Part shown: positions 1 through 64,000 of the stretch, piece by piece
Layout of the letters: each line of letters starts with the position of its first letter
How positions within the stretch are numbered: the stretch's first letter is position 1
Source of the DNA: Acholeplasma hippikon
GTDB lineage: Bacteria; Bacillota_I; Bacilli_A; Acholeplasmatales; Acholeplasmataceae
Length of the DNA stretch: 64,000 nt
Assembly (NCBI RefSeq): GCF_900660755.1
Contig: NZ_LR215050.1
Span: 186,001-250,000, forward strand
Direction of reading: 5' to 3'
Notes under the pieces: model-generated
Told to the model about the DNA's origin: nothing
Seen by the model: only the letters and a program-made list of their open reading frames with translations
The model's database searches: none
Translations under genes and position numbers: made by a program

Positions 1-1
1 A

Positions 2-772
2 ATTAGAAAGCCTTTAGAATCAATGAAGATTGAAGAGGCATTAGCGTATATGAAAGAACACGATTTTGATATCAAAAATGTGGTTGTTCATGCACCTTAT
101 ATTATTAATTTATGTAATCCGGACGCTGAAAAGCGTGCGTTTGCTATTGAGTTTTTAACAAAAGAAATTATAAGAACTGCTGCAATGGGGGCAAATCAAA
201 TTGTTTTACACCCTGGTAGTGCAGTTGGTGGAGATAGAGAAGAAGCGGTTAGATGGATTGCTGAAGGTATTAATCAAATAAATGAAAATACAAAAGATTT
301 ATCTGTACGCATTGCCTTAGAAACAATGGCTGGTAAAGGTAACGAAATTGGTAGAACGTTTGAAGAAATTCGTGCAATTATTGATTTAGTTCAAAATCAA
401 GAAAGAGTATCAGTATGTTTTGATACATGTCACGTGAGTGATTCAGGATATGATTTAAAAAATGATTATCAAAATGTGATGAAGCATTTTGATGAAGTTG
501 TTGGATTAAATCGTATATCAGTTATTCACGTTAATGACAGTAAAAATGAAATGGGTGCTCGAAAAGACAGACATGAAAATATTGGATTTGGTTATTTAGG
601 GTTTGATCGTTTAGTAACAATCATCTATGATGAACGTTTTGTAAATATTCCAAAAATTCTTGAAACACCATATGTTGAAGAACTTCCTCCTTATTATCAT
701 GAAATTAAAATGATTAAGAACAAGACATTTGTACCTTCTTTAAAAGAAGATATAAAAAATAACATTGAATAA
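2..772 (+). CDS. nfo: Endonuclease IV (AP endonuclease), 5' end outside window
   Basis: Cleaves DNA 5' to abasic sites in base-excision repair; a zinc-dependent TIM-barrel enzyme of the cytoplasm. The reading frame is open from base 2, and the residues before the first ATG (base 23) read IRKPLES, matching the family's R-K-P-L/I stretch about 45 residues from the usual start. The ATG at 23 is therefore internal and the true start lies upstream of the window. Family motifs seen: HAPY, LHPG, LETMAGKG, FDTCH (metal ligands), HVNDSKN, RHENIGFG and a final LETP. The 256 visible residues fit a 285-300 aa family length with the N-terminus missing. The gene ends just before the promoter of the next gene. 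No anomaly seen. Confidence 0.95.
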   Translation: MRKPLESMKIEEALAYMKEHDFDIKNVVVHAPYIINLCNPDAEKRAFAIEFLTKEIIRTAAMGANQIVLHPGSAVGGDREEAVRWIAEGINQINENTKDLSVRIALETMAGKGNEIGRTFEEIRAIIDLVQNQERVSVCFDTCHVSDSGYDLKNDYQNVMKHFDEVVGLNRISVIHVNDSKNEMGARKDRHENIGFGYLGFDRLVTIIYDERFVNIPKILETPYVEELPPYYHEIKMIKNKTFVPSLKEDIKNNIE

Positions 773-793
773 TAACAGTATTCATGCTATAAT
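765..793 (+). promoter_or_regulatory. Sigma-70-type promoter for the gene at 825
   Basis: TTGAAT (765-770), 17-base spacer, TATAAT (788-793) preceded by TGC, so an extended -10. It overlaps the last codons of the upstream gene and lies 31 bases before the next ATG. Confidence 0.65.
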
Positions 794-824
794 CTAAATT
801 GCGAATATAAAAGGAGTTTATTAA

Positions 825-1451
825 ATGGCAAAGAAATATCAGGCAATACAAACTAAAGTTCATTGGTTAACATGGACAATTATTGGTGTAGTTGTAGTAA
901 GTTTAATCGGATTATTAATCGCTTTACAACCATCTGCGAAAGATAATTTTTATAATGATTACCTTGTAAATACACAAGATTACCAATTTGAAAGTAAATT
1001 ACCAAAGAACAACAAATTTGAACTAGTAAATTCTCGTAAAGGTCTTTATTCATTAGCTGACAGAGATAACCATTTAACAATCGTATTCTTCGGGGATTCA
1101 AGCAATCAAGCCAGCGTGGGAGCTATTGCTAATGTTTATGCAAGATTATTCGGAGCAGCAGATGCCGATCCAAAAATCAACCCATCAGCATTATACGAAG
1201 CTTTAGGGGATGCTAAATTAACTTTATACCATTATTCAGTTAAAGAAGCTTCATTCTTAGATTTAATGAACCAATTAAATGAAAAATATGATGCAAAAAT
1301 TAATGCAGCAGCAATGCCTACATTAGTTGTGTTCTTAGACGGAGAAGTTGTAGATTTCTTACAAGTTGCTGAAAGCAGTCAAGCTTCACAATTATTCAAG
1401 TTCTACAATGACATTCTTGACAAAGACGTAGTTCAAGATTTATTAAAGTAA
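825..1451 (+). CDS. Membrane-anchored thioredoxin-fold protein without the CxxC pair
   Basis: A 208-aa protein with one N-terminal membrane helix (about residues 13-33, WLTWTIIGVVVVSLIGLLIA) and an extracellular domain. The domain looks thioredoxin-like: a strand ending in TIVFFGDSS where a redox active site would sit, then a helix, and later a cis-Pro-like segment AAMPTLVVFLDGEVV. The active-site cysteines are absent (GDSSNQAS), so a dithiol oxidoreductase role is unlikely; a structural or scaffold role is inferred. The start has a good RBS (AAGGAG, 8 bases upstream) and its own promoter. A terminator follows, so it is a single-gene unit. The family assignment rests on pattern only and the function is unknown. 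Confidence 0.6.
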   Translation: MAKKYQAIQTKVHWLTWTIIGVVVVSLIGLLIALQPSAKDNFYNDYLVNTQDYQFESKLPKNNKFELVNSRKGLYSLADRDNHLTIVFFGDSSNQASVGAIANVYARLFGAADADPKINPSALYEALGDAKLTLYHYSVKEASFLDLMNQLNEKYDAKINAAAMPTLVVFLDGEVVDFLQVAESSQASQLFKFYNDILDKDVVQDLLK

Positions 1452-1480
1452 TTCATAATAAGCTAATATTTGATTACAAA

Positions 1481-1510
1481 AAATATCACCTCAAACGAGG
1501 TGATTTTTTT
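1481..1510 (+). terminator. Rho-independent terminator
   Basis: Stem ATCACCTC/GAGGTGAT with loop AAAC (1485-1504), followed by a run of T to 1510. Ends the transcript of the gene at 825. Confidence 0.9.
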
Positions 1511-1553
1511 ATCTATATTTATCTTTAAAGCACAAAATGATGAATAACTTCAC

Positions 1554-1582
1554 TTGACTATACAACAGAAAACGTTTACAAT
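1554..1582 (+). promoter_or_regulatory. Promoter with overlapping GntR-type operator and cre-like site
   Basis: -35 TTGACT (1554-1559), 17-base spacer, -10 TACAAT (1577-1582). The -35 is the left half of the near-palindrome TTGACTATACAA (1554-1565), which recurs at the other promoters of this locus. Between the boxes, 1567-1580 reads AGAAAACGTTTACA, one base off the common CcpA cre pattern TGWAANCGNTNWCA. Both repressor sites would block polymerase, which suggests induction by the locus substrate plus catabolite repression. The promoter is well supported; binding by either protein is inference. Confidence 0.72.
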
Positions 1583-1644
1583 TGAAGAGTATACAAACGA
1601 AATTTTTAAAAAGGGAATTTAAAAATATAAGAGGAGAGATAAAT

Positions 1645-4572
1645 ATGAGAAAGATACTATTTACATTCATCATGTTACTTATGTTGAGTTTTATGCTTAT
1701 AGCATGTACAACTGATCCAAGTGACAATCCAGATGATGAAAAGCCAATTGAACAAACACCGGGTGAAACAGATCCAGATGATGATAAACCAAAAGATACA
1801 AAAGCGCCAGTTTTTAAAGATATCTATGATGGTTTTTTATCTGATGTTGAACATCTAGCACATATGACATTTGATTTATTCGAGGGTGTTGTAGTGACTG
1901 ATGATGTCACACCATCCAATTCAATTTTATTAGAAATTATTGATGATGGTGGATATCAAAATGATATACCTGGAGTATATACTATTACAATTCAAGCCTC
2001 TGATAATGCAGGTAATAAATCAACTGCAAAAAGAGATGTTTATGTTATCGATGGCTTAATGATTCAAACTTATAAACTATTTATCAACGATGATGAATTA
2101 GCAGTTAGTGTAAACGAAGAAGAAGCACTGATGTATACAAGTTCAGGTACTAAGTTTAGAAGTAAAGATGTTATTCAATTAATGACGAAAGAATTCTTCT
2201 TAGCTGAATATGATAAATATAAAGCAGCGCACACAAACAATGGTGGTGTACCTTATATGAATAATGGTGCATTAATTGTTGTTGATCCTTCAATGAAAAT
2301 TAAACTTGTTAGGGTTTCATCAGGCTCTGTTTTTGAGATTGATGAAAACAATGAAATGAAACAAGATAGCCAATTAAATTGGAACTCAGGTATTAATGCA
2401 AGTTCAGGTAGTGGTATGTTAAAAAATATTCCAACGTTACTTGAAACCTTAATTCCTGAAGGCGGATTTATCATTTTTGCGCCAGGTAAAGATCCATATG
2501 ATGCACGTATGGCTTTAATTAGTAGAGTATTTAGTTCAGTTTATACAACTGGAGCAGTAAATAAAGATATTAGAGATATCGATATTAGAGAAGTGAAAGT
2601 TGATATTCATCAAGATTCTGATTATGTTCCAATGCCACCAAGACTAACTACACCAAGTATTAAATTATACAAAAATATGCTTACATGGGAAGCAATTCCT
2701 AATGCAACTAAATACCTTATCTATGTAGATGGAAAAGAGTTTGCTCAAATTGAAGGAACAAATCTTTCATTAGATTTATTATCTTTAGTAGAATCACCAA
2801 AAAATGGTACAGCTTATGAAATCGAAGTTCAAGCAGTTCCAGATAATACAGGTAAAAATGGATTATCATATCTATCAAATAAAGTGTTATACAAAAAGGT
2901 AACATTTAGTGAAACCCAAACCCCAGTTATTACAAAAAATGGAAATGAAATCTCATGGAACTTAATTGATGGGGCAAGTTCATATGATATTTACTTTACA
3001 ATTGGTACAGTATCTTTAAAAGCAGGTAATGTAACAACAAACGCATTTGACCTTACCACATTTGAAACTTTATTCCCAGGAGTAAGTAAAGTATCAGTTA
3101 TCGCAATAGGCGATGATACACACTTTGATTCAAATGAATCTAATCAAATTGAAGTAACGTTAGGTAAAGTTGAAACATTAGTAATTAACGGTTATAAAGT
3201 TGATGTGTTAAGAACTGGTGCGCTAAATTACTTTGTAAGAAGAAATTTATCTTATGCAACTCAAAACGGCTTTAATGGTGCACCGTACTTATTCTTAATT
3301 GTTGATCCAATGACATTAAATGAATCACATAAAAATGTTGAATTCAAAGAATCATATGGTTCAATTGTTCTATTAGAAAATGATTTCACAGTGAAAATGA
3401 TTAACTCAACTGGTACTGGTAAATCATGGAATATTTTAGATGGTTGGTATCAAAATAAGTTCTATAAATCAAATGCAGAACAAATTGAAAGTATTATACA
3501 TTCAATTTATTCAGGAGATTATTTATTAATTGGTAAATACGCAAACTTATTAAATGTAACAACACCTACAGACAGCGTGATTATAAATGTAGATGCCAGA
3601 GAATTTGTGAACCATTTTTATGTTAAAGATAATGGTGCAGAGTTTAAAGATGAAGCATGGCGTGGTGATATGAGTACTTTCTTAGATCCAAGAAATGTTA
3701 CATTTGAAATTATTGAAAAAGTAATTATTGTTACTGAAAAATTAGAAACACCAGAAATTTCTATTGAAGAAGATATTCTATCATGGGAAGAAATTTCAAA
3801 TGCAGGAACATACTATATTTATGTTGATGGCATAAAAGTTCATGAAACAACAGGTTTATTCATTGATATGAAAGAACTTAACTTAAAAGCTTCTCCAGAT
3901 GGTATTTCATATACTGTGGAAGTGATGGCAATCCCACAAGATATGATTCATTATGAAATTTCAGAAAAATCAAATCAAGTAACTTACGTTCAATTTGGTG
4001 AAGAGGAGCCTGAACAACCAGAGTTCTATACACATATGAAAGTAAATAATGTTGAAGTCGCAGTAACATTTAATATGGAAAATGCCTTCAATAGATTATC
4101 ATCAGGCGCTGCATTCAGATCAAAAGATGAAATTCAAGTGATGACAAAAGAACACTTCTTAGCAGAGTTTGAAAAACATGCGGGTTCATATGCTGATAGC
4201 AATGGTAATGTATTCTTCCCTAATGGAGTTTTACTAATTGTTGATAAAAATCTAAATGTTAAATTATTACGTGTTGGTGTGGGTATCACAGCTGAAGTAA
4301 ATGAAAATGATGAAGTTAAAACATCAAGCTTAGGTTGGGGTAATACACAAGCAACTGGTGGTGGATTTGCAAACCTTGTTGGGGAAAGATTAGAATCATT
4401 AATTCCAGATGGAGGATACTTAATCTTCGCACCTGCAACAACTAATAATATCTCAAGAACTTGGATGGTTAAAAACTTATTCCATTCTGGATACCAATCT
4501 GGTGCTACAGCAGTAGCTAATAAAGATATTAGAGTATCAGAAGTTAAATTAGAACTACTTGATAGAAGTTAA
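1645..4572 (+). CDS. Large multidomain surface lipoprotein (Ig, FN3, repeat modules)
   Basis: A 975-aa exported lipoprotein; role presumably binding or display of glycan substrate (inference). The start at 1645 is chosen over an ATG at 1582 because 1645 has an RBS (GAGGAGAG) and begins a lipoprotein signal peptide with lipobox LIAC (Cys21). Then: an acidic Pro-rich linker (22-50), a DUF5011-like Ig domain (about 53-135), module A (138-329), two FN3-like domains (about 333-420 and 425-507), module B (508-692), a third FN3-like domain (697-783) and a second module A (793-975). Module A has the shared signatures FRSKD, MTKE.FLAE, a LIVDK-like strand and IP(D/E)GG(Y/F). The same modules occur in the lipoprotein at 12579. 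I do not recognise modules A and B. First gene after the operator-bearing promoter at 1554; followed by an SGNH lipoprotein after 19 bases. Confidence 0.75.
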   Translation: MRKILFTFIMLLMLSFMLIACTTDPSDNPDDEKPIEQTPGETDPDDDKPKDTKAPVFKDIYDGFLSDVEHLAHMTFDLFEGVVVTDDVTPSNSILLEIIDDGGYQNDIPGVYTITIQASDNAGNKSTAKRDVYVIDGLMIQTYKLFINDDELAVSVNEEEALMYTSSGTKFRSKDVIQLMTKEFFLAEYDKYKAAHTNNGGVPYMNNGALIVVDPSMKIKLVRVSSGSVFEIDENNEMKQDSQLNWNSGINASSGSGMLKNIPTLLETLIPEGGFIIFAPGKDPYDARMALISRVFSSVYTTGAVNKDIRDIDIREVKVDIHQDSDYVPMPPRLTTPSIKLYKNMLTWEAIPNATKYLIYVDGKEFAQIEGTNLSLDLLSLVESPKNGTAYEIEVQAVPDNTGKNGLSYLSNKVLYKKVTFSETQTPVITKNGNEISWNLIDGASSYDIYFTIGTVSLKAGNVTTNAFDLTTFETLFPGVSKVSVIAIGDDTHFDSNESNQIEVTLGKVETLVINGYKVDVLRTGALNYFVRRNLSYATQNGFNGAPYLFLIVDPMTLNESHKNVEFKESYGSIVLLENDFTVKMINSTGTGKSWNILDGWYQNKFYKSNAEQIESIIHSIYSGDYLLIGKYANLLNVTTPTDSVIINVDAREFVNHFYVKDNGAEFKDEAWRGDMSTFLDPRNVTFEIIEKVIIVTEKLETPEISIEEDILSWEEISNAGTYYIYVDGIKVHETTGLFIDMKELNLKASPDGISYTVEVMAIPQDMIHYEISEKSNQVTYVQFGEEEPEQPEFYTHMKVNNVEVAVTFNMENAFNRLSSGAAFRSKDEIQVMTKEHFLAEFEKHAGSYADSNGNVFFPNGVLLIVDKNLNVKLLRVGVGITAEVNENDEVKTSSLGWGNTQATGGGFANLVGERLESLIPDGGYLIFAPATTNNISRTWMVKNLFHSGYQSGATAVANKDIRVSEVKLELLDRS

Positions 4573-4591
4573 TTCAAATAAAGGAGAAATT

Positions 4592-5965
4592 ATGAAAAAA
4601 TTAGCAATATTTATCGTGTTATTATTTGGGTTAATGTTAACTGCTTGTACAAACCAAAAGGATGATACACCACTTGATCCAAATCCAGGGGATGTAGATC
4701 CAGGTGACAATGAACCAGGGGATAAAGATCCAGATGACAATGATGATGAACCAAACGAGGAATTACCAGTGGACACACCTAAGGACTTTTCAAAATCAAT
4801 TAAAATTCTAGCGATTGGAAATAGTTTTAGCGATGATGCTTTAGAATATTTTTGGGAAATTGCAACCGATTACGGAATCGAAGAAGTTGTGATTGGTATT
4901 CTTTATAAAGCTGGTGCTAGACTTGAACAACACTGGAATAGTATTACAACGAATACAGCAGACTATGTATATCGTAAAAAGACAACAGGTACATGGGTTA
5001 ACCGTAATAATTCATCAATAGAATATGGTATTAAAGATGAAGATTGGGACATTATTACCCTTCAACAATCAAGTGGTTATAGTGGCCTAGAAGCATCTTA
5101 TCAACCTTATTTAAACAACATGGTTAACTATGTTAAACAAAATGCAACACATGATGATTATGAAATTTATTGGCACTTAACTTGGTCTTATCAAGGAAAC
5201 TATAGTGCAACAAACGCATTTGAATGGTATGATAAAGATCAAATGAAGATGTATAAAGGTATTTTAGAATCAGTTAAAAAACATGTAATGACACATGAAG
5301 ATATTAAACTTGTGATTCCTGCAGGAACTACAATTCAAAATGCACGTACAAGTTATTTAGGAGATACATTAACAAGAGATGGATACCATTTAACATATGA
5401 TGTAGGACGTTTTGGGGTTGCCTTAACTTGGTTTAATAAGATTACAGGCTTCCCACTTGAGGCAATTAATTATACGCCAGCAGGTGTATCACAAATTGAT
5501 AAACTCATGTTAATTGATGCAGCTTATAAGGCAATTAGAACACCATTTAGAGTAACTGAATCAGACTATAAAGAACGTGTTCCATCTTTAAATGACTTTA
5601 ATAAATTAAATGTAAATTATGATTTAGGTTATTGGAGTGAATTAAGTGATACACTTGTTAAAAATGATTCAATTGCTAAATACTTTGTTTCAAGTACTAC
5701 AAAAGTAGCGAAAGCTGAGTTACCAGTTGGATCTATGATTGCGGTTAAAGGAAATTATAAATTTAAATTAACTTTCTTTAAAGCAGATGGAACAAAGGTA
5801 ATTACTGATTTCAATTATGTTACTGATGTTGTTGTAACAGAAGATTTCTGGAAAGATTATACACATGTTGCAATCAGTGTGGCAGCAAGTGATGGTATTA
5901 TCAATTTAACAGATAAGTTAGCAGAAACAAGTTCAAACATTGGTTTCTATATTCCTAAAAAATAA
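4592..5965 (+). CDS. SGNH/GDSL-hydrolase lipoprotein (DUF4886-like)
   Basis: A 457-aa lipoprotein; probable extracellular esterase or deacylase acting on a glycan. The start at 4592 has RBS AAAGGAGAA and begins a signal peptide with lipobox LTAC (Cys19); an in-frame ATG 11 codons upstream lacks one. An acidic PGD-rich linker (about 22-60) leads to the hydrolase domain (about 68-290). It carries the block I motif GNSFSDDA with the nucleophile Ser, LQQSSGYSG, and the late D-x-x-H motif DGYHLTYDVGRF. These match the DUF4886 branch of SGNH hydrolases. The last ~130 residues are beta-rich and unassigned. Likely co-transcribed with the lipoprotein before it, and closed by the terminator at 5972. 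Substrate unknown; O-acetyl removal is a guess from the family. Confidence 0.8.
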   Translation: MKKLAIFIVLLFGLMLTACTNQKDDTPLDPNPGDVDPGDNEPGDKDPDDNDDEPNEELPVDTPKDFSKSIKILAIGNSFSDDALEYFWEIATDYGIEEVVIGILYKAGARLEQHWNSITTNTADYVYRKKTTGTWVNRNNSSIEYGIKDEDWDIITLQQSSGYSGLEASYQPYLNNMVNYVKQNATHDDYEIYWHLTWSYQGNYSATNAFEWYDKDQMKMYKGILESVKKHVMTHEDIKLVIPAGTTIQNARTSYLGDTLTRDGYHLTYDVGRFGVALTWFNKITGFPLEAINYTPAGVSQIDKLMLIDAAYKAIRTPFRVTESDYKERVPSLNDFNKLNVNYDLGYWSELSDTLVKNDSIAKYFVSSTTKVAKAELPVGSMIAVKGNYKFKLTFFKADGTKVITDFNYVTDVVVTEDFWKDYTHVAISVAASDGIINLTDKLAETSSNIGFYIPKK

Positions 5966-5971
5966 AGAAAG

Positions 5972-6000
5972 AACTCCGGCGTAATAGTCGGAGTTTTTTT
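5972..6000 (+). terminator. Rho-independent terminator
   Basis: Stem AACTCCG (5972-5978)/CGGAGTT (5989-5995) followed by seven T. Closes the two-gene lipoprotein unit. Confidence 0.9.
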
Positions 6001-6024
6001 ATAGATTAATTGTCAATTCATCTA

Positions 6025-6051
6025 TAAAAAAAAGAACCCTTACGGATTCTT
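6025..6051 (-). terminator. Probable terminator of the ROK kinase gene
   Basis: On the minus strand, AAGAATCC-GTAA-GGGTTCTT (one mismatch) is followed by a run of eight or more T. It lies 176 bases beyond the kinase stop codon. Confidence 0.65.
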
Positions 6052-6226
6052 ATTTTGTTAACATTAAAATTTTACTACTTGTATACGGGATAAACGTTGA
6101 AATTTTGTTCATTTTTTGAAAAAATAGCATTTAATTCATGAAAATAATGAAAAAATAATATTTTAGATGTATACTATATTTGTTAAGTTGTAATTACAAG
6201 TATTAAGGGATAAGTATACAATTGAA
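6052..6226. other. AT-rich intergenic stretch with a 12-bp palindrome
   Basis: No coding capacity seen. It contains the perfect palindrome TTGTAATTACAA (6188-6199), which resembles the operator form found at the promoters of this locus (TTG-6 bases-CAA), and further fragments GTATAC (6081) and GTATACAATTG (6214). A -10-like TATACT lies at 6170. It may be a leftover or weak operator region downstream of the kinase gene; nothing is transcribed from it that I can identify. Confidence 0.35.
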
Positions 6227-7102
6227 CTAGATTTTATATGTGTTTTTAAAATGAACGAATGCACCGATCATTCCTGCATCGTTTCTAAATTGTGCAGCAG
6301 CAACCTTAGTGTATCTCTTTAAATGTTTAGTAAGTTTGTCTTGAACATAAACATTTAATTCTTCAACAAAAGAGTCTCTAGCGGTGATTCCACCACCAAT
6401 AACAAATAAATCAGGGTTTAATGCATAAGCTAGATTGGCGATACCAACACTTAAATGATCATAAAATCTATTCACTAGGTTAACAGCTAATGGATTTTTT
6501 TCATCATATAGTTTGAAAACATCAATACCGTTTTGAATTTGATTACCAAATAATTCTTGAGCTTGTTTAACTAAAGCAGAAGTTGCAGCTAAACTTTCAT
6601 ATTTGTGGTCACCGATTTTCATTAATCCAAATTCACCAGCATTGTATCCAACGCCTTGGAAAATTTGATTATTTAATACAATCGCTCCACCAATACCAGT
6701 TCCAACAGTCATACATACAGTAACCTTGGAATCCTTAGCTACACCTAATGTAGATTCACATAACGCCATGGCGTTAACATCATTAATCACAGATACATTA
6801 AGTCCTGTTTCTTTGCCAATGTAATCAACAATATTCATACCGATATAACCTTTGATTGCATCAGTTGCACTTAAAACTTCGCCAGTATCTGAATTGATGA
6901 CACCAGCAGATGAGATTGCAATACCTTGTGGTTCATAACCTTTTAGTTCACTTACTTTAAAAAGTATATCGTCTAAAACGAGTTTCCCACTTGTTGCGCC
7001 TTGAGATGGAAATTTATCTTTAAAAATAATTTCGTAGTTTTCATTGATGACGCCATATTTAATTTCGGTTCCACCGATATCAAAAGTTAAATAGTTTTTC
7101 AT
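6227..7102 (-). CDS. ROK-family sugar kinase
   Basis: A 291-aa cytoplasmic kinase, probably phosphorylating a hexose or N-acetylhexosamine released by the locus. The start at 7102 (minus strand) gives the canonical N-terminus MKNYLTFDIGGTEIK with RBS AGAAGGA; a longer frame to 7180 would run through the promoter. Seen: phosphate-1 motif FDIGGTE, the GVIN strand, catalytic VINDVNAMA (D in the ND pair), TVGTGIGGAIV, and GEFG at the sugar site. The usual ROK zinc motif CxCGxxGC is absent (here IGDHKYESLAATSA), as in some beta-glucoside kinases. Divergent from the GntR gene 97 bases away. With nanE in the same locus a ManNAc or GlcNAc kinase role is plausible, but specificity cannot be read from sequence. 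Confidence 0.85.
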   Translation of the reverse strand: MKNYLTFDIGGTEIKYGVINENYEIIFKDKFPSQGATSGKLVLDDILFKVSELKGYEPQGIAISSAGVINSDTGEVLSATDAIKGYIGMNIVDYIGKETGLNVSVINDVNAMALCESTLGVAKDSKVTVCMTVGTGIGGAIVLNNQIFQGVGYNAGEFGLMKIGDHKYESLAATSALVKQAQELFGNQIQNGIDVFKLYDEKNPLAVNLVNRFYDHLSVGIANLAYALNPDLFVIGGGITARDSFVEELNVYVQDKLTKHLKRYTKVAAAQFRNDAGMIGAFVHFKNTYKI

Positions 7103-7142
7103 AATTGCTTTATCCTTCTGTACATTCTTTATATCGTATTTC

Positions 7143-7170
7143 ATTATATAGTATAAAATTATTTTTTCAA
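7143..7170 (-). promoter_or_regulatory. Promoter of the ROK kinase gene
   Basis: On the minus strand, TTGAAA (7165-7170), 16-base spacer, TATAAT (7143-7148), about 40 bases before the kinase ATG. No TTGACTATACAA-like operator is visible in this divergent region. Confidence 0.55.
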
Positions 7171-7198
7171 TAGATAACATTAAAGGAGATTAAGAAAG

Positions 7199-7909
7199 AT
7201 GAATGAACCGATTTATATTACCATTCAAAATGACATCAAAAGAGAAATCGAGAATGGTACACTTCAAAGTGGGGATTTAGTACCTTCTGAAAATGAATTA
7301 AAAGAAAAGTATAATGTCAGTCGTATGACTGCAAGACAAGCATTAAACAACTTGGTTAATGATGGATATTTATATAGACATAAAGGTAAGGGGACTTTTA
7401 TATCTAAGCGTAAAATTGAAAAGAACATTCATGGCGTACGTTCATTTACTCAAGAAATGGCAGCGATGAATCGTAAAGTATCAAGTAAAATCTTAAAATT
7501 TGAAAAAGTAGCTTCACCAGAAAAAGTTGCTGAAAAACTATTCTTAGCTAAAAAAGAAGAAGTCTTTTTAATTGAAAGGGTCCGATATGGTGATGACACG
7601 CCTGTTTTATTTGAACAATTATACATTCCAGTTAAATTATTTAAGTCGATTACAGAAGAAGATTTGAAATCATCATTTTATCATTACGTAGAAACAAAAA
7701 TGAATTTACAAATTTCACACTGTATTCAATCAATTGAGGCAATTGAAATTCCAAAAGAATTAACTGAATATTTAATGGTAAAGGAACACACACCAACACT
7801 TTTAATTGAAAGAAATACGTTCTTAACGAATGGAAGACCATTTGAATATGTTAAATCATACTATCGTGGAGACCAATATAAATTTGTTCAACACGCCATC
7901 AAAGGCTAA
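7199..7909 (+). CDS. GntR-family transcriptional regulator (HutC/UTRA type)
   Basis: A 236-aa cytoplasmic repressor. An N-terminal winged helix-turn-helix (about 1-70; IYITIQNDIKREIENG, LVPSENELKEKYNVSRMTAR, KGKGTFIS) is followed by a UTRA effector domain (about 88-230; LLIERNTFL near the end). UTRA domains bind sugar phosphates or related small effectors. RBS AAGGAG precedes the ATG. It is divergent from the sugar kinase and lies in the middle of the locus whose promoters share a TTGACTATACAA-like palindrome; UTRA-GntR proteins such as TreR bind similar TTG..CAA palindromes, so it is the best candidate for the locus repressor. A terminator follows at once, so it is monocistronic. Effector unknown; GlcNAc-6-P or ManNAc-6-P would fit the pathway. 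Confidence 0.9.
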   Translation: MNEPIYITIQNDIKREIENGTLQSGDLVPSENELKEKYNVSRMTARQALNNLVNDGYLYRHKGKGTFISKRKIEKNIHGVRSFTQEMAAMNRKVSSKILKFEKVASPEKVAEKLFLAKKEEVFLIERVRYGDDTPVLFEQLYIPVKLFKSITEEDLKSSFYHYVETKMNLQISHCIQSIEAIEIPKELTEYLMVKEHTPTLLIERNTFLTNGRPFEYVKSYYRGDQYKFVQHAIKG

Positions 7910-7913
7910 TCAT

Positions 7914-7946
7914 AAAGATCTATCAATTTGATAGGTCTTTTCTTTT
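7914..7946 (+). terminator. Rho-independent terminator of the GntR gene
   Basis: Stem AAGATCTATC/GATAGGTCTT (one T-G wobble, loop AATTT) followed by a T-rich tract. Confidence 0.85.
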
Positions 7947-7956
7947 ATATTATATT

Positions 7957-7990
7957 TTGTATAGACAAGTGAAGTTTCTCTTGATATACT
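7957..7990 (+). promoter_or_regulatory. Promoter with overlapping operator for the genes 8024-12473
   Basis: Palindrome TTGTATAGACAA (7957-7968) overlaps the -35 TAGACA (7962-7967). After a 17-base spacer comes TATACT (7985-7990). This is the same operator type as at 1554, 12508 and 15608, here in the opposite half-site order. Confidence 0.68.
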
Positions 7991-8023
7991 TAAAATAACG
8001 ATACAGATTAAAAGGAATTGAAT

Positions 8024-8947
8024 ATGATAAAAATACTTAAAGATGTAAATGCTAATAAAGTAAAACAAGTTTGTTTTGGTGGTGCATGGTATCACAAAGT
8101 AATGAGTATTGAATACGATTTTAAAGGTATTATGGGGGATATTACTTTGCCTATGCCTTATATTAATCGTTTTAAAGATGATAAAGAACCTACAAAGTTA
8201 ATTGATTTTGATTTAAAGAATTTAGATGTTTCATCTATTTATATGGGTGGACATGCTAAACATGAATCAGATGTAGGATTAGCACTAGGTAGAGCAATCC
8301 TTAATGAAAAGGTCACAGAAGGCTCAGCAGTTTATAGACCATTCTGGCGCTATATTACAGATGGGTTTGATGATGCAGGTTCATATGATTTAGCAAATGG
8401 TAGAAATTATTCAGCAACCATTTTAAATGACAAAAATGGTATTAAAAATGTATATGCAATGTATCATCCGAGTTTTTCTGAATATTACTATTTACCAGGT
8501 GATAGATTAAGAATGAGTTTAACAAGTCCAAAACCTGATTATTTAGTTTTAAAGATCGAAGTACTTGAAGTTTCTAAACTTCCATATTCAGTAGAGTTTA
8601 GAAAAAAATATAATTTAAAAGAAACTAAAGATTTTACTTCACCGATGATGAGTTCGCCAGGACATGGAACAAATATGCTAAAAACTTATAAACGAGTAAA
8701 TGCTATTGACCAAGTAAGTAATGAAGGAAAAGAAGCAATCGTTTCAAATACTGTGATTGAAAATGCAATTTGGGAAAACTGTTATTTACTTTATGAAGAA
8801 AACGGAATTATTTATCAAACACCAATGAATGAAGAAATAGCAGTTGAAATGAGTTGTCCAAATGTTAAAGGATTTATAGTAAGCGAGTTAAATATTGAAA
8901 CTGGTGGACAAAAAATAACGATTCGACCAAAGGGGATATTAGAATGA
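8024..8947 (+). CDS. Unrecognised YHKV/PGDR family protein, cytosolic copy 1
   Basis: 307 aa, no signal peptide. ATG 8024 is preferred over a TTG at 8018 because AAAGGAA ends six bases before it. I do not recognise the family by name, but two other copies lie in this locus (29442 C-terminal half, 35331). Shared signatures in order: GGAWYHKV, SIYMGGHA.HESDVGL, YRPFWRYI, YYLPGDRLRMS, LKIEVLE, KRVNAIDQ.SNEG and GGQKITIRP. Conserved aromatic, His and Asp residues and a beta-rich pattern suggest a sugar-binding or catalytic beta-sandwich; this is inference only. It opens a three-gene unit with the phosphodiester glycosidase (ATGA overlap) and the GH20 enzyme, under the operator-bearing promoter at 7957. 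The conserved context argues for a role in processing the locus substrate. Confidence 0.7.
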   Translation: MIKILKDVNANKVKQVCFGGAWYHKVMSIEYDFKGIMGDITLPMPYINRFKDDKEPTKLIDFDLKNLDVSSIYMGGHAKHESDVGLALGRAILNEKVTEGSAVYRPFWRYITDGFDDAGSYDLANGRNYSATILNDKNGIKNVYAMYHPSFSEYYYLPGDRLRMSLTSPKPDYLVLKIEVLEVSKLPYSVEFRKKYNLKETKDFTSPMMSSPGHGTNMLKTYKRVNAIDQVSNEGKEAIVSNTVIENAIWENCYLLYEENGIIYQTPMNEEIAVEMSCPNVKGFIVSELNIETGGQKITIRPKGILE

Positions 8948-10761
8948 AAAAATTATTTATTTTATTATTATTGCCGTTTTTAGCTGCAAACATCTTTGTT
9001 TCAGGGAATTTAAAATATGAAATTTTAACAGAAACAACAAATGTAGTTAATGGCGTTACACATCAATTTATTTCAGCGAGTTTAACAAATGATGCGGGTA
9101 CAGTTACACCGCAAAGAATTCATGTTTTAAAGGCTGATGATACGATTGAAACAACTGTTTGGAGTTTTAGAGATAATACAGGTGTTTTAAAAAATAAGAA
9201 TGTCATTGATATTGCAAAAGACTTTGAAGCTAAAAATCCAAATTATGAAGTTGTTGCGGCAGTTAATGGTGATTACTTTACAACCAATCAAACAATTAAT
9301 GCCAACATGCTATTTGGATCACGTATGGTAAACCCAAATATTCATGACAAGTATTATTCATTAGCATTAACTAAATATGGAAATCATATTGAAACATATA
9401 AAAAGTTAACAACAGAAAAACAATATGCGTACTTTTATGATGCGAAAACAGATGCATTATATGGTGCAGTAGAATTATCACAAGTAAATACACAAATTTC
9501 AACTCCAGGTAAAACAGGTTACTACTACCGATATAACTCTGCAAATGATGTTGTAAGAGAACATTATGTTTTTGATATCGTTGAAAAGAGCATTATTGGA
9601 ACTTTCTCAAGTTTTTATACAAATGAAGGAACAAAAGTAAATCAAAAAATTGAAAACTCTGATACAAAGATTGCTATTGTTACAACCGATGAAGCGGTTA
9701 AGTCAATTTTAGCTAAGGGTGTTAAAGTTAAAATTCAACCTAAAATTAAGGATGTAGAAGAAGGAAATACCATTTTAGGTGTTGACTCACAAATTTTAGA
9801 AAACGGAACAATTAAAACTTTTGAAGCAATTGGTGGTCAAAGTTATGAGAACACAAGTGTTCGTCATCCAAGAACAGGTATTGGTTTTGATGAAAATAAC
9901 AGACCGGTTTTATTTACTGTTGATGGTAGACAAACAGGAACTTCAAATGGAATTAACTTAAGAGAATTCGCATTAATTATGAAATCTCATGGTGTTGTGA
10001 ATGGATTTAACTTAGATGGCGGTGGTTCAACCCAAACCGTGATTAAAGAAAATGGACAGTTTAAAATGGTAAACGTTCCAACAGAAAACCCATATCGTGT
10101 GGTTGCCAATGCAGTCTTATTTATTAAAGCAAAAGATTCATCAAGAGTTGAAGAAACAATTACAGAAACTTCAATTAATTTAACGTTACCTTCATCAAAT
10201 TATGATGTCTTTGTAAATGGAATTGAAAAAAGTTACCAAGGTAATGTTGTAACGATTGAAAAGAATGATTACATTCATCAATCCATTAGTGTTGTAAATA
10301 AGACAACAAAATCTACAATCTATACAAAATTAATTTATGCATCTAAAGAAAAAGAACCTACTGAACCAACATTTACTGTTTCACATGAGGTTGATAAGAA
10401 CAAATTAAAGATAAAAATTAACTTTACCGAAGCAGATCTTGATATAGATAGAATGTATGTTATCAATCAAGTGAATGAAGAAAATAAAGTTGCTTTAGTT
10501 CAGTATAAAGGATTAAGAATGGCTACTTTTGATAGTGTGCCTGAAAATGAAACAGAATTTATTATTTACTATGAATTAAGTAATGGTAAAAAAGGTGAAA
10601 TATCTTATACCTATAAAACTGATCTTCCAATCGTTGAAGAAGAAGATGAAGATGAAGGGAAAAAAGAGTCATCAAATATTGGTCTTTCAATTGGAATTGG
10701 CAGTGGAATTTTAGTTGTATTAGCGGCATTAACTGTAATTGTCATCAAGAGGAAAAAATAA
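8944..10761 (+). CDS. Phosphodiester glycosidase (NAGPA domain), membrane-anchored
   Basis: A 605-aa surface enzyme. The family (eukaryotic 'uncovering enzyme' and bacterial relatives) removes a sugar, typically GlcNAc, from a sugar-1-phosphodiester. Signal peptide at 1-20 (KKLFILLLLPFLAANIFVSG), NAGPA domain about 60-400 with NGDYFT (about 108), HPRTGIGFD and NLDGGGSTQTV (about 356, the family's GGGS signature), and a C-terminal helix (582-601, GIGSGILVVLAALTVIVI) followed by KRKK as membrane anchor. An Ig-like region may fill 410-560. The start overlaps the stop of the preceding gene (ATGA) and its own stop overlaps the next start, so translation is coupled. A substrate with GlcNAc-1-phosphodiester groups is inferred from the family. 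Confidence 0.85.
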   Translation: MKKLFILLLLPFLAANIFVSGNLKYEILTETTNVVNGVTHQFISASLTNDAGTVTPQRIHVLKADDTIETTVWSFRDNTGVLKNKNVIDIAKDFEAKNPNYEVVAAVNGDYFTTNQTINANMLFGSRMVNPNIHDKYYSLALTKYGNHIETYKKLTTEKQYAYFYDAKTDALYGAVELSQVNTQISTPGKTGYYYRYNSANDVVREHYVFDIVEKSIIGTFSSFYTNEGTKVNQKIENSDTKIAIVTTDEAVKSILAKGVKVKIQPKIKDVEEGNTILGVDSQILENGTIKTFEAIGGQSYENTSVRHPRTGIGFDENNRPVLFTVDGRQTGTSNGINLREFALIMKSHGVVNGFNLDGGGSTQTVIKENGQFKMVNVPTENPYRVVANAVLFIKAKDSSRVEETITETSINLTLPSSNYDVFVNGIEKSYQGNVVTIEKNDYIHQSISVVNKTTKSTIYTKLIYASKEKEPTEPTFTVSHEVDKNKLKIKINFTEADLDIDRMYVINQVNEENKVALVQYKGLRMATFDSVPENETEFIIYYELSNGKKGEISYTYKTDLPIVEEEDEDEGKKESSNIGLSIGIGSGILVVLAALTVIVIKRKK

Positions 10762-12473
10762 TGGAAATAGAAAAAGTAATCAAAAGTTTAAATATTAATC
10801 ATGACATAGAAACTTTTGAATTATCTGATGTAACAAAACGTGTTGGAAATAAACTTTATTATAAAAACATTCCTAGTGCTTTGTTGTATCTTAATCACTT
10901 GAGTTTATTTAATGAAGAAATTATAGACGACGGATTTAAGGTTAAAGGAACAATGATTGATTTATCAAGAAATGCAGTCTTTAAGTTAGACTACTTTAAG
11001 AGTGTCATCTTAAGACAAGCACTTCTTGGGTTTAACGAAATTTGGTTATATTTAGAAGATGTATATGAATTAGAAGATTATGTTAAGTTTGGATATTTAA
11101 GAGGAAAATACACATTAAAAGATATTCAAGAACTAGATACTTATGCACAATCAGTAGGAGTAAACTTAGTGCCTTGTATCCAAACACTGGGACACATGAG
11201 TCAATTCTTAAGATGGCCAAGTAGTTATCCATTTAGAGATCAAGCAGATGTTTTAATTATTTCTGATGAGACTTATAAGTTTATTCAAGCCATGTTAGAT
11301 TTTTGTAAAGAAGCATTTTCAACTACAAAAATTCATGTGGGTATGGACGAAACATTTGGCTTCTCATTTGGTCAATACTATAAACAACATGGTTATACAA
11401 ACCCAGAAGATTTATTTTTAAATCATTTAAATCAAGTTTATCAAAAAGCAAAGAATACTGGCTTTAATGAGATTTGTATATGGTCAGATATGTTCTTTAG
11501 ACATCGTTCAAAAACTGAATACTATTATGATACAACGATTAGTTTTGAAGATGAATTTATCAATAAGATTCCAAAGGATGTCACATTAGTTTATTGGGAC
11601 TACTATAATCATAAAGCCGAAGTTTATGATTTAATGATTAAAAATCACCAAAAAATGAATCGTAAAGTGATTATGGCTAGTGGAACATGGATTTGGACAA
11701 AACTTGCATATGATAGAGAAAAAACCTTAAAAACTGCGACACACGCAATTAATGAATCATTAAAAAATAAGGTATCAGAAATCATCTTTACGCAATGGAA
11801 TGATGATGGAGCGTATTGTGACTATGAGACATCTTTCTTAGGTTTAGTGGATGTGACTAATGTCATGGTTGGCAATCAAATTAATCCTAACTATTTAAGT
11901 AAGATTAATTGTTACGAACAACATAAACTTGAAGTCGTAACTAAAATTAATCAATTAGGATTTGATCCAATCATGTTGTTATGGGATGATATCTTACTAG
12001 GAATTTACATGAACAATCTTGTTGGATATAACGATAGTTTAATTGATCCATTAATTGAAAATGCAAATGTTGTTATAAAAGAAATAGAAGCAGTTAATTA
12101 TCCACATTTTAAAAATCTATTAAGTTATTTAAAAAACAAACTAGAACTAAGAAAAATTTTATTAAGTGGTTACTTTAAGACGAAAAACTTTGATGAAGCA
12201 CATAATATCTTAAAAGCAGCAAGAGTAAATCTTATGGAATCTTTAAAGAGTTTTGAAGAAAATTGGTTAAGAAGAAATAAACCATTTGGATTAGAAGTAC
12301 TTCAAAATAGAATATATAGTCAATTAAGAAGACTAGATATGTATGAAGAAATTATCAAATCATATCATGATGGATATGTGATTGATTTCTTAGAGGAAAA
12401 ACTTTCACAAGAACCATGGCTAAGTGTTAAATATGCAGATCTATCGGTTTCAAGTAAGGGCTCAATTGTATAA
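10761..12473 (+). CDS. GH20-type beta-N-acetylhexosaminidase
   Basis: A 570-aa enzyme without a signal peptide, so probably cytoplasmic and acting on imported oligosaccharides. GH20 enzymes remove terminal GlcNAc or GalNAc by substrate-assisted catalysis. The catalytic barrel shows a strand/loop ending in LYLEDVYE, FGYLRGKYT, CIQTLGHMSQFLRW (about 139-152), then KIHVGMDETFGF with the D196-E197 pair that serves GH20 as polarising Asp and acid/base Glu, and later ICIWSDMF and IIFTQWNDDG. About 150 C-terminal residues are helical. The start overlaps the upstream stop by one base. Weaker alternative: a GH20-like branch with another hexosaminide specificity. Confidence 0.82.
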   Translation: MEIEKVIKSLNINHDIETFELSDVTKRVGNKLYYKNIPSALLYLNHLSLFNEEIIDDGFKVKGTMIDLSRNAVFKLDYFKSVILRQALLGFNEIWLYLEDVYELEDYVKFGYLRGKYTLKDIQELDTYAQSVGVNLVPCIQTLGHMSQFLRWPSSYPFRDQADVLIISDETYKFIQAMLDFCKEAFSTTKIHVGMDETFGFSFGQYYKQHGYTNPEDLFLNHLNQVYQKAKNTGFNEICIWSDMFFRHRSKTEYYYDTTISFEDEFINKIPKDVTLVYWDYYNHKAEVYDLMIKNHQKMNRKVIMASGTWIWTKLAYDREKTLKTATHAINESLKNKVSEIIFTQWNDDGAYCDYETSFLGLVDVTNVMVGNQINPNYLSKINCYEQHKLEVVTKINQLGFDPIMLLWDDILLGIYMNNLVGYNDSLIDPLIENANVVIKEIEAVNYPHFKNLLSYLKNKLELRKILLSGYFKTKNFDEAHNILKAARVNLMESLKSFEENWLRRNKPFGLEVLQNRIYSQLRRLDMYEEIIKSYHDGYVIDFLEEKLSQEPWLSVKYADLSVSSKGSIV

Positions 12474-12486
12474 AAATAAAAAAATG

Positions 12487-12536
12487 AAAAACGCTTACAT
12501 AAAACACTTGACTATACAAGAAACAAAGTCTATAAT
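12487..12536 (+). promoter_or_regulatory. Promoter with operator, and a weak cre-like site upstream
   Basis: -35 TTGACT (12508-12513), exact 17-base spacer, -10 TATAAT (12531-12536): near-consensus. TTGACTATACAA (12508-12519) is identical to the 12-mer at 1554. Just upstream, GAAAAACGCTTACA (12487-12500) is a weaker cre-like match. Confidence 0.75.
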
Positions 12537-12578
12537 AAGCGTATAGAGTATAGATAAACAAAAATAAAAGGAGACTAT

Positions 12579-14855
12579 ATGAGAAAGTTTGGTAAAAGTT
12601 TAATTACAACCCTAGTTTTATTCATGTTAGGGTTTGTATTAGTGGCTTGTCAAACTGGCGAAAGCGATCAAGAGCTAGTTGAAAAAGCTAAAGAAACTCT
12701 AGAAATCGGTTTTGCATCAGGGGACAAAATTGATTCAGTAACTAAGGATGTAACATTACCTGCAACAGCTGGTGAAAACATCTTAGTAACTTGGGAGACT
12801 AACGATAGTGCAACAATCACTAAAGCTGGTAAAGTTACTAGAGTATATGGTGAAAATAAAAATGTAACATTAACAGCTACATTAACATTAAATGAAGAAA
12901 AAACTACTAAAGAATTCAAAGTAGTAGTACTAGCATTAGTGGACAATATTCCACCAGCATTCATGAATGTTGCTGATGGAAAGTTAACTCCAATTAAACA
13001 TTTAGCTGGTGTTGAAGTAGATTTAATGGAAGATGTTTCTGCAAGAGACAATGTTGATAAAAATCCTGTAATCACTTTAGACGTTAAGGATTATAATAAA
13101 GATGTTGCTGGTACATACACAGTTACCTACACAGTAACTGATAACTCAGGCAACAAAACATCAGTTGATCGTGTAATTACAGTTGAACCTTCATTGTTTG
13201 CTAAAGTTAACGCAGCAGTTGTTGGGGATAAATGGGTTGAATATGTGATGAATGACACAACTGCACTAACAAATCCTGGAAGTGCTGGTGCTAAATTCAG
13301 ATTTGATGATAAACTATATGTAATGGATAAAGCATTCTATTTAGCAGAACTTGCTGAACATGCTGCTGAATATCCTGCTTCAAACGGTGTGCCTCTATTA
13401 CCTTATGGTTCAGCAATCGTAACTGACAAAGATTTCAATATTGTACAAGTAAGATTAGCTCCAGGGGTATACTTACAATTAGACGTTGTAGATGGTGAAA
13501 CTGTATTATCACATACAGATATGCCATGGGCTAAAGCAAACGCTAATGGTGGAAGTGTATTATTTGAAATTGAAAATGTAATTCCAGATGGTGGTTACGT
13601 AATGTTTGGTGGTGTTCAAGACCCTCAAAACACAAGAATCTTTGTGACATCTAACTTCTTCTACAGTGGTTACACTGGTGGTGGAGCAACTAAAGATTTA
13701 CAAGACGTATTCGACTTAGCATCAATTAAATTACAATTAATTAATGATTATGAAGTGTTAATCGCATTACCAGATGCAATTGATGCGCCTTCAATCTCAT
13801 TAAACAGACATGAATTATCATGGCCAGCAGTTCCAAATGCTAAAGGATATCAATTATTCATTAATGGTGAAGCATTTGGTGATATGATGACTGGAACTTC
13901 AGTAGACTTAGCTTCATTAGCATTAGAAATTTCAGAAACTCCTTATGAAGTAAGAGTTAAAGCAATTTCTAAAGATATGTTCAAGTTCAGTGATTCTGAT
14001 TTATCAAATGAAATTGAGTATAAGAAAGTAGAAATTCAAACGTTAGCAGCTCCAGTTATTAAAGTAGATGCAGAAAATTCTAAATTAATCACTTGGGATC
14101 ATGTTGAAGGAACTAACTACTATGAAATTTATGTAAAATTAGGCGGCGGATTAAACAAGAAAGTTGCTGAAACTGCAGCTTCATCATTCGATGTAAACAC
14201 AATCACAGGTTTCAATGGTGTAAATACTTACTATGTTAAGGGTATTGGATTAGCTACTCACTCTGATTCAGGTAATTCAAACTCAGTTAACATTGACCAA
14301 ACTGTTGTATCAGAAATCAATGTGAATGGTGCAATCGCTAAAGTGGTTGTAACAACAGCAGAAGATTACTTCGGTAGAAGAAATGGTACAGATGCTACTA
14401 AACTTGGCGGATATTTATACTTAGTAACAAATGTTCACGAAGTTACATCATGGTCAGGAACCTACAATGAAGCAAGTTCAGTATTAGTATTATTAGACAA
14501 AGACTTCAATGTTAAAACTGTACGTAGCGTATTAGGTCAAACTTGGACAGCTGAAAAAGGTTGGGGAACTGAAACTGGTGTTGCTCAAAACAACCAAACA
14601 GTTGGATTAAACAACTACACAGCTGAAGGAGATATGTTATTAATCGGTAAGAACGGTTTAGCATTAACATTCACTAAAGATGGCCAAGACTTCATTAACC
14701 AAGCTGGTGGCGCAAGAGAATTCATGGGTTATTACTTCGTAGCACAATATGCTACTTTCCCAACTGCACCAGCAGGTGGTACATCTGATGGATGGAGAAA
14801 TCCAGCAGCAAATAACTATGATCCAAGAAACACTACGGTATCATTAGTAAAATAA
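12579..14855 (+). CDS. Multidomain surface lipoprotein (aBig, Ig, FN3, repeat modules)
   Basis: 758 aa with a lipoprotein signal peptide and lipobox LVAC (Cys24). Order: an atrophied bacterial Ig-like domain (about 33-115; VTWETNDSATITKAGKV), a DUF5011-like Ig domain (121-203), module A (205-387; AKFRFDDK, IPDGGYVMFGG), two FN3-like domains (about 400-484 and 489-571) and module B (576-758; SVLVLLDKDFNVKTVRS, LLIGKNG, DPRN near the end). The same modules are found in the lipoprotein at 1645, so the two are partial duplicates. Its own strong operator-bearing promoter, good RBS (AAAAGGAG) and following hairpin suggest high expression. A glycan-binding role is inferred from export and context only. 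Confidence 0.75.
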   Translation: MRKFGKSLITTLVLFMLGFVLVACQTGESDQELVEKAKETLEIGFASGDKIDSVTKDVTLPATAGENILVTWETNDSATITKAGKVTRVYGENKNVTLTATLTLNEEKTTKEFKVVVLALVDNIPPAFMNVADGKLTPIKHLAGVEVDLMEDVSARDNVDKNPVITLDVKDYNKDVAGTYTVTYTVTDNSGNKTSVDRVITVEPSLFAKVNAAVVGDKWVEYVMNDTTALTNPGSAGAKFRFDDKLYVMDKAFYLAELAEHAAEYPASNGVPLLPYGSAIVTDKDFNIVQVRLAPGVYLQLDVVDGETVLSHTDMPWAKANANGGSVLFEIENVIPDGGYVMFGGVQDPQNTRIFVTSNFFYSGYTGGGATKDLQDVFDLASIKLQLINDYEVLIALPDAIDAPSISLNRHELSWPAVPNAKGYQLFINGEAFGDMMTGTSVDLASLALEISETPYEVRVKAISKDMFKFSDSDLSNEIEYKKVEIQTLAAPVIKVDAENSKLITWDHVEGTNYYEIYVKLGGGLNKKVAETAASSFDVNTITGFNGVNTYYVKGIGLATHSDSGNSNSVNIDQTVVSEINVNGAIAKVVVTTAEDYFGRRNGTDATKLGGYLYLVTNVHEVTSWSGTYNEASSVLVLLDKDFNVKTVRSVLGQTWTAEKGWGTETGVAQNNQTVGLNNYTAEGDMLLIGKNGLALTFTKDGQDFINQAGGAREFMGYYFVAQYATFPTAPAGGTSDGWRNPAANNYDPRNTTVSLVK

Positions 14856-14871
14856 CAACAAACTAAAAAGG

Positions 14872-14903
14872 GGATAAGCAATCTAGCAATAGATTGCTTC
14901 TCC
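14872..14903 (+). terminator. Strong hairpin, terminator or 3' stabiliser
   Basis: A 13-bp stem with one mismatch around loop AGCAAT (14872-14903; core AAGCAATCT/AGATTGCTT). It is followed by CTTGCTTTTTATT, not a direct T run, so termination may be partial and allow read-through to the gene at 14929. Confidence 0.6.
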
Positions 14904-14928
14904 TTGCTTTTTATTAGAAGGGTTTATT

Positions 14929-15591
14929 ATGAGTTTTTATGAAAAGTATGTCAACTCTAAGTTTTATCACTTCTCAGATGGTTTATTAAAAGTAATTTTT
15001 GTAAATCTTTTGATGATTGTAACAACGTTACTAGGTTTAGTTGTCGTGGGATTACCTGTGGCAATTGTAACTGGAGTGTTGACTTTAAAACTTGTATTAA
15101 ATAAGGGTGCAATCGGAACTTTTAATGTTTACGTTTCGATTTTAAAGAAAATCTTAAAGAGAAGTTTAAAGACAATATTATTCTTTGAAGTAATCTTGAT
15201 TGTGCTTTTATTTAATATATTTTATTTCTACGCAGGATTAGAACCGTTTAGCTGGTACTATTTCTTTAGTTTCATGATTATGCTATTATTATTCGGGGCC
15301 ACATTAATTGCATTTATGCATGGTCTAATGATTTCTAGTTTATATGAAGTGAATATCAAATCGCTACTTAAACATAGTTATCTATTAACAATTGGATTCT
15401 CATTCAGAGCATTGATTTGGTTAATTGTTATGTTTATGTTTATTTATGTGATTATACTTATTCCTATTCTAGGATTATTCTTTGGATTAAGTGGCATTAG
15501 TTTAATTAATTATCTTGTTTTAGTTAAAGGTTATTCTAAAGTTGAATCGCTTAATGAATCGCTTGATGAACTGCTTGATGAGATATACTAA
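14929..15591 (+). CDS. YesL/DUF624-family membrane protein
   Basis: 220 aa with about five membrane helices (near residues 20-50, 80-103, 108-130, 155-182 and 185-200). DUF624 (YesL) proteins are encoded beside ABC sugar importers in many Firmicutes; their role is not established. The N-terminal FYEKYVNSKFYHFSDGLLK followed by hydrophobic helices matches that family. RBS AGAAGGG sits 7 bases before the ATG. No own promoter is visible, so expression is probably by read-through of the hairpin at 14872. It lies directly before the operator-bearing promoter of the ABC importer genes. Confidence 0.72.
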   Translation: MSFYEKYVNSKFYHFSDGLLKVIFVNLLMIVTTLLGLVVVGLPVAIVTGVLTLKLVLNKGAIGTFNVYVSILKKILKRSLKTILFFEVILIVLLFNIFYFYAGLEPFSWYYFFSFMIMLLLFGATLIAFMHGLMISSLYEVNIKSLLKHSYLLTIGFSFRALIWLIVMFMFIYVIILIPILGLFFGLSGISLINYLVLVKGYSKVESLNESLDELLDEIY

Positions 15592-15607
15592 ACACCTATA
15601 GATTAAC

Positions 15608-15636
15608 TTGACTAGTCAACTATGAAATGATATACT
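15608..15636 (+). promoter_or_regulatory. Promoter with perfect palindromic operator for the 15678-37011 unit
   Basis: -35 TTGACT (15608-15613), 17-base spacer, -10 TATACT (15631-15636). The -35 is part of the perfect palindrome TTGACTAGTCAA (15608-15619). Confidence 0.75.
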
Positions 15637-15644
15637 ATTGATAG

Positions 15645-15656
15645 TTGACTATACAA
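15645..15656 (+). promoter_or_regulatory. Second operator copy, downstream of the start of transcription
   Basis: TTGACTATACAA, identical to the sites at 1554 and 12508, centred 37 bases after the first site and just after the expected +1. Its flank ATAGTTGACT is the inverted form of AGTCAACTAT at 15615-15624. Two sites about 3.5 helical turns apart allow cooperative binding or a roadblock. Confidence 0.65.
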
Positions 15657-15677
15657 CTTTAAAGCAAAGAGGTTTAT

Positions 15678-18548
15678 ATGAAAAAAATAATGATATTGTT
15701 ACTAATCGTAACATTAACAGTAGGAACCTTATTACTAAATACAAATAACGTAAGCGCATTCACCCCAAGTGACTATAATGGCTCGATTTATGAGCTTGAA
15801 AGTGACACGGAAGATACTTATGCAACTTACTTAGATAAGTACAATAAGGTGTTTCCTGATGAAATCGTTGATGTTGATTTAACAACATTTGAATATTCGA
15901 ATGGATTGGTGGATAATGATCTGCCATATTATGGTTTATTCAAAGATGATTTAGGGAATGAAAAAGATGGTTTATATCTACCTGAGTCAGGAGATATTTC
16001 CTTAACAGTCAATGTTGCAGAAGCTGGATACTACCATATTGGTGTCGAGTATTTTTCTATTTTAGGTAGAAGTTCTAACATTGAAAGAGCAATGAGAATT
16101 AATGGAAAATATCCATTCATTGAAGCGGAATCGCTTGTTTTACAACGTTTCTTCAAAGATGAATTCAGTGTATCAGAATCTAGAGAAAAAGGTGTATCAG
16201 ATATTAGACCTAAACAAGTTGAAATACACTTATGGGCAGAAGATACATTAAAAGATAGAGTTGGATATTATAACGATAGTTATTATTTCTATTTCGAACA
16301 AGGCGTTAATACAATCACTTTTGAAAGTAAACGTGAACCGTTCGTTTTAGGAAGATTATTCTTATTCCAAGAAACTAAAGTAAGTAACTATGAAACTTAC
16401 TACAATCAATATTTACAACAAGGTGCAAAAGTAGTTGAAGATAGCTATATTATTGAAGCGGAAGAATCATATTTAAAATCTTCTCCATCATTAAATCCAA
16501 TTGCTGAATTCTCTACACCTAAATTCACACCTTATGAAGCATTTATTACAAGATATAATGCAATTGGGGGGAATAACTGGAGAGTTGCTGGTGATTCAAT
16601 TTCATGGCAATTAACAGTTAAAGAAGCTGGTTTCTATAAATTAACATTCAAAGTTATGCAAAACTTCTCAAATGGTCAGTCAACAACTAGAAGTTTAAAG
16701 ATTAATGGTAAAACACCATTTGAAGAAGCGAAAACAGTTGAGTTCAAATACAAGAGTGATTTACAGTATGTATCACTTGGTAATGGTGAACCAATGTATG
16801 TTTACTTAGAAGCTGGTGTGAATGAAATTTCATTAACTTCAACGATTGGTAACTATGGTCCAATTGTTCAAAGAGTAAACGTTTTAATTAAGGAATTTAG
16901 AGCGTTTTATCGTGAAGTTGTTATGCGTACAGGTTTAAACCCTGACCCATATCAAGATTATTTATTAAGTAGATATATTCCAAACTTTGAATCTCGCTTA
17001 GTTGCATTCAAAGATGAATTACAAGCGATTCGTTCTGAAATTATTAGAATTTCTGGTGGACGTTCAGGTTTAATTTCAGCATTTGATAGAGCTGGAAACC
17101 AAATTAAGAAATTTATTGAAGATGAAAAAAATGTTCAATCAGGTTTAAGAGAGTTCGAACAAAATATTTCAGCATTAGGAACTTGGGTTATTTCAGTTTC
17201 TGAACAACCATTAACAATTGATCAAATTATTGTTTCTGGAAACACACATAAACTTCCAAAAATCAGATTGAATTTCTTCCAAAAATTATGGCACGAAATT
17301 ACTATGTTCTTTGGATCATTTAAAGATGATTCAGACTTTGGTACAGGTGTATCAGTTGATGGACCTACAATTGAAGTTTGGATTGGAACTGGTCGTGACC
17401 AAACAACTTATTTAAGACAATTAATTGATGAATCATTTACTTTAGATAAAGGTATTAATGTTAACTTAAAAATGGTTAATATGGGTGTTTTACTTCAAGC
17501 GACACTTTCTGGTAATGGACCGGATGTTGCTATTGGTGTAGACCAAAAAATGCCAGTTAACTGGGGTATTAGAAATGCGATTGTTCCACTATCAGATTTT
17601 GCTGATTTCCCAGAAGTTGCATCATGGTTTAGCCCTTCTGCTTTAGAAGCTCTAACATTTGATGGTGTTACTTACGCACTACCTGATACAGAAGATTTCT
17701 TAGTTATGTTCTATAGAAAAGATATCTTAAATTCAGTTGGTGTAACTTCATTACCTACAACTTGGGAAGAAGTTATTGATATTTCTCCATTATTACAAAG
17801 AAGATACTTAGAATTCTATGTACCAGTTTCTCAAGGTGCAATGTCTACAGTACTTTATGCAATGATTAAACAAAATGGTGGAGAATTATATCTAGATGGA
17901 GGAAGAGAATCAGGCATGTTACAACCTGCTAACATTAATGCGTTCTTAGACTTCACTAAATTATTTACAGATTATGGATTTGCGTTAGAAGCAAACTTTG
18001 CAAACAGATTTAGAAGTGGTGAAATGCCAATTGGTGTTGCAAACTATTCACTATATAACACATTAAGCGTATTCGCTCCAGAAATTTCTGGTCAATGGGA
18101 TTATGCATTATTACCAGGTGTAGAAGTTGATGGTGTCTTAAATAGACAATCAGTCTCAACAGTTACTTCATCTGTTATTATGAGTGCATCCAAAGAAAAA
18201 GAAGCAAGCTGGGAGTTTATGAAATGGTGGTTATCCGCAGACACTCAAAAGGATTATGCAAGAGGTATGGAATCAGTTATTGGTTCAGCAGCTCGTTACC
18301 CAACAGCAAACCTTCAAGCATTTGAACAACTTCCATGGCCAACAAAAGATTACTTAATGTTAAAACAACAAAGAGAATTAGCAGTTGGTATTCCTACTGT
18401 ACCTGGGGACTACATTGTAGGGCGACACATTGATAATGCATTTAGAGCTGTCTTAAATAGCAATGTAACACCGCAAGACTCTCTATATCAATATCACTTA
18501 AAGATTAATGAAGAAATTGCTAGAAAGCGTAAAGAACTCGGATTATGA
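15678..18548 (+). CDS. Oversized ABC sugar-binding protein with long N-terminal extension
   Basis: 956 aa, more than twice the usual ~430 aa for family-1 solute-binding proteins. Signal peptide at about 1-27, without a lipobox Cys. Two related beta-sandwich, CBM-like regions follow (about 75-240 and 250-410; each has AGYYH or AGFYK, a lysine-rich R.NGK.PF.EA segment and a GVN strand). Then comes a helical region (about 420-500) and the solute-binding domain (about 560-956; IEVWIGTGRDQTT, GPDVAIG, LPDTEDFLVMFYRKD, WEFMKWWLS). It feeds the permeases at 18545 and 19462, with an ATGA overlap to the first. The N-terminal half may hold polymeric substrate at the surface (inference). First gene of the unit controlled by the double operator. 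Confidence 0.82.
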   Translation: MKKIMILLLIVTLTVGTLLLNTNNVSAFTPSDYNGSIYELESDTEDTYATYLDKYNKVFPDEIVDVDLTTFEYSNGLVDNDLPYYGLFKDDLGNEKDGLYLPESGDISLTVNVAEAGYYHIGVEYFSILGRSSNIERAMRINGKYPFIEAESLVLQRFFKDEFSVSESREKGVSDIRPKQVEIHLWAEDTLKDRVGYYNDSYYFYFEQGVNTITFESKREPFVLGRLFLFQETKVSNYETYYNQYLQQGAKVVEDSYIIEAEESYLKSSPSLNPIAEFSTPKFTPYEAFITRYNAIGGNNWRVAGDSISWQLTVKEAGFYKLTFKVMQNFSNGQSTTRSLKINGKTPFEEAKTVEFKYKSDLQYVSLGNGEPMYVYLEAGVNEISLTSTIGNYGPIVQRVNVLIKEFRAFYREVVMRTGLNPDPYQDYLLSRYIPNFESRLVAFKDELQAIRSEIIRISGGRSGLISAFDRAGNQIKKFIEDEKNVQSGLREFEQNISALGTWVISVSEQPLTIDQIIVSGNTHKLPKIRLNFFQKLWHEITMFFGSFKDDSDFGTGVSVDGPTIEVWIGTGRDQTTYLRQLIDESFTLDKGINVNLKMVNMGVLLQATLSGNGPDVAIGVDQKMPVNWGIRNAIVPLSDFADFPEVASWFSPSALEALTFDGVTYALPDTEDFLVMFYRKDILNSVGVTSLPTTWEEVIDISPLLQRRYLEFYVPVSQGAMSTVLYAMIKQNGGELYLDGGRESGMLQPANINAFLDFTKLFTDYGFALEANFANRFRSGEMPIGVANYSLYNTLSVFAPEISGQWDYALLPGVEVDGVLNRQSVSTVTSSVIMSASKEKEASWEFMKWWLSADTQKDYARGMESVIGSAARYPTANLQAFEQLPWPTKDYLMLKQQRELAVGIPTVPGDYIVGRHIDNAFRAVLNSNVTPQDSLYQYHLKINEEIARKRKELGL

Positions 18549-19465
18549 CACAAAAAATAACAAAAAAAGAACTATTAAAACGAGAAATTAAATCGAATAA
18601 AGTTTATTACGGTATGATGGCCCCATTCTTAATCATATTCTTTACTTTCACGATTTTACCGGTAATAATGAGTTTATTCTTAAGTTTTACAAACTTTGAT
18701 ATGCTAAACTCACCAAAGTTTATTGGCTTAGACAATTATATTAACTTATTATTACATGATGATGTATTCTTAATTGCGATTAGAAATACATTAATCCTTG
18801 CTGTTGTCATTGGACCAGTAAGTTATGCGGCTGCATTTATATTTGCGTGGTTAGTTAATGAATTACCACCAAAATTACGTTGGGTATTAACCATTGTCTT
18901 CTATGCACCATCAATCAGTGGATCAGCATTCTTATTATGGCAATTAATCTTCAACGGCGATATGTATGGTTACTTAAACGCATTTTTAATTAACTTAAAT
19001 ATTATTGATGCACCTATTCTATGGTTAAAAACACCAGAATATGCATTAACAATTATTATTATTGTTCAATTATGGTTATCACTTGGTATCAGCTTCTTAT
19101 CATTCGTTGCTGGTTTCCAAACTGTTGATAAATCATTATATGAAGCAGCAGCAATTGATGGTATCAAAAACCGTTGGCAAGAATTATGGTATATTACTTT
19201 ACCGCAAATGATGCCACAATTAATGTTTGGTGCGTTGATGCAAATCACCTCATCATTCGGTATTGGTACTGTATCAACAGCACTCTTAGGTTTCCCTTCA
19301 GTTGAGTATTCTGGACATACAATTATTACTCACTTACTAGACTTCGGAGCCGGATCTCAACGTATGGAGTTGGGATATGCATCAGCGATTGCAACGATCT
19401 TGTTCTTAATGATGATCATTGCTAACTTAGCTGTGCAAAAACTTTTAAGAAGGGTTGGTACTTGA
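18545..19465 (+). CDS. ABC sugar importer permease (MalF/UgpA type)
   Basis: 306 aa, six membrane helices, BPD_transp_1 family. The cytoplasmic EAA loop EAAAIDGIKNRWQELW-x-x-TLP (about 195-215) that contacts the ATPase is intact. The start overlaps the stop of the binding-protein gene and its own stop overlaps the next permease. No ATP-binding subunit gene lies in the window, so a shared MsmX/MsmK-type ATPase encoded elsewhere probably energises it (family knowledge). Substrate inferred to be an oligosaccharide of the locus. Confidence 0.92.
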   Translation: MTQKITKKELLKREIKSNKVYYGMMAPFLIIFFTFTILPVIMSLFLSFTNFDMLNSPKFIGLDNYINLLLHDDVFLIAIRNTLILAVVIGPVSYAAAFIFAWLVNELPPKLRWVLTIVFYAPSISGSAFLLWQLIFNGDMYGYLNAFLINLNIIDAPILWLKTPEYALTIIIIVQLWLSLGISFLSFVAGFQTVDKSLYEAAAIDGIKNRWQELWYITLPQMMPQLMFGALMQITSSFGIGTVSTALLGFPSVEYSGHTIITHLLDFGAGSQRMELGYASAIATILFLMMIIANLAVQKLLRRVGT

Positions 19466-20385
19466 TAATGAATTCAAAACAAAGTCAAGAACTATCAAAA
19501 TTAAAACTTCAGAATGTTAAGGCTAAGAAAATTAAACCTACAGGTAAAAAAAGATTAAGCCGTTCTTGGCAAGGTGATGTATTCGTATCAATCTTATTAA
19601 TTGGATTTGGATTATTTAGTGCTTATCCATTAGTATTTACGATTGCGAATGCATTCAAACCTTTAGATGAAATTTTCTTATTCCCACCACAGTTATTTCC
19701 AAGAAACTTTACATTTGATAACTTCACAGAATTATTTAATTTAATTGGTAATACAAGAATTCCAATTTCAAGATATTTCTTTAATACACTGTTTATTACA
19801 GTGCTTGGGGTTGCTGGTCACGTTTTATTTGGTGCATTAGCAGCATATCCATTAGCAAAACAAAAATTCCCTGGTAAAGCATTAATTAACCAATTAATCG
19901 TTTACTCATTAATGTTCTCATCATTAGTAACTACAGTTCCAAACTATTTAGTTATCTCATGGTTAGGATTTATTGATACACCATGGGCAATTATTATTCC
20001 ATCATGGGGATTCACTTTAGGATTATTCTTAATGCGTCAATTTATGGTGACAATCCCAACAGAATTATTAGAAGCAGCACGAATGGATGGTGCTGGTGAA
20101 TATAGAATTTTCTTCAAAGTTGTTATGCCACTTGTTAAACCAGCTTGGTTGACAGTCATTATCTTACTGTTCCAACAATTATGGTCAACAGATGGTGGAG
20201 CATTCATCTTTACAGAAAACTTAAAACCACTATCATTCGCATTATCACAAATCGTATCAGGTGGTATTGCAAGAACTGGTGCTTCAGCAGCAGTTGCATT
20301 ATTAATGTTAATTGTTCCAGTATCAGTATTTATCTTCAGCCAAACAAGAATCATTGATACAATGGCACATTCAGGAATTAAGTAG
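19462..20385 (+). CDS. ABC sugar importer permease (MalG/UgpE type)
   Basis: 307 aa, six membrane helices, EAA loop EAARMDGAGEYRIFFKVVMP (about 210-230). The start can be TTG 19462 (RBS AAGAAGGG seven bases away, overlapping the upstream TGA) or ATG 19468; the spacing favours TTG. Partner of the permease at 18545. The N-terminus is Lys-rich and longer than usual (about 30 residues before the first helix). Confidence 0.92.
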   Translation: MIMNSKQSQELSKLKLQNVKAKKIKPTGKKRLSRSWQGDVFVSILLIGFGLFSAYPLVFTIANAFKPLDEIFLFPPQLFPRNFTFDNFTELFNLIGNTRIPISRYFFNTLFITVLGVAGHVLFGALAAYPLAKQKFPGKALINQLIVYSLMFSSLVTTVPNYLVISWLGFIDTPWAIIIPSWGFTLGLFLMRQFMVTIPTELLEAARMDGAGEYRIFFKVVMPLVKPAWLTVIILLFQQLWSTDGGAFIFTENLKPLSFALSQIVSGGIARTGASAAVALLMLIVPVSVFIFSQTRIIDTMAHSGIK

Positions 20386-20390
20386 GTGAT

Positions 20391-21830
20391 ATGATGATTA
20401 AATTTATGATTTTATTACAATCTGTATCACTATTATTCAGTGGTTTATTTACAACACAACAATCATATAACTATTCATACTGGGGTGAAATTGCATCAGC
20501 AGAATCAATGCACTTATTAAGAGCAATTGATAACTCAAATATTACAGACATCAATGATGTAAGAAACCCAGTTGTATTAGGTGATTTAAGAGATGCATTT
20601 GTGTATAAAGATTTTATCTATGTATCAGATGCAACAGCAAACAAAGTATATGTATTCAATAATGAATTCAAGTACGTTAAATCATTCCCAGAAGATGGAG
20701 ATGAATTAGGTAAGCTAAATACACCAAACGGAGTTTATGTATTTAATGACTTACTATATGTCGCTGATTATAACAATAATAGAGTTGCGATTTTTGATAT
20801 CAATACAAACCAATTAGTTAATGAAGTTAAAAATCCGAATGATATTATTTTTGAAACAGTAGACTTTAAACCTCTTCGCGTTGCAGTTGACCGTACAGGT
20901 CGAATTAATGTTATCGCTTATAACATTTTCGAAGGGGTGATGGAATTTGATACTGATGGACAATTTAACCGTTTCTTCGGTACAAACACCATTAAATTTA
21001 ATTTTATTGAAGCCTTAATCTACAAATTTGCAACTAAAGAACAAAGAGAAAAAATGGCTTTAAATTTACAATCATCATTTATTTCATTAGACATTGATAA
21101 AGAAGGTTACATTTATACAGCTTCTAAGACTGAGTTCTGGGAACCTGTTAAACGTTTAAACTTTAAAGGTAAAAATGTCTTAGAAAATAAAGGATTAGTT
21201 CCTGTTGTTGGAGACTCAGTGACCCAAGAACAAGACACAAGAGTTGAAGTTGGACCTTCACAAATTATTGATGTTGCAGTACATGAATCAATGCAACGTT
21301 ATAGTATCTTAGATCAAAATAGAGGAAGAATCTTCACTTACGATAAAGAAGGAAATCTACTATATATTTCAGGTGGAAAAGGTACTTTACAAGATCAATT
21401 ATCAAGTCCAACATCATTAACTTATTTTAACGAATATATTATTGTTACCGACAGCACATCAAAAAGCATTAAAATCTATGAACCAGTACAATTTGCGAAG
21501 TTAGTGAATAAAGCAATCGCAGAATATACTGCAATGGATTATGCAGCAGCAAGAGATACATGGGCAGAAGTATTAAAGTTAAACTCAAATTACTTCTTAG
21601 CGTATGCAGGTATTGGTCGTGCACAACTTAGAGAAGGCAACTATGAAGATGCAATGAAGAACTTCGAATTAGGATATGATTACTATAACTATTCAAAAGC
21701 ATTCGAACAATATCGTAATGATCAATTAGCAGCATTCTTGCCATACGTTTTAATTGTTGGATTAGGTGCGGTAGGATTTGTTATCTTCAAATCTATTAAG
21801 CAAGCTGTCAAACGAGAAGGAGAGGATTAA
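20391..21830 (+). CDS. Membrane-anchored NHL beta-propeller/TPR protein
   Basis: 479 aa. A signal peptide or N-terminal anchor (1-20) is followed by NHL-type propeller repeats (about 60-370; repeated D-x-x-x-x-R/K-x-x-V-F/Y units such as YVSDATANKVYVF and YVADYNNNRVAIFD), a TPR pair (about 380-430; WAEVLKLNSNYFLAYAGIGR) and one C-terminal membrane helix (about 449-468) with a Lys/Arg-rich tail. The extracellular propeller would face the binding protein. Such proteins often sit in ABC sugar loci next to Yip1 and DUF5696 genes; the function is unknown, and a scaffold for the importer is inferred. The start has GGTGAT just ahead; ATG 20394 is an equal alternative. Confidence 0.72.
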   Translation: MMIKFMILLQSVSLLFSGLFTTQQSYNYSYWGEIASAESMHLLRAIDNSNITDINDVRNPVVLGDLRDAFVYKDFIYVSDATANKVYVFNNEFKYVKSFPEDGDELGKLNTPNGVYVFNDLLYVADYNNNRVAIFDINTNQLVNEVKNPNDIIFETVDFKPLRVAVDRTGRINVIAYNIFEGVMEFDTDGQFNRFFGTNTIKFNFIEALIYKFATKEQREKMALNLQSSFISLDIDKEGYIYTASKTEFWEPVKRLNFKGKNVLENKGLVPVVGDSVTQEQDTRVEVGPSQIIDVAVHESMQRYSILDQNRGRIFTYDKEGNLLYISGGKGTLQDQLSSPTSLTYFNEYIIVTDSTSKSIKIYEPVQFAKLVNKAIAEYTAMDYAAARDTWAEVLKLNSNYFLAYAGIGRAQLREGNYEDAMKNFELGYDYYNYSKAFEQYRNDQLAAFLPYVLIVGLGAVGFVIFKSIKQAVKREGED

Positions 21831-21831
21831 G

Positions 21832-22515
21832 ATGTTCAAGAAAATACTTAATAAAATCAAGAACTTTGATTATCTTCAATTTCTAAAGCATGTTTGGGAA
21901 GATTACTTTAAATTTCCAATCTACATCTTAACTCACCCTTTTCAAGGTTTTGATGACTTTAAATTAGAGAAAAAAGGTAAATATCATGTTGCAATAACTT
22001 ATATTCTTTTATTAGTTATTTCAACTGCTTTACAAGTGACACGTTCAGGATTCTTAATTAGAGAATCATACGTAGAAAACTTCTCTATTATTAAAACATT
22101 CTTCTTAATTACAGTGCCAATTGCATTAATTGCAATTGGTAACTGGTCAATCACTTCATTATTTGAAGGAAAAGGAACATTAGGAGAAATCTTTAAGGTT
22201 TTAGGATATGCAGTCATTCCATTGGTATGGTTTGGTATTCCATTAACATTTATCTCAGGACAACTTATTCAAGAAGAATTAGCAATCTATGCTACGTTAT
22301 CAACGATTGGTGTTGTCTTAACTGGTTACATGGGATTCTTTGGCTTATTAGTCATTCATGAATATGGACTAGCAAAAACGATAGTGACATTAATTGCAAC
22401 AATTTTAGCAGTTGCAGTCATCATTTTCGTAGGAATCTTAATCCTTACATTATTCCAACAAATTTGGGGTTTCATCCAACAAGTATATGAAGAATTTATC
22501 ATGAGAAACTCTTAG
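21832..22515 (+). CDS. Yip1-family membrane protein
   Basis: 227 aa. A cytoplasmic N-terminus (about 1-55, with HPFQGFDDFKLEKKGK, the family's entry signature) is followed by five hydrophobic helices. The start at 21832 is chosen because RBS GAGAAGGAGAGG lies directly upstream and the longer frame lies within the preceding gene. Two bases from the NHL/TPR gene and 15 bases from the DUF5696 gene. Yip1 proteins are multi-pass membrane proteins of unknown function in bacteria; the recurring set with ABC importers suggests an accessory role. Confidence 0.72.
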   Translation: MFKKILNKIKNFDYLQFLKHVWEDYFKFPIYILTHPFQGFDDFKLEKKGKYHVAITYILLLVISTALQVTRSGFLIRESYVENFSIIKTFFLITVPIALIAIGNWSITSLFEGKGTLGEIFKVLGYAVIPLVWFGIPLTFISGQLIQEELAIYATLSTIGVVLTGYMGFFGLLVIHEYGLAKTIVTLIATILAVAVIIFVGILILTLFQQIWGFIQQVYEEFIMRNS

Positions 22516-22530
22516 GGAAGGAAAAACACA

Positions 22531-25029
22531 ATGAAACGTAAAATGATTAAATATAGTGTTATTCTTCTCCTAGTCTTAAGTCTTACAACATTTGTACTTG
22601 TTCAAGTACTTGGCGCAAAAACTAAGTATGTAGAACGAGCACCATATGATAAAACTGGATTTGTAAAAAAAGAAGATTACACACAAGACGAAATTGTTAT
22701 CGAAAATACAAAATACAAATTTATCTTAGATGCAGAAGATACAAACTTCGAATTAATTGATAAAACAACAAATCAAACTTGGTACTCAACACCAAAACAT
22801 GACACATTATTAATACCAAGTGACGCTAGAGAATTATTTGTTCTTTTCTATGAAAGAAAAATTGAAGCATCAAAACGCATGAGCATTAATGATGAATCAG
22901 TTCAATATGACAAATATGAATTTAGAGTTAAAGACAACACAATCGAAGTACTTTATGAAGTTGGTGGTAAACACAATCTAACGATGACAGATTTACCAAG
23001 ACAAGTAAGTAGTGAAGATTTCAATACAAAAATCTTAGAACCACTTCAAGCAAAAGTACAAGAAGGTGTGATCACACAAAGACAATTAACAAGTTTATTA
23101 AATAACTATATTGAAACTGATGGTATTCGTTATTTAAAAACAATCGCATCACAAGAATCAATCGATACATTCTATAAATTTATCTTCGAGTACTCTGATT
23201 ATACTTATGAAGATTATTTAGCTGATGCTGAAAAATATGGATTTGAAACAAGTCAACAATTACCTTACTTTGAATTTGCAGTGAAATACACATTAACTGA
23301 TAACGGATTTGAAGTTAGATTAATCAATGATTCAATTGTTGAAACTGAAAAATTCCCAATCGCTTATATCGACATCTTACCATTCTTTGGTACAGGTAAT
23401 ATGGGAGATCAAGGTTTTACAGTTATTCCAGACGGTTCAGGTATTTATATTGACCACAATAACTTAAAGTACAATACAGTTGCATATGAAAAACGTGTCT
23501 ACGGAGCTGACTTATCAATTGGTACAGCAAATGAGATTAAACCACAAACTGGTGAAAAACTTTCATATCCAATGTATGGTTATAATAAGAATGGATATGG
23601 TTTCATTAATGTAATTACATCTGGTGATGCAATGTCAACTTTAAGAGCAGGTTTCTTAACAGAAGTAAGAAACGGTTCTTATGCACATAAGATTTCATAT
23701 GCTTATTACCGTTACGCAATTAGAGAACGTGATGCATTCACATTCCAATCATCAACAAACTCTCAAAGAGTTACAAGTTGGACAATTGATTACAATACAG
23801 AAGATTATGTATCAAGTTATCAATTCGTGTCTAAAGAGAACTCAACATATTATGATATGGCTAAGCTATATCAATCACATTTAGTTGAAACATACCTATT
23901 AGAAAAAATTGAACAACAAGAAAAATTAAATATTACCCTTTTAGGCGGATATCTACAAAAGAAATACTTCTTAGGTATTCCTTATACAACAGTTGATTCA
24001 TTAACTGATGCAAAAGGTGTAATCAACATTAAAAATGAAATTCAAAAACTAGGTATTAACGACTTTACAATCACTTATTCAGGATTCTCAAATCAAGGTG
24101 TTAAATCGACTTCTTACGTAAAGACACACTATAATGATCAAATTGCATCAAGAAAACAACTTGAGAAGTTAATTAAAGATTTAAAAAATGAAAACATTGA
24201 TTTATTCTTAGAGTTTAGCGCATTATATGCTGCTACAGATAAAGACTTAAATCTAGATAAAGATGTAACAAAAAATATCTTTAACGATGATGTTTACAGA
24301 TATCCTTATTTAGAATCATCAAAAGTGACTGACAAGAACAAAACAATCAGTTATGTTCAAAATACAAAAACAAGTAATAATGTTATTTCAAATGTGATTA
24401 AAACATCAAACAAGTTAAATAATAACTTTGTTTCATTCACAGACTTTGGAAATCAGTTAGCATCTAATTTAACAAAGAAAAATACTTTATTCAGAAATGA
24501 AGTGGCTGCTAAGCAAGTAGAAATGATTGAACGATTAGCTGATTATCATGTTCAATTAAGGAATCCTAATCAATACTTAGCAATGTACTCAGACCAAATC
24601 TTAGATTTAGATATGAAGGGTACAATGCATCCAATCGTTGACTATGATATTCCATTTGTAGCATTATTCTTAAATGGTTACTTCAACTATTCTGGTCCAG
24701 CAATCAATGTTGATGATAGTAAATCAATCACATGGCATATGTTAAAGGCAATTGAAACAGGTGCTGGATTACAATTTACTTTCACAAATGAAAGTACAAC
24801 AAAACTGATTAAGACAGAATATAATTATCTAATCTCTACATATTATGAGTATTGGATGAATGATTTAAAACAAGTTTATCAAACAATTGATGGCTTAAAT
24901 ATTAATGGTAAAGACATTATCGATCATAAAGTATTAAACCTTCAAGGTTCATTAGTTGAAGTCACATATGAAGGAAACATCAAAATTAGAATCAACTATG
25001 AAACAGAAAGTTATGTGGTGGTATCATGA
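22531..25029 (+). CDS. DUF5696-type surface protein
   Basis: 832 aa with an N-terminal signal or anchor helix (about 6-28). Family features recognised: a beta-sandwich region (about 50-300), IPDGSGIYIDHNN, then PMYGYNKNGYGFINVI, typical of DUF5696 proteins encoded beside oligosaccharide importers, and a C-terminal part with a TIM-barrel-like pattern (TYSGFSNQG; LEFSALYAATD). No catalytic assignment is known to me; a glycan-binding or hydrolase-like role is inferred. Coupled to the next permease by an ATGA overlap. High Asn and Thr content is in line with export. Confidence 0.7.
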   Translation: MKRKMIKYSVILLLVLSLTTFVLVQVLGAKTKYVERAPYDKTGFVKKEDYTQDEIVIENTKYKFILDAEDTNFELIDKTTNQTWYSTPKHDTLLIPSDARELFVLFYERKIEASKRMSINDESVQYDKYEFRVKDNTIEVLYEVGGKHNLTMTDLPRQVSSEDFNTKILEPLQAKVQEGVITQRQLTSLLNNYIETDGIRYLKTIASQESIDTFYKFIFEYSDYTYEDYLADAEKYGFETSQQLPYFEFAVKYTLTDNGFEVRLINDSIVETEKFPIAYIDILPFFGTGNMGDQGFTVIPDGSGIYIDHNNLKYNTVAYEKRVYGADLSIGTANEIKPQTGEKLSYPMYGYNKNGYGFINVITSGDAMSTLRAGFLTEVRNGSYAHKISYAYYRYAIRERDAFTFQSSTNSQRVTSWTIDYNTEDYVSSYQFVSKENSTYYDMAKLYQSHLVETYLLEKIEQQEKLNITLLGGYLQKKYFLGIPYTTVDSLTDAKGVINIKNEIQKLGINDFTITYSGFSNQGVKSTSYVKTHYNDQIASRKQLEKLIKDLKNENIDLFLEFSALYAATDKDLNLDKDVTKNIFNDDVYRYPYLESSKVTDKNKTISYVQNTKTSNNVISNVIKTSNKLNNNFVSFTDFGNQLASNLTKKNTLFRNEVAAKQVEMIERLADYHVQLRNPNQYLAMYSDQILDLDMKGTMHPIVDYDIPFVALFLNGYFNYSGPAINVDDSKSITWHMLKAIETGAGLQFTFTNESTTKLIKTEYNYLISTYYEYWMNDLKQVYQTIDGLNINGKDIIDHKVLNLQGSLVEVTYEGNIKIRINYETESYVVVS

Positions 25030-26240
25030 GAAACAAGCAAATTAAATATGTAGAAGTTAATAAACTTGAAAAACATCGTATCACAACAGAAAATAGAATT
25101 AAAAAGTTACTTGCCAAACAAGTAACTAACGAACACAAGATCGAGTCTTTAATACAATTAAACGAATCAAAGAGAGAGAAAAACCCCGATTATAATGGAA
25201 ACAAAATTGTTAGAAAAATAGTTAAAGTTTCTGACAAAAACCAAAAGATTAAAAACACAATTCAAAGACTAGAAAAACGACTTTTAGATATTCGTGATGA
25301 AAAATTAGAAAAACGTAATATTTTACAATTAATTGGTGATTGGTTTAGAAGAATTCCTAATTTTAAACAAAAAATTATTTGGGGTGTCTTATTTACAACA
25401 CCTTGGATTATTGGTATTTTATTATTCTTCTTACCATCATTTATTAAATCAGTATGGTGGAGCTTTAATGAAGTATCACCTTCTGGACAAGGATTACAAT
25501 TTAAATTTATTGGTTTAGGTAACTATATTAACTTATTTACAAGTTATGTTATTGAAGGTAATAACGTATTTAGCGTACAGTTATACTTATTCATTCAAAA
25601 TTTAGTTATTGATTTACCAGTAATTATTATCTTCTCAATTTTAATTGCTACATTCTTAAGTAAACCATTTAAAGGTAGCACAATTGTGAAGGCGATCTTC
25701 TTTATTCCTGTTATTTATAATTTCACATTAATCTCTGATACTTTAAATCAAGGATTTGGACAATATCTTGACTCATCAACAGGTGCAGATCAATTCTTCG
25801 TTCAACGTCTAGCATCATTCTTCCTTGAAATTGGTATTGGTGGAAATATTATTGAGATTATTTTACAAGCAGTAGAAAGAATCTTTGTGATTATTAACCT
25901 TTCAGGTATTCAAATCTTAATCTTCGTTGCAGCTATTCAATCTATTCCAGGGCACTTATATGAAGCTGCGAAAATTGAAGGAGCATCTAAGTATGTGATG
26001 TTCTGGAAGATTACGATTTCAATGATTACACCATTTATTCTAACTGCAGCAATTTATACAGTCATTGACTCGTTTGCGAGAGCTCCAATTTACAGATTCT
26101 TAGACTTTGCAATGACTCAAAATAAATATGGATTAGCAGCAGGTATTTCTGTGAGCTACTTCATCATTAACATGGCAATCATAGGAATTGTATTCTTATT
26201 AATGAGAAAGAGAGTGTTCTATTATGATGACAGAGGCTAA
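25026..26240 (+). CDS. ABC sugar importer permease with N-terminal coiled-coil extension
   Basis: 404 aa, about 100 longer than a usual MalF-type permease. The first ~100 residues are highly charged and heptad-like (KLEKHRITTENRIKKLLAKQ and similar), predicted cytoplasmic coiled coil. Then six membrane helices and the EAA loop EAAKIEGASKYVMFWK. The start overlaps the DUF5696 stop. Forms the second importer with 26224 and the lipoprotein at 27289. The extension could tether an ATPase or the Yip1 protein (inference). Confidence 0.9.
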   Translation: MRNKQIKYVEVNKLEKHRITTENRIKKLLAKQVTNEHKIESLIQLNESKREKNPDYNGNKIVRKIVKVSDKNQKIKNTIQRLEKRLLDIRDEKLEKRNILQLIGDWFRRIPNFKQKIIWGVLFTTPWIIGILLFFLPSFIKSVWWSFNEVSPSGQGLQFKFIGLGNYINLFTSYVIEGNNVFSVQLYLFIQNLVIDLPVIIIFSILIATFLSKPFKGSTIVKAIFFIPVIYNFTLISDTLNQGFGQYLDSSTGADQFFVQRLASFFLEIGIGGNIIEIILQAVERIFVIINLSGIQILIFVAAIQSIPGHLYEAAKIEGASKYVMFWKITISMITPFILTAAIYTVIDSFARAPIYRFLDFAMTQNKYGLAAGISVSYFIINMAIIGIVFLLMRKRVFYYDDRG

Positions 26241-27270
26241 AACTAAATTCTTAAATCGTCAATTTAATGCACTCAAAAATAAATCTAAACAGATTTATGA
26301 TAAGAGATTAAAAACTCCGCAAAAGCGTAAAATGACTTTCGAGTTAATACTTGAAAAGGCATCTGTTCTATTAAAGTATTTCTTATTATATGGATTATCA
26401 TTCGTTATCTTATATCCTTTAATTCAACAGTTCTCAATTGCGTTAAGAGCACCAGAAGATATTAACAATCCATTAGTTTTATGGATTCCTGAAAACTTCT
26501 CACTGAAAAACTTTGAAATTTCAGGAATTGTCTTAGACTATTGGAACGCTTTATGGAACTCAATCAAAATGAGTACGATTGTAACAATTCTTCAAATTTT
26601 ATGTACAGCATTAGCGGGTTATGCGTTTGCTAGGTTAAAATTTAAAGGACAAGGCATATTATTTATCATCGTGATGGCAACAGTTATTGTTGCACCAGCA
26701 ACAATTGAATTACCGCTTAAATTAACCTTAATGGATTTCTTGGGAACTGGTAAATCATTACTTGGTTCTCCAACCATTATGTATATTTTCGCCGCAACTG
26801 GTATGGGGATTAAAGCAGGGGTATTCATCTTCTTATTCAGACAATTCTTTAGAGGAATTCCTGAGGAAATTGAAGAAGCTGCCTACTTAGATGGAGCAAA
26901 TCCATTACAAGTATTTACAAGAGTTATGCTTCCAAATGCAAGAGGAGCTATGGTCTTAACAGGTATTCTTACTTTTGTATGGCAATGGAATGATTCATAT
27001 TTCACTGCAAACTTCGTGTCAAAAGTAAATAGTGATTTTTCTACCCTAACAACTAAGATGATGTCAATTCGTAATGCAATACAGGGTGCAATTCAACAAG
27101 CTGGTATCTGGCAATTACTTGACCAAGACGTTACCCAAAACCCGTTATTCACATCAATGATCTTGAATACATCAGCAATGTTATCAATGATACCGCTGAT
27201 TATATTCTATCTATTGGTGCAAAAAGTATTATTTACTGAAGGAATCGAAAGAAGTGGCCTAGTAGGCTAA
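26224..27270 (+). CDS. ABC sugar importer permease (MalG type), second system
   Basis: 348 aa with a basic N-terminal extension (about 1-45), six membrane helices and EAA loop EAAYLDGANPLQVFTRVMLP. It overlaps the upstream permease by 17 bases; ATG 26227 is an alternative start. Partner of 25026. No ATPase gene is nearby. Confidence 0.92.
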   Translation: MMTEAKTKFLNRQFNALKNKSKQIYDKRLKTPQKRKMTFELILEKASVLLKYFLLYGLSFVILYPLIQQFSIALRAPEDINNPLVLWIPENFSLKNFEISGIVLDYWNALWNSIKMSTIVTILQILCTALAGYAFARLKFKGQGILFIIVMATVIVAPATIELPLKLTLMDFLGTGKSLLGSPTIMYIFAATGMGIKAGVFIFLFRQFFRGIPEEIEEAAYLDGANPLQVFTRVMLPNARGAMVLTGILTFVWQWNDSYFTANFVSKVNSDFSTLTTKMMSIRNAIQGAIQQAGIWQLLDQDVTQNPLFTSMILNTSAMLSMIPLIIFYLLVQKVLFTEGIERSGLVG

Positions 27271-27288
27271 TAAAAAAAGGAGAAAAAT

Positions 27289-28788
27289 ATGAAAAAGGTT
27301 TATTTACTTTTAACTTCTCTTCTCTTTCTACTAGTTTTAGTAGCATGTGGAGATAAGGGTACAGATCCAAAAGTGCCACCAGTTACACCTCCAACTGATG
27401 GTGAAGATAATGAAGATGAAGACGATACTAAATATGATTTAGGTGGTATCGAATTCGTTATCATGGTGGATAATGCGTTAAGAGCTGATCCAAGATCAAG
27501 CCAATATGAACGTTTATTCCAACAAGAAAAAATAGCTTTAATGGATAAGGTTGAAAAGAAATACAACGTTAAAGTTGTATACAAAAACTATCCAACAAAT
27601 GCTTCATGGGGTGGGGCAAGAGAAAGATATATTATCGAAGAAACTGCTTTCCAATCAAAATCTGCTCATGTGTATGAAATTATTTCAACTTCATTACCAA
27701 ACTTAGCAGAACAAAAAGCAATCGTTCCATTAGATGATTATATTCAAGCATATGGATCACCAAGATTCTGGAATTCTAAAAAAGAATTCGGTTTAGTCAA
27801 AGGTAAATATTATGGATATGATGATCAATTCTCAATTGCAGATAAAGGTCTATACTATAATGTTGACTTAATGGCTCAAGTTTTAGGACCATCAAGAAAA
27901 AATGAACCATTAGAATTATGGCAAAAAGGTGAATGGACTTGGGAAAACTTTGAAAAGTTAGTAAATGAGTTAAACGGTCCATTAGATCACACAAGAACTG
28001 ATGAAAACGGTGGTGCACAATACGTTTTAGGTGGAAGAACTTATAACTATGCATATGGTTTCATTGGAGCAAATGGTGGTAAATTAGTTGACGCTGACTT
28101 TAACACTTATTTAACTGACAAACCAGTCTTAGATTCATTAGAATTCTTAAGCAAATTACGTACAACAGATGGTATGTGGATTGATGATGCGCCATTATCA
28201 AATGCATCTCAACCACAATTCGCAGCTGGTAATGTTGTGTTCCAAGATGGTGAATCATGGCATATCACTGCAAGCAACAAATGGGGCGGCGTGAACTTCA
28301 AAATCAACTATGTTCCATGGCCAGTTGGTCCAAACGTAAAAGAAGATATGTCAAATTACAAGAGCTTAACAGTTGGTGGAAAATCAACTTATGTTATTTC
28401 TTCAGCATTCTCTAAAGCAAATATCCCAGCTGGATATGAAGATTTAATGATTCATGATGAAACAATCTTCAAGATTTGGGCAGATTTACAATACTTCCCA
28501 GAAACATTAACTGAAGTAGAAGATAACTTCTATGCAACAAGATTATATTCAAGCTATGAATCAGATATCTCAAGAGAAATTCACTTATCATTAATTGATT
28601 CTACAGTTCCTGATTATTTCTATAGCGTTATTGAATCTCAAGCACAAACAGATCAATCATTCATGATTAAGATTCAATCTGCTATTCAAAGTGGAGAAGT
28701 TCGTAACATTATGACTTCAACTGAATCAGCACTACAAGCAATCTTTATTGAAAGATATAATTTAGGCGAAAATTATTATAATCGATAA
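27289..28788 (+). CDS. ABC sugar-binding lipoprotein, second system
   Basis: 499 aa, a family-1-like extracellular solute-binding protein anchored by lipobox LVAC (Cys20). An acidic, Pro-rich linker (21-47) is followed by the binding fold (IEFVIMVDNALR; GYDDQFSIADKGLYYNVDLM; EWTWENFEKLV, typical of this class). RBS AAAAGGAGAA. It follows the permeases by 18 bases. The 3' hairpin at 28796 may stabilise or limit the transcript, as is common after binding-protein genes. Confidence 0.9.
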   Translation: MKKVYLLLTSLLFLLVLVACGDKGTDPKVPPVTPPTDGEDNEDEDDTKYDLGGIEFVIMVDNALRADPRSSQYERLFQQEKIALMDKVEKKYNVKVVYKNYPTNASWGGARERYIIEETAFQSKSAHVYEIISTSLPNLAEQKAIVPLDDYIQAYGSPRFWNSKKEFGLVKGKYYGYDDQFSIADKGLYYNVDLMAQVLGPSRKNEPLELWQKGEWTWENFEKLVNELNGPLDHTRTDENGGAQYVLGGRTYNYAYGFIGANGGKLVDADFNTYLTDKPVLDSLEFLSKLRTTDGMWIDDAPLSNASQPQFAAGNVVFQDGESWHITASNKWGGVNFKINYVPWPVGPNVKEDMSNYKSLTVGGKSTYVISSAFSKANIPAGYEDLMIHDETIFKIWADLQYFPETLTEVEDNFYATRLYSSYESDISREIHLSLIDSTVPDYFYSVIESQAQTDQSFMIKIQSAIQSGEVRNIMTSTESALQAIFIERYNLGENYYNR

Positions 28789-28795
28789 CAATTAA

Positions 28796-28835
28796 AGGAA
28801 AATGCGTCATTTTGATAAAAAATGACGCTCTTCCT
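28796..28835 (+). terminator. Long hairpin after the binding-protein gene
   Basis: Inner stem GCGTCATTTT/AAAAATGACGC and outer pairing AGGAA/TTCCT. No T run follows, so it more likely stabilises the 3' end or attenuates partly than terminates fully; the next gene has no promoter that I can see. Confidence 0.55.
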
Positions 28836-28856
28836 AGTGTTTAAATAAGAGGACAT

Positions 28857-29420
28857 ATGAAAAAAGTAGTATTTATGGGTGACTCAATCACTGCACAATT
28901 TAAATTATTAAGTCAATATGAAAATATAGTGAATATCGGTGTTGGTGGATATAAAACAACGGAATTAATTCCACTTGTAAAAGAATTAAGATTACATCAA
29001 CCAGATATTGTGGTTTTACTCATTGGTATCAATGACTTTTTATGCAATAAACGTTTCTTTGAACATGGGTATACTATTCCTTTTCATAAGACTTATGACA
29101 CTTTACTTGATATGATTACTGTAAATCTACCAAGAACTAAGTTATACGTCGTTTCCATGCTACCTGTTGCACCAAGAAAAGAAGGGATGTTAAATGAAAC
29201 GAATGCCCTTAAATGGAATGAAGAGATTGCATATATCAACCAGTTCATTAAACATCAATCAAAGGTGTATCGAGCAACTTATTTAGACTTATATCATGAG
29301 TTTATTAAAGATGGTATGTTAAATTCAGAATATTCATTAGATGGTATTCATTTAACTGAAAAAGGATATCTAACTTATTTGGATTTCTTAAAAAAACATA
29401 CTGAAGAAATTTTTATTTAA
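28857..29420 (+). CDS. Cytoplasmic SGNH/GDSL hydrolase
   Basis: 187 aa, no signal peptide. SGNH blocks: MGDSITAQF (Ser nucleophile), NIGVGG (Gly), LIGINDF (Asn) and the late DGIHLTEKGY (Asp-His). The size fits single-domain esterases such as sugar acetyl or lysophospholipase-like enzymes. Likely removes acyl groups from imported sugars (inference). RBS AAGAGGA. It lies after the hairpin at 28796 and 21 bases before the lipoprotein at 29442. Confidence 0.88.
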   Translation: MKKVVFMGDSITAQFKLLSQYENIVNIGVGGYKTTELIPLVKELRLHQPDIVVLLIGINDFLCNKRFFEHGYTIPFHKTYDTLLDMITVNLPRTKLYVVSMLPVAPRKEGMLNETNALKWNEEIAYINQFIKHQSKVYRATYLDLYHEFIKDGMLNSEYSLDGIHLTEKGYLTYLDFLKKHTEEIFI

Positions 29421-29441
29421 AGACCAGGAAGAGGATAAAAT

Positions 29442-30785
29442 ATGAAAAAAATATATTTAATACTAAGTATTTGTTTACTCTCTCTTTCATTAATTGGATG
29501 TAACCCAAAAGAAAATATAGATCCAGTCGTACCACCAATTGATGAGACAGACCCAGATAAAGAATTACTAGAAGATAAAATTGCACCAATTTTACAATTT
29601 ACCCAATCAACTTATAGAACAGCAAGAATTAATCAATATACAACAGACTTCAACATTTTTGAAGGCTTACAAGCTTTAGATAACCTAGAAGGTGATATCT
29701 CTTCACGTATTGAAGCTGATTTAGGTGACTATGATGTTACAGTACCAGGAGAATACGAAGTTTTCTTCTTTGTACAAGACCTTGCAGGAAATGTATCTAA
29801 CTTTGTTTCTAAGAAAATTACAGTTGTTGAATATTATTTCTTAGTTGAAAAATATCCAATATTTACGGGGATTATTCCAAATGAATCTGCTAAGCCTGAT
29901 AAACAAAAGGTTTTTGCAGGTGCATATTACCACAAAGTATATTCATCTAAAGATTATTGGTTAGGAATTGAAGCAGAATTTACATTACCAATGTTTGATA
30001 TTAATCGATATAATGGCCAACATGATGACCGTTTACCAATTGACCCTTCAGTTAAAAACTTAGATAATCCATCAATTTATATGGGTGGACATGCATGGAA
30101 TGAATCTGACGTCGGATTATCACTTAGCTTAACAGTTTTAAAGAATGGTTCAACAACAATTGGTTCATATGCATTTAGACCATTCTGGCGTTATATTACA
30201 AATAGAGATTATGACATTGGAGGATATGATAGAGCAAATGGTAGATACTATGCTGTATCAAATGCTTCAGGAAATAATCAAACTAAAAATTTATTTGGTA
30301 ACTGGGACTATTTATTCACTGAATACTATTACCTTCCAGGTGATAGATTAAGAATGATTTTATACTCTCCAAAACCAGGATACTTACAATTACAAATTCA
30401 AGTGATTGAAAAATCAACATTACCATATTCAGTACAAATTAGAGAAGAAAACGGATGGAAAGATCCAGCAGACTTTAAGTCTCCAGCATTCTCATCTCCT
30501 GAACATGGATCATTAACAACAAAAGTAGAATTTAAACGTGTAAATGCAATTGACCAATCAGGTAATGAAGGAAAACCAAATATTCCTACTACATCACAAG
30601 TATTTGATATGGTATGGCATAACACTTACTTATTAAGAAAAATTGATGGACAAATGTATAGAGTTGTGATGAATGAAACAAGAGCAAACTTTACAAATGG
30701 CCCTGCAGATAGTCATTTCACAACATCTGGCATTGATCCAGTAACTGGTGGAGAAACCGTAAGAATTCACCCAAACTTTAATTAA
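29442..30785 (+). CDS. Lipoprotein with Ig domain and YHKV/PGDR-family domain, copy 2
   Basis: 447 aa. Lipobox LIGC (Cys20), acidic linker, Ig-like DUF5011 domain (about 40-128; VPGEYEVFFFVQDLAGN), then the unrecognised family domain (about 155-447). It shares with 8024 and 35331: GAYYHKVYS, SIYMGGHA.NESDVGL, FRPFWRYI, DRANGRYYA, YYLPGDRLRM, LPYSVQIRE, FKRVNAIDQSGNEG and GGETVRIHP. It is thus the surface-displayed member of a family whose other two copies are cytosolic. That split suggests binding or processing of the same substrate on both sides of the membrane (inference). RBS AGGAAGAGGA. Confidence 0.72.
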   Translation: MKKIYLILSICLLSLSLIGCNPKENIDPVVPPIDETDPDKELLEDKIAPILQFTQSTYRTARINQYTTDFNIFEGLQALDNLEGDISSRIEADLGDYDVTVPGEYEVFFFVQDLAGNVSNFVSKKITVVEYYFLVEKYPIFTGIIPNESAKPDKQKVFAGAYYHKVYSSKDYWLGIEAEFTLPMFDINRYNGQHDDRLPIDPSVKNLDNPSIYMGGHAWNESDVGLSLSLTVLKNGSTTIGSYAFRPFWRYITNRDYDIGGYDRANGRYYAVSNASGNNQTKNLFGNWDYLFTEYYYLPGDRLRMILYSPKPGYLQLQIQVIEKSTLPYSVQIREENGWKDPADFKSPAFSSPEHGSLTTKVEFKRVNAIDQSGNEGKPNIPTTSQVFDMVWHNTYLLRKIDGQMYRVVMNETRANFTNGPADSHFTTSGIDPVTGGETVRIHPNFN

Positions 30786-30798
30786 GGACTTTAACAAC

Positions 30799-32310
30799 AT
30801 GAGAAAAATAGCAGTTTTACCATTAGATGAAAGACCTTGTAACTATCAATTTAATCAATTATTAGTTAAAGGTACACCTTATGAAGTCGTAGCACCTGAA
30901 TTATCAATTCTAGGTGATAAGAAAATGAAAGGCGATTTAGACAAAATTAATGCTTGGGTAAAAGAAGTAGCTAAAGATGTTGACGGTATGGTTATTGCTG
31001 TTGATACATTAGTTTACGGTGGAATTGTTCCATCTCGTTTACACCATGATTCAATTGAAACATTAATTGATCGCTTAAATGTTTTAAAAGAAATTAAAGA
31101 CACTTATCCAAATATTAAAATTTACGCATATAACTTAATCATGAGAAATCCTAAGTATTCATCAGCAGATGAAGAACCAGATTACTATGAGTATATGGGG
31201 AGAGAAATTCACTTATATGGCGTTTATCAACATAAACAGCAATTAGGGATTTTATCTGCTGAAGAAGAAATTCATTTCAATGAAATTAAACAATCAATTA
31301 ATCAAGAAAATTTATACGATTATATTGTTAGACGTGATAAAAATATTGCAGTGAATTTAGCATTCTTAAAGTTAGTTGAAGAAGGAATTATTGAATTTGG
31401 TATTGTTCCACAAGATGATTCATCACCTTATGGGTTAACAGCAACTGACCAAATTAGAGTAAGAAAAGCAATTAAAGATTTAAATATTGAATTAACTTGC
31501 TACATGTACCCAGGTGCAGATGAAGTAACAAATGTTTTACTCGCAAGAATGATTAATAACTATGAAAATAAACAACCACTTGTTTATTTACACTATGCAT
31601 CAATTACTGGTGGTATGCAAATTCCACTTTATGAAGATCGTTTATTAAATGAAACAATTAAATATCAAGTACTTGCAGCTGGCGGAATTTTAGTCTCAAG
31701 CATGCAAGAAGCTGAATTAGTGTTACTTGTAAACGTACCTGCAACCGGCATGGTTGAAGCACCAAGACAAAATGAACCAAGATTATCTTATGATGCAGAC
31801 AGAAACTTAATTGAATATGTTGAGTTTGCTAATTACGCATTAAATAAAGGTAAGAAAGTTATTATTGGGGATGTTGCCTACGGTAATGGTGGAGATTTAA
31901 ATCTCTTAAAATTATTAAGACAAAAAGGTCTATTAATGAAGATTTCTGCATATGCAGGATGGAATACATCATCAAATACTTTAGGTACATGTATTCCACA
32001 AGGTATGTTTGACTTCTTATTCCCAAATAGAAAAGAAAACCTAGATTTCTTAGGCTTACGCTATGTAGAAGACTTTGGTTACTGTTCTGTGGTAAGAAGT
32101 AAAGTTTCTAAGACATTAGTTGAACCAAATAATTACTTCTTAATCGATGGTAAACACGGATTAGTAGTAGAACAAATTAAAAATGAATTAAATGCATTCA
32201 TTGAAAAAGAATTAAATGGTGAATATATCTTTACAATTACAGATATTTATTCTCCATGGAATCGTATGTTTGAGACAGGACTATTAGTGAAGGTAAATGA
32301 AAAAAACTGA
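30799..32310 (+). CDS. DUF4127-family protein
   Basis: 503 aa, cytoplasmic. Recognised from the N-terminal VLPLDERPCNYQF, DTLVYGGIVPSRLH, MRNPKYSSADEEPDYYEYMG and MYPGADEVTNVLLARM, which characterise DUF4127. No function is established to my knowledge; recurrence in glycan loci and conserved D/E/R/H positions suggest an enzyme. It overlaps the next gene by 14 bases (ATG at 32297), so the two are translationally coupled. Confidence 0.8.
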   Translation: MRKIAVLPLDERPCNYQFNQLLVKGTPYEVVAPELSILGDKKMKGDLDKINAWVKEVAKDVDGMVIAVDTLVYGGIVPSRLHHDSIETLIDRLNVLKEIKDTYPNIKIYAYNLIMRNPKYSSADEEPDYYEYMGREIHLYGVYQHKQQLGILSAEEEIHFNEIKQSINQENLYDYIVRRDKNIAVNLAFLKLVEEGIIEFGIVPQDDSSPYGLTATDQIRVRKAIKDLNIELTCYMYPGADEVTNVLLARMINNYENKQPLVYLHYASITGGMQIPLYEDRLLNETIKYQVLAAGGILVSSMQEAELVLLVNVPATGMVEAPRQNEPRLSYDADRNLIEYVEFANYALNKGKKVIIGDVAYGNGGDLNLLKLLRQKGLLMKISAYAGWNTSSNTLGTCIPQGMFDFLFPNRKENLDFLGLRYVEDFGYCSVVRSKVSKTLVEPNNYFLIDGKHGLVVEQIKNELNAFIEKELNGEYIFTITDIYSPWNRMFETGLLVKVNEKN

Positions 32311-33031
32311 TTTAATTTTAGATGGTGTGCCAGTTACAACATATGAAGTTGAAAACGGCATTCAAAAGCCATTAATTTATTTCTTCCATGGCTTTACAGG
32401 CAATAAAGATGCTAATATTATGGGACGTGGGGAAATTCTAGCTAATTTAGGATTCTATGTAGTGGCAATTGATGCTTACATGCATGGACAAAGAATGTCT
32501 GAATTAGAAAAGAAAAGATCAAATGTAAGTAAATATGAAGATATTATCGAAATCGTGATGCATACAGCAAATGATGCATCACGATTATTCGATAAATATT
32601 TTATGTATGAACCAACCGTAAAACCAGATAGTTATCATGCTTATGGTGTTTCTATGGGAAGTTTAACCTCATTTTATTTAGCAACAATTGATGAAAAATG
32701 TAAAACAGTTGTAGGATTAGTTCCTATGCCATCATTTGTTGAATATTATACAGATAAAGCAACCATGTATGGTTTCAATCATGGATTCTTCTATGAAAGA
32801 AAATTAGCATATTATGAAAAACATGACCCATTATTAAATTATCCTTTATTAAAGGGTAAAAATATCTTTATGGGATGCGGTATTCATGATGATGTAGTCT
32901 TACCTAAGTATGCAACTAAACTTCATGAATTAATGCCAGAGACAACAATTAAGTTCTATGAAACAGGACACGTCTCAACGCCTGAAATGTTACAAGATAG
33001 TTTCGATTTTTTAAAAAAAGAGGTTCTCTAA
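32297..33031 (+). CDS. Alpha/beta hydrolase, first of a tandem pair
   Basis: 244 aa, cytoplasmic. FFHGFTGNKD (oxyanion region), nucleophile elbow YGVSMGS (G-x-S-x-G), CGIHDD (acid) and ETGHVS (His). Resembles the YitV/BAAT-like or acetyl-esterase group. The product is paralogous to the next gene. Possible esterase for O-acyl groups on the imported sugar (inference). Confidence 0.85.
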   Translation: MKKTDLILDGVPVTTYEVENGIQKPLIYFFHGFTGNKDANIMGRGEILANLGFYVVAIDAYMHGQRMSELEKKRSNVSKYEDIIEIVMHTANDASRLFDKYFMYEPTVKPDSYHAYGVSMGSLTSFYLATIDEKCKTVVGLVPMPSFVEYYTDKATMYGFNHGFFYERKLAYYEKHDPLLNYPLLKGKNIFMGCGIHDDVVLPKYATKLHELMPETTIKFYETGHVSTPEMLQDSFDFLKKEVL

Positions 33032-33032
33032 C

Positions 33033-33776
33033 ATGGAAATGATTCACGTTAAGAAATTTCATATTGATGGTATCCCAGTATCCATTTATGAATTAGAAAA
33101 TGATGCGATTAAACCAGTTATTTTTTCGTTTCATGGTTTTACTGGATATAAAGATGGCGATTACTTTAAAAGAGAAGATGAATTAGCAAGAAGAGGATTT
33201 ATCGTTGTTGGTTTAGATACGATATTACACGGTGAACGTCGTATTAATCTATATGAAACACTAAGTGAATCAACGAAATGGAAAGACTTCAATCATTTCA
33301 TTATTCAATCTGCAAAAGATGCAGTTGAAATTTATGAAAAATATATTAAATTTATGCCTCGTGTGAAACCTAATGCACTTTATAGTATGGGGGTTTCAAT
33401 GGGTGGAGCAATTAGTATTTATTTATCAACAATTTATCCATTAAAACGAGCAGTATCAATCGTTGGTACACCTTCAATGGTTGAGTTTTACAAATATTTG
33501 AAAGATAAGTTAAATTGGGAAGAAGATAATTATTACTTTAAAAACTTAGTTTATCTAGAAAAATATGATCCAGTAATCAATCAATCAAAAATCAATGGCA
33601 AATTATTCTTAACGGGTGGAGCATCTGATGATGTGATTCCAGTTAAGTTTGTAACAATGTTGGAAAATCATCCGCAAGTTACGACAAAAGTTTATCAAAC
33701 TGCTCATATGCCAAACCAACAACAGTTTGATGAAGCATACGAATTTTTATTAGAAGAGGAAAAAAAGCATGAATAG
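33033..33776 (+). CDS. Alpha/beta hydrolase, second of a tandem pair
   Basis: 247 aa, paralogue of the preceding protein with the same layout: SFHGFTGYKD, MGVSMGGA, TGGASDDVIP and TAHMP as oxyanion, nucleophile, acid and His regions. One base separates the two genes, and its 3' end overlaps the FAD oxidoreductase by 8 bases. Divergence between the copies suggests different acyl specificities. Confidence 0.85.
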   Translation: MEMIHVKKFHIDGIPVSIYELENDAIKPVIFSFHGFTGYKDGDYFKREDELARRGFIVVGLDTILHGERRINLYETLSESTKWKDFNHFIIQSAKDAVEIYEKYIKFMPRVKPNALYSMGVSMGGAISIYLSTIYPLKRAVSIVGTPSMVEFYKYLKDKLNWEEDNYYFKNLVYLEKYDPVINQSKINGKLFLTGGASDDVIPVKFVTMLENHPQVTTKVYQTAHMPNQQQFDEAYEFLLEEEKKHE

Positions 33777-35334
33777 AAATTATGATGCAGTAGTAATTGG
33801 TGGTTCTTTAGGTGGAATTATGGCTGCATATGCTCTAAGTAAAGAAGGAATTAAGACTTTACTCGTTGAGCAATACCATTGGATTGGTGGTCAATTGACA
33901 AGTCAAGGTGTTCCAAGTGATGAACACAACTATATTGAATTTACTGGCGCAACAAAAACATATCGTAAATTTAGAGAAGATATTAGAAGTTATTACAGAA
34001 ATCACCCAGATATTATTGATGAATTAAAGACAAAAGAAATCTTTAACCCAGGTAATGGATGGGTATCTAAAAATTCTAGTGATCCAAGAGTATCACTTAA
34101 GTTTTTAGAAGAATTATTAAATCCATTTATTGAATCAGGTATCTTAACTTTAATGACAGACACAAAATTAATTGGTGCTGAAGCAAGTGAAGATACTGTT
34201 TATAATGTTTTATTAAAAAATGACACAGAAGAATTCATCGTAGAAGCTAAATATTTCTTAGATGCGACTGATACAGGGGAATTGTTACCATTAACAAATA
34301 CGGCATATGTAACAGGTGCAGAGTCATTTGATGAAACAAATGAACCGCATGCAGCAAAAGAAAAAGACCCATATGACATGCAACCAATTACTTGGACTGC
34401 AGCTGTTGGATATGATGAAAACAACACAATTGTTATGGAAAAACCAGCATTATATGATTACTTCAAATCATATATCATGCCATTTAATGAATCAATCTTA
34501 AGTTGGTATGCAGCAGGTTTAGACCAAGGTTCAAAACGCGAATTCTCTATGTTTGCGGAAGGTCCTTATGAAAACACACCAGATATGTTTAAATATCGTC
34601 AAGTGATTGAAAAGAATCATTTCAAACGTGGTGTAAATGCCTCTGTTATGCTAATTAACTGGCCACAAAACGATTATATTCTAGGTAATATTTTTGATGA
34701 TGAAAATGCCCTTTATCATCAATATAAAGCAAAACAATTAACATTATCATTAGTATATTGGTTATACAGTGAAGCACGTCGTGATGATGGTAAAGGTTTT
34801 GGTTATAAAGAAATCTTCTTAGTTCCTGAAGTATTAGGTACTAAAGATGGTTTAGCAATGGCTCCTTATATTAGAGAGTCTCGCCGTATTAAAGCACTTT
34901 ATACAATTAAAGAGCAAGATATTAACAAACGCTATGCGAAAAAGGCACCTGATTTCAGAGATTCAGTAGGTATTGGTCATTATCATATCGATTTACATAT
35001 GACAACCAAGACAAAAACATATTTCTTTGATGAAACATATCCGTTCCAAATTCCACTTGGCGCATTAATTCCTCTAAAAACTAAGAATTTAATTGCATCA
35101 TGTAAAAATATTGGAACAACGCACGTTACAAATGGTTGTTACCGTCTACATCCAGTAGAATGGAATATTGGTGAAAGTGCTGGATATTTAGTGGCATATT
35201 GTTTAAAGAACAACGTAACGCCTAAAGAAGTTTATGAAAATGATACTTTATTAAAAGATTATCAAAACTTACTTGAAGCATCAGGTATTCTATTAAAATG
35301 GCCAGAAAGTGTATTAGGTGAATTTGAAGAATGA
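33769..35334 (+). CDS. FAD-dependent oxidoreductase (FAD_oxidored type)
   Basis: 521 aa, cytoplasmic. Dinucleotide-binding VIGGSLGGIMAAYAL (about 9-23) and VEQYHWIGGQLTSQG, the glycine-rich hallmark of the PF12831 family. YFLDATDTGELLP is a second family motif, and a C-terminal NGCYRLHPVEWNIGESAG closes the FAD site. Related enzymes are found in polysaccharide loci, but reactions are mostly unknown. It overlaps the next gene by ATGA. Oxidation or reduction of a sugar or a lipid-linked group is possible; unresolved. Confidence 0.85.
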   Translation: MNRNYDAVVIGGSLGGIMAAYALSKEGIKTLLVEQYHWIGGQLTSQGVPSDEHNYIEFTGATKTYRKFREDIRSYYRNHPDIIDELKTKEIFNPGNGWVSKNSSDPRVSLKFLEELLNPFIESGILTLMTDTKLIGAEASEDTVYNVLLKNDTEEFIVEAKYFLDATDTGELLPLTNTAYVTGAESFDETNEPHAAKEKDPYDMQPITWTAAVGYDENNTIVMEKPALYDYFKSYIMPFNESILSWYAAGLDQGSKREFSMFAEGPYENTPDMFKYRQVIEKNHFKRGVNASVMLINWPQNDYILGNIFDDENALYHQYKAKQLTLSLVYWLYSEARRDDGKGFGYKEIFLVPEVLGTKDGLAMAPYIRESRRIKALYTIKEQDINKRYAKKAPDFRDSVGIGHYHIDLHMTTKTKTYFFDETYPFQIPLGALIPLKTKNLIASCKNIGTTHVTNGCYRLHPVEWNIGESAGYLVAYCLKNNVTPKEVYENDTLLKDYQNLLEASGILLKWPESVLGEFEE

Positions 35335-36317
35335 GCACACATTTAAAGAAAGATTTAAATAAAATCGTAGTCCCTACCTTGGATAGTCACTACGCATCTT
35401 TAGAAGATTTTAAAGATGTAAAAGTATATGAAGGAAAATTTGAAGAAAAAGTTCTTCCTAAAGCACCAAATTGTTTTTTAGGTGCTTGGTATCACAAAGT
35501 ATACTCAACTAAAGATCAGTGGATTGGTATTGAAGGAACCATTCGTTTAGGAGAATTTATTCCAGATGATAAACGCTTTGGCCATGATAACCGTACATTC
35601 TGGCAACGTCACTTAGATAGCCCTTCAATTTATATGGGAGGACATTCTTTATCTGAATCTGATGCTGGATTAGGTTGGATGGTAGGATATGAAACAACAG
35701 ATACTTCTGAAGCCTTAAACTATGGCAGCAAGAAAGTTGCTTATCGTCCGTTCTATCGTTATATCTACTCAGAAGCAATTGATAGAGAAGGTAATGTACA
35801 TCGTAATAACGTAAACTCTTGGAATGTTTCAGATCCTAGACGCTTTGAATTCTATTATTTTCCAGGGGATTTAATTAGAATGAGTGTTTATAGCCCAGTT
35901 CAAAATTACCTTCAATTAAAGATTGAAGTATTAGAACCAACACAAATTGAAAAATACAAGAAGCAACGTGAAGCATTTAACTTAAAGAACAATATGCCTC
36001 AAACATATTACTCTCCACTATTCTATAGTGAAGGTCATGGTATGTTAGATGCTGAATTTAAGCGTGTTAACTCAATTGACCAATATGGTAATGAAGGTTC
36101 AAATGTTAAATTAACTGATGCAAAAGTAACAGAAGCAACTTGGGAATCAGTTTATTTATACAGAAGAATCAATGGTGAAGTTGTTAAGGTTCCTTTCACA
36201 TTAGAAAGACAAACACGTATGACTTGTCCAAATAAAGAATCATTCACATTAAAAGCAACAGAAGAACAAAAGAAAAACGGTGGGGAATCAATTACGATTC
36301 ATCCTACAGCGTACTAA
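35331..36317 (+). CDS. YHKV/PGDR family protein, cytosolic copy 3
   Basis: 328 aa, no signal peptide. Family domain about 45-328: LGAWYHKVYS, SPSIYMGGHSLSESDAGLGW, YRPFYRYIYS, YYFPGDLIRMSVYSP, LQLKIEVLEP, SEGHGM, FKRVNSIDQYGNEG and GGESITIHP, all shared with 8024 and the second half of 29442. The region between the MGGH and PGD motifs varies most in length. An N-terminal extension of about 40 residues is unique to this copy. Family not recognised; see the hunt section. Overlaps the FAD gene by ATGA and precedes nanE by 16 bases. Confidence 0.7.
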   Translation: MSTHLKKDLNKIVVPTLDSHYASLEDFKDVKVYEGKFEEKVLPKAPNCFLGAWYHKVYSTKDQWIGIEGTIRLGEFIPDDKRFGHDNRTFWQRHLDSPSIYMGGHSLSESDAGLGWMVGYETTDTSEALNYGSKKVAYRPFYRYIYSEAIDREGNVHRNNVNSWNVSDPRRFEFYYFPGDLIRMSVYSPVQNYLQLKIEVLEPTQIEKYKKQREAFNLKNNMPQTYYSPLFYSEGHGMLDAEFKRVNSIDQYGNEGSNVKLTDAKVTEATWESVYLYRRINGEVVKVPFTLERQTRMTCPNKESFTLKATEEQKKNGGESITIHPTAY

Positions 36318-36333
36318 AAAAGGGGTTTATTTT

Positions 36334-37011
36334 ATGAGCTTTTTAGATATTATTAAAGATAAATTAATCGTAAGTTGTCAAGCACTCGAAAATGAACCAC
36401 TTCATGGTTCTCACATCATGAGAAAAATGGCGAAAGCTGCTCAAGAAGGTGGCGCTGTAGCAATTAGAGCAAACAGTTACGATGATATTGTCGCAATTAA
36501 AGAAGAAACAAATTTACCAGTTATTGGTTTAATTAAAAAAGATTATGAAGGATATGATGTTTATATCACTCCAACAGTTGATGAAATTAATACATTAATC
36601 AAATCAGGTTGTGAAGTGATTGCAATGGATGCGACAAACCGTCCTTATCCAGACAACGTATCTTTAAAAGATAAAGTTGACTTAATTCATAAAGCAGGAT
36701 TACTTGCAATGGCTGATATCTCAACTTATGAAGAAGCTATTTATGCAGCAGAAATTGGTTTTGATATTGTATCTACAACATTATCTGGATATACACCATA
36801 TTCTAAAAAGTTAGTTGGACCAGATGTTGAATTAGTTGCTAGATTAGTTAAAGATTTAAAAATTCCAGTGATTGCAGAAGGAAGAATTAATACAATCGAA
36901 GATTTATTAATGATTAAAGAACAAAAACCTTTCTCAGTTGTTGTAGGTAGTGCAATTACAAGACCTCAATTAATCGCTAAAAGATTCGTTGACGCATACA
37001 ATAATAAATAA
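36334..37011 (+). CDS. nanE: N-acetylmannosamine-6-phosphate 2-epimerase
   Basis: Converts ManNAc-6-P to GlcNAc-6-P in the sialic acid/ManNAc pathway; cytoplasmic TIM barrel. 225 aa, the normal length. LIVSCQALENEPLHGS at the N-terminus, GAVAIRANS, VIGLIKKDY, EVIAMDATNRPYP, IVSTTLSGYT, VIAEGRINT and VVVGSAITRP are typical NanE segments. The start at 36334 has RBS AAAAGGGG; an upstream in-frame ATG lies inside the preceding gene. Last gene of the long unit, before the terminator at 37022. It is the best clue that the locus substrate yields ManNAc or a related amino sugar. Confidence 0.95.
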   Translation: MSFLDIIKDKLIVSCQALENEPLHGSHIMRKMAKAAQEGGAVAIRANSYDDIVAIKEETNLPVIGLIKKDYEGYDVYITPTVDEINTLIKSGCEVIAMDATNRPYPDNVSLKDKVDLIHKAGLLAMADISTYEEAIYAAEIGFDIVSTTLSGYTPYSKKLVGPDVELVARLVKDLKIPVIAEGRINTIEDLLMIKEQKPFSVVVGSAITRPQLIAKRFVDAYNNK

Positions 37012-37021
37012 TGATTAAATT

Positions 37022-37055
37022 GAAATGATTTTAAAAAAGTCATTTCTTTTTTTAT
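37022..37055 (+). terminator. Rho-independent terminator closing the glycan locus
   Basis: Stem GAAATGATTTT/AAAGTCATTTC (one G-T wobble, ends at 37046) followed by TTTTTTT. Confidence 0.85.
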
Positions 37056-37164
37056 CTTTGATAAAATATATTTGAGTAAAGATTTCGATTTATCAAAAAA
37101 ATATATACCAAAATCAAACATAATACCTTTTTTTATCTATGATAAGCAAAAAATGGGATTATTT

Positions 37165-37173
37165 TGATATAAT
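37165..37173 (+). promoter_or_regulatory. Extended -10 promoter of argS
   Basis: TGATATAAT (TG-n-TATAAT), 22 bases before the argS ATG. No good -35 box and no T-box hallmark (GGTGGNACC) in 37056-37194. Confidence 0.5.
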
Positions 37174-37194
37174 AAATTGAATGAGGTTTGAAAT

Positions 37195-38865
37195 ATGATT
37201 AATGAAATTAAAATACAAATAAAAAGTTTATTAGAACAAGAATTAAATACAACAGGTGCTGTTGTAGAAACCCCAAAAAGAGGAGATGCTGATTTAGCAG
37301 TTCCTTTATTTGGCTTTGTGAAATCACTAGGATTAAGTATTACTGAAGTTGCTGATAAAGCATTAGCAATCTTAAGCAAACATCCATTATTTGACCATGG
37401 AGTTTTTGTAGGTGGTTTTTTAAATATCTATTTAAAGAGAACTGATTTAGCTTATCACATTTTAAGTGAAATCAATGAGAAAAATGGTTCTTATGGAACA
37501 AAAGAAGCCAATGGAAAAACAGTTTTAATTGACTATTCATCACCAAATATTGCAAAAAGTTTCTCAGTAGGTCATTTACGTTCAACAGTTATTGGTAATT
37601 CTTTAAAGTTAATTTACCAAAAGAACGGATATAATGTTGTAGGTATTAATCACTTAGGTGACTGGGGTACTCAATTTGGTAAGATGATTGTTGCTTATAA
37701 AAAGTGGGGTAACAAAGAAATCTTAGAAAAAAATCCAATTGCTGAATTACAAAAATTATATGTGAAATTCCATGATGAAGAAGCAAATGATCCAACACTT
37801 GAACAACAAGGTCGTGATGCATTCTTAAAATTAGAACAAAATGATCCAGAATACACTCAATTATGGCAATACTTCCGTGATGAATCTTTAAAAGAATTCA
37901 TGGATATGTATGATTTATTAGGTGTTACATTTGATTCATTCAATGGTGAGGCATTCTATAACGATAAAATGGATCGTGTAGTTGTTGAATTAGAAGAAAA
38001 AGGCTTATTAAAAGAAGACCAAGGTGCTTTAGTTGTTCATGTTGGTGAAAATCAACCACCTGTATTAATTAAACGTACAGATGGTGCAACACTTTATGCA
38101 ACAAGAGACTTAGCTGCTTTATTATATAGAAAAGACACTTACAACTTTGATAAAGTATTATATGTTGTAGGTAATGAACAAAAACTACATTTTGATTCAT
38201 TAAAGAAAGTTACAGACTTAATGGGGTATAACTTCGATATTGTCCATGTAAACTTTGGATTAGTTTTACAAGATGGTAAGAAGATGTCTACACGTAGTGG
38301 CAAATTCACTAAGTTAATGGATGTTATTGACCAAGCTGTTAGTGATGCAAAAAATGCGATCGAACAAAAGAATCCGGAATTAAAGAATAAAGATGAAGTT
38401 GCTAAAGCCGTTGGGGTTGGTGCTGTTATCTTTAATGACTTAAAGAATGAAAGACATTTAGATATCGACTTTAACTTGGAAAACATGGTTAAATTTGAAG
38501 GTCAAACTGGTCCATACTTACAATATTCAATTGTAAGAATTTATTCAATCTTAAGACAAACTCAATTTGATTTAACAAAAGTTAATAAAGAACTTTATAA
38601 AGAAGATGTTTATTTCAATCTAATTAAAGTATTAGATCAATTCCCGCAAACAATTGAAAGAGCATGTCAAGAAAATACGCCGTCAACAATTGCTAGATAC
38701 TTATTACAACTATCACAAGAATTCAATTCATTCTATGCAAAAGTGAAAGTTAATGTAGAAGATGAGGTCATCAGAAATACAAACTTATTACTAGTACGCT
38801 CAATCTTAAATGTTTTAGTGGAAGGTTTAAGACTGTTAGGAATTAAACATCTAGAAGAGATGTAA
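37195..38865 (+). CDS. argS: Arginyl-tRNA synthetase
   Basis: Charges tRNA-Arg; class I synthetase, 556 aa, full family length. N-terminal Add-1 region (about 1-85), HIGH motif as SVGHLRST, DWGTQFGK, RTDGATLYATRDLA, KMSKS counterpart KMSTRSG, and a C-terminal DALR anticodon-binding domain (about 440-556). RBS GAGG before the ATG. Followed by the flippase-like gene three bases later, so probably co-transcribed with it. Confidence 0.97.
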   Translation: MINEIKIQIKSLLEQELNTTGAVVETPKRGDADLAVPLFGFVKSLGLSITEVADKALAILSKHPLFDHGVFVGGFLNIYLKRTDLAYHILSEINEKNGSYGTKEANGKTVLIDYSSPNIAKSFSVGHLRSTVIGNSLKLIYQKNGYNVVGINHLGDWGTQFGKMIVAYKKWGNKEILEKNPIAELQKLYVKFHDEEANDPTLEQQGRDAFLKLEQNDPEYTQLWQYFRDESLKEFMDMYDLLGVTFDSFNGEAFYNDKMDRVVVELEEKGLLKEDQGALVVHVGENQPPVLIKRTDGATLYATRDLAALLYRKDTYNFDKVLYVVGNEQKLHFDSLKKVTDLMGYNFDIVHVNFGLVLQDGKKMSTRSGKFTKLMDVIDQAVSDAKNAIEQKNPELKNKDEVAKAVGVGAVIFNDLKNERHLDIDFNLENMVKFEGQTGPYLQYSIVRIYSILRQTQFDLTKVNKELYKEDVYFNLIKVLDQFPQTIERACQENTPSTIARYLLQLSQEFNSFYAKVKVNVEDEVIRNTNLLLVRSILNVLVEGLRLLGIKHLEEM

Positions 38866-38868
38866 TCC

Positions 38869-39909
38869 ATGCAAGAACAGCAATCAAATAAAAAAATATG
38901 GCTAAATATTGTCATGGTTGTCGTAATAATCCTTGCGGGTCTTACGATTATTGGCAGTCTCCATGATTTTGAACTTGTATTAGAAAAATTAAAAACCATG
39001 AAACTACCCTATTACTTAGGTGCTTTAGGTCTGAGTTTAGTCGGATTAGTTTTAATTACATTATCAAACTTGATTGTTCAACGAGCAATCAATAAAGATT
39101 TACCAATGAAAACAGGATTTTTCATTCAATCAGTAGAACCTTTCTTTAATGGGATAACACCATTTTCAAGTGGAGCACAACCATTCCAAGTTTATTTTTA
39201 TAGAAAACATCATCTAAAACCAGAACAAGCAACTTCAATCGTATTAGTTGTATCAATTCTTTATCAAATTGCCTGTGTTGCCTTATCACTGGTGGGATTA
39301 ATTCTTTTCTTTAATCAAATTACAAGTTCTCTTGGATTAAGTTTTATTTTCTTAATGATTGGAATATTTATTAATGCCTTTGTGTTAGTATTACTTTTCT
39401 TAATGGCATATGTAAAAGGCTTTAAAAACTTAATTTATAAGTTATTGATGCTATTATCGAAAATTAAATTCCTAAAAAAGAAAATGGAACAATTAATGGA
39501 AAAATCTGATAAATTTGTTCATAACTTCCAAAAAGGTGTGAAATTCTTATTTACCAAAAAACGCGTTTTTATTGGTAGTTTATCAACGAAATTTGCAGCA
39601 TTATTTATTACTTATTTAACAACGATTTTAATTGCAAAAGCACTAGGTGCTACATTAACTACATCAGAAAATTTCTATTTAGTTTTCACAAGCTTATTAG
39701 CTGCAACATCGATGTTCTTTGTCCCATTACCAGGAGCAAGTGGTGGAACAGAAGCTATTTTTGCAGGTATGATTGGTGCAATGTTTGAATCACCTGAAAT
39801 TGCGATTTCACTCATGATTTTATGGAGAGTTGCCACCTATTACTTTGGTATGTTGTATGGATTTGTTTCTTATTTAATATTACAGAAAATGAAGGTTAAA
39901 GAAGTATGA
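38869..39909 (+). CDS. Flippase-like membrane protein (UPF0104/LPG synthase TM region)
   Basis: 346 aa with 7-8 membrane helices. The motif region GITPFSSGAQPFQVYFYRKH and the late FVPLPGASGGTEAIF match the PF03706 family, the membrane half of MprF-type and AglD/YbhN-type proteins. No catalytic aminoacyl-transfer domain, so not a full MprF. It overlaps the GT4 gene by ATGA; a role with it in glycolipid synthesis or lipid translocation is inferred. Confidence 0.85.
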   Translation: MQEQQSNKKIWLNIVMVVVIILAGLTIIGSLHDFELVLEKLKTMKLPYYLGALGLSLVGLVLITLSNLIVQRAINKDLPMKTGFFIQSVEPFFNGITPFSSGAQPFQVYFYRKHHLKPEQATSIVLVVSILYQIACVALSLVGLILFFNQITSSLGLSFIFLMIGIFINAFVLVLLFLMAYVKGFKNLIYKLLMLLSKIKFLKKKMEQLMEKSDKFVHNFQKGVKFLFTKKRVFIGSLSTKFAALFITYLTTILIAKALGATLTTSENFYLVFTSLLAATSMFFVPLPGASGGTEAIFAGMIGAMFESPEIAISLMILWRVATYYFGMLYGFVSYLILQKMKVKEV

Positions 39910-41105
39910 ATATAGGTATTTTTACAGATGCTTATAAACCTCAGATCTCAGGTGTTGTCACAAGTATTGTCACACTCAAGGAAGGATTAGAAGCATTAGG
40001 TCATACAGTTTATATCATTACGCCAAGTGCGCCACGTCAAATGTTTGAAGATGATCATAATGTGATTAGACTTCGTGGTTTAACTGTGCCTTTTAAAGAT
40101 TTAAAAGACTATAAAGTCGTTCCGCTTGTTAAAAGATATTTACCGATGATTAAAGGATTAAATTTAGATGTAATTCACATTCATACAGAATTCACAGTAG
40201 GTTTATTAGGTATGAGTGCTGGTAAACACTTAAAAGTTCCAATGGTATATACTTTACATACAAGTTATCAAGACTATACACATTATATTTCTAAATTCAT
40301 GTCAGAACATATGCCTGACTTTGCTAAATATTTAGCTAGATTAATTAACAATCACTTCACTAAGTATAGTGATATGACGATTGTTCCAACTAAAAAGATC
40401 TATGATAAAATGATTCGCTTAGAACATGCAGGACGTTTTACGATTATTCCTTCTGGAATTGACTTAAAGCCATTCTACAAAGAGAATCATAAAACAGAGG
40501 ATGTAGAATCGTTAAAAGCTTCTTTAGGTATTAAACCGGATGAGTTTGTAGCGATCGTTGTGGCTAGAATTGCGAAAGAAAAATCACTTCCAGATTTAGT
40601 AGATGCATTCTCTAAGTTTAATAAAAAATATCCTAAGTCTAAATTTATTATGATTGGCGATGGTCCATTTAAAGTAAACTTAGATAAGCATATTGAAGCA
40701 TTAGCTGCTGGACATTCCATCAAAACACTAGGTTTTGTTAAACATGAAGAAGTTGCTAAGTATTATCAAATTGCTGATGTATTTTTAAATGCATCAACAA
40801 CAGAAACACAAGGCTTAACTTATGTTGAAGCATTAGCTGCAGGACTTCCGATTATTGTTCGTTATGATGAGGTCTTTGACTCATTTGTAGAAAATAACGT
40901 CAATGGTATTTTCTTTAATAAAACAGAAGAATTATATGAAATCCTATGTAGGGTTCAAGAAGATCTTTCAATTTTAGAAACATTAAAGAAAAATGCGAAA
41001 GATTCAGTTATCAATTACTCAAAAGAACAATACGCATTAAATGCAGAAAACTTATATAAAGAATTAATTGCTGAAAATAAAATCAAATTAGAATTGAAAA
41101 AATAA
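39906..41105 (+). CDS. GT4 glycosyltransferase, probably glycolipid-forming
   Basis: 399 aa, GT-B fold. N-terminal GIFTDAYKPQISGVVTS and IHTEFTVGLLG, THTSYQDYTH-type region (LHTSYQDYTHYI), IPSGIDL, VARIAKEKSLPDLV, and the donor-site motif ETQGLTYVEALAAGLP (E-x7-E). Length and motifs resemble the diacylglycerol glucosyltransferases of acholeplasmas and Gram-positives, so a 1,2-diacylglycerol 3-glucosyltransferase role is likely but not proven. The tRNA-Leu promoter lies inside its last codons. Confidence 0.88.
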   Translation: MNIGIFTDAYKPQISGVVTSIVTLKEGLEALGHTVYIITPSAPRQMFEDDHNVIRLRGLTVPFKDLKDYKVVPLVKRYLPMIKGLNLDVIHIHTEFTVGLLGMSAGKHLKVPMVYTLHTSYQDYTHYISKFMSEHMPDFAKYLARLINNHFTKYSDMTIVPTKKIYDKMIRLEHAGRFTIIPSGIDLKPFYKENHKTEDVESLKASLGIKPDEFVAIVVARIAKEKSLPDLVDAFSKFNKKYPKSKFIMIGDGPFKVNLDKHIEALAAGHSIKTLGFVKHEEVAKYYQIADVFLNASTTETQGLTYVEALAAGLPIIVRYDEVFDSFVENNVNGIFFNKTEELYEILCRVQEDLSILETLKKNAKDSVINYSKEQYALNAENLYKELIAENKIKLELKK

Positions 41106-41122
41106 AATAAAAAGTTTATAAT
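41094..41122 (+). promoter_or_regulatory. Promoter of tRNA-Leu
   Basis: TTGAAA (41094-41099), 17-base spacer, TATAAT (41117-41122). The -35 lies in the end of the upstream gene. A 10-bp hairpin (41123-41146, core TTTGGCT/AGCCAAA) fills the space before the tRNA. Confidence 0.7.
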
Positions 41123-41149
41123 TTATTTGGCTATTAAGCCAAATAATAT

Positions 41150-41232
41150 GGGCGATTGGCGAAATCGGTAGACGCAACGGACTCAAAATCCGTCGGGAAA
41201 CCATGTCGGTTCGAGTCCGACATCGCCCACCA
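41150..41232 (+). tRNA. tRNA-Leu (anticodon CAA)
   Basis: Acceptor stem GGGCGAT/ATCGCCC, D-loop with GGTAGACGC typical of tRNA-Leu, anticodon stem ACGGA/TCCGT with loop CTCAAAA (anticodon CAA), a short variable arm of 11 bases, T-arm GTCGG-TTCGAGT-CCGAC, and encoded CCA. Own promoter and terminator. Confidence 0.96.
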
Positions 41233-41244
41233 AGGTGACATTAG

Positions 41245-41272
41245 AAAAAAGCACTTAATGTGCTTTTTATTA
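41245..41272 (+). terminator. Terminator of tRNA-Leu
   Basis: AAAAAGCAC-TTAAT-GTGCTTTTT followed by ATTATT. Confidence 0.85.
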
Positions 41273-41288
41273 TTTAGGACGGATTTAT

Positions 41289-41784
41289 ATGGATATACTC
41301 TTAACTTTAGATAAAAAGAATTATAAAGATGATTTAGAAGAAATTAAAAGATGCGCTGTACGAGCTCTTTATTGATAATAAATTACTTATGGTAGAAAAT
41401 GATCATCATGAAATTAAGTTTCCTGGTGGTGGAATTTTTGAAAATGAAGATGAAATAGATACTTTAGTTAGAGAAGTTAAAGAAGAAACGGGTTATTTGG
41501 TTAAGGTTGATACTATTAGACCATTTGGAATTGTAGAAGAAAAAAGATTATCAGAAAAAGAAAATAAAATTTGGCATCAAACAAATATATATTTTATCTG
41601 TGAAGTCTATAGGAATAAGGAAGAAAGTAATTTCACAGAAGAAGAATTAGAACTTAATTTTAGAGAAATCATCATTCATGTTGATGAAGCAATTAGACGT
41701 AATGAAATCTATATTCATTCAAACACAATTAATAAAAGAGAGTACGAAGTATTAAAATTAATTAAAGAGAAGTTTAATTTATAG
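41289..41784 (+). pseudogene. NUDIX hydrolase, frameshifted
   Basis: The frame starting at ATG 41289 (RBS AGGACGG) encodes MDILLTLDKKNY and later KRCAVRALY, the usual N-terminal strand of a NUDIX hydrolase, then stops at 41373. The NUDIX body continues in another frame from about 41371 (IDNKLLMVEN) with the complete NUDIX box GGGIFENEDEIDTLVREVKE-x-x-G to 41784. One base too many, or two too few, near the T-rich 41367-41373 joins the two halves. It could be a true mutation or a sequencing error. The downstream ATG 41389 alone would lack the first strand and has no RBS. Confidence 0.7.
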
Positions 41785-42226
41785 GAAAGATGAAATTAAT
41801 AGTGAAATTGATTATCAAGAAATTTGGTATCCAAGTTTAACTAAAGACACTATTTTATTTATGATATTTTTCTTGATTATTTTAAATTCATATATAATTA
41901 ATCTTAAATCAAAAAAAGAACTTCATAGTGATTCAATAAGTTTATTTTTAGGTATGAAAGAAAAACATTTGATAAATCAAAAAATACTTCAGCATGGCAT
42001 AGACTATTTAATTATTTTAACAGCGACTTATATCATCAATTGGATTATTATTACAATTGTCAACTTAAATCTTTTAAATAGATTTAACTTTATTTTTAAT
42101 ATCTTAAGAAATAATATTTATATTTACTTAGTTCCAATTGGTTTAGTTGTTTTACTAGATATATTTAGTTATATTCAAGTAATATTAAAAGTAGAAAGAA
42201 TTAAGATTTTGAAAAATTTAAGTTAA
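41785..42226 (+). pseudogene. Remnant of a multi-pass membrane protein (FtsX/permease-like C-terminus)
   Basis: The frame is open from about 41762 to 42226 but has no start codon before 41861 and no RBS there. It encodes three hydrophobic segments and the patch SKKELHSDSISLFLGMKEKH, which recalls the R-x-x-E-x-x-x-L-x-x-x-G-M segment of FtsX-like ABC permeases. The residues read upstream of 41861 (EIDYQEIWYPSLTKDTILF) look coding, so it is most likely the C-terminal piece of a lost gene. It lies beside the broken NUDIX gene. Confidence 0.45.
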
Positions 42227-42326
42227 AATAATCGATTTAGATGAAGATTCTGATTTATTCAGGTCTTTTTCTAACATATATATTCAATCAAAAAGATATA
42301 TAATGAAACTAAAAGGGGGATGTATT

Positions 42327-42875
42327 ATGAAAATATGGATAAAGTTAATCATTGTCATACCTTTACTTATTATTGGTGCAATTTTTGTGTTTCCAAGCAA
42401 ACTATATGTATCTTTTAAAGGCGAGAGATACTATGAAAATGAATATGGATATAAAAGTGATTCGGATCGTCAAATTACAGTTGAAATGATAGAAGAACGA
42501 ATAATGATTAAAATTGCTGGTGATATCAATGTTATAACCATTATTCACGAAGAAAATGGACTTATCTATAGAATAAGTGATGGTACGACGTCAAAAGAAT
42601 TTAGCGAATCAGATAATTTAACAGATGAACCTTTAGCTCCTTATGTTGAATTAGGCAAAGATATTTATTTGATGACTAATTTTTTTAATGAAGACTTTAC
42701 ACCGGCTTTTTATATAATGTTTAGTATTTTATTAGTTCTTGGTGTAGTTTTAAATCATTTTTCAGTTAAAAAACAAAAGACAAAAGTAGAGCCATTTAAG
42801 CTTTTAGGTCAGATTGTATCATTCTTCTTAATTGTTTTTAGTTTATTCGTTATTATGTTGTTAGTTTTAGTTTAA
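42327..42875 (+). CDS. Hypothetical membrane protein
   Basis: 182 aa. The start at 42327 follows RBS AAGGGGG; an ATG at 42303 lies upstream of the RBS. One N-terminal helix (about 5-25), an extracytoplasmic domain of about 90 residues (VTVEMIEERIMIKIAG-like strands), and two C-terminal helices (about 128-145 and 160-182). Not recognised. Possibly part of the accessory patch after tRNA-Leu. 135 bases separate it from the next gene. Confidence 0.55.
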   Translation: MKIWIKLIIVIPLLIIGAIFVFPSKLYVSFKGERYYENEYGYKSDSDRQITVEMIEERIMIKIAGDINVITIIHEENGLIYRISDGTTSKEFSESDNLTDEPLAPYVELGKDIYLMTNFFNEDFTPAFYIMFSILLVLGVVLNHFSVKKQKTKVEPFKLLGQIVSFFLIVFSLFVIMLLVLV

Positions 42876-42966
42876 AGCATCATTAATAAAAATTAACTTC
42901 TAGTTGAAATTTTAATCAATATAATTTACAAAAAGTAAAGTAAAAGAAACTAAATGTATAATATAC

Positions 42967-42994
42967 TTGACATTTGGTTTTTTTATTGTATGAT
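42967..42994 (+). promoter_or_regulatory. Promoter for the 43011-45735 unit
   Basis: Consensus TTGACA (42967-42972), 16-base spacer, TATGAT (42989-42994), 16 bases before the ATG at 43011. Confidence 0.7.
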
Positions 42995-43010
42995 TATATT
43001 GAGGTGCAAA

Positions 43011-43619
43011 ATGAAAATATTTAAAATTATATTAATTAATTTATTAGTCTCAACCTTTGTAATTTTATCTTTACTATTTGGGAATACTGATAATGAATAT
43101 TTTAGTTATGCTTTAGGAGTAATCTTTGGTATTTGGGCAGTTGTGATTTATAAAACATTTATTATCATTAAAAATCCAAATCAAGCAAAGAAAGTATATG
43201 ATGAAAGACAGTTGTTAAGTAGAGGGAAGTGTTATGAAATTTCATTTTTCACGCTTGGTGGCACACTTTTATTAGATGGCTTTATTCGTATGATGTTTAA
43301 TTTCCATTGGTCAAATTATATCGTTGGCGTAATAAGTGCGATATTTATTAGTGTTTCTGTGTTTTCAGCGCTTGCGATCAAAAAGGATGCATATGAAGGG
43401 ATTAATTCAAATCGAAGTCAACTAATCATTGTCTTATTAGTCATGGGATTATTCAACTTAGTAATTGCCGTAATGAGTATAATTAACGGCGAATTCATTG
43501 AAGGAAATATGGTAACAAGTTACTTCTTAAGTTTATTAGCGGGTGTGATGTCACTTGTGATTGCAGGATTTACAATGTATAAAAAATTTAAAGAAGGTCA
43601 AGAGCATGAAGAATCTTAA
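43011..43619 (+). CDS. Membrane protein partnered with an XRE regulator
   Basis: 202 aa with about six hydrophobic segments. RBS GAGGTG precedes ATG 43011; a longer frame from 42954 overlaps the promoter. It overlaps the next gene (HTH) by 14 bases. Such membrane protein/XRE pairs often precede small ABC exporters in Firmicutes, where the membrane protein may sense the envelope (inference). YDERQLLSRGKCYEIS in the cytoplasmic loop recalls DUF-type proteins in these pairs; no firm family. Confidence 0.6.
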   Translation: MKIFKIILINLLVSTFVILSLLFGNTDNEYFSYALGVIFGIWAVVIYKTFIIIKNPNQAKKVYDERQLLSRGKCYEISFFTLGGTLLLDGFIRMMFNFHWSNYIVGVISAIFISVSVFSALAIKKDAYEGINSNRSQLIIVLLVMGLFNLVIAVMSIINGEFIEGNMVTSYFLSLLAGVMSLVIAGFTMYKKFKEGQEHEES

Positions 43620-43824
43620 GTTGAAAGCTGCAAGAGCTGCACTAGATTATTCACAAGCAGACCTAGCAGAAATGGTTGGTGTTTCAAGACAGACCATTAA
43701 TCAGATTGAAAGTGGAGAATATAATCCTACGATTAATTTATGTATTGCAATATGTAAAGTATTAAATAAAACATTAGATGAACTATTTTGGGAGGGTAAT
43801 GATGGAAGAGATTCTAGTAGTTAA
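43606..43824 (+). CDS. XRE-family HTH regulator (small, Cro-like)
   Basis: 72 aa, one HTH domain (about 5-60; QADLAEMVGVSRQTINQIE, PTINLCIAICKVLNKTLDELF), typical of YozG-like DNA-binding proteins. Its start lies inside the upstream gene and it overlaps the ABC ATPase gene by 23 bases, so the four genes form one coupled unit. Likely controls the operon. Confidence 0.88.
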   Translation: MKNLKLKAARAALDYSQADLAEMVGVSRQTINQIESGEYNPTINLCIAICKVLNKTLDELFWEGNDGRDSSS

Positions 43825-44572
43825 CGGTTTGAATAAAACATTCAAACTATCAAAGAAACAACAAAAAATTGATAAAACTGATAATCCAGTTAAAGTGGCA
43901 GTAAAAGATTTATCTTTTAAAGCATATAAGGGTGAGATTTATGGATTACTTGGACCGAATGGCGCAGGTAAAACCACAACTTTACGTATGATTTCTACAC
44001 TGATTAAACCTGATAGTGGCGATGCATTAGTTGATGGCGTTAGTATCAATGATGATCCAGATTTAGTAAGAAGTAAAATTGGTTTCTTAACTAGCGAATT
44101 AAAATTAGAAGATTTCTTTACACCAAACTATTTATATGATTTCTTCTCAAATTTACATCAAGTAGATAAAGAAGTTGCACAAAAGAGAAAAGAAGAAGTA
44201 TTTAAAAAATTCGGTATTGATAAATTTGCTGAAGTTAAAGTTGGAGATTTATCAACTGGTATGAAACAAAAGATTTCATTAGTAATTTCAGTTGTGCATA
44301 ATCCAAATATTATTATTTTTGATGAACCAACTAATGGTTTAGATATTATTACAGCTAAAACAGTTACAGACTTTTTAGTAGATTTAAAAAATGAAGGTAA
44401 ATCTATTATTCTATCAACACATATTTTCTCATTAGTAGAAAAACTATGTGATCGTGTTGGTATTATTATTGATGGAAAGATGGTCTTAGAAGGTAACTTT
44501 AGTGAAATCACTAAAGATATGACAATCGAAGAAAGATTCTTTGAACTCTATGACAAGAAAGGTGAAGCATAA
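43802..44572 (+). CDS. ABC exporter ATP-binding protein (NatA-like)
   Basis: 256 aa. Walker A GPNGAGKTT, signature LSTGMKQK, Walker B IIIFDEPTNGLD, H-loop STHIFS. ATG 43802 is preferred (GGAGGG six bases before); ATG 43799 also possible. Pairs with the ABC-2 permease whose gene overlaps its last base. Resembles the NatAB Na+/drug exporter; substrate unknown. Confidence 0.92.
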   Translation: MEEILVVNGLNKTFKLSKKQQKIDKTDNPVKVAVKDLSFKAYKGEIYGLLGPNGAGKTTTLRMISTLIKPDSGDALVDGVSINDDPDLVRSKIGFLTSELKLEDFFTPNYLYDFFSNLHQVDKEVAQKRKEEVFKKFGIDKFAEVKVGDLSTGMKQKISLVISVVHNPNIIIFDEPTNGLDIITAKTVTDFLVDLKNEGKSIILSTHIFSLVEKLCDRVGIIIDGKMVLEGNFSEITKDMTIEERFFELYDKKGEA

Positions 44573-45735
44573 TGAAGACAATAGGAATCATTATTAAAAA
44601 AGAACTTAGAAGATTCTTTACAGATAAAAGAATGCTTATCAGTTTAATACTTCCTGGTATTTTAATCTTTGTTATTTATAACTTTATGGGTTCTGCATTC
44701 CAAAACACATTTAAGCCAAATACGGAATATGTTGTCTACATTGAAAATGAGCCAGTAGAGTTAAAAGGTTTATTAGAGATTGATGGTCTGACATTTAAAA
44801 TAAATGAAGAAGAGTTAACACAAGAAGAGATTTTAGAACGAATTAAAAATAAAGAAATTGATGCGTATATCTTCTATGAAGAAGATTTTTACAACAAGAT
44901 GATTGCTTATAATCCTAGTTTAGGAACTAAAGCTCCAAATATTGAAATTTATTATAATTCATCAAATCAAGATTCTCAAAATTTTTACGCAATTTATACT
45001 TCAGGATTAGAAACTTTTGAAACAACAATTTCAAACAAGTTTGATATCAATAATTCTGAAACAAAATATGATTTAGCAACTGATGAAGATATGTCAGTGA
45101 TGATCATTAGCATGATGTTACCATTCCTATTAATGACATTCTTATTCACGGGTGCAATGGGTATCTGTACAGAATCAATTGCTGGTGAAAAAGAACGTGG
45201 AACAATTGCTACTTTATTAATTACACCTGCGAAACGTCATGAATTAGCTTTAGGTAAGATTATTGCCTTAGGTATTACATCACTAACATCAGCACTTGCA
45301 TCATTCATCGGTTTAATGGCATCTTTACCTGCACTTTTAGGTGATGGAATTACCTTAAGTGTCTATGGTTTTGGCACATTGGCATTAGTATTATTAGTGA
45401 TTATGTTTACTGTATTATTCTTCACAACAGCATTATCTATTATTTCTGCATTTGCAAAAACTGTAAAAGAAGCATCTTCTTTAGCGGTTCCATTAATGAT
45501 GCTTGTGATGCTTGTTGGAGTAACAGGATTTATGAATACATCAGTTACATCAAATTCGCTTTTATACTTATTACCAATCTACAACTCAATTCAATGCTTC
45601 AGCGGTTTATTAAGTTTAACGATTAATCCATTAAACTTATTATTAACGATTATTTCAAATGGCGTGATGATTGGCATTGGTGTGTTTGTATTAGCTAAGA
45701 TGTTTAACAGCGAAAAGATTATGTTTAATAAATAG
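44572..45735 (+). CDS. ABC-2 type permease (NatB-like)
   Basis: 387 aa. N-terminal helix (about 20-40), a large extracytoplasmic domain (about 45-175), then five to six helices with AGEKERGTIATLLITPAKRH, the ABC-2 family signature, on the cytoplasmic side. Encoded directly after its ATPase and closed by the terminator at 45747. Confidence 0.92.
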   Translation: MKTIGIIIKKELRRFFTDKRMLISLILPGILIFVIYNFMGSAFQNTFKPNTEYVVYIENEPVELKGLLEIDGLTFKINEEELTQEEILERIKNKEIDAYIFYEEDFYNKMIAYNPSLGTKAPNIEIYYNSSNQDSQNFYAIYTSGLETFETTISNKFDINNSETKYDLATDEDMSVMIISMMLPFLLMTFLFTGAMGICTESIAGEKERGTIATLLITPAKRHELALGKIIALGITSLTSALASFIGLMASLPALLGDGITLSVYGFGTLALVLLVIMFTVLFFTTALSIISAFAKTVKEASSLAVPLMMLVMLVGVTGFMNTSVTSNSLLYLLPIYNSIQCFSGLLSLTINPLNLLLTIISNGVMIGIGVFVLAKMFNSEKIMFNK

Positions 45736-45746
45736 TCGTAAAAATG

Positions 45747-45777
45747 AGTTTATCTAGCATTAGATAAACTTTTTTTA
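45747..45777 (+). terminator. Rho-independent terminator
   Basis: AGTTTATCT/AGATAAACT, loop AGCATT, followed by TTTTTT. Confidence 0.9.
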
Positions 45778-45827
45778 TTGGACTATTCATTGTATAATGA
45801 ATTTAGAAGTAACTTTGGGGGATAACT

Positions 45828-46733
45828 ATGGACAAAATAATATATTTTTTTACTGGTATAAAAAATATTGAAAAGTTTGATTATAAAATTTTCTTTTCTA
45901 AATCTTTTACGAATAGAAATAAAAAGGAAATCATCTATTTTGATAATTTACCGATACCTTATTTATGGACAAGAGTTTTCTTGTTTATGTTAGGTTTATC
46001 CTTAGTGTCTTTTTTAAATACAATTTATGTTGGAGTTTATGCTTTTCCTTGGTTAACACTCATAGCAGCAAGTGTTATTCCGATGACATTTACAGTATTT
46101 TTCTATGAAATTATGAAAGATAAAATTATTGGCATTGGTAAAGCAATTATTATCTTTTTTATCGCAACAACCTTATCTTTATTTATAGTTGGACAAATTA
46201 ATTTTGGTGTAAGTGATTTTGTTGATACTGTTATGATTGCCCCACTCATCGAAGAATTTGCGAAAATGTTTACGATTTATATCGTTATTAAAAATGTTAA
46301 AGCCAAAAAGGTAAGCCAAGGTGTTTTTATCGGATTTTTAGTTGGTGCAGGTTTCCAAATTGCAGAAACAATGGGCTATGCAACTATCTGGGGAATCAAT
46401 GGCTTGATTAGAAGCCAGTCAATTGATTATACGGTTTTATTTAGAAGATCAGCACATGCATTTATGTCACATGCTTTATTTGGTGCTCTACATGGTATGG
46501 GCATCATATTAAGTATAAGATTAAAAAATAATGTTTGGATTAAAATATCATTATTAGCATTAGTTAGTCATATGGCATGGAATTTTGTAGCGGTTATGAT
46601 GTTACCATCATTCTTTGAAGAATCACTTTTCATTTTGATTGATTTATTATTTATTCCATGTTTCTTTATGTTATTAAATGTTTCACTGTATGATGATAAG
46701 TCTGTAATTATTGAAGACGTTATGATTAACTAA
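45828..46733 (+). CDS. PrsW-like intramembrane metalloprotease
   Basis: 301 aa with about eight helices. PLIEEFAKMFT contains the E-E-x-x-K signature (about residue 140), GFQIAETMGY the second motif, and HAFMSHALFGALHG and SHMAWNF the conserved His residues. In Bacillus PrsW cleaves an anti-sigma factor; here the target is unknown. RBS GGGGGATAACT. Monocistronic as far as visible. Confidence 0.82.
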   Translation: MDKIIYFFTGIKNIEKFDYKIFFSKSFTNRNKKEIIYFDNLPIPYLWTRVFLFMLGLSLVSFLNTIYVGVYAFPWLTLIAASVIPMTFTVFFYEIMKDKIIGIGKAIIIFFIATTLSLFIVGQINFGVSDFVDTVMIAPLIEEFAKMFTIYIVIKNVKAKKVSQGVFIGFLVGAGFQIAETMGYATIWGINGLIRSQSIDYTVLFRRSAHAFMSHALFGALHGMGIILSIRLKNNVWIKISLLALVSHMAWNFVAVMMLPSFFEESLFILIDLLFIPCFFMLLNVSLYDDKSVIIEDVMIN

Positions 46734-46780
46734 ATGATCTTAATATAAAAAAAACTTATATATACCTATAAAATCATTAT

Positions 46781-46809
46781 TTGAATTTATATAAAATTAA
46801 GCATATAAT
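46781..46809 (+). promoter_or_regulatory. Promoter of the ABC exporter pair
   Basis: TTGAAT (46781-46786), 17-base spacer, TATAAT (46804-46809), 20 bases before the ATG. Confidence 0.7.
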
Positions 46810-46828
46810 TTAGGAAGAAAGAGGTTAG

Positions 46829-48529
46829 ATGAGCATGAAATTACGAAATTATGTTAAACACAAGTACAAAATATTTATTGGGGTTAGCTTTAAAATCATT
46901 GAAGCAGTGATTGAAATTCTATTACCGATTGGTATGAGTTTAATGATTGATAATGGTATTTTAAAAAATGATAAAAACTATATATTAATTGCATCACTTA
47001 TGCTTATTGGATTAATTATTGTTGCCTTTATTTCAAGTATAACCGCACAATATTATGCTTATGACATCTCTGAAAACTATGTAAAAGAGTTAAGGGTTGA
47101 TATGTATAAGAAAATTTCTAAATTTTCTCCAACTCAATATAATGAGTTTACACAATCAAGCTTAGCCAATCGCTTAACATTAGATGCTTATCAAAGTGGA
47201 AATGCAATTTCAATGAGTATTAGAACAGCCTCTCGTGCACCATTCTTAGTCATTGGTTCATTAATTGCTATTTACACCATTCATCCGCAATTTGCATTAA
47301 TTTTATTAATATCTGCAGGTATTTTATTACCATTATTAGTTATTTTCTTAAGACAATCAATGAAGAACTATAAAGAAGTTCAACGTAAGAATGATGATTT
47401 AACAAAAGTAGTTAAGAGTAATTTAACAGGGATGCGTATCATCAGAGCATTTAGAGGGGAACAAAAAGAAACAACAAAGTTTAAAGTGAAAAATAAAGAT
47501 ATTACAAAGACGATGAATAAACTCAATTTATTCCAGTTATTAACAGGTCCTACAACAACTATCTTTATGTATACTACTTTAGTCATTATTTTATTTATGG
47601 CTATTCCAATTGCAAACTCAGGGGAGTTTTCAATTTCAAGATTAGCTAGTATTGTAACTTATACAACACAATTAACAGTCGCTTTAGTTTCTGTTATGAA
47701 TTTAGTTATGATTTATACAAGAAGTATTTCATCTAATATTCGTATTAGAGAATTATTAAACATGGAAATTTATGAAGAAACTGAAGACAAATTCTTATTA
47801 CCTGAATCAATTGATTCCATTGAGTTTGAAAATATTAGTTACACTTATCCAAGAAGAAGTAAACCTTCAGTTAAAAACATTAACCTAGACCTTAAAAAAG
47901 GCGAAATTATAGGATTAACTGGTAAAACGGGGTCTGGTAAATCAACAATCATGCAAATGCTAGCAGGTTACTATAGTCCACAGGATGGAACAATCCTAAT
48001 TAATGGTATTCCATACAATAATTTCAAGTTATCTGATTTAAGAAGAAAAATTGGATATGTATCTCAACGTGCAGAATTCTTAAAAGGAACAATTTATGAA
48101 AATATTGTGATGGGTAACTATAAAATTACAGAAGAAAGAGTGATTGAAGCTTTAAAAAAGGCAGAAGCCTATGACTTTGTTATGAAAAAACCAAATGGTA
48201 TTTATAGTTTAGTTGAAGAAAAAGGAACAAACTTCTCAGGGGGACAACGTCAACGCTTAAGTTTAGCTAGAGCGTTTGCGAATAACTATGAAGTCTTAAT
48301 TTTAGATGACTCATTTAGTGCCCTTGATTTCTTAACGGAATCAATGATTAGAAATAGAATTTTAACAGACTTTAAAGATAAAATCTTAGTTTTAATTAGT
48401 GTTAGAAAATCTACTTTACTAGCAGCAAATAGAATATATGTCATCGATAAAGGTGAAATAGAAGCAGAAGGTAATAATGAATTATTACTTCATACATCAC
48501 CATTATATGGACAACTAGTGGAGGATTAA
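46829..48529 (+). CDS. ABC exporter half-transporter with degenerate ATPase site
   Basis: 566 aa: six membrane helices (about 1-310) and an ATPase domain (about 330-566). Walker A GLTGKTGSGKST and signature FSGGQRQRLS are intact. Walker B is LILDDSFSALD, with Asp where the catalytic Glu should be (about 491), and the H-loop reads LISVRKS without His. This is the pattern of the non-catalytic subunit in heterodimeric exporters such as TM287/288 and BmrCD. Partner gene starts one base after the stop. Substrate, probably drug or lipid, unknown. Confidence 0.92.
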   Translation: MSMKLRNYVKHKYKIFIGVSFKIIEAVIEILLPIGMSLMIDNGILKNDKNYILIASLMLIGLIIVAFISSITAQYYAYDISENYVKELRVDMYKKISKFSPTQYNEFTQSSLANRLTLDAYQSGNAISMSIRTASRAPFLVIGSLIAIYTIHPQFALILLISAGILLPLLVIFLRQSMKNYKEVQRKNDDLTKVVKSNLTGMRIIRAFRGEQKETTKFKVKNKDITKTMNKLNLFQLLTGPTTTIFMYTTLVIILFMAIPIANSGEFSISRLASIVTYTTQLTVALVSVMNLVMIYTRSISSNIRIRELLNMEIYEETEDKFLLPESIDSIEFENISYTYPRRSKPSVKNINLDLKKGEIIGLTGKTGSGKSTIMQMLAGYYSPQDGTILINGIPYNNFKLSDLRRKIGYVSQRAEFLKGTIYENIVMGNYKITEERVIEALKKAEAYDFVMKKPNGIYSLVEEKGTNFSGGQRQRLSLARAFANNYEVLILDDSFSALDFLTESMIRNRILTDFKDKILVLISVRKSTLLAANRIYVIDKGEIEAEGNNELLLHTSPLYGQLVED

Positions 48530-48530
48530 G

Positions 48531-50237
48531 ATGAGAAATTATTTAAAATTAATTAAATTAACAAAGGGGAAAAATCATCACCTTTATATTGGAATCATCT
48601 TTGCCTTATTTGCTAGTATATGTATGCTTGTTGCGCCACTATACTTAAGAACAATTCTTAATAATATCTTGGTTCATGATGTCAAAATAGATTTATACAT
48701 TGTATTATCACTTTATATATTAGGTGGTATACTCACTTGGTTAAGTTCAGTATTCGCAACTAAATATGCAGTTTATACAATGGAATTCTTGCGTGATAAA
48801 CTTACAGAAAAAGTATTTAATGTGCCAATTGGATTTTTAGATAAAACACCTTTTGGTAGTATCATCAATAACTATACAACAGATGTAGAAATCATTTATG
48901 ATGGAACTTCCCACCTTTTTAGCCAGGCCTTTATGAGCATCTTCATGATGGTTGGCTCATTAGGATTAATGATCTATTTAAATGTTTATTTAGCTATCAT
49001 GGTGACGGTTTTATCGCTACTTATTTTATTTGTAACTAAAAAATTAAATAAACTAAGTGAAAAGCATTACTTTAACTTACAAAAGAACAATGCAGAGTTA
49101 AATGGCCTTACAAATGAGTTTATTAGTGAACACAAACTCATTTATTCATATAACTATGAAGAAATAGCTTTAAAACGATTTGAAGAAAAAGCAACTGAAT
49201 TAAAAGATTCAAGTAAACGTGCAAATGTTATATCTGCTTTATCAAATCCAACCACACGTTTCATTAATAATATTATCTTTATCTTAATTGGTTTTATTGT
49301 TGGTTATGTCTTTACGGATAATTTTGAAATTGGTTTACTTACAAGTTTTATTGCATATAGCCAATCATTCTCTAAGCCTATAAATGATTTAACAAACCTT
49401 TCATCAATCTTAATGGCAAGTACGAAATGTATGGATAGAGTATTTGATTTATTAGATGAAAAGAATGAAATTGATCTACATGAATTTGATAAAGAAGATA
49501 TCTTTAAAAAAGGAAATATCTCAATTAATCACTTATACTTTGCATATGATAAGCGTTATCCATTAATTGAAGATTTAAGTTTAGAAATTAAGCGTGGCGA
49601 TAAAATCGCGATTGTTGGTCCTACTGGAGCAGGTAAGTCAACATTAATTAATCTTCTTTTAAGATTTTATGATGCAAGAGAAGGTAACATCATGATTGAT
49701 AATAAAAATATTGACCATGTAAGTAAACGCGCTTTACGTGAAAGTATTGGCCTTGTGTTACAAGAACCATGGTTATTTGAAGGTACGATTTATGAAAACA
49801 TCACTTATGGTAAAGAAGATGCAACGATGGAAGATGTTATCTATGCTTCTAAATTAGCCGGTGCAGATGAATTTATTCAAACGTTAAAAGATGGTTATCA
49901 AGCAAAAGTATTAGAAGATGGTCGTAACCTATCTATTGGTCAACGTCAGTTAATCACAATTGCAAGAGCACTTATTTTAGATTCAACAATTTTAATTTTA
50001 GATGAAGCAACTTCAAATGTAGATAGATTAATGGAAAGAGAACTGCAAAAGACATTCAAACACATCATTAAAAACAAGACAAGTTTCTTTATTGCCCACC
50101 GCTTATCTAATGTTGTTGATTCAACCGCAATTATTGTGATGGATAAAGGAAAAATCGTTGAAATCGGAAATCATGAAGCTTTAATGAATAAAAAAGGTTT
50201 TTATTATAACTTATTTCAAAGCCAATTTACAGTGTAA
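48531..50237 (+). CDS. ABC exporter half-transporter with canonical ATPase site
   Basis: 568 aa: six helices and an ATPase domain. GPTGAGKST, Q-loop LQEPWLFEG, Walker B LILDEATSNVD with catalytic Glu, H-loop IAHRLS. The signature is LSIGQRQ instead of LSGGQ, as expected if it faces the degenerate site of the partner while the partner's FSGGQ faces this canonical site. Forms a heterodimer with 46829 (inference from gene pairing and motif complementarity). Closed by the terminator at 50241. Confidence 0.93.
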   Translation: MRNYLKLIKLTKGKNHHLYIGIIFALFASICMLVAPLYLRTILNNILVHDVKIDLYIVLSLYILGGILTWLSSVFATKYAVYTMEFLRDKLTEKVFNVPIGFLDKTPFGSIINNYTTDVEIIYDGTSHLFSQAFMSIFMMVGSLGLMIYLNVYLAIMVTVLSLLILFVTKKLNKLSEKHYFNLQKNNAELNGLTNEFISEHKLIYSYNYEEIALKRFEEKATELKDSSKRANVISALSNPTTRFINNIIFILIGFIVGYVFTDNFEIGLLTSFIAYSQSFSKPINDLTNLSSILMASTKCMDRVFDLLDEKNEIDLHEFDKEDIFKKGNISINHLYFAYDKRYPLIEDLSLEIKRGDKIAIVGPTGAGKSTLINLLLRFYDAREGNIMIDNKNIDHVSKRALRESIGLVLQEPWLFEGTIYENITYGKEDATMEDVIYASKLAGADEFIQTLKDGYQAKVLEDGRNLSIGQRQLITIARALILDSTILILDEATSNVDRLMERELQKTFKHIIKNKTSFFIAHRLSNVVDSTAIIVMDKGKIVEIGNHEALMNKKGFYYNLFQSQFTV

Positions 50238-50240
50238 TTG

Positions 50241-50270
50241 ACATGCTAGCTTATGCTGGCATGTTTTTTT
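50241..50270 (+). terminator. Rho-independent terminator
   Basis: ACATGCTAGC-TTAT-GCTGGCATGT (one wobble) followed by TTTTTT. Confidence 0.92.
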
Positions 50271-50358
50271 ATCACATACTTAAGTTTTTAAAATGCATCT
50301 TTAAAATAAAATAAAAAAAATAGGCATATAATTTTTAGGTGTAAAGTAAGGTGATAAA

Positions 50359-50655
50359 ATGTTTCAAAAGATTACAACCTCAGAATTAGAAAAGTTAATG
50401 CAACTAGGCAATATTAAAATTATTGATGTAAGAGAAAAAGATGAAGTTGATAGTGGCCATATTGAAGGTATCATTCATATTCCATTAGGAGAATTAACGA
50501 GTCATTTAAATAAACTTAAGAAAAATCAAGTTTACTATATTATTTGTAGAACAGGCAACCGTAGTCACATTGCAGCTGAAATATTAACAGAATTAGGTTA
50601 TAAAGTTGTCAATATTCTTGGTGGTATGAGTTGTTATAACGGTGAACTTGCATAA
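50359..50655 (+). CDS. Single-domain rhodanese-like protein
   Basis: 98 aa, cytoplasmic. IIDVREKDEVDSGHIEGIIHIP and the active-site loop CRTGNRSHIAAE with the persulfide Cys. Sulfur transfer or thiol redox role; the physiological partner is unknown. RBS AAGGTGAT. TATAAT at 50327 is a probable -10 without a clear -35. Confidence 0.92.
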   Translation: MFQKITTSELEKLMQLGNIKIIDVREKDEVDSGHIEGIIHIPLGELTSHLNKLKKNQVYYIICRTGNRSHIAAEILTELGYKVVNILGGMSCYNGELA

Positions 50656-50686
50656 AAAAAGCAGAAATTAATCTGCTTTTTCTTTT
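50653..50686. terminator. Bidirectional terminator between convergent genes
   Basis: AAAAAGCAGA-AATTAA-TCTGCTTTTT, with A run on the left and T run on the right, so it works both ways. The 3' end of the minus-strand gene overlaps it. Confidence 0.85.
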
Positions 50687-51090
50687 AGTGATTCACAATA
50701 TTTTTTAAATGATTGTAAGATTGCATTCCAACCTTGTTTTTGGAATTCTTCTGGATACTCATCTTCAGGATCAAATGATAAGAATACATGTGTACCACTG
50801 CCCATGATTTTAAATAAAACATCAACTTCTCTACCATCATCAAGTACATATTTTAAAATAAATGGTTTTTGAATTTCAGTATATTTACCTGTAAAATCAA
50901 ATCCTGCTGAACCATCTTTAGCTTCCATACGATAACTAAAGGTTCCTCCGACCTTTAAATGATTAACTGCATGTGGTGAATGCCAATCAGATGAGGCTTG
51001 GTTCCATTTCACTATATGTTTAGGATCATTATAATAATCCCACACTTTTAAAATATCTTCATTGATATGTGCATCAATTGAAATTTTCAT
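50668..51090 (-). CDS. SRPBCC/AHSA1-family protein
   Basis: 140 aa, START-like beta-barrel. ISIDAHINEDILKVWDYYND at the N-terminus, HIVKWNQASSDWHSP, GGTFSYRMEAKDGS and the C-terminal QKQGWNAILQSFKKY match Activator of Hsp90-like ATPase-1 homologues (often annotated as polyketide cyclase-like). The start at 51090 has RBS AAAGGGGAG; the longer frame to 51144 lacks one. Function unknown; small hydrophobic ligand binding is typical. Confidence 0.85.
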   Translation of the reverse strand: MKISIDAHINEDILKVWDYYNDPKHIVKWNQASSDWHSPHAVNHLKVGGTFSYRMEAKDGSAGFDFTGKYTEIQKPFILKYVLDDGREVDVLFKIMGSGTHVFLSFDPEDEYPEEFQKQGWNAILQSFKKYCESLKEKAD

Positions 51091-51111
51091 ATCTTTCTCC
51101 CCTTTAGCCTT

Positions 51112-51140
51112 ATCATATTTCAACAAGTCAAAATATACAA
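51112..51140 (-). promoter_or_regulatory. Promoter of the SRPBCC gene
   Basis: On the minus strand TTGTAT (51135-51140), 17-base spacer, TATGAT (51112-51117). Confidence 0.5.
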
Positions 51141-51162
51141 CCAAATTGCATTTTAGGACACA

Positions 51163-51191
51163 TTGATAGATCGATGATTTAGTGGTAGAAT
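51163..51191 (+). promoter_or_regulatory. Promoter of the cupin gene
   Basis: TTGATA (51163-51168), 17-base spacer, TAGAAT (51186-51191). Divergent from the SRPBCC promoter. Confidence 0.55.
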
Positions 51192-51220
51192 GAAATCAAA
51201 GAGACGAGGTGGACATAAAT

Positions 51221-51553
51221 ATGTTTAAAAATATTGAAAAGAGTCAAGTGTTAAAGTTAGCAAATGAAATTAATTATCAAGAAGGTTCAGTCATTTCTAA
51301 ATCAATTGTTCAAAATAAATTTGTAACAGTGACATTATTCGCATTTGATAAGGGTGAAGGTTTGTCAATGCATAAGTCAAAAGGGGATGCGTTTGTAACA
51401 GTTTTAGATGGAACTGTAAAAGTAACCATTGATGATAAAGCATACATGTTAACTATAGGGGATTCAATCATCATGCCTGCTAATATTATGCATGGTTTAG
51501 AAGCAGTTGAAAAGTTTAAGATGCAATTAACAATTGTTTTTCCAACTGAATAA
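51221..51553 (+). CDS. Small cupin-domain protein
   Basis: 110 aa. One cupin barrel: FDKGEGLSMHKSKGDAFVTV (motif 1 with one His) and LTIGDSIIMPANIMHGLEA (motif 2). ATG 51221 with RBS GAGGTGG eight bases upstream is preferred over GTG 51209, which overlaps the RBS. Metal or ligand binding; substrate unknown. Confidence 0.85.
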   Translation: MFKNIEKSQVLKLANEINYQEGSVISKSIVQNKFVTVTLFAFDKGEGLSMHKSKGDAFVTVLDGTVKVTIDDKAYMLTIGDSIIMPANIMHGLEAVEKFKMQLTIVFPTE

Positions 51554-51560
51554 AAAATAA

Positions 51561-51588
51561 TGGCACAGTTAATTACTGTGCCTTTTTT
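51561..51588. terminator. Bidirectional terminator
   Basis: GGCACAGT-TAATT-ACTGTGCC (51562-51582) with T run to the right and A-rich flank to the left; the stop codon of the minus-strand regulator lies in it. Confidence 0.85.
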
Positions 51589-52514
51589 ATACGGTTTTCT
51601 AAATATTCTTTAATAAAAACTTCATATTGAATGTTAAAGTCTTCCTCAATCATTTGATAATAGTTTTTTTGTTTAGCTTCATTGTCTTCAGCATTTAAAA
51701 CGCAGTAGCATCGATAAAGCATCATTTCATATTGTTCAAATTTATTTAGATAATAGTAAGCAAGTGCTGAAAAATAATAGAAGTCTTGAAGTAAATAAGT
51801 ATATCTTAAGTAGTTACAGTATTCAATTCCCTTTTTACAAAATTTTATAACATCTTCAAATTTTCCTTGTGTACCATAATAATCAGACACATAATATAAA
51901 CATAATAGAATTAATCGATCGTTGTGACCACTCACGATCGTTTTTTGTTTGTTTAAGAAATTTTCTAATAATTTAATAACTTTATCTTTTTCTCTAAATG
52001 GTTCAGTTGGTAAAAGTGATGTTAGAAGAATAACCTCAGTTGAAGATAAAATAGATTTTTCAAAAAGTGAATCATAATGAATTAATATTTTTATTTCATC
52101 TATAAAATTTTCTGGACTGATATTTTCTAGATAGTAATCCATTAATAATTTTGAAAACTTAAACATAATAAGATTATTTTGTTCAATGATAAAGTTTTCA
52201 TCAATATCACGGATGATTAAGTTAGCTGCTTGAAAATCTTTGTTTACAACTAAATTATGTAGTGTATTCATCTTTTTTGTTTCAGCGAGTTTAACATTTT
52301 CAAATTCTAATAAAACATGTTCAGGTTTGAATCCTAAACGCGTAGAAAGTTTATTAAAGACAATTTGAGGCATTTGGTATTCTCCACGAATATATCTTCT
52401 AAATTGTCTAATAGAGACAATCTCGTGTGTCAAATCCTCAAGTGTCATCTTTCTTGAGACACGGAGCATATCGAAATAATGTGCAAGTTCTTTTGAGTAA
52501 ATATCTGATTCCAT
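51573..52514 (-). CDS. HTH-TPR regulator, RRNPP-like (PlcR/Rgg architecture)
   Basis: 313 aa, cytoplasmic. An N-terminal XRE-type HTH (about 8-66; MTLEDLTHEIVSIRQFRRYI, then MPQIVFNKLSTRLGF) is followed by about 240 helical residues with TPR-like pairs (for example YYVSDYYGTQGKFEDVIKFC and FYYFSALAYYYLNKFEQYE). Length and layout match PlcR, Rgg and PrgX regulators, which bind re-imported peptides. RBS AAGGAG before the ATG. It is divergent from the exported 71-aa peptide gene at 52608 with only 93 bases between, the classical arrangement for a regulator and its signal. Peptide binding is inferred; the HTH itself is degenerate compared with textbook XRE. Nearest alternative: an unrelated HTH-TPR regulator of a stress gene. 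Confidence 0.75.
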   Translation of the reverse strand: MESDIYSKELAHYFDMLRVSRKMTLEDLTHEIVSIRQFRRYIRGEYQMPQIVFNKLSTRLGFKPEHVLLEFENVKLAETKKMNTLHNLVVNKDFQAANLIIRDIDENFIIEQNNLIMFKFSKLLMDYYLENISPENFIDEIKILIHYDSLFEKSILSSTEVILLTSLLPTEPFREKDKVIKLLENFLNKQKTIVSGHNDRLILLCLYYVSDYYGTQGKFEDVIKFCKKGIEYCNYLRYTYLLQDFYYFSALAYYYLNKFEQYEMMLYRCYCVLNAEDNEAKQKNYYQMIEEDFNIQYEVFIKEYLENRIKKAQ

Positions 52515-52540
52515 AATAAAACTCCTTGTTGTTTGAATAG

Positions 52541-52607
52541 GACAGTTTTGCCCTGTTTGAAAATGCCCTTTAAAACTAAAATCTTACACGCAACGGGGGG
52601 ATTTAAG
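52541..52607 (+). promoter_or_regulatory. Divergent control region of the peptide locus
   Basis: Contains the dyad ACAG-TTTTGCC-CTGT (52542-52556) and the partial repeat GTTTTGCCCT/GAAAATGCCCT, plausible regulator-binding elements. TTGAAA (52557-52562) and TAAAAT (52577-52582) are only 14 bases apart, so the promoter is not clearly resolved. ACGGGGGG (52593-52600) is a strong RBS for the TTG start at 52608. Confidence 0.4.
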
Positions 52608-52823
52608 TTGAAAAAGGGAATAAGTAAGATTGGGCTTTTGTTCTTGATTGGAGTACCTATGTCATTGATAGGGTTTAATCAGTTAAAACATCCTGAGATT
52701 ATCATTGATGAAAGTCAAATGAACATAGATGACTTAGGGTTTGGATCAAAGGGTAAGCACCCTGAGATCGTCGAGGTAACTGTTAGTATTGATGTTAAAG
52801 ATGATTTAACAGTTGATGTATAA
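52608..52823 (+). CDS. Small exported peptide precursor with two KHPEI copies
   Basis: 71 aa from TTG 52608, chosen because GGGGGG lies seven bases upstream and a basic-hydrophobic export signal follows at once (KKGISKIGLLFLIGVPMSLIGF). A longer frame from 52533 has no RBS and would spoil that signal. The mature part holds QLKHPEIII and GKHPEIVEV, two copies of K-H-P-E-I, separated by an acidic stretch, and ends VKDDLTVDV. The copies use different codons (AAA/AAG, CAT/CAC, ATT/ATC), so the peptide and not the DNA is conserved. No family recognised. Divergent from an HTH-TPR regulator. A pro-peptide for a secreted signal is inferred; a small surface peptide of another kind is possible. Confidence 0.6.
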   Translation: MKKGISKIGLLFLIGVPMSLIGFNQLKHPEIIIDESQMNIDDLGFGSKGKHPEIVEVTVSIDVKDDLTVDV

Positions 52824-52892
52824 CGTTACAACGATACTATTTTAGCACTGATTAGTTGAAATAAATTTTCAGGCTGAAAAATTATTACTTTG

Positions 52893-53036
52893 CTAATTAA
52901 TTTTAAAAAAATTAGTTAGAGGTAGCTGGTTTGTTTGTGGGGAATAAGCCAGCTACACTTTAGTGTGGTGTGGGACGTGGGGGTCTGTAGCATCTGAGAA
53001 AGAAAATAGAACTTAAAACAGGTGATTTTTAAGTTC
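52893..53036 (+). ncRNA. Structured-RNA candidate in the 377-base gap 52824-53200
   Basis: Three strong hairpins in a row: 52893-52919 (12 bp, one wobble, CTAATTAATTTT arm), 52922-52956 (GTAGCTGG/CCAGCTAC) and 53009-53036 (GAACTTAAAA/TTTTAAGTTC). Between them lies a G-rich segment (about 52965-52990) unlike the AT-rich surroundings. No known riboswitch or T-box consensus was recognised. The last hairpin stands directly before an RBS and a 17-codon ORF. It may be a regulatory leader or a small RNA. The rest of the gap (53106-53132) is plain AT-rich sequence. Confidence 0.4.
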
Positions 53037-53051
53037 AAGAAGGAGAAGTAT

Positions 53052-53105
53052 ATGGTACATAAAATACATATACTTTTTTCTTTTTATATAACTTTATACT
53101 TTTAA
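53052..53105 (+). CDS. Short hydrophobic ORF (17 aa)
   Basis: Encodes MVHKIHILFSFYITLYF, preceded by a good RBS (AAGAAGGAGA, about 6 bases before ATG). Hydrophobic with two His and one Lys at the N-terminus, the size of Rgg-type short hydrophobic peptides or leader peptides. Too short to be judged by coding statistics; the strong RBS after a hairpin is the main support. Confidence 0.3.
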   Translation: MVHKIHILFSFYITLYF

Positions 53106-53132
53106 AAAAATGATTAATTTTCTTAGTATTTG

Positions 53133-53163
53133 TTGAGTATTTTTAAGATAAAAATGATATGAT
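53133..53163 (+). promoter_or_regulatory. Extended -10 promoter of the EIIC-like gene
   Basis: TGATATGAT (53155-53163) with a TTGAGT (53133-53138) 19 bases before the hexamer. Confidence 0.45.
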
Positions 53164-53200
53164 TTATTATGGTCAATTTATTTGCAAAGGATGATGAGAG

Positions 53201-54331
53201 ATGAATGAAACCGTTGATCAAAAAAGTAAGAAAAGCGCAGAAGTAAAGAGTTTTTTATATAAATCACTTAATGCGATGACATTTGGTATTTTTGGTACGA
53301 TTGTTGTCGGCGCGATTATTCAAACTTTAGGTGTTGTAACAGGAATTGCAGCACTTGGCAGGTTATCTGCAATTCTTACAAGTTTACTTGGGATGGGGAT
53401 TGGATTAAGTATTGGATTAGCACTTAAAGTAGATGGCTTAAAGTTAGTTATGCTATCTGTTGCTGGTGGTATTGCAACACAATTTGGTGTTGATTTTAGT
53501 ATGGAAGGTTGGTTGAATCCAACAAAAGTGCCAAATAACCCAGTAACTGCGTATTTAGTTGTTGTCGCAGTATATTTTGTTATAAAGTACGTATTTAGAA
53601 AGAAAACTGCGTATGATTTATTCTTTATTCCGTTAGTCACATCGTTATCAGCTTTATTTGCCGTGTATTTATTCTCATGGCCAATTGATAAATTAATGGA
53701 AGCAATTTATGCAACAATTAAGTTCTTTATGACTTCAGAGCCATATTTAACTTCAGCATTTGTTGGATTAATCTTTGGTATTTTATTAACTTTACCGTTT
53801 ATTTCAAGTGCAGGAGTTGCTATTGCAGTATTTACAGTACCATTTAAAGCGAATGATCCAATTGCGATTATTGCAATGTGTGCTGCAGTTGTTGGATGTA
53901 CTGCACAAATGGTTGGATTTGCAATTCAATCAACAAGAAAAAATGATATTGGAACAATTTTTACAATTGGTGTAGCAAGTTCAATGTTCCAATTTAAAAA
54001 TGTTATGAAAAAACTTATTACTTGGGTTCCAACATTAATTGCTTCATTTGTGTTACCACCATTATGCTATTTATTATTTGGTGGTTATGGTTGGTTTATT
54101 AATGGAATTCCAGCAGGACACAGTTTTACAGCAGCATGGCCAGGAATGGGTTCAAGTGGTATTGTTGGTCAACTTCAAGTATTAACAATTGGTAACTTTA
54201 GCGTAGAAGCTTGGTTATTCGTTGCTGCACAAGTGTTATTACCTGCAGTTTTAGTATTTGGATTAGATACATTGTTTATCAAATTAAAATGGTACGAGTC
54301 AACTGATTTGATTTTAGATGCCTCATTGTAA
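53201..54331 (+). CDS. PTS EIIC-like membrane transporter (PTS_EIIC_2 type)
   Basis: 376 aa with 9-10 membrane helices. ALGRLSAILTSLLGMGIGLSI, repeated GG and GxGxG segments and LPFISSAGVAIAVF match the PF13303 group of EIIC-like proteins. No EIIA or EIIB domain and no such gene nearby, so it may not be a phosphotransferase. RBS AAAGGATGATGAGAG. Own promoter and terminator. Substrate unknown; the neighbour pncB is not evidence enough for a vitamin. Confidence 0.78.
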   Translation: MNETVDQKSKKSAEVKSFLYKSLNAMTFGIFGTIVVGAIIQTLGVVTGIAALGRLSAILTSLLGMGIGLSIGLALKVDGLKLVMLSVAGGIATQFGVDFSMEGWLNPTKVPNNPVTAYLVVVAVYFVIKYVFRKKTAYDLFFIPLVTSLSALFAVYLFSWPIDKLMEAIYATIKFFMTSEPYLTSAFVGLIFGILLTLPFISSAGVAIAVFTVPFKANDPIAIIAMCAAVVGCTAQMVGFAIQSTRKNDIGTIFTIGVASSMFQFKNVMKKLITWVPTLIASFVLPPLCYLLFGGYGWFINGIPAGHSFTAAWPGMGSSGIVGQLQVLTIGNFSVEAWLFVAAQVLLPAVLVFGLDTLFIKLKWYESTDLILDASL

Positions 54332-54334
54332 AAT

Positions 54335-54364
54335 AAATCCCTTATTTAGGGATTTGTTTTTCTA
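54335..54364 (+). terminator. Rho-independent terminator
   Basis: AAATCCCT/AGGGATTT (54335-54355), loop TATTT, then GTTTTTCT. Confidence 0.82.
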
Positions 54365-54388
54365 ATCAAATGGATATAAATCCATTAA

Positions 54389-54397
54389 TGGTACAAT
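54389..54397 (+). promoter_or_regulatory. Extended -10 element upstream of pncB
   Basis: TGGTACAAT (TG-n-TACAAT), 16 bases before the ATG; no convincing -35. Confidence 0.35.
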
Positions 54398-54413
54398 AAA
54401 AATAGGTGAGTAT

Positions 54414-55856
54414 ATGGAAAAAAGAAATTTAAGTCTGTTAACTGACTTCTATGAGTTAACAATGGCAAACGGATTTTTCTTAGATGGTAGAGAAAATGAA
54501 ATTGCCGTATTTGATGTATTCTTTAGAAGAGTTCCAGATGATGGTGGTTATGCTATCTTAGCTGGATTGGAATCAATTATTGATTACATTGAAAATTTAA
54601 AATTTACAGCTGAGGAGATTGAATTCTTAAGATCTAAGAAGATTTTTTCGGAAGGTTTTTTAAATTATTTAGCAAACTTTAAGTTCACTTCTGATGTTTT
54701 TGCAATAGAAGAAGGAACACCAATCTTCCCAAATGAACCAATCTTTGTTATCAAAGGACCAATTATTGAATGTCAATTAATAGAAACAATGGTATTACTT
54801 TCTTATAACCATCAATCTTTAATTGCAACGAAAGCATCTAGAATTGTCAGAGAAGCAAAAGGGAGAGCAGTACTTGAATTTGGTGCACGTCGTGCACACT
54901 CATATGATGCTGCAATCATTGGGGCAAGAAGTGCTTACATCGGTGGCGTGATTGGAACTTCTAATACTATCTCTGATATGTACTATGGCATTCCAGCATT
55001 GGGAACAATGGCGCATTCTTATGTTCAAAGTTTTGATAGTGAATATGAAGCATTTAAGTCATATGCATTAAATTATCCGGATAATACAGTCTTATTAGTG
55101 GATACTTATGATACCTTAAATCAAGGTGTGCCAAATGCAATTAAAGTACATAATGAAGTTTTAGTTCCAATGGGTAAGAAATTAAAAGGTATTCGTATTG
55201 ACTCAGGAGACTTAGCTTATCTTTCTAAAAAAGTTAGAGAGATGTTAGATAATGCTGGTTTAACTGAAACTACAATTACAGTATCTAACTCATTAGATGA
55301 ATATTTAATTCGTGACTTGATTGTTCATCAAGATGCAAAAATTGATACATTTGGCGTTGGGGAAAGACTAATTACTGCAAGAAGTGAAGCGGTATTTGGT
55401 GGTGTATATAAATTAAGTGCAATCGAAAGAAATGGAATTTTAGTTCCAAGAATTAAGATTTCTGATAATGTAGCAAAAACAACCATTCCTGGATTTAAAC
55501 AAGTTTATCGTTTTTATGATGAAAACAATATGGCAATTGCCGATGTCATTACTTTATTTGATGAAGTAATTGATGAATCTAAACCATATATGTTATTTGA
55601 TCCAAATGCACCATGGAAAGAAAAATTAGTTTCAAACTTTAAAGCAGTTCCTTTATTAACTAAGATATTTGATAATGGTAAATTAATTTATAAGAAACCA
55701 TCATTAAAAGAAATTAGAGCAAAAAAAGAACAATTATTTGGTACTTTATGGAAAGAAGTTATTCGATTACAAAATCCTCATGAATATTATGTGGACTTAT
55801 CAAAACCACTTTGGGATTTAAGACAAGAAATGATTACAAAACATAGATCAAGATAG
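54414..55856 (+). CDS. pncB: Nicotinate phosphoribosyltransferase
   Basis: Makes nicotinate mononucleotide from nicotinate and PRPP (NAD salvage); cytoplasmic, 480 aa. N-terminal LLTDFYELTMANGF, LEFGARRAHSYDAAI with the phosphoribosyl-site residues, GTSNTISDM, GTMAHSY with the catalytic His region, and RIDSGDLAYLSKK. Full length. RBS AGGTGAG. Followed after 25 bases by a MATE transporter; no terminator between, so possibly co-transcribed. Confidence 0.96.
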   Translation: MEKRNLSLLTDFYELTMANGFFLDGRENEIAVFDVFFRRVPDDGGYAILAGLESIIDYIENLKFTAEEIEFLRSKKIFSEGFLNYLANFKFTSDVFAIEEGTPIFPNEPIFVIKGPIIECQLIETMVLLSYNHQSLIATKASRIVREAKGRAVLEFGARRAHSYDAAIIGARSAYIGGVIGTSNTISDMYYGIPALGTMAHSYVQSFDSEYEAFKSYALNYPDNTVLLVDTYDTLNQGVPNAIKVHNEVLVPMGKKLKGIRIDSGDLAYLSKKVREMLDNAGLTETTITVSNSLDEYLIRDLIVHQDAKIDTFGVGERLITARSEAVFGGVYKLSAIERNGILVPRIKISDNVAKTTIPGFKQVYRFYDENNMAIADVITLFDEVIDESKPYMLFDPNAPWKEKLVSNFKAVPLLTKIFDNGKLIYKKPSLKEIRAKKEQLFGTLWKEVIRLQNPHEYYVDLSKPLWDLRQEMITKHRSR

Positions 55857-55881
55857 GAATAACATTTAAAATTATAGATAT

Positions 55882-57291
55882 ATGCAAGGCGAAATATCAG
55901 AAAATACAAAGCGCATGTTATATGGTAAAAAAACATGGCTTCAAATGCTTTTACTTTCTTTACCGATTTTAATTAATAATCTAATTAAGTCATTTAATGG
56001 TATGGTTGATATTTATTTTGTTTCAAGAATGGAAGGATCATCTGAAACAATTTCATCAGCTATAGCTGCACTTAATTTACATGAAACCTTTAATAACTTA
56101 ATTCTAGCTTTAGGCGTAGGACTATCAATTGGTGCAATGGCTGTTGTTTCGCAGTTTATTGGCGCAAAACGTTATGATAAAGCCAAATACTTTAGTGGGC
56201 AATTTATTGCATTATCTGTTATTGTAGGAATCGTATTAACAATTTTCATCCTAGTAACTTCGTGGTTAATTATTCCACTCATGGGTGCTAAAGGACAAAC
56301 ATTTGAGTTTGCCTTTTCTTATTTTAATATTCGTTCATTTGAACTTGTTGGGGTTGTATTCTTTACAGTATATCAAGCAATTAGACAATCTCAAGGTTCA
56401 ACAGTTTTACCTACGATATATAATGTTTTAGGAATCTTATTAAATATTGTACTGACTTGGTACTTTGTATCTGTTCTAAAAATGGGTGTCATGGGAAGTG
56501 CCTGGGCGACATTAATTGGTAACATGATTTTTGTTCCATTCATGTTATTGGATTTATATCGTTCAAAAAAATATATCAAATTAAAAACTAAAGATTTATT
56601 ACCAAGAAAAGAATCAATTAAAGAACTGTGGCCATTTGCATATCCTGCTGCTTTATCACATGCAATTACTTATTTTGGATTCTTTATTATTAATGTGTTT
56701 GTTCAAAGGGTTTATGGGGATGATATTTCAAGTGCATTTGCAACTGGGAATAAACTATCATCACTCTTAATGAATCCAATATATGCAATCACAACCATTT
56801 CTGCAGTTTTTATTGGGGCAAACATAGGACATGGTAAACCAGAACGTGCAAGGAAAATTTATAATGAATCTGGCGTGATGACATTTTCTATCACAGTAGT
56901 TGCAATCACGATTGCGATTATTTATAGAAAACCATTTGTTGAAGCACTTGTTGGGCCAGGTAATCCTTATTTAGTTAAGGTATCTATCGAATATACGATT
57001 TGGTTACTATTAACACAACCAGCGATGGCAATTTTCCAAAACTACATGGCTATTTTCAATGGTAGTGGTAATAGTGATTTGGGTATGAAAGCTCAATCAT
57101 TTAGATTATGGGTTTTACGAATACCAATGTTAATTATTTTATTTATATTTTTTAAAAATTTAAGTTATTCAATTGTATGGATTGCGATGAATGTTTCAAA
57201 TATTCTTGCTTTATTCCATGCGCATCACCTCACAAAAAGAGTGAGTTTAGAAGTAAAAGTAAATATAGAAGATGGAGGACAAACCGCATGA
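55882..57291 (+). CDS. MATE-family efflux transporter
   Basis: 469 aa with 12 membrane helices. N-terminal LPILINNLIKSFNGMVDIYF, GAMAVVSQFIGAKRYDKA and the repeated inner motif PAALSHAITYFGFFIIN with ATGNKLSSLLMNP match MATE (NorM/DinF-like) proteins. The RBS before 55882 is weak; ATG 55915 is possible. Overlaps the next start by ATGA. Substrate unknown. Confidence 0.92.
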   Translation: MQGEISENTKRMLYGKKTWLQMLLLSLPILINNLIKSFNGMVDIYFVSRMEGSSETISSAIAALNLHETFNNLILALGVGLSIGAMAVVSQFIGAKRYDKAKYFSGQFIALSVIVGIVLTIFILVTSWLIIPLMGAKGQTFEFAFSYFNIRSFELVGVVFFTVYQAIRQSQGSTVLPTIYNVLGILLNIVLTWYFVSVLKMGVMGSAWATLIGNMIFVPFMLLDLYRSKKYIKLKTKDLLPRKESIKELWPFAYPAALSHAITYFGFFIINVFVQRVYGDDISSAFATGNKLSSLLMNPIYAITTISAVFIGANIGHGKPERARKIYNESGVMTFSITVVAITIAIIYRKPFVEALVGPGNPYLVKVSIEYTIWLLLTQPAMAIFQNYMAIFNGSGNSDLGMKAQSFRLWVLRIPMLIILFIFFKNLSYSIVWIAMNVSNILALFHAHHLTKRVSLEVKVNIEDGGQTA

Positions 57292-57812
57292 TACACGTTG
57301 TGTTATGTCAACCTGAAATTCCACAAAATGTTGGAAATATCATGAGAACTTGTGTTGGTTCAAATGTTAGGTTACATTTAATCGAACCAATTAGTTTTAA
57401 AATTGATGATGCGAAATTAAGAAGAAGTGCAGTAGATTATTATGATCACTTATACTTTGAAATTCATAAAGATTGGGAATCATTTACTAAAGACAGAAAA
57501 GGTAGATATTTCTTCCTAACCCGTTATGGAAAGCATCGTCATTCTGACCCAGACTATAAAGCAATTGATGAAGATATTTATCTAGTCTTTGGATCAGAAT
57601 CATATGGAATTGATCGTAAGTTATTAGCAGAAAATGAAGAATTTACATTTAGAATTCCAACAAATGATAAAATCAGAAGTTTAAATGTTTCAAATGCAGT
57701 TGCAATCACCGTATTTGAAGTGTTAAGACAACTTGACTATCCGTCATTGTTTGATCATGAGCCGGATACGTTAAAAGGAAGCAACTACTTAAAACAATTT
57801 AAAGGAGAATAA
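57288..57812 (+). CDS. trmL: tRNA (cytidine(34)-2'-O)-methyltransferase
   Basis: SpoU-class SPOUT enzyme that methylates the wobble base of tRNA-Leu. 174 aa. VLCQPEIPQNVGNIMRTC (motif 1), LVFGSESYGI (motif 2) and IPTNDKIRSLNVSNAVAI (motif 3) are complete. The start at 57288 has RBS GGAGG and overlaps the upstream TGA; the longer frame is within the MATE gene. tRNA-Leu(CAA), a known substrate class, is encoded 16 kb upstream. Confidence 0.94.
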   Translation: MIHVVLCQPEIPQNVGNIMRTCVGSNVRLHLIEPISFKIDDAKLRRSAVDYYDHLYFEIHKDWESFTKDRKGRYFFLTRYGKHRHSDPDYKAIDEDIYLVFGSESYGIDRKLLAENEEFTFRIPTNDKIRSLNVSNAVAITVFEVLRQLDYPSLFDHEPDTLKGSNYLKQFKGE

Positions 57813-57816
57813 AATA

Positions 57817-58497
57817 GTGGAAAAAATAAAAAAGGTAAAAAGAGTTCAAACCGTAGGTGAGGAAATTGCAAATAGCGTTTCACATGGTGTAATGGCAATA
57901 TTTGGTATTGTTGCATTAATTTTGTTAGTAGTTAAAGCAGGAAATGATGGTTGGAAGTTAACTTCAGCCTTAATTTTTGGAATTTCAATTATCATGCTTT
58001 ATACAATGTCAACACTGTATCATGCATTAGCTTTTACTAAAAGTAAAGGTTTATTTAAAAGATTTGATCACCTATCAATTTATTTATTAATTGGTGGAAC
58101 TTTTGCACCGAATTTACTATTATTACCATCATTAAGAGAAAACCCAATGTTTGGTATTGAAGGATTCTTAAGTGAAGGTATATTCTTATTTATTTGCCAA
58201 TGGATATTAATTATTATTGGTGTTATCTTTAAATCCATTTGGGTAAAAAAATATCAACCATTACACGTTGCTATTTTCTTACTTATTGGATGGAGCGGAT
58301 TATACTTTATTGTAGATTTATATCAATTTGCACCAGCTGCAATGTGGCTTATCCTATTAGGTGGAGTAAGTTATTCAATAGGTGTAGTATTTTATAGCCT
58401 ATCAAGAATTAAATACTTCCATTTTATTTGGCATTTATGGGTTGCATTAGGAACTGTGTTACAATTTTGTGCGATTTACACATATTTAATGGGATAA
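57817..58497 (+). CDS. Hemolysin III/YqfA-family membrane protein
   Basis: 226 aa, seven membrane helices, HlyIII/PAQR family. GEEIANSVSHGVM at the N-terminus, MSTLYHAL, DHLSIYLLIGGTFAP and a late HFIWHLWVALG are the conserved Ser/His/Asp positions that bind zinc in PAQR proteins. GTG start with RBS AAAGGAG. Not a haemolysin in function as far as known; lipid hydrolase activity is suspected for the family. Confidence 0.92.
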   Translation: MEKIKKVKRVQTVGEEIANSVSHGVMAIFGIVALILLVVKAGNDGWKLTSALIFGISIIMLYTMSTLYHALAFTKSKGLFKRFDHLSIYLLIGGTFAPNLLLLPSLRENPMFGIEGFLSEGIFLFICQWILIIIGVIFKSIWVKKYQPLHVAIFLLIGWSGLYFIVDLYQFAPAAMWLILLGGVSYSIGVVFYSLSRIKYFHFIWHLWVALGTVLQFCAIYTYLMG

Positions 58498-58510
58498 ACC
58501 CCGATAAAAC

Positions 58511-58539
58511 TTGAATTATTATATATAATAAGTTACAAT
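58511..58539 (+). promoter_or_regulatory. Promoter of ackA
   Basis: TTGAAT (58511-58516), 17-base spacer, TACAAT (58534-58539). Confidence 0.65.
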
Positions 58540-58570
58540 TTAGACGTATAGAAAAAGGAGCAATTGATAT

Positions 58571-59746
58571 ATGAAAATCATAGCTGTTAATGCTGGAAGT
58601 TCCAGCTTAAAATTCCAATTACTTGAAATGCCAGAAGAAAAAGAAATTGCATCAGGTATCGTTGAAAGAATTGGTAATAAAAATGCAGAGTTCACTTTTA
58701 AATTTAATGGTGAAAAATTTGTAAAAAAAGGTGAAATTTTAGATCACTCTAAAGCTGTTGAATTAGTTATCGAAGGATTATTAAAACACGGCGTAATTAA
58801 TAAGTTAGAAGAAATTGAAGGTGTTGGTCACCGTGTCGTTCAAGGTGGAGAATTATTTAAAGATTCTGCAGTTATTGATGATGAAGTTGTAGCTAAAATT
58901 GCTTCATTAAATGACTTAGCACCACTACACAACCCAGCACATATTATTGGTATTAATGCATTTAGAAAAGCATTACCGAATGTTATCCAAGTTGCTGTGT
59001 TTGACACAACATTCCATCAAACAATGCCAGAAGAAAGTTACTTATATAGCGTTCCTTTCGAATGGTATGAAAAATATGGTGTTAGAAAATATGGTGCACA
59101 TGGTACATCTCACCAATATGTTTCAGAAATCGCTGCAAAACGTTTAGGTAAAGAAGATACTAAGATTGTTGTTTGTCATATCGGAAATGGTGCATCAATC
59201 ACTGCTGTTAAGAATGGTAAATCAGTCGATACATCAATGGGATTAACTCCACTTGAAGGGATTCCAATGGGAACACGTTCAGGTAACGTTGACCCAACAA
59301 TCTTTGGCTTAATTGCTAAAAAAGAAGGTAAATCAATTGATCAAATCTTAAATGACTTAAATAAACATTCAGGTTATTTAGGCGTTTCAGGTGTTTCACA
59401 TGACTCACGTGATATCGTAGATGCTGCACATCAAGGAAATCACAGAGCACAATTAGCAATCACTATCCAAGCGAAAAGAATCGCAGATTATATCGGTTCA
59501 TACTTCGTGTTAATGGGTGGATTAGATGCAATCGTATTCACAGCAGGAATTGGTGAAAATGCTAAAGAAGTTAGAGAAGCTATCGTGGATAGATTAAGCG
59601 CTGTTGGAGCTAAATTAGACCCAGTTGCAAACAATTCACGTGGTGAAAAAGAAATCTCAGCAGCAGATTCTAAAGTTAAAATTTGGGTAATTCCAACTAA
59701 CGAAGAAGTTATGATTGCAAGAGATGTTATGAGATTAAGAAAATAA
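58571..59746 (+). CDS. ackA: Acetate kinase
   Basis: Acetyl phosphate + ADP to acetate + ATP, the energy-yielding last step of fermentation. 391 aa, full length. NAGSSSLKFQ (P-loop), HRVVQGG, VFDTTFHQTMP, KYGAHGTSHQYVS, CHIGNGASI, GTRSGNVDPT and FTAGIGEN are all conserved. RBS AAAAAGGAG. Own promoter and terminator. No pta in the window. Confidence 0.97.
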   Translation: MKIIAVNAGSSSLKFQLLEMPEEKEIASGIVERIGNKNAEFTFKFNGEKFVKKGEILDHSKAVELVIEGLLKHGVINKLEEIEGVGHRVVQGGELFKDSAVIDDEVVAKIASLNDLAPLHNPAHIIGINAFRKALPNVIQVAVFDTTFHQTMPEESYLYSVPFEWYEKYGVRKYGAHGTSHQYVSEIAAKRLGKEDTKIVVCHIGNGASITAVKNGKSVDTSMGLTPLEGIPMGTRSGNVDPTIFGLIAKKEGKSIDQILNDLNKHSGYLGVSGVSHDSRDIVDAAHQGNHRAQLAITIQAKRIADYIGSYFVLMGGLDAIVFTAGIGENAKEVREAIVDRLSAVGAKLDPVANNSRGEKEISAADSKVKIWVIPTNEEVMIARDVMRLRK

Positions 59747-59756
59747 CTTTAATATT

Positions 59757-59786
59757 TAAAATCAGGAGAAATCCTGATTTTTTTGT
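59757..59786 (+). terminator. Terminator of ackA
   Basis: AAATCAGGA-GAAA-TCCTGATTT followed by TTTT. Confidence 0.9.
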
Positions 59787-59853
59787 TGGATAAAATTAGG
59801 AAAAAAATAAGTTTTCATTTATAATGAATATAGTAGTTTTTAAAGAGGTATTT

Positions 59854-61059
59854 ATGAAAAAAGTATTTGTTGTAGCAGCAAAACGTAGTGCAATTGGATC
59901 ATACTTAGGAACATTATCAAACATAAGCATGGTTGATTTTTCAGCACAAATTTTATCGCAGATGCTTGATAACATAAATATAGATAAAAAGGTTATAGAT
60001 GAAGTCATTATTGGTAATGTGATTCAAAGTAATCATGGTCAAGGTATTGCTAGACAAATTTCAATGAAAGCTGGTATACCTGAAAATGTAGCTGCATACA
60101 GTATCAATATGTTATGCGGTTCAGGAATGAAATCAGTGATTAGTGCTTTCCAGTCTATTCAGTCTGGAGATAATAACCTTGTTATTGCTGGTGGTGTTGA
60201 GTCAATGAGTGAAGCACCATTTTACATAACAGGGCATACAAGAAAAGGTATGAAACAGGGTAACCAAGAAATTATTGATAGCATCTATAAAGATGGACTC
60301 ATCGACCCATTTAATCATGTATTAATGGGGTATACTGCAGAAATGATTGCAGAAAAGCTAAATATTAGTCGTGAAGAACAAGATCAATATGCATACAAGT
60401 CTCAAATGAAAGCAATTCATGCATCTGACACAGGTTTCTTTAATAAAGAAATTTTACCAATTACTATAAAAGACAGAAAAAACATTCATATTTTTGATAA
60501 AGATGAGTTTATAAATCGAAATTCAAATTTAGAAAAGATGCGTACGTTAAGAACTATTTTTAAAGAAAATGGAACAGTAACAGCGGCTACATCAAGTGGT
60601 CTAAATGACGGGGCAAGTTTTATATTACTTGCTAGTGAAGAAATGGTTACCTCATTAAATTTAAAACCAATTGCAGAAGTTATTGCAACTTCAAAAGCTG
60701 CACTAGATCCAATGTATATGGGATTAGGTCCAACCTTAGCGATTAATAAAATATTAGAAAAAACAAAAATGAGTTTAGCTGAGATTGATTTAATTGAAAT
60801 CAATGAAGCATTTGCAGCACAAGTTTTAGGTGTTGTAAAAGAATTAAGTGTATCGAATGGAATTGATATAGAAAGTATTTTAAATAAGTTAAATATACAT
60901 GGTGGTGCAATCGCATTAGGACACCCACTTGGTGCTTCAGGAAATAGAATCTTAGTTAGCCTCATACATGAATTACACGAATACAATAAAACATATGGTT
61001 TAGCAAGCTTATGTATTGGTGGTGGCATGGGCACTGCAGTATTAATTAAAAGAATTTAG
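59854..61059 (+). CDS. Acetyl-CoA acetyltransferase (thiolase)
   Basis: 401 aa. Condenses two acetyl-CoA (or cleaves acetoacetyl-CoA). The nucleophile Cys in NMLCGSGMKS, the active-site GGAIALGHPLGASG (His) and the second Cys in SLCIGGGMG are present, along with NEAFAAQ. The start at 59854 (RBS AAAGAGG) gives the canonical KKVFVVAAKRSAIG. Shares a possible transcript with the methyltransferase at 61065. No HMG-CoA or butanoyl genes lie next to it, so the pathway is open. Confidence 0.94.
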   Translation: MKKVFVVAAKRSAIGSYLGTLSNISMVDFSAQILSQMLDNINIDKKVIDEVIIGNVIQSNHGQGIARQISMKAGIPENVAAYSINMLCGSGMKSVISAFQSIQSGDNNLVIAGGVESMSEAPFYITGHTRKGMKQGNQEIIDSIYKDGLIDPFNHVLMGYTAEMIAEKLNISREEQDQYAYKSQMKAIHASDTGFFNKEILPITIKDRKNIHIFDKDEFINRNSNLEKMRTLRTIFKENGTVTAATSSGLNDGASFILLASEEMVTSLNLKPIAEVIATSKAALDPMYMGLGPTLAINKILEKTKMSLAEIDLIEINEAFAAQVLGVVKELSVSNGIDIESILNKLNIHGGAIALGHPLGASGNRILVSLIHELHEYNKTYGLASLCIGGGMGTAVLIKRI

Positions 61060-61064
61060 GTGAT

Positions 61065-62429
61065 ATGATGCAACAAAACGTTAAAATATTCGATATTATC
61101 GAATTAGAAATTAAACGTATGGGAATTAATGGAGAAGGTATTGGATACTACCAAAAATTAGCTATTTTTGTTGAAGGTGCTTTACCTGGAGAAAAAATAC
61201 TAGCACAAATTACAGAAGTTTTTGAAAATAGAGCAATTGCCAAAGTACTTAAAATTCTTGTACAATCAGAAAACCGAACAACACCATTTTGTCCAGTGTT
61301 TGACGAATGTGGCGGATGTCAAACCCAACACTTTAACTATAGTGCAATGTTAAAACAAAAGAAAGATATCTTAATTAAGTCTTTTGATCGTTATTATAAA
61401 AATTATGATAAACAAATTTTTGCAGAACCTATTGGTATGGAAGACCCAATGCACTATCGCAATAAGGCAAGTCTACCATTCAAAAAAATAGATGGAAAAA
61501 ACCAATTTGGAATGTTTGCAAGAAACTCTAATCGATTCATTGCGATTGAGGATTGTGGTGTCCAACACCAAAAGATTAATGAAGTATTTAAAACAATTAC
61601 TGAATTAATGGATAGATATCAACTTGATGCGTATGATTTTGAATCAAAAACTGGATTCATATCTCATGGTGTGGTAAGAATTTCAGAAAACTTAGATGAA
61701 ATTCAAGTTTCATTTATTGTTCCTGAAAGAGTTGTTGAAATTGGATATATTGTTGATGACCTTATTCAATTACACCCTGAAATTGTATCTGTATTTGAAA
61801 TTGTTAATAATGATACAAAAAAAGATACATTTTATACCAATGAATCGTATTTATTATTTGGTAAACGGACCATTAGTGAAGCATTAGATGGCAATAACTA
61901 CATGTTAACGCCGGATACATTTTTTCAGTTGAACACAACTCAAGCAGATAAGTTCTATAAAAAAATGGTGGAACTAGCTGATTTAAAGCCTAACGAGATT
62001 GCCATTGACGCATTTGCAGGTGTGGCACCTGTATCACATTATGTCTATAAATATGCTAAAAAGGTGTATGCAATCGAAATTAATAAAGAAACATCAGATA
62101 CTGCAAAAGAAGCACTAAACTTCAATAATGTTACAAATGTTGAAGTGATCAATAGTAGTTTTAAACAATCAACTAATCTTTTAATGAATGAAAATATTGA
62201 TGTTATTTTCTTTGATCCTCCACGCTTAGGCTTAGGATTTGATGGCATTGATATGGTAAAAAAATTATTTCCAACTCGAATTGTGTATGGTTCATGTAAT
62301 CCCTCAACACTCGCTAAAGATATTAATGAATTAAAAGATTTATATGATATTAAAACAATAGTGCCTGTTGATATGTTTCCATTCACAAGTTTAGTTGAAT
62401 CCATTACATTATTAGAAAAAAAGAACTAA
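61065..62429 (+). CDS. rlmD: 23S rRNA (uracil-C5)-methyltransferase, RlmD/TrmA type
   Basis: 454 aa. N-terminal TRAM domain (about 8-65; FVEGALPGE), Fe-S cluster cysteines CPVFDECGGCQ plus the later DCGVQ, central domain, and a C-terminal SAM methyltransferase with FDPPRLGLG and the catalytic GSCNPSTLAKD. SAM motif I reads DAFAGVAPVSHY instead of the usual D-x-Y-C-G-x-G, so binding may be altered. Family members methylate U1939, U747 or tRNA U54; which one cannot be told, hence the symbol is tentative. ATG 61068 is an equal start. Confidence 0.82.
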   Translation: MMQQNVKIFDIIELEIKRMGINGEGIGYYQKLAIFVEGALPGEKILAQITEVFENRAIAKVLKILVQSENRTTPFCPVFDECGGCQTQHFNYSAMLKQKKDILIKSFDRYYKNYDKQIFAEPIGMEDPMHYRNKASLPFKKIDGKNQFGMFARNSNRFIAIEDCGVQHQKINEVFKTITELMDRYQLDAYDFESKTGFISHGVVRISENLDEIQVSFIVPERVVEIGYIVDDLIQLHPEIVSVFEIVNNDTKKDTFYTNESYLLFGKRTISEALDGNNYMLTPDTFFQLNTTQADKFYKKMVELADLKPNEIAIDAFAGVAPVSHYVYKYAKKVYAIEINKETSDTAKEALNFNNVTNVEVINSSFKQSTNLLMNENIDVIFFDPPRLGLGFDGIDMVKKLFPTRIVYGSCNPSTLAKDINELKDLYDIKTIVPVDMFPFTSLVESITLLEKKN

Positions 62430-62450
62430 GTTTAGTTAAATAATATATAT

Positions 62451-62480
62451 AAATACATCTCATTATGAGATGTATTTTCT
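62451..62480 (+). terminator. Rho-independent terminator
   Basis: AAATACATCTCA-TTA-TGAGATGTATTT followed by TCTT. Confidence 0.82.
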
Positions 62481-62492
62481 TGAGCCTTTAAT

Positions 62493-62520
62493 TTGAGTTA
62501 TTTAGATATATCGGTATAAT
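62493..62520 (+). promoter_or_regulatory. Promoter of the antiporter gene
   Basis: TTGAGT (62493-62498), 16-base spacer, TATAAT (62515-62520). Confidence 0.62.
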
Positions 62521-62570
62521 AAGTAACATGTGGAAAAACATATTCATCATGAATATTAGAAGGAGTAAAT

Positions 62571-63581
62571 ATGGAAATTTTTAATCAAACAGGATTAAAT
62601 GTCTTGGCTAACATTATGATACTAATTGTTGGTGGATTAATTTTAATAAAGTGTGCTGATATCTTTGTCGATAGTGCATCAAGCCTAGCCAAAAAATTAA
62701 AGATATCAACACTTGTGATTGGATTAACAATTGTTGCATTAGGAACATCATTACCTGAATTAGCGGTAAGTTTAGTTTCAGCAATTAAGGCAAAGGGAAC
62801 ATCTGATTTAGCATTGGGCAATGTGATTGGATCAAATATCGTGAATATTACTTTAATTTTAGGTATTGGCCCATTATTTGGTACTATTTTAGTTGGAAAA
62901 AATATACAAAAACGTGACATTCCATTCATGATTTTGGCTACAGTTATGTTTGTATTATTTGGGTTTTTATTCAATACGGATCAAAGAATTGTTTGGTATG
63001 AAGGTATTATTTTACTATTAATTTGTGCGTTATACATTTATATTTTAATTAGAAGTTCTAAAAATGAAGTAAATCATGAAGAAGAGCATGAAGTTAAACC
63101 ATTTACTAAATGGACAATTCCATTATTAATAATTGGTGCTGCAGGAATTGCAATTGGAGCTGAATTGGTCACAACGCCTGCTACATATTTAGCAGAAACT
63201 GCAGCAGTTGCATTTGGAATGACGAAAACTGCTGCAACAACTTTAGTAGGATTAACTATTGTAGCAGTTGGAACTTCATTACCAGAATTAATGACAACAA
63301 TTGCAGCAGCTAAAAAAGGGCAAAATAATATGATTTTAGGGAATGTCATTGGCTCTAACATTTTAAATATCTTATTCATTATAGGCTTATCTTCAACAAT
63401 CACAAATCTTAAGTTTAATGAAGCTATTTTAATTGATTTAGTAATTATGCTTGGTGTGACAATCTTTGTATCACTATTTGCGATTAAAGGAAAACTTACA
63501 AAAAATGTTGGTTTAATTTTAATTGTTACTTATATTTTTTACGTGGTTTACTTAGTTTTAAGAACATTTGGAGTATTATAA
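62571..63581 (+). CDS. Calcium/sodium antiporter (CaCA family, YrbG-like)
   Basis: 336 aa with about ten helices in two inverted halves. The two alpha repeats are nearly identical: GTSLPELAVSLVSA with GNVIGSNIVNI, and GTSLPELMTTIAAA with GNVIGSNILNI, carrying the ion-binding Glu and Asn/Ser. The acidic, His-rich loop (about 165-180, EVNHEEEHEV) separates the halves. RBS AAGGAG. Exchanges Ca2+ for Na+ or H+. Confidence 0.95.
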   Translation: MEIFNQTGLNVLANIMILIVGGLILIKCADIFVDSASSLAKKLKISTLVIGLTIVALGTSLPELAVSLVSAIKAKGTSDLALGNVIGSNIVNITLILGIGPLFGTILVGKNIQKRDIPFMILATVMFVLFGFLFNTDQRIVWYEGIILLLICALYIYILIRSSKNEVNHEEEHEVKPFTKWTIPLLIIGAAGIAIGAELVTTPATYLAETAAVAFGMTKTAATTLVGLTIVAVGTSLPELMTTIAAAKKGQNNMILGNVIGSNILNILFIIGLSSTITNLKFNEAILIDLVIMLGVTIFVSLFAIKGKLTKNVGLILIVTYIFYVVYLVLRTFGVL

Positions 63582-63615
63582 AAAGAAGGCATATCAAAGC
63601 TTACTTTTAATTAGC

Positions 63616-63657
63616 CAACTATTAGATGAATGTCAAGTGTTTAACAAATAATAGTTG
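63616..63657. repeat. Inverted repeat between the antiporter gene and IS110
   Basis: CAACTATT (63616-63623) and AATAGTTG (63650-63657), 8-bp arms with 26 bases between. Could be a weak terminator of the antiporter gene or a structure at the IS boundary. Nothing else is seen in 63582-63730. Confidence 0.35.
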
Positions 63658-63659
63658 AA

Positions 63660-64000
63660 ATGATAAAAAGACATGCTAAAACAGATGTCCATGAAACACC
63701 TTATTTTAAATCTTTGATAATTAAATACGGTTAATGAGAAACAGTATATACACTATTGTTCTTTAAAATGGAACGAATAACTCTAAGGAGCTTCTTAGTA
63801 ACGTGGCCAATAATTGTTAGGTAATGCTTTCCTTCAGATTTTTTCTTCTCATAGTAAGCGTTAAAAACGGGGTCATGAATAACCGCTACCTTAGCAGCTT
63901 GAAAGATGGCCCATCTCAAAATAGATGATCCACGCTTTGATATCTTAAAGCTGCCTTCATAATTACCGGATTGATAAACAGATGGATCAAGACCGGCATA
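63660..64000 (-). mobile_element. IS110-type insertion sequence, incomplete at window edge
   Basis: Contains the transposase C-terminus and its non-coding end. IS110 elements lack terminal inverted repeats and carry a guide (bridge) RNA in a non-coding end; the exact boundary cannot be fixed here, so the left limit is approximate. Confidence 0.6.
63731..64000 (-). CDS. IS110-family transposase, C-terminal part (window edge)
   Basis: The frame is open to the window end and encodes the DNA-binding C-terminal Transposase_20 region: AGLDPSVYQSGNYEG, ISKRGSSILRWAIFQAAKVA, and a final KKLLRVIRSILKNN. This is the hallmark of IS110/IS116/IS902 DEDD transposases. The N-terminal RuvC-like part lies beyond base 64000. 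An internal TTG at 63919 is not the start. The stop at 63731 is followed by about 150 non-coding bases up to the antiporter gene. Confidence 0.9.
   Translation of the reverse strand, partial: YAGLDPSVYQSGNYEGSFKISKRGSSILRWAIFQAAKVAVIHDPVFNAYYEKKKSEGKHYLTIIGHVTKKLLRVIRSILKNNSVYTVSH

Follow-up and report, generated by a model that had tools for sequence, protein, structure and literature searches.

Does a regulator gene of Acholeplasma hippikon, together with the small open reading frame divergent from it, form a peptide quorum-sensing pair? The window, the whole stretch of 64,000 nucleotides that was analysed, covers bases 186001-250000 of contig C1 in a genome of 1.47 Mb. We consider it very probable that the two genes encode an autoinducing peptide quorum-sensing system of the RRNPP type, and that they belong to a new subfamily in the Mycoplasmatota and neighbouring lineages. 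The computation supports this reading through the fold class of the regulator, the conserved pairing, the peptide core, an operator with fixed spacing and the presence of Opp genes. From these we infer export, processing, import and binding of the peptide, the direction of regulation and a dependence on cell density. The features of the locus are the following.

51573..52514, minus strand: regulator (receptor) gene, 313 aa, ATG start, from the ORF call; XRE-type HTH at about residues 6-60 and an all-helical TPR-like C-terminal domain in the AlphaFold2 model
52539..52554, no strand assigned: predicted operator AGGACAGTTTTGCCCT, consensus RGGRCR-N4-YGYCCY, half-sites AGGRCA, from motif conservation
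52577..52582, plus strand: -10 element TAAAAT of the propeptide promoter, its centre 33 bp from the operator centre
52595..52600, plus strand: Shine-Dalgarno sequence GGGGGG of the propeptide gene, from the sequence
52608..52823, plus strand: propeptide gene, 71 aa, TTG start, MKKGISKIGLLFLIGVPMSLIGFNQLKHPEIIIDESQMNIDDLGFGSKGKHPEIVEVTVSIDVKDDLTVDV, from the sequence and as a conserved divergent small ORF
52608..52670, plus strand: signal-peptide-like N-terminus, MKK and a hydrophobic stretch (residues 1-21), from hydropathy; also in 48 of 65 homologues
52671..52700, plus strand: first core copy GFNQLKHPEI (residues 22-31), aligned with GFNSNKQPEI (L051) and GFEAKHPEI (L002)
52734..52775, plus strand: second core copy LGFGSKGKHPEIVE (residues 43-56), the family-wide signal core, with LDFGNGKQPEIIE in L051, LGFGDKGHPEIFE in L002 and LGFGEDTEPEIVE in L004
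52922..52956, plus strand: terminator-like hairpin after the propeptide gene

The window regulator had no Pfam or NCBIfam match of its own. In a family-model search HTH_3 was matched by 27 of 35 members (best 1.9e-5), and Pfam RNPP_C by only one of the 35 (7.4e-5), which was not the window protein. A sequence search of the PDB with the regulator was discarded, as it returned kinesin light chain TPR noise only. The AlphaFold model, built from the 35 relatives, reached a pLDDT of 92, with HTH helices at residues 2-59 and an all-helical C-terminal part. Using Foldseek against the PDB, we found PlcR as the best match (2.3e-6), and every one of the 23 matches with E<=0.001 was PlcR, ComR, PrgX, Rgg or an RRNPP-like Listeria regulator. 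A second structural aligner ranked three PlcR entries first (Z 17.4, 16.4 and 15.9), followed by Rgg3 (14.2), ComR (13.3), PrgX (12.7) and generic TPR proteins at about 12. NprR was absent among the structural matches listed, which proves nothing. The model aligns over its full length with DNA-bound PlcR and ComR. The full-length rmsd to the structural matches is 8-10 Å, as expected if the HTH domain shifts relative to the TPR domain; the TPR part alone fits apo PlcR (4fsc) with 3.4 Å over 219 residues. An N-terminal XRE-type HTH typifies RRNPP(A) receptors, Rap excepted, and the HTH_3 matches, the model and the structural alignment all place one in this family. The C-terminal part appears, from the model and its structural matches, to be a receptor-type TPR-like superhelix. 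Hence the preliminary description, which had seen a 313-aa HTH and TPR-like protein of RRNPP build, was right about the gene and its domains, and the modelled fold points to the same regulator group, with PlcR closest.

The two genes are divergent and separated by 93 bp (52515-52607). The preliminary description had also placed a 71-aa ORF with a strong ribosome-binding site and two copies of KHPEI at this distance, which the sequence bears out, and its export signal corresponds to the signal-peptide-like N-terminus. Signal peptides were judged by hydropathy throughout, not by a trained predictor. An alternative, longer ORF of 96 aa from a TTG at 52533 would overlap the operator and would not use the GGGGGG at 52595-52600; a similar ribosome-binding motif stands upstream of nearly all exported family members. 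The first KHPEI copy (residues 27-31, 52686-52700) reads AAA CAT CCT GAG ATT and the second (residues 50-54, 52755-52769) AAG CAC CCT GAG ATC, so that three of five codons differ by synonymous changes. This count stands as first described; selection on the peptide, which had been read from it, finds weak evidence in these codons alone and stronger evidence in the conservation among relatives. The two remaining KHPEI-coding sites found by a pattern search of the genome lie inside lipoate-protein ligase-like and SufS-like desulfurase ORFs. As these are ordinary enzymes, the occurrence of two copies within 71 residues is a local feature.

The terminator-like hairpin suggests that the propeptide transcript is monocistronic. 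A PTS EIIC gene starts at 53201, 377 bp beyond the propeptide gene. Further possible hairpins, possibly leader RNA, precede it at 52957-53200 of the window (for example at about 53046-53078); a search of Rfam gave no RNA family in the region.

We then compared the locus with its relatives, taken from whole genomes and named contigs, mostly of Acholeplasmataceae, with other Mycoplasmatota, Izimaplasma and some Bacillota-labelled bins in addition. An automatic scan (<=220 bp) found a divergent small ORF of signal-peptide-like type in 49 of the 65 homologues whose upstream DNA was long enough. One of the 49, in L030, was judged spurious, having no ribosome-binding site. Inspection of the remaining homologues by eye added eight ORFs without a leader and two exported ones truncated where their contigs end. 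In total, 58 of 65 homologues carry a divergent small ORF (48 exported, two exported but contig-cut, eight leaderless), at about 80-145 bp from the regulator start. The preliminary description had held that absence or displacement of the small ORF in relatives would speak against a pair; it is neither absent nor shifted. Such ORFs occurred upstream of 8 of 151 other long genes used as a control, a contrast with 58 of 65 that is descriptive and carries no p-value, since the loci are related and the total comes partly from inspection. In a wider class-level set, in which a few loci recur from the first, 30 of 40 scanned upstream regions had such an ORF. A gene for a small exported propeptide next to the receptor, which is a further feature of RRNPP(A) systems, is thus found at 52608-52823 of the window, with export judged as above. 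The comparison with relatives supports the proposal of a peptide-signalling pair made in the preliminary description.

The same genome holds a second pair, L031, in G000:C1:572200-579200 (regulator at 2999-3940, plus strand, from about 575198), with a divergent peptide of 60 aa ending in VQVGFDDVGPDLRNPIGKIEFAGGF and the operator GCGACATATATGTCGT. Downstream of its peptide come a NUDIX-like gene and a membrane protein, the arrangement also seen in genome G002. In L032 (4997-5887) an identical propeptide gene (GYIEDVGLPDGPGR) stands three times in tandem, 366 bp apart, near two family regulators.

The peptides vary almost everywhere, and most keep a core of about [LIVM]-[DG]-[FY]-x(4-5)-P-[ED]-hydrophobic. 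On the tree, L051, L002 and L003 are the closest relatives (support 100/96). Besides the copies aligned above, in the order GFNSNKQPEI before the longer copy in L051 and GFEAKHPEI before it in L002, L003 carries FGNGKQPEIIE. The preliminary description had asked whether KHPEI or its flank is kept while the rest varies: KQPEI/KHPEI-type motifs occur twice in the two nearest relatives, with variable spacers. Motif and flank are therefore conserved. The pentapeptide as the conserved unit does not hold, and from the alignments KHPEI is the version that the window clade has of a longer core, about [DG]F-x(4-5)-PE-hydrophobic. In most close alignable pairs core identity was 0.82-1.00 against 0.35-0.60 in the spacers; for the window the values were 0.67 and 0.21 against L051, and 0.76 and 0.28 against L002. 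These identities illustrate the pattern and form no independent test, because the core was picked from the same sequences. For the close pair L072/L076 there was no core excess and the comparison was reversed: unequal copy numbers in the two arrays throw the global alignment out of phase. The peptides of L020, L025, L042 and others fit the core poorly. By sequence alone, receptor and peptide codiverge weakly across the whole set (Mantel r 0.26), and distant pairs show no codivergence.

Many relatives carry tandem identical copies of the core, up to ten in L140, nine in L115 and eight in L008; the window propeptide has two non-identical copies only. Most tandem precursors belong to a single clade of the tree, and the leaderless ones take two changes to explain. 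In L015 a second small leaderless ORF, at about 593-796 bp from the regulator start, directly follows a six-copy propeptide and carries three SK-GF-NSGLPETIEF-like units.

The intergenic region, 52515-52607, also contains the conserved predicted operator. Its motif was found exactly in 27 of 67 intergenic regions of the family and in 0.1% of dinucleotide-shuffled sequences; with up to two mismatches allowed, the figures are 52 of 67 and 2.1%. The best -10 hexamer lay exactly 33 bp from the operator, centre to centre, in 37 of 52 family members. Nine cases were scored at 28; in most of them the scan settled on GATAAT, which in GATAATACAAT precedes by 5 bp the TACAAT at 33. The propeptide promoter of the window has no good -35, and across the family the -35 hexamer mostly matches at two or three of six positions. 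With 33 bp between the centres, the operator lies near -42, where class-II activators sit, and this layout together with the poor -35 is consistent with promoters of the class-II type. In other subgroups this position is taken by palindromes of another sequence (CGACATATATGTCG, AGTCCATATGTGGACT and AGGCCAAAATTGGCCT). These apparently follow changes in the recognition helix, with SxRQYRRY accompanying GGACA and SNRQYQRY accompanying CGACA, a coupling read by eye from the alignment.

Throughout the genome, 52539-52554 is the sole exact operator site, and sites with one mismatch are about as frequent as in the control. The one-mismatch site that was read in sequence, at 433817 (AAAAAGGACATTTACGTCCTTTTT), resembles a terminator hairpin between genes. 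A composite of operator and -10 gave one exact match, the window locus, and two sites at two mismatches, one of which coincides with the promoter between the two genes of the second pair (L031); at three mismatches the counts were at control level. The other two-mismatch site, G000:C1:825909-825952, is a possible second target. By these operator and composite searches, no target gene beyond the pair is evident in this genome. In relatives, recurrent genes follow the peptide gene: two small membrane proteins and a nitroreductase-like protein in one subgroup, a NUDIX-like protein and a membrane protein in another, and a sigma-70-like factor with nucleotidyltransferase-domain proteins in a further one. 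A large lipoteichoic-acid-synthase-like protein follows the leaderless peptides. Downstream genes that had no Pfam match were named from their sequence. In L033, L038 and L039 a sigma-70-region-4 protein, a small membrane protein and nucleotidyltransferase-domain proteins stand in an operon after the peptide gene, and related proteins are also found near L051. The small ORFs of L053, L055, L057, L061, L069, L075 and L079 are leaderless, most of them with the core, and all precede the lipoteichoic-acid-synthase-like protein of about 680-720 aa.

The genome has a gene for an OppA-like binding protein followed in a row by OppB-, OppC- and OppD-type genes, the latter three named from their sequences. 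It also encodes a signal peptidase and M50 proteases. The presence of these genes does not show their use. In the proposed circuit, the small ORF would encode a propeptide exported by Sec. A short peptide would then be cut out of the [DG]F-x(4-5)-PE-hydrophobic core, either extracellularly or at the membrane, and the window propeptide could yield two variants, both with KHPEI. The peptide would re-enter via the Opp oligopeptide permease and bind the regulator on the concave side of its TPR-like domain. The peptide-loaded dimer may then activate the propeptide promoter from the operator near -42, giving positive feedback, and may limit the divergent transcription of the regulator itself.

Other explanations of the locus can be given. 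That a small ORF stands by chance beside an ordinary XRE regulator was conceivable, as signal-peptide-like ORFs diverge from about one in twenty of the control genes (8 of 151); the pairing at similar distance in 58 of 65 homologues, with core and operator conserved, already refutes this, and we give it practically no credence. The ORF might instead encode an exported effector, a bacteriocin-like, membrane-active or surface peptide, with the regulator as a local factor that senses something else. An export-type peptide with a dedicated adjacent regulator would fit such an effector, as would an operator that, as far as visible, controls only this locus. We regard it as quite unlikely, because the regulator has the fold of peptide-pheromone receptors and because the peptides of many relatives consist of acidic repeats, 13 residues long and identical, which sets them apart from cationic membrane-active peptides. 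Moreover, eight relatives have no leader, yet several of these keep the core (FSDVGSPEIV, WIGDPEFI and CGEPELF).

Those eight ORFs could not use a leader-type export route, and they lend some weight to a private circuit, intracellular or coupled to export, in which the regulator would detect the peptide of its own pair, either still unexported or as what is left of the signal peptide, and would report the state of Sec or of the membrane and not cell density. The failure to find a target outside the pair in this genome agrees with such a circuit. However, a leader is retained by most members, and in several the exported portion is repeated in tandem, as would suit a signal acting outside the cell; Opp genes are also present, and we therefore hold a private circuit to be improbable. 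An arbitrium-like phage system is unsupported, as no homologues were found in viral contigs, phages or plasmids. Quorum sensing by an exported and re-imported peptide is thus the reading that we prefer.

Among known systems, PlcR-PapR of the Bacillus cereus group is the closest. It shares with the window pair an HTH and TPR receptor, here the best structural match, an adjacent small exported propeptide, and an operator that precedes the -10, as would fit activation with positive feedback. The sequence identity between PlcR and the window regulator is 14-15%. While papR lies downstream of plcR in the same direction, the window propeptide is divergent, 93 bp from the receptor start. The PlcR box is TATGNAN4TNCATA and the window operator is of the AGGRCA-N4-TGYCCT type; likewise, the [DG]F..PEI core is unlike the LPFEF type of PapR. 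As gene order and operator differ, the window pair should not be filed as PlcR.

The active form of NprX of Bacillus, SKPDIVG, resembles KHPEIVE of the window in [KH]-P-[DE]-I-V, a likeness of few residues that may be convergence. NprR is larger than the window regulator. The Rgg-SHP and ComR-ComS systems of streptococci have HTH-TPR receptors that are among the structural matches, and some Rgg/SHP pairs are divergent. Their signals are short hydrophobic peptides exported by PptAB, unlike those of the window, and no repeat precursors were found for them in PMC9765709. For NprR-NprX, multi-copy precursors are known (PMC9765709), and the string SKPDIVG occurs in PMC5641580, PMC4970707 and PMC4147580. 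The Alo systems of Paenibacillus (AloR-AloP, PMC7425212) likewise form a large HTH-TPR family with adjacent exported peptides and many paralogues; aloP lies immediately downstream of aloR (PMC7425212), whereas the window propeptide is divergent, and the lineage differs. Repeated pheromone units in one precursor, as in relatives of the window, are known from multi-copy RRNPPA propeptides (PMC9765709, PMC11343458), with up to six copies (PMC9765709) compared to eight, nine and ten identical copies here. The main text of two large RRNPP surveys (PMC9765709, PMC10075063) does not mention Mollicutes, Tenericutes or Mycoplasma, and we found no report of peptide signalling in Acholeplasma or mollicutes in the open-access literature. 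The fold and the logic are already known; the lineage, the divergent layout, the shared core, the large arrays and the leaderless variants together set the system apart.

Overall, the pairing, the promoter layout and the peptide motif recur in dozens of relatives, so that these mollicutes probably signal to one another by peptides. It seems fairly likely that the pair belongs to an ancient and large peptide quorum-sensing family of wall-less bacteria and their relatives, with a shared core and many private dialects present from a single copy to ten. The same reading takes in the leaderless variants, operators that diversify with the recognition helix and class-II autoactivation, the window being the KHPEI dialect. 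Since genes, operator and peptide core are all predicted from sequence, the system is testable at once in cultivable Acholeplasma. The tandem arrays offer a natural series of pheromone dose and dialect. If our reading is true, even reduced, wall-less bacteria talk by peptides.
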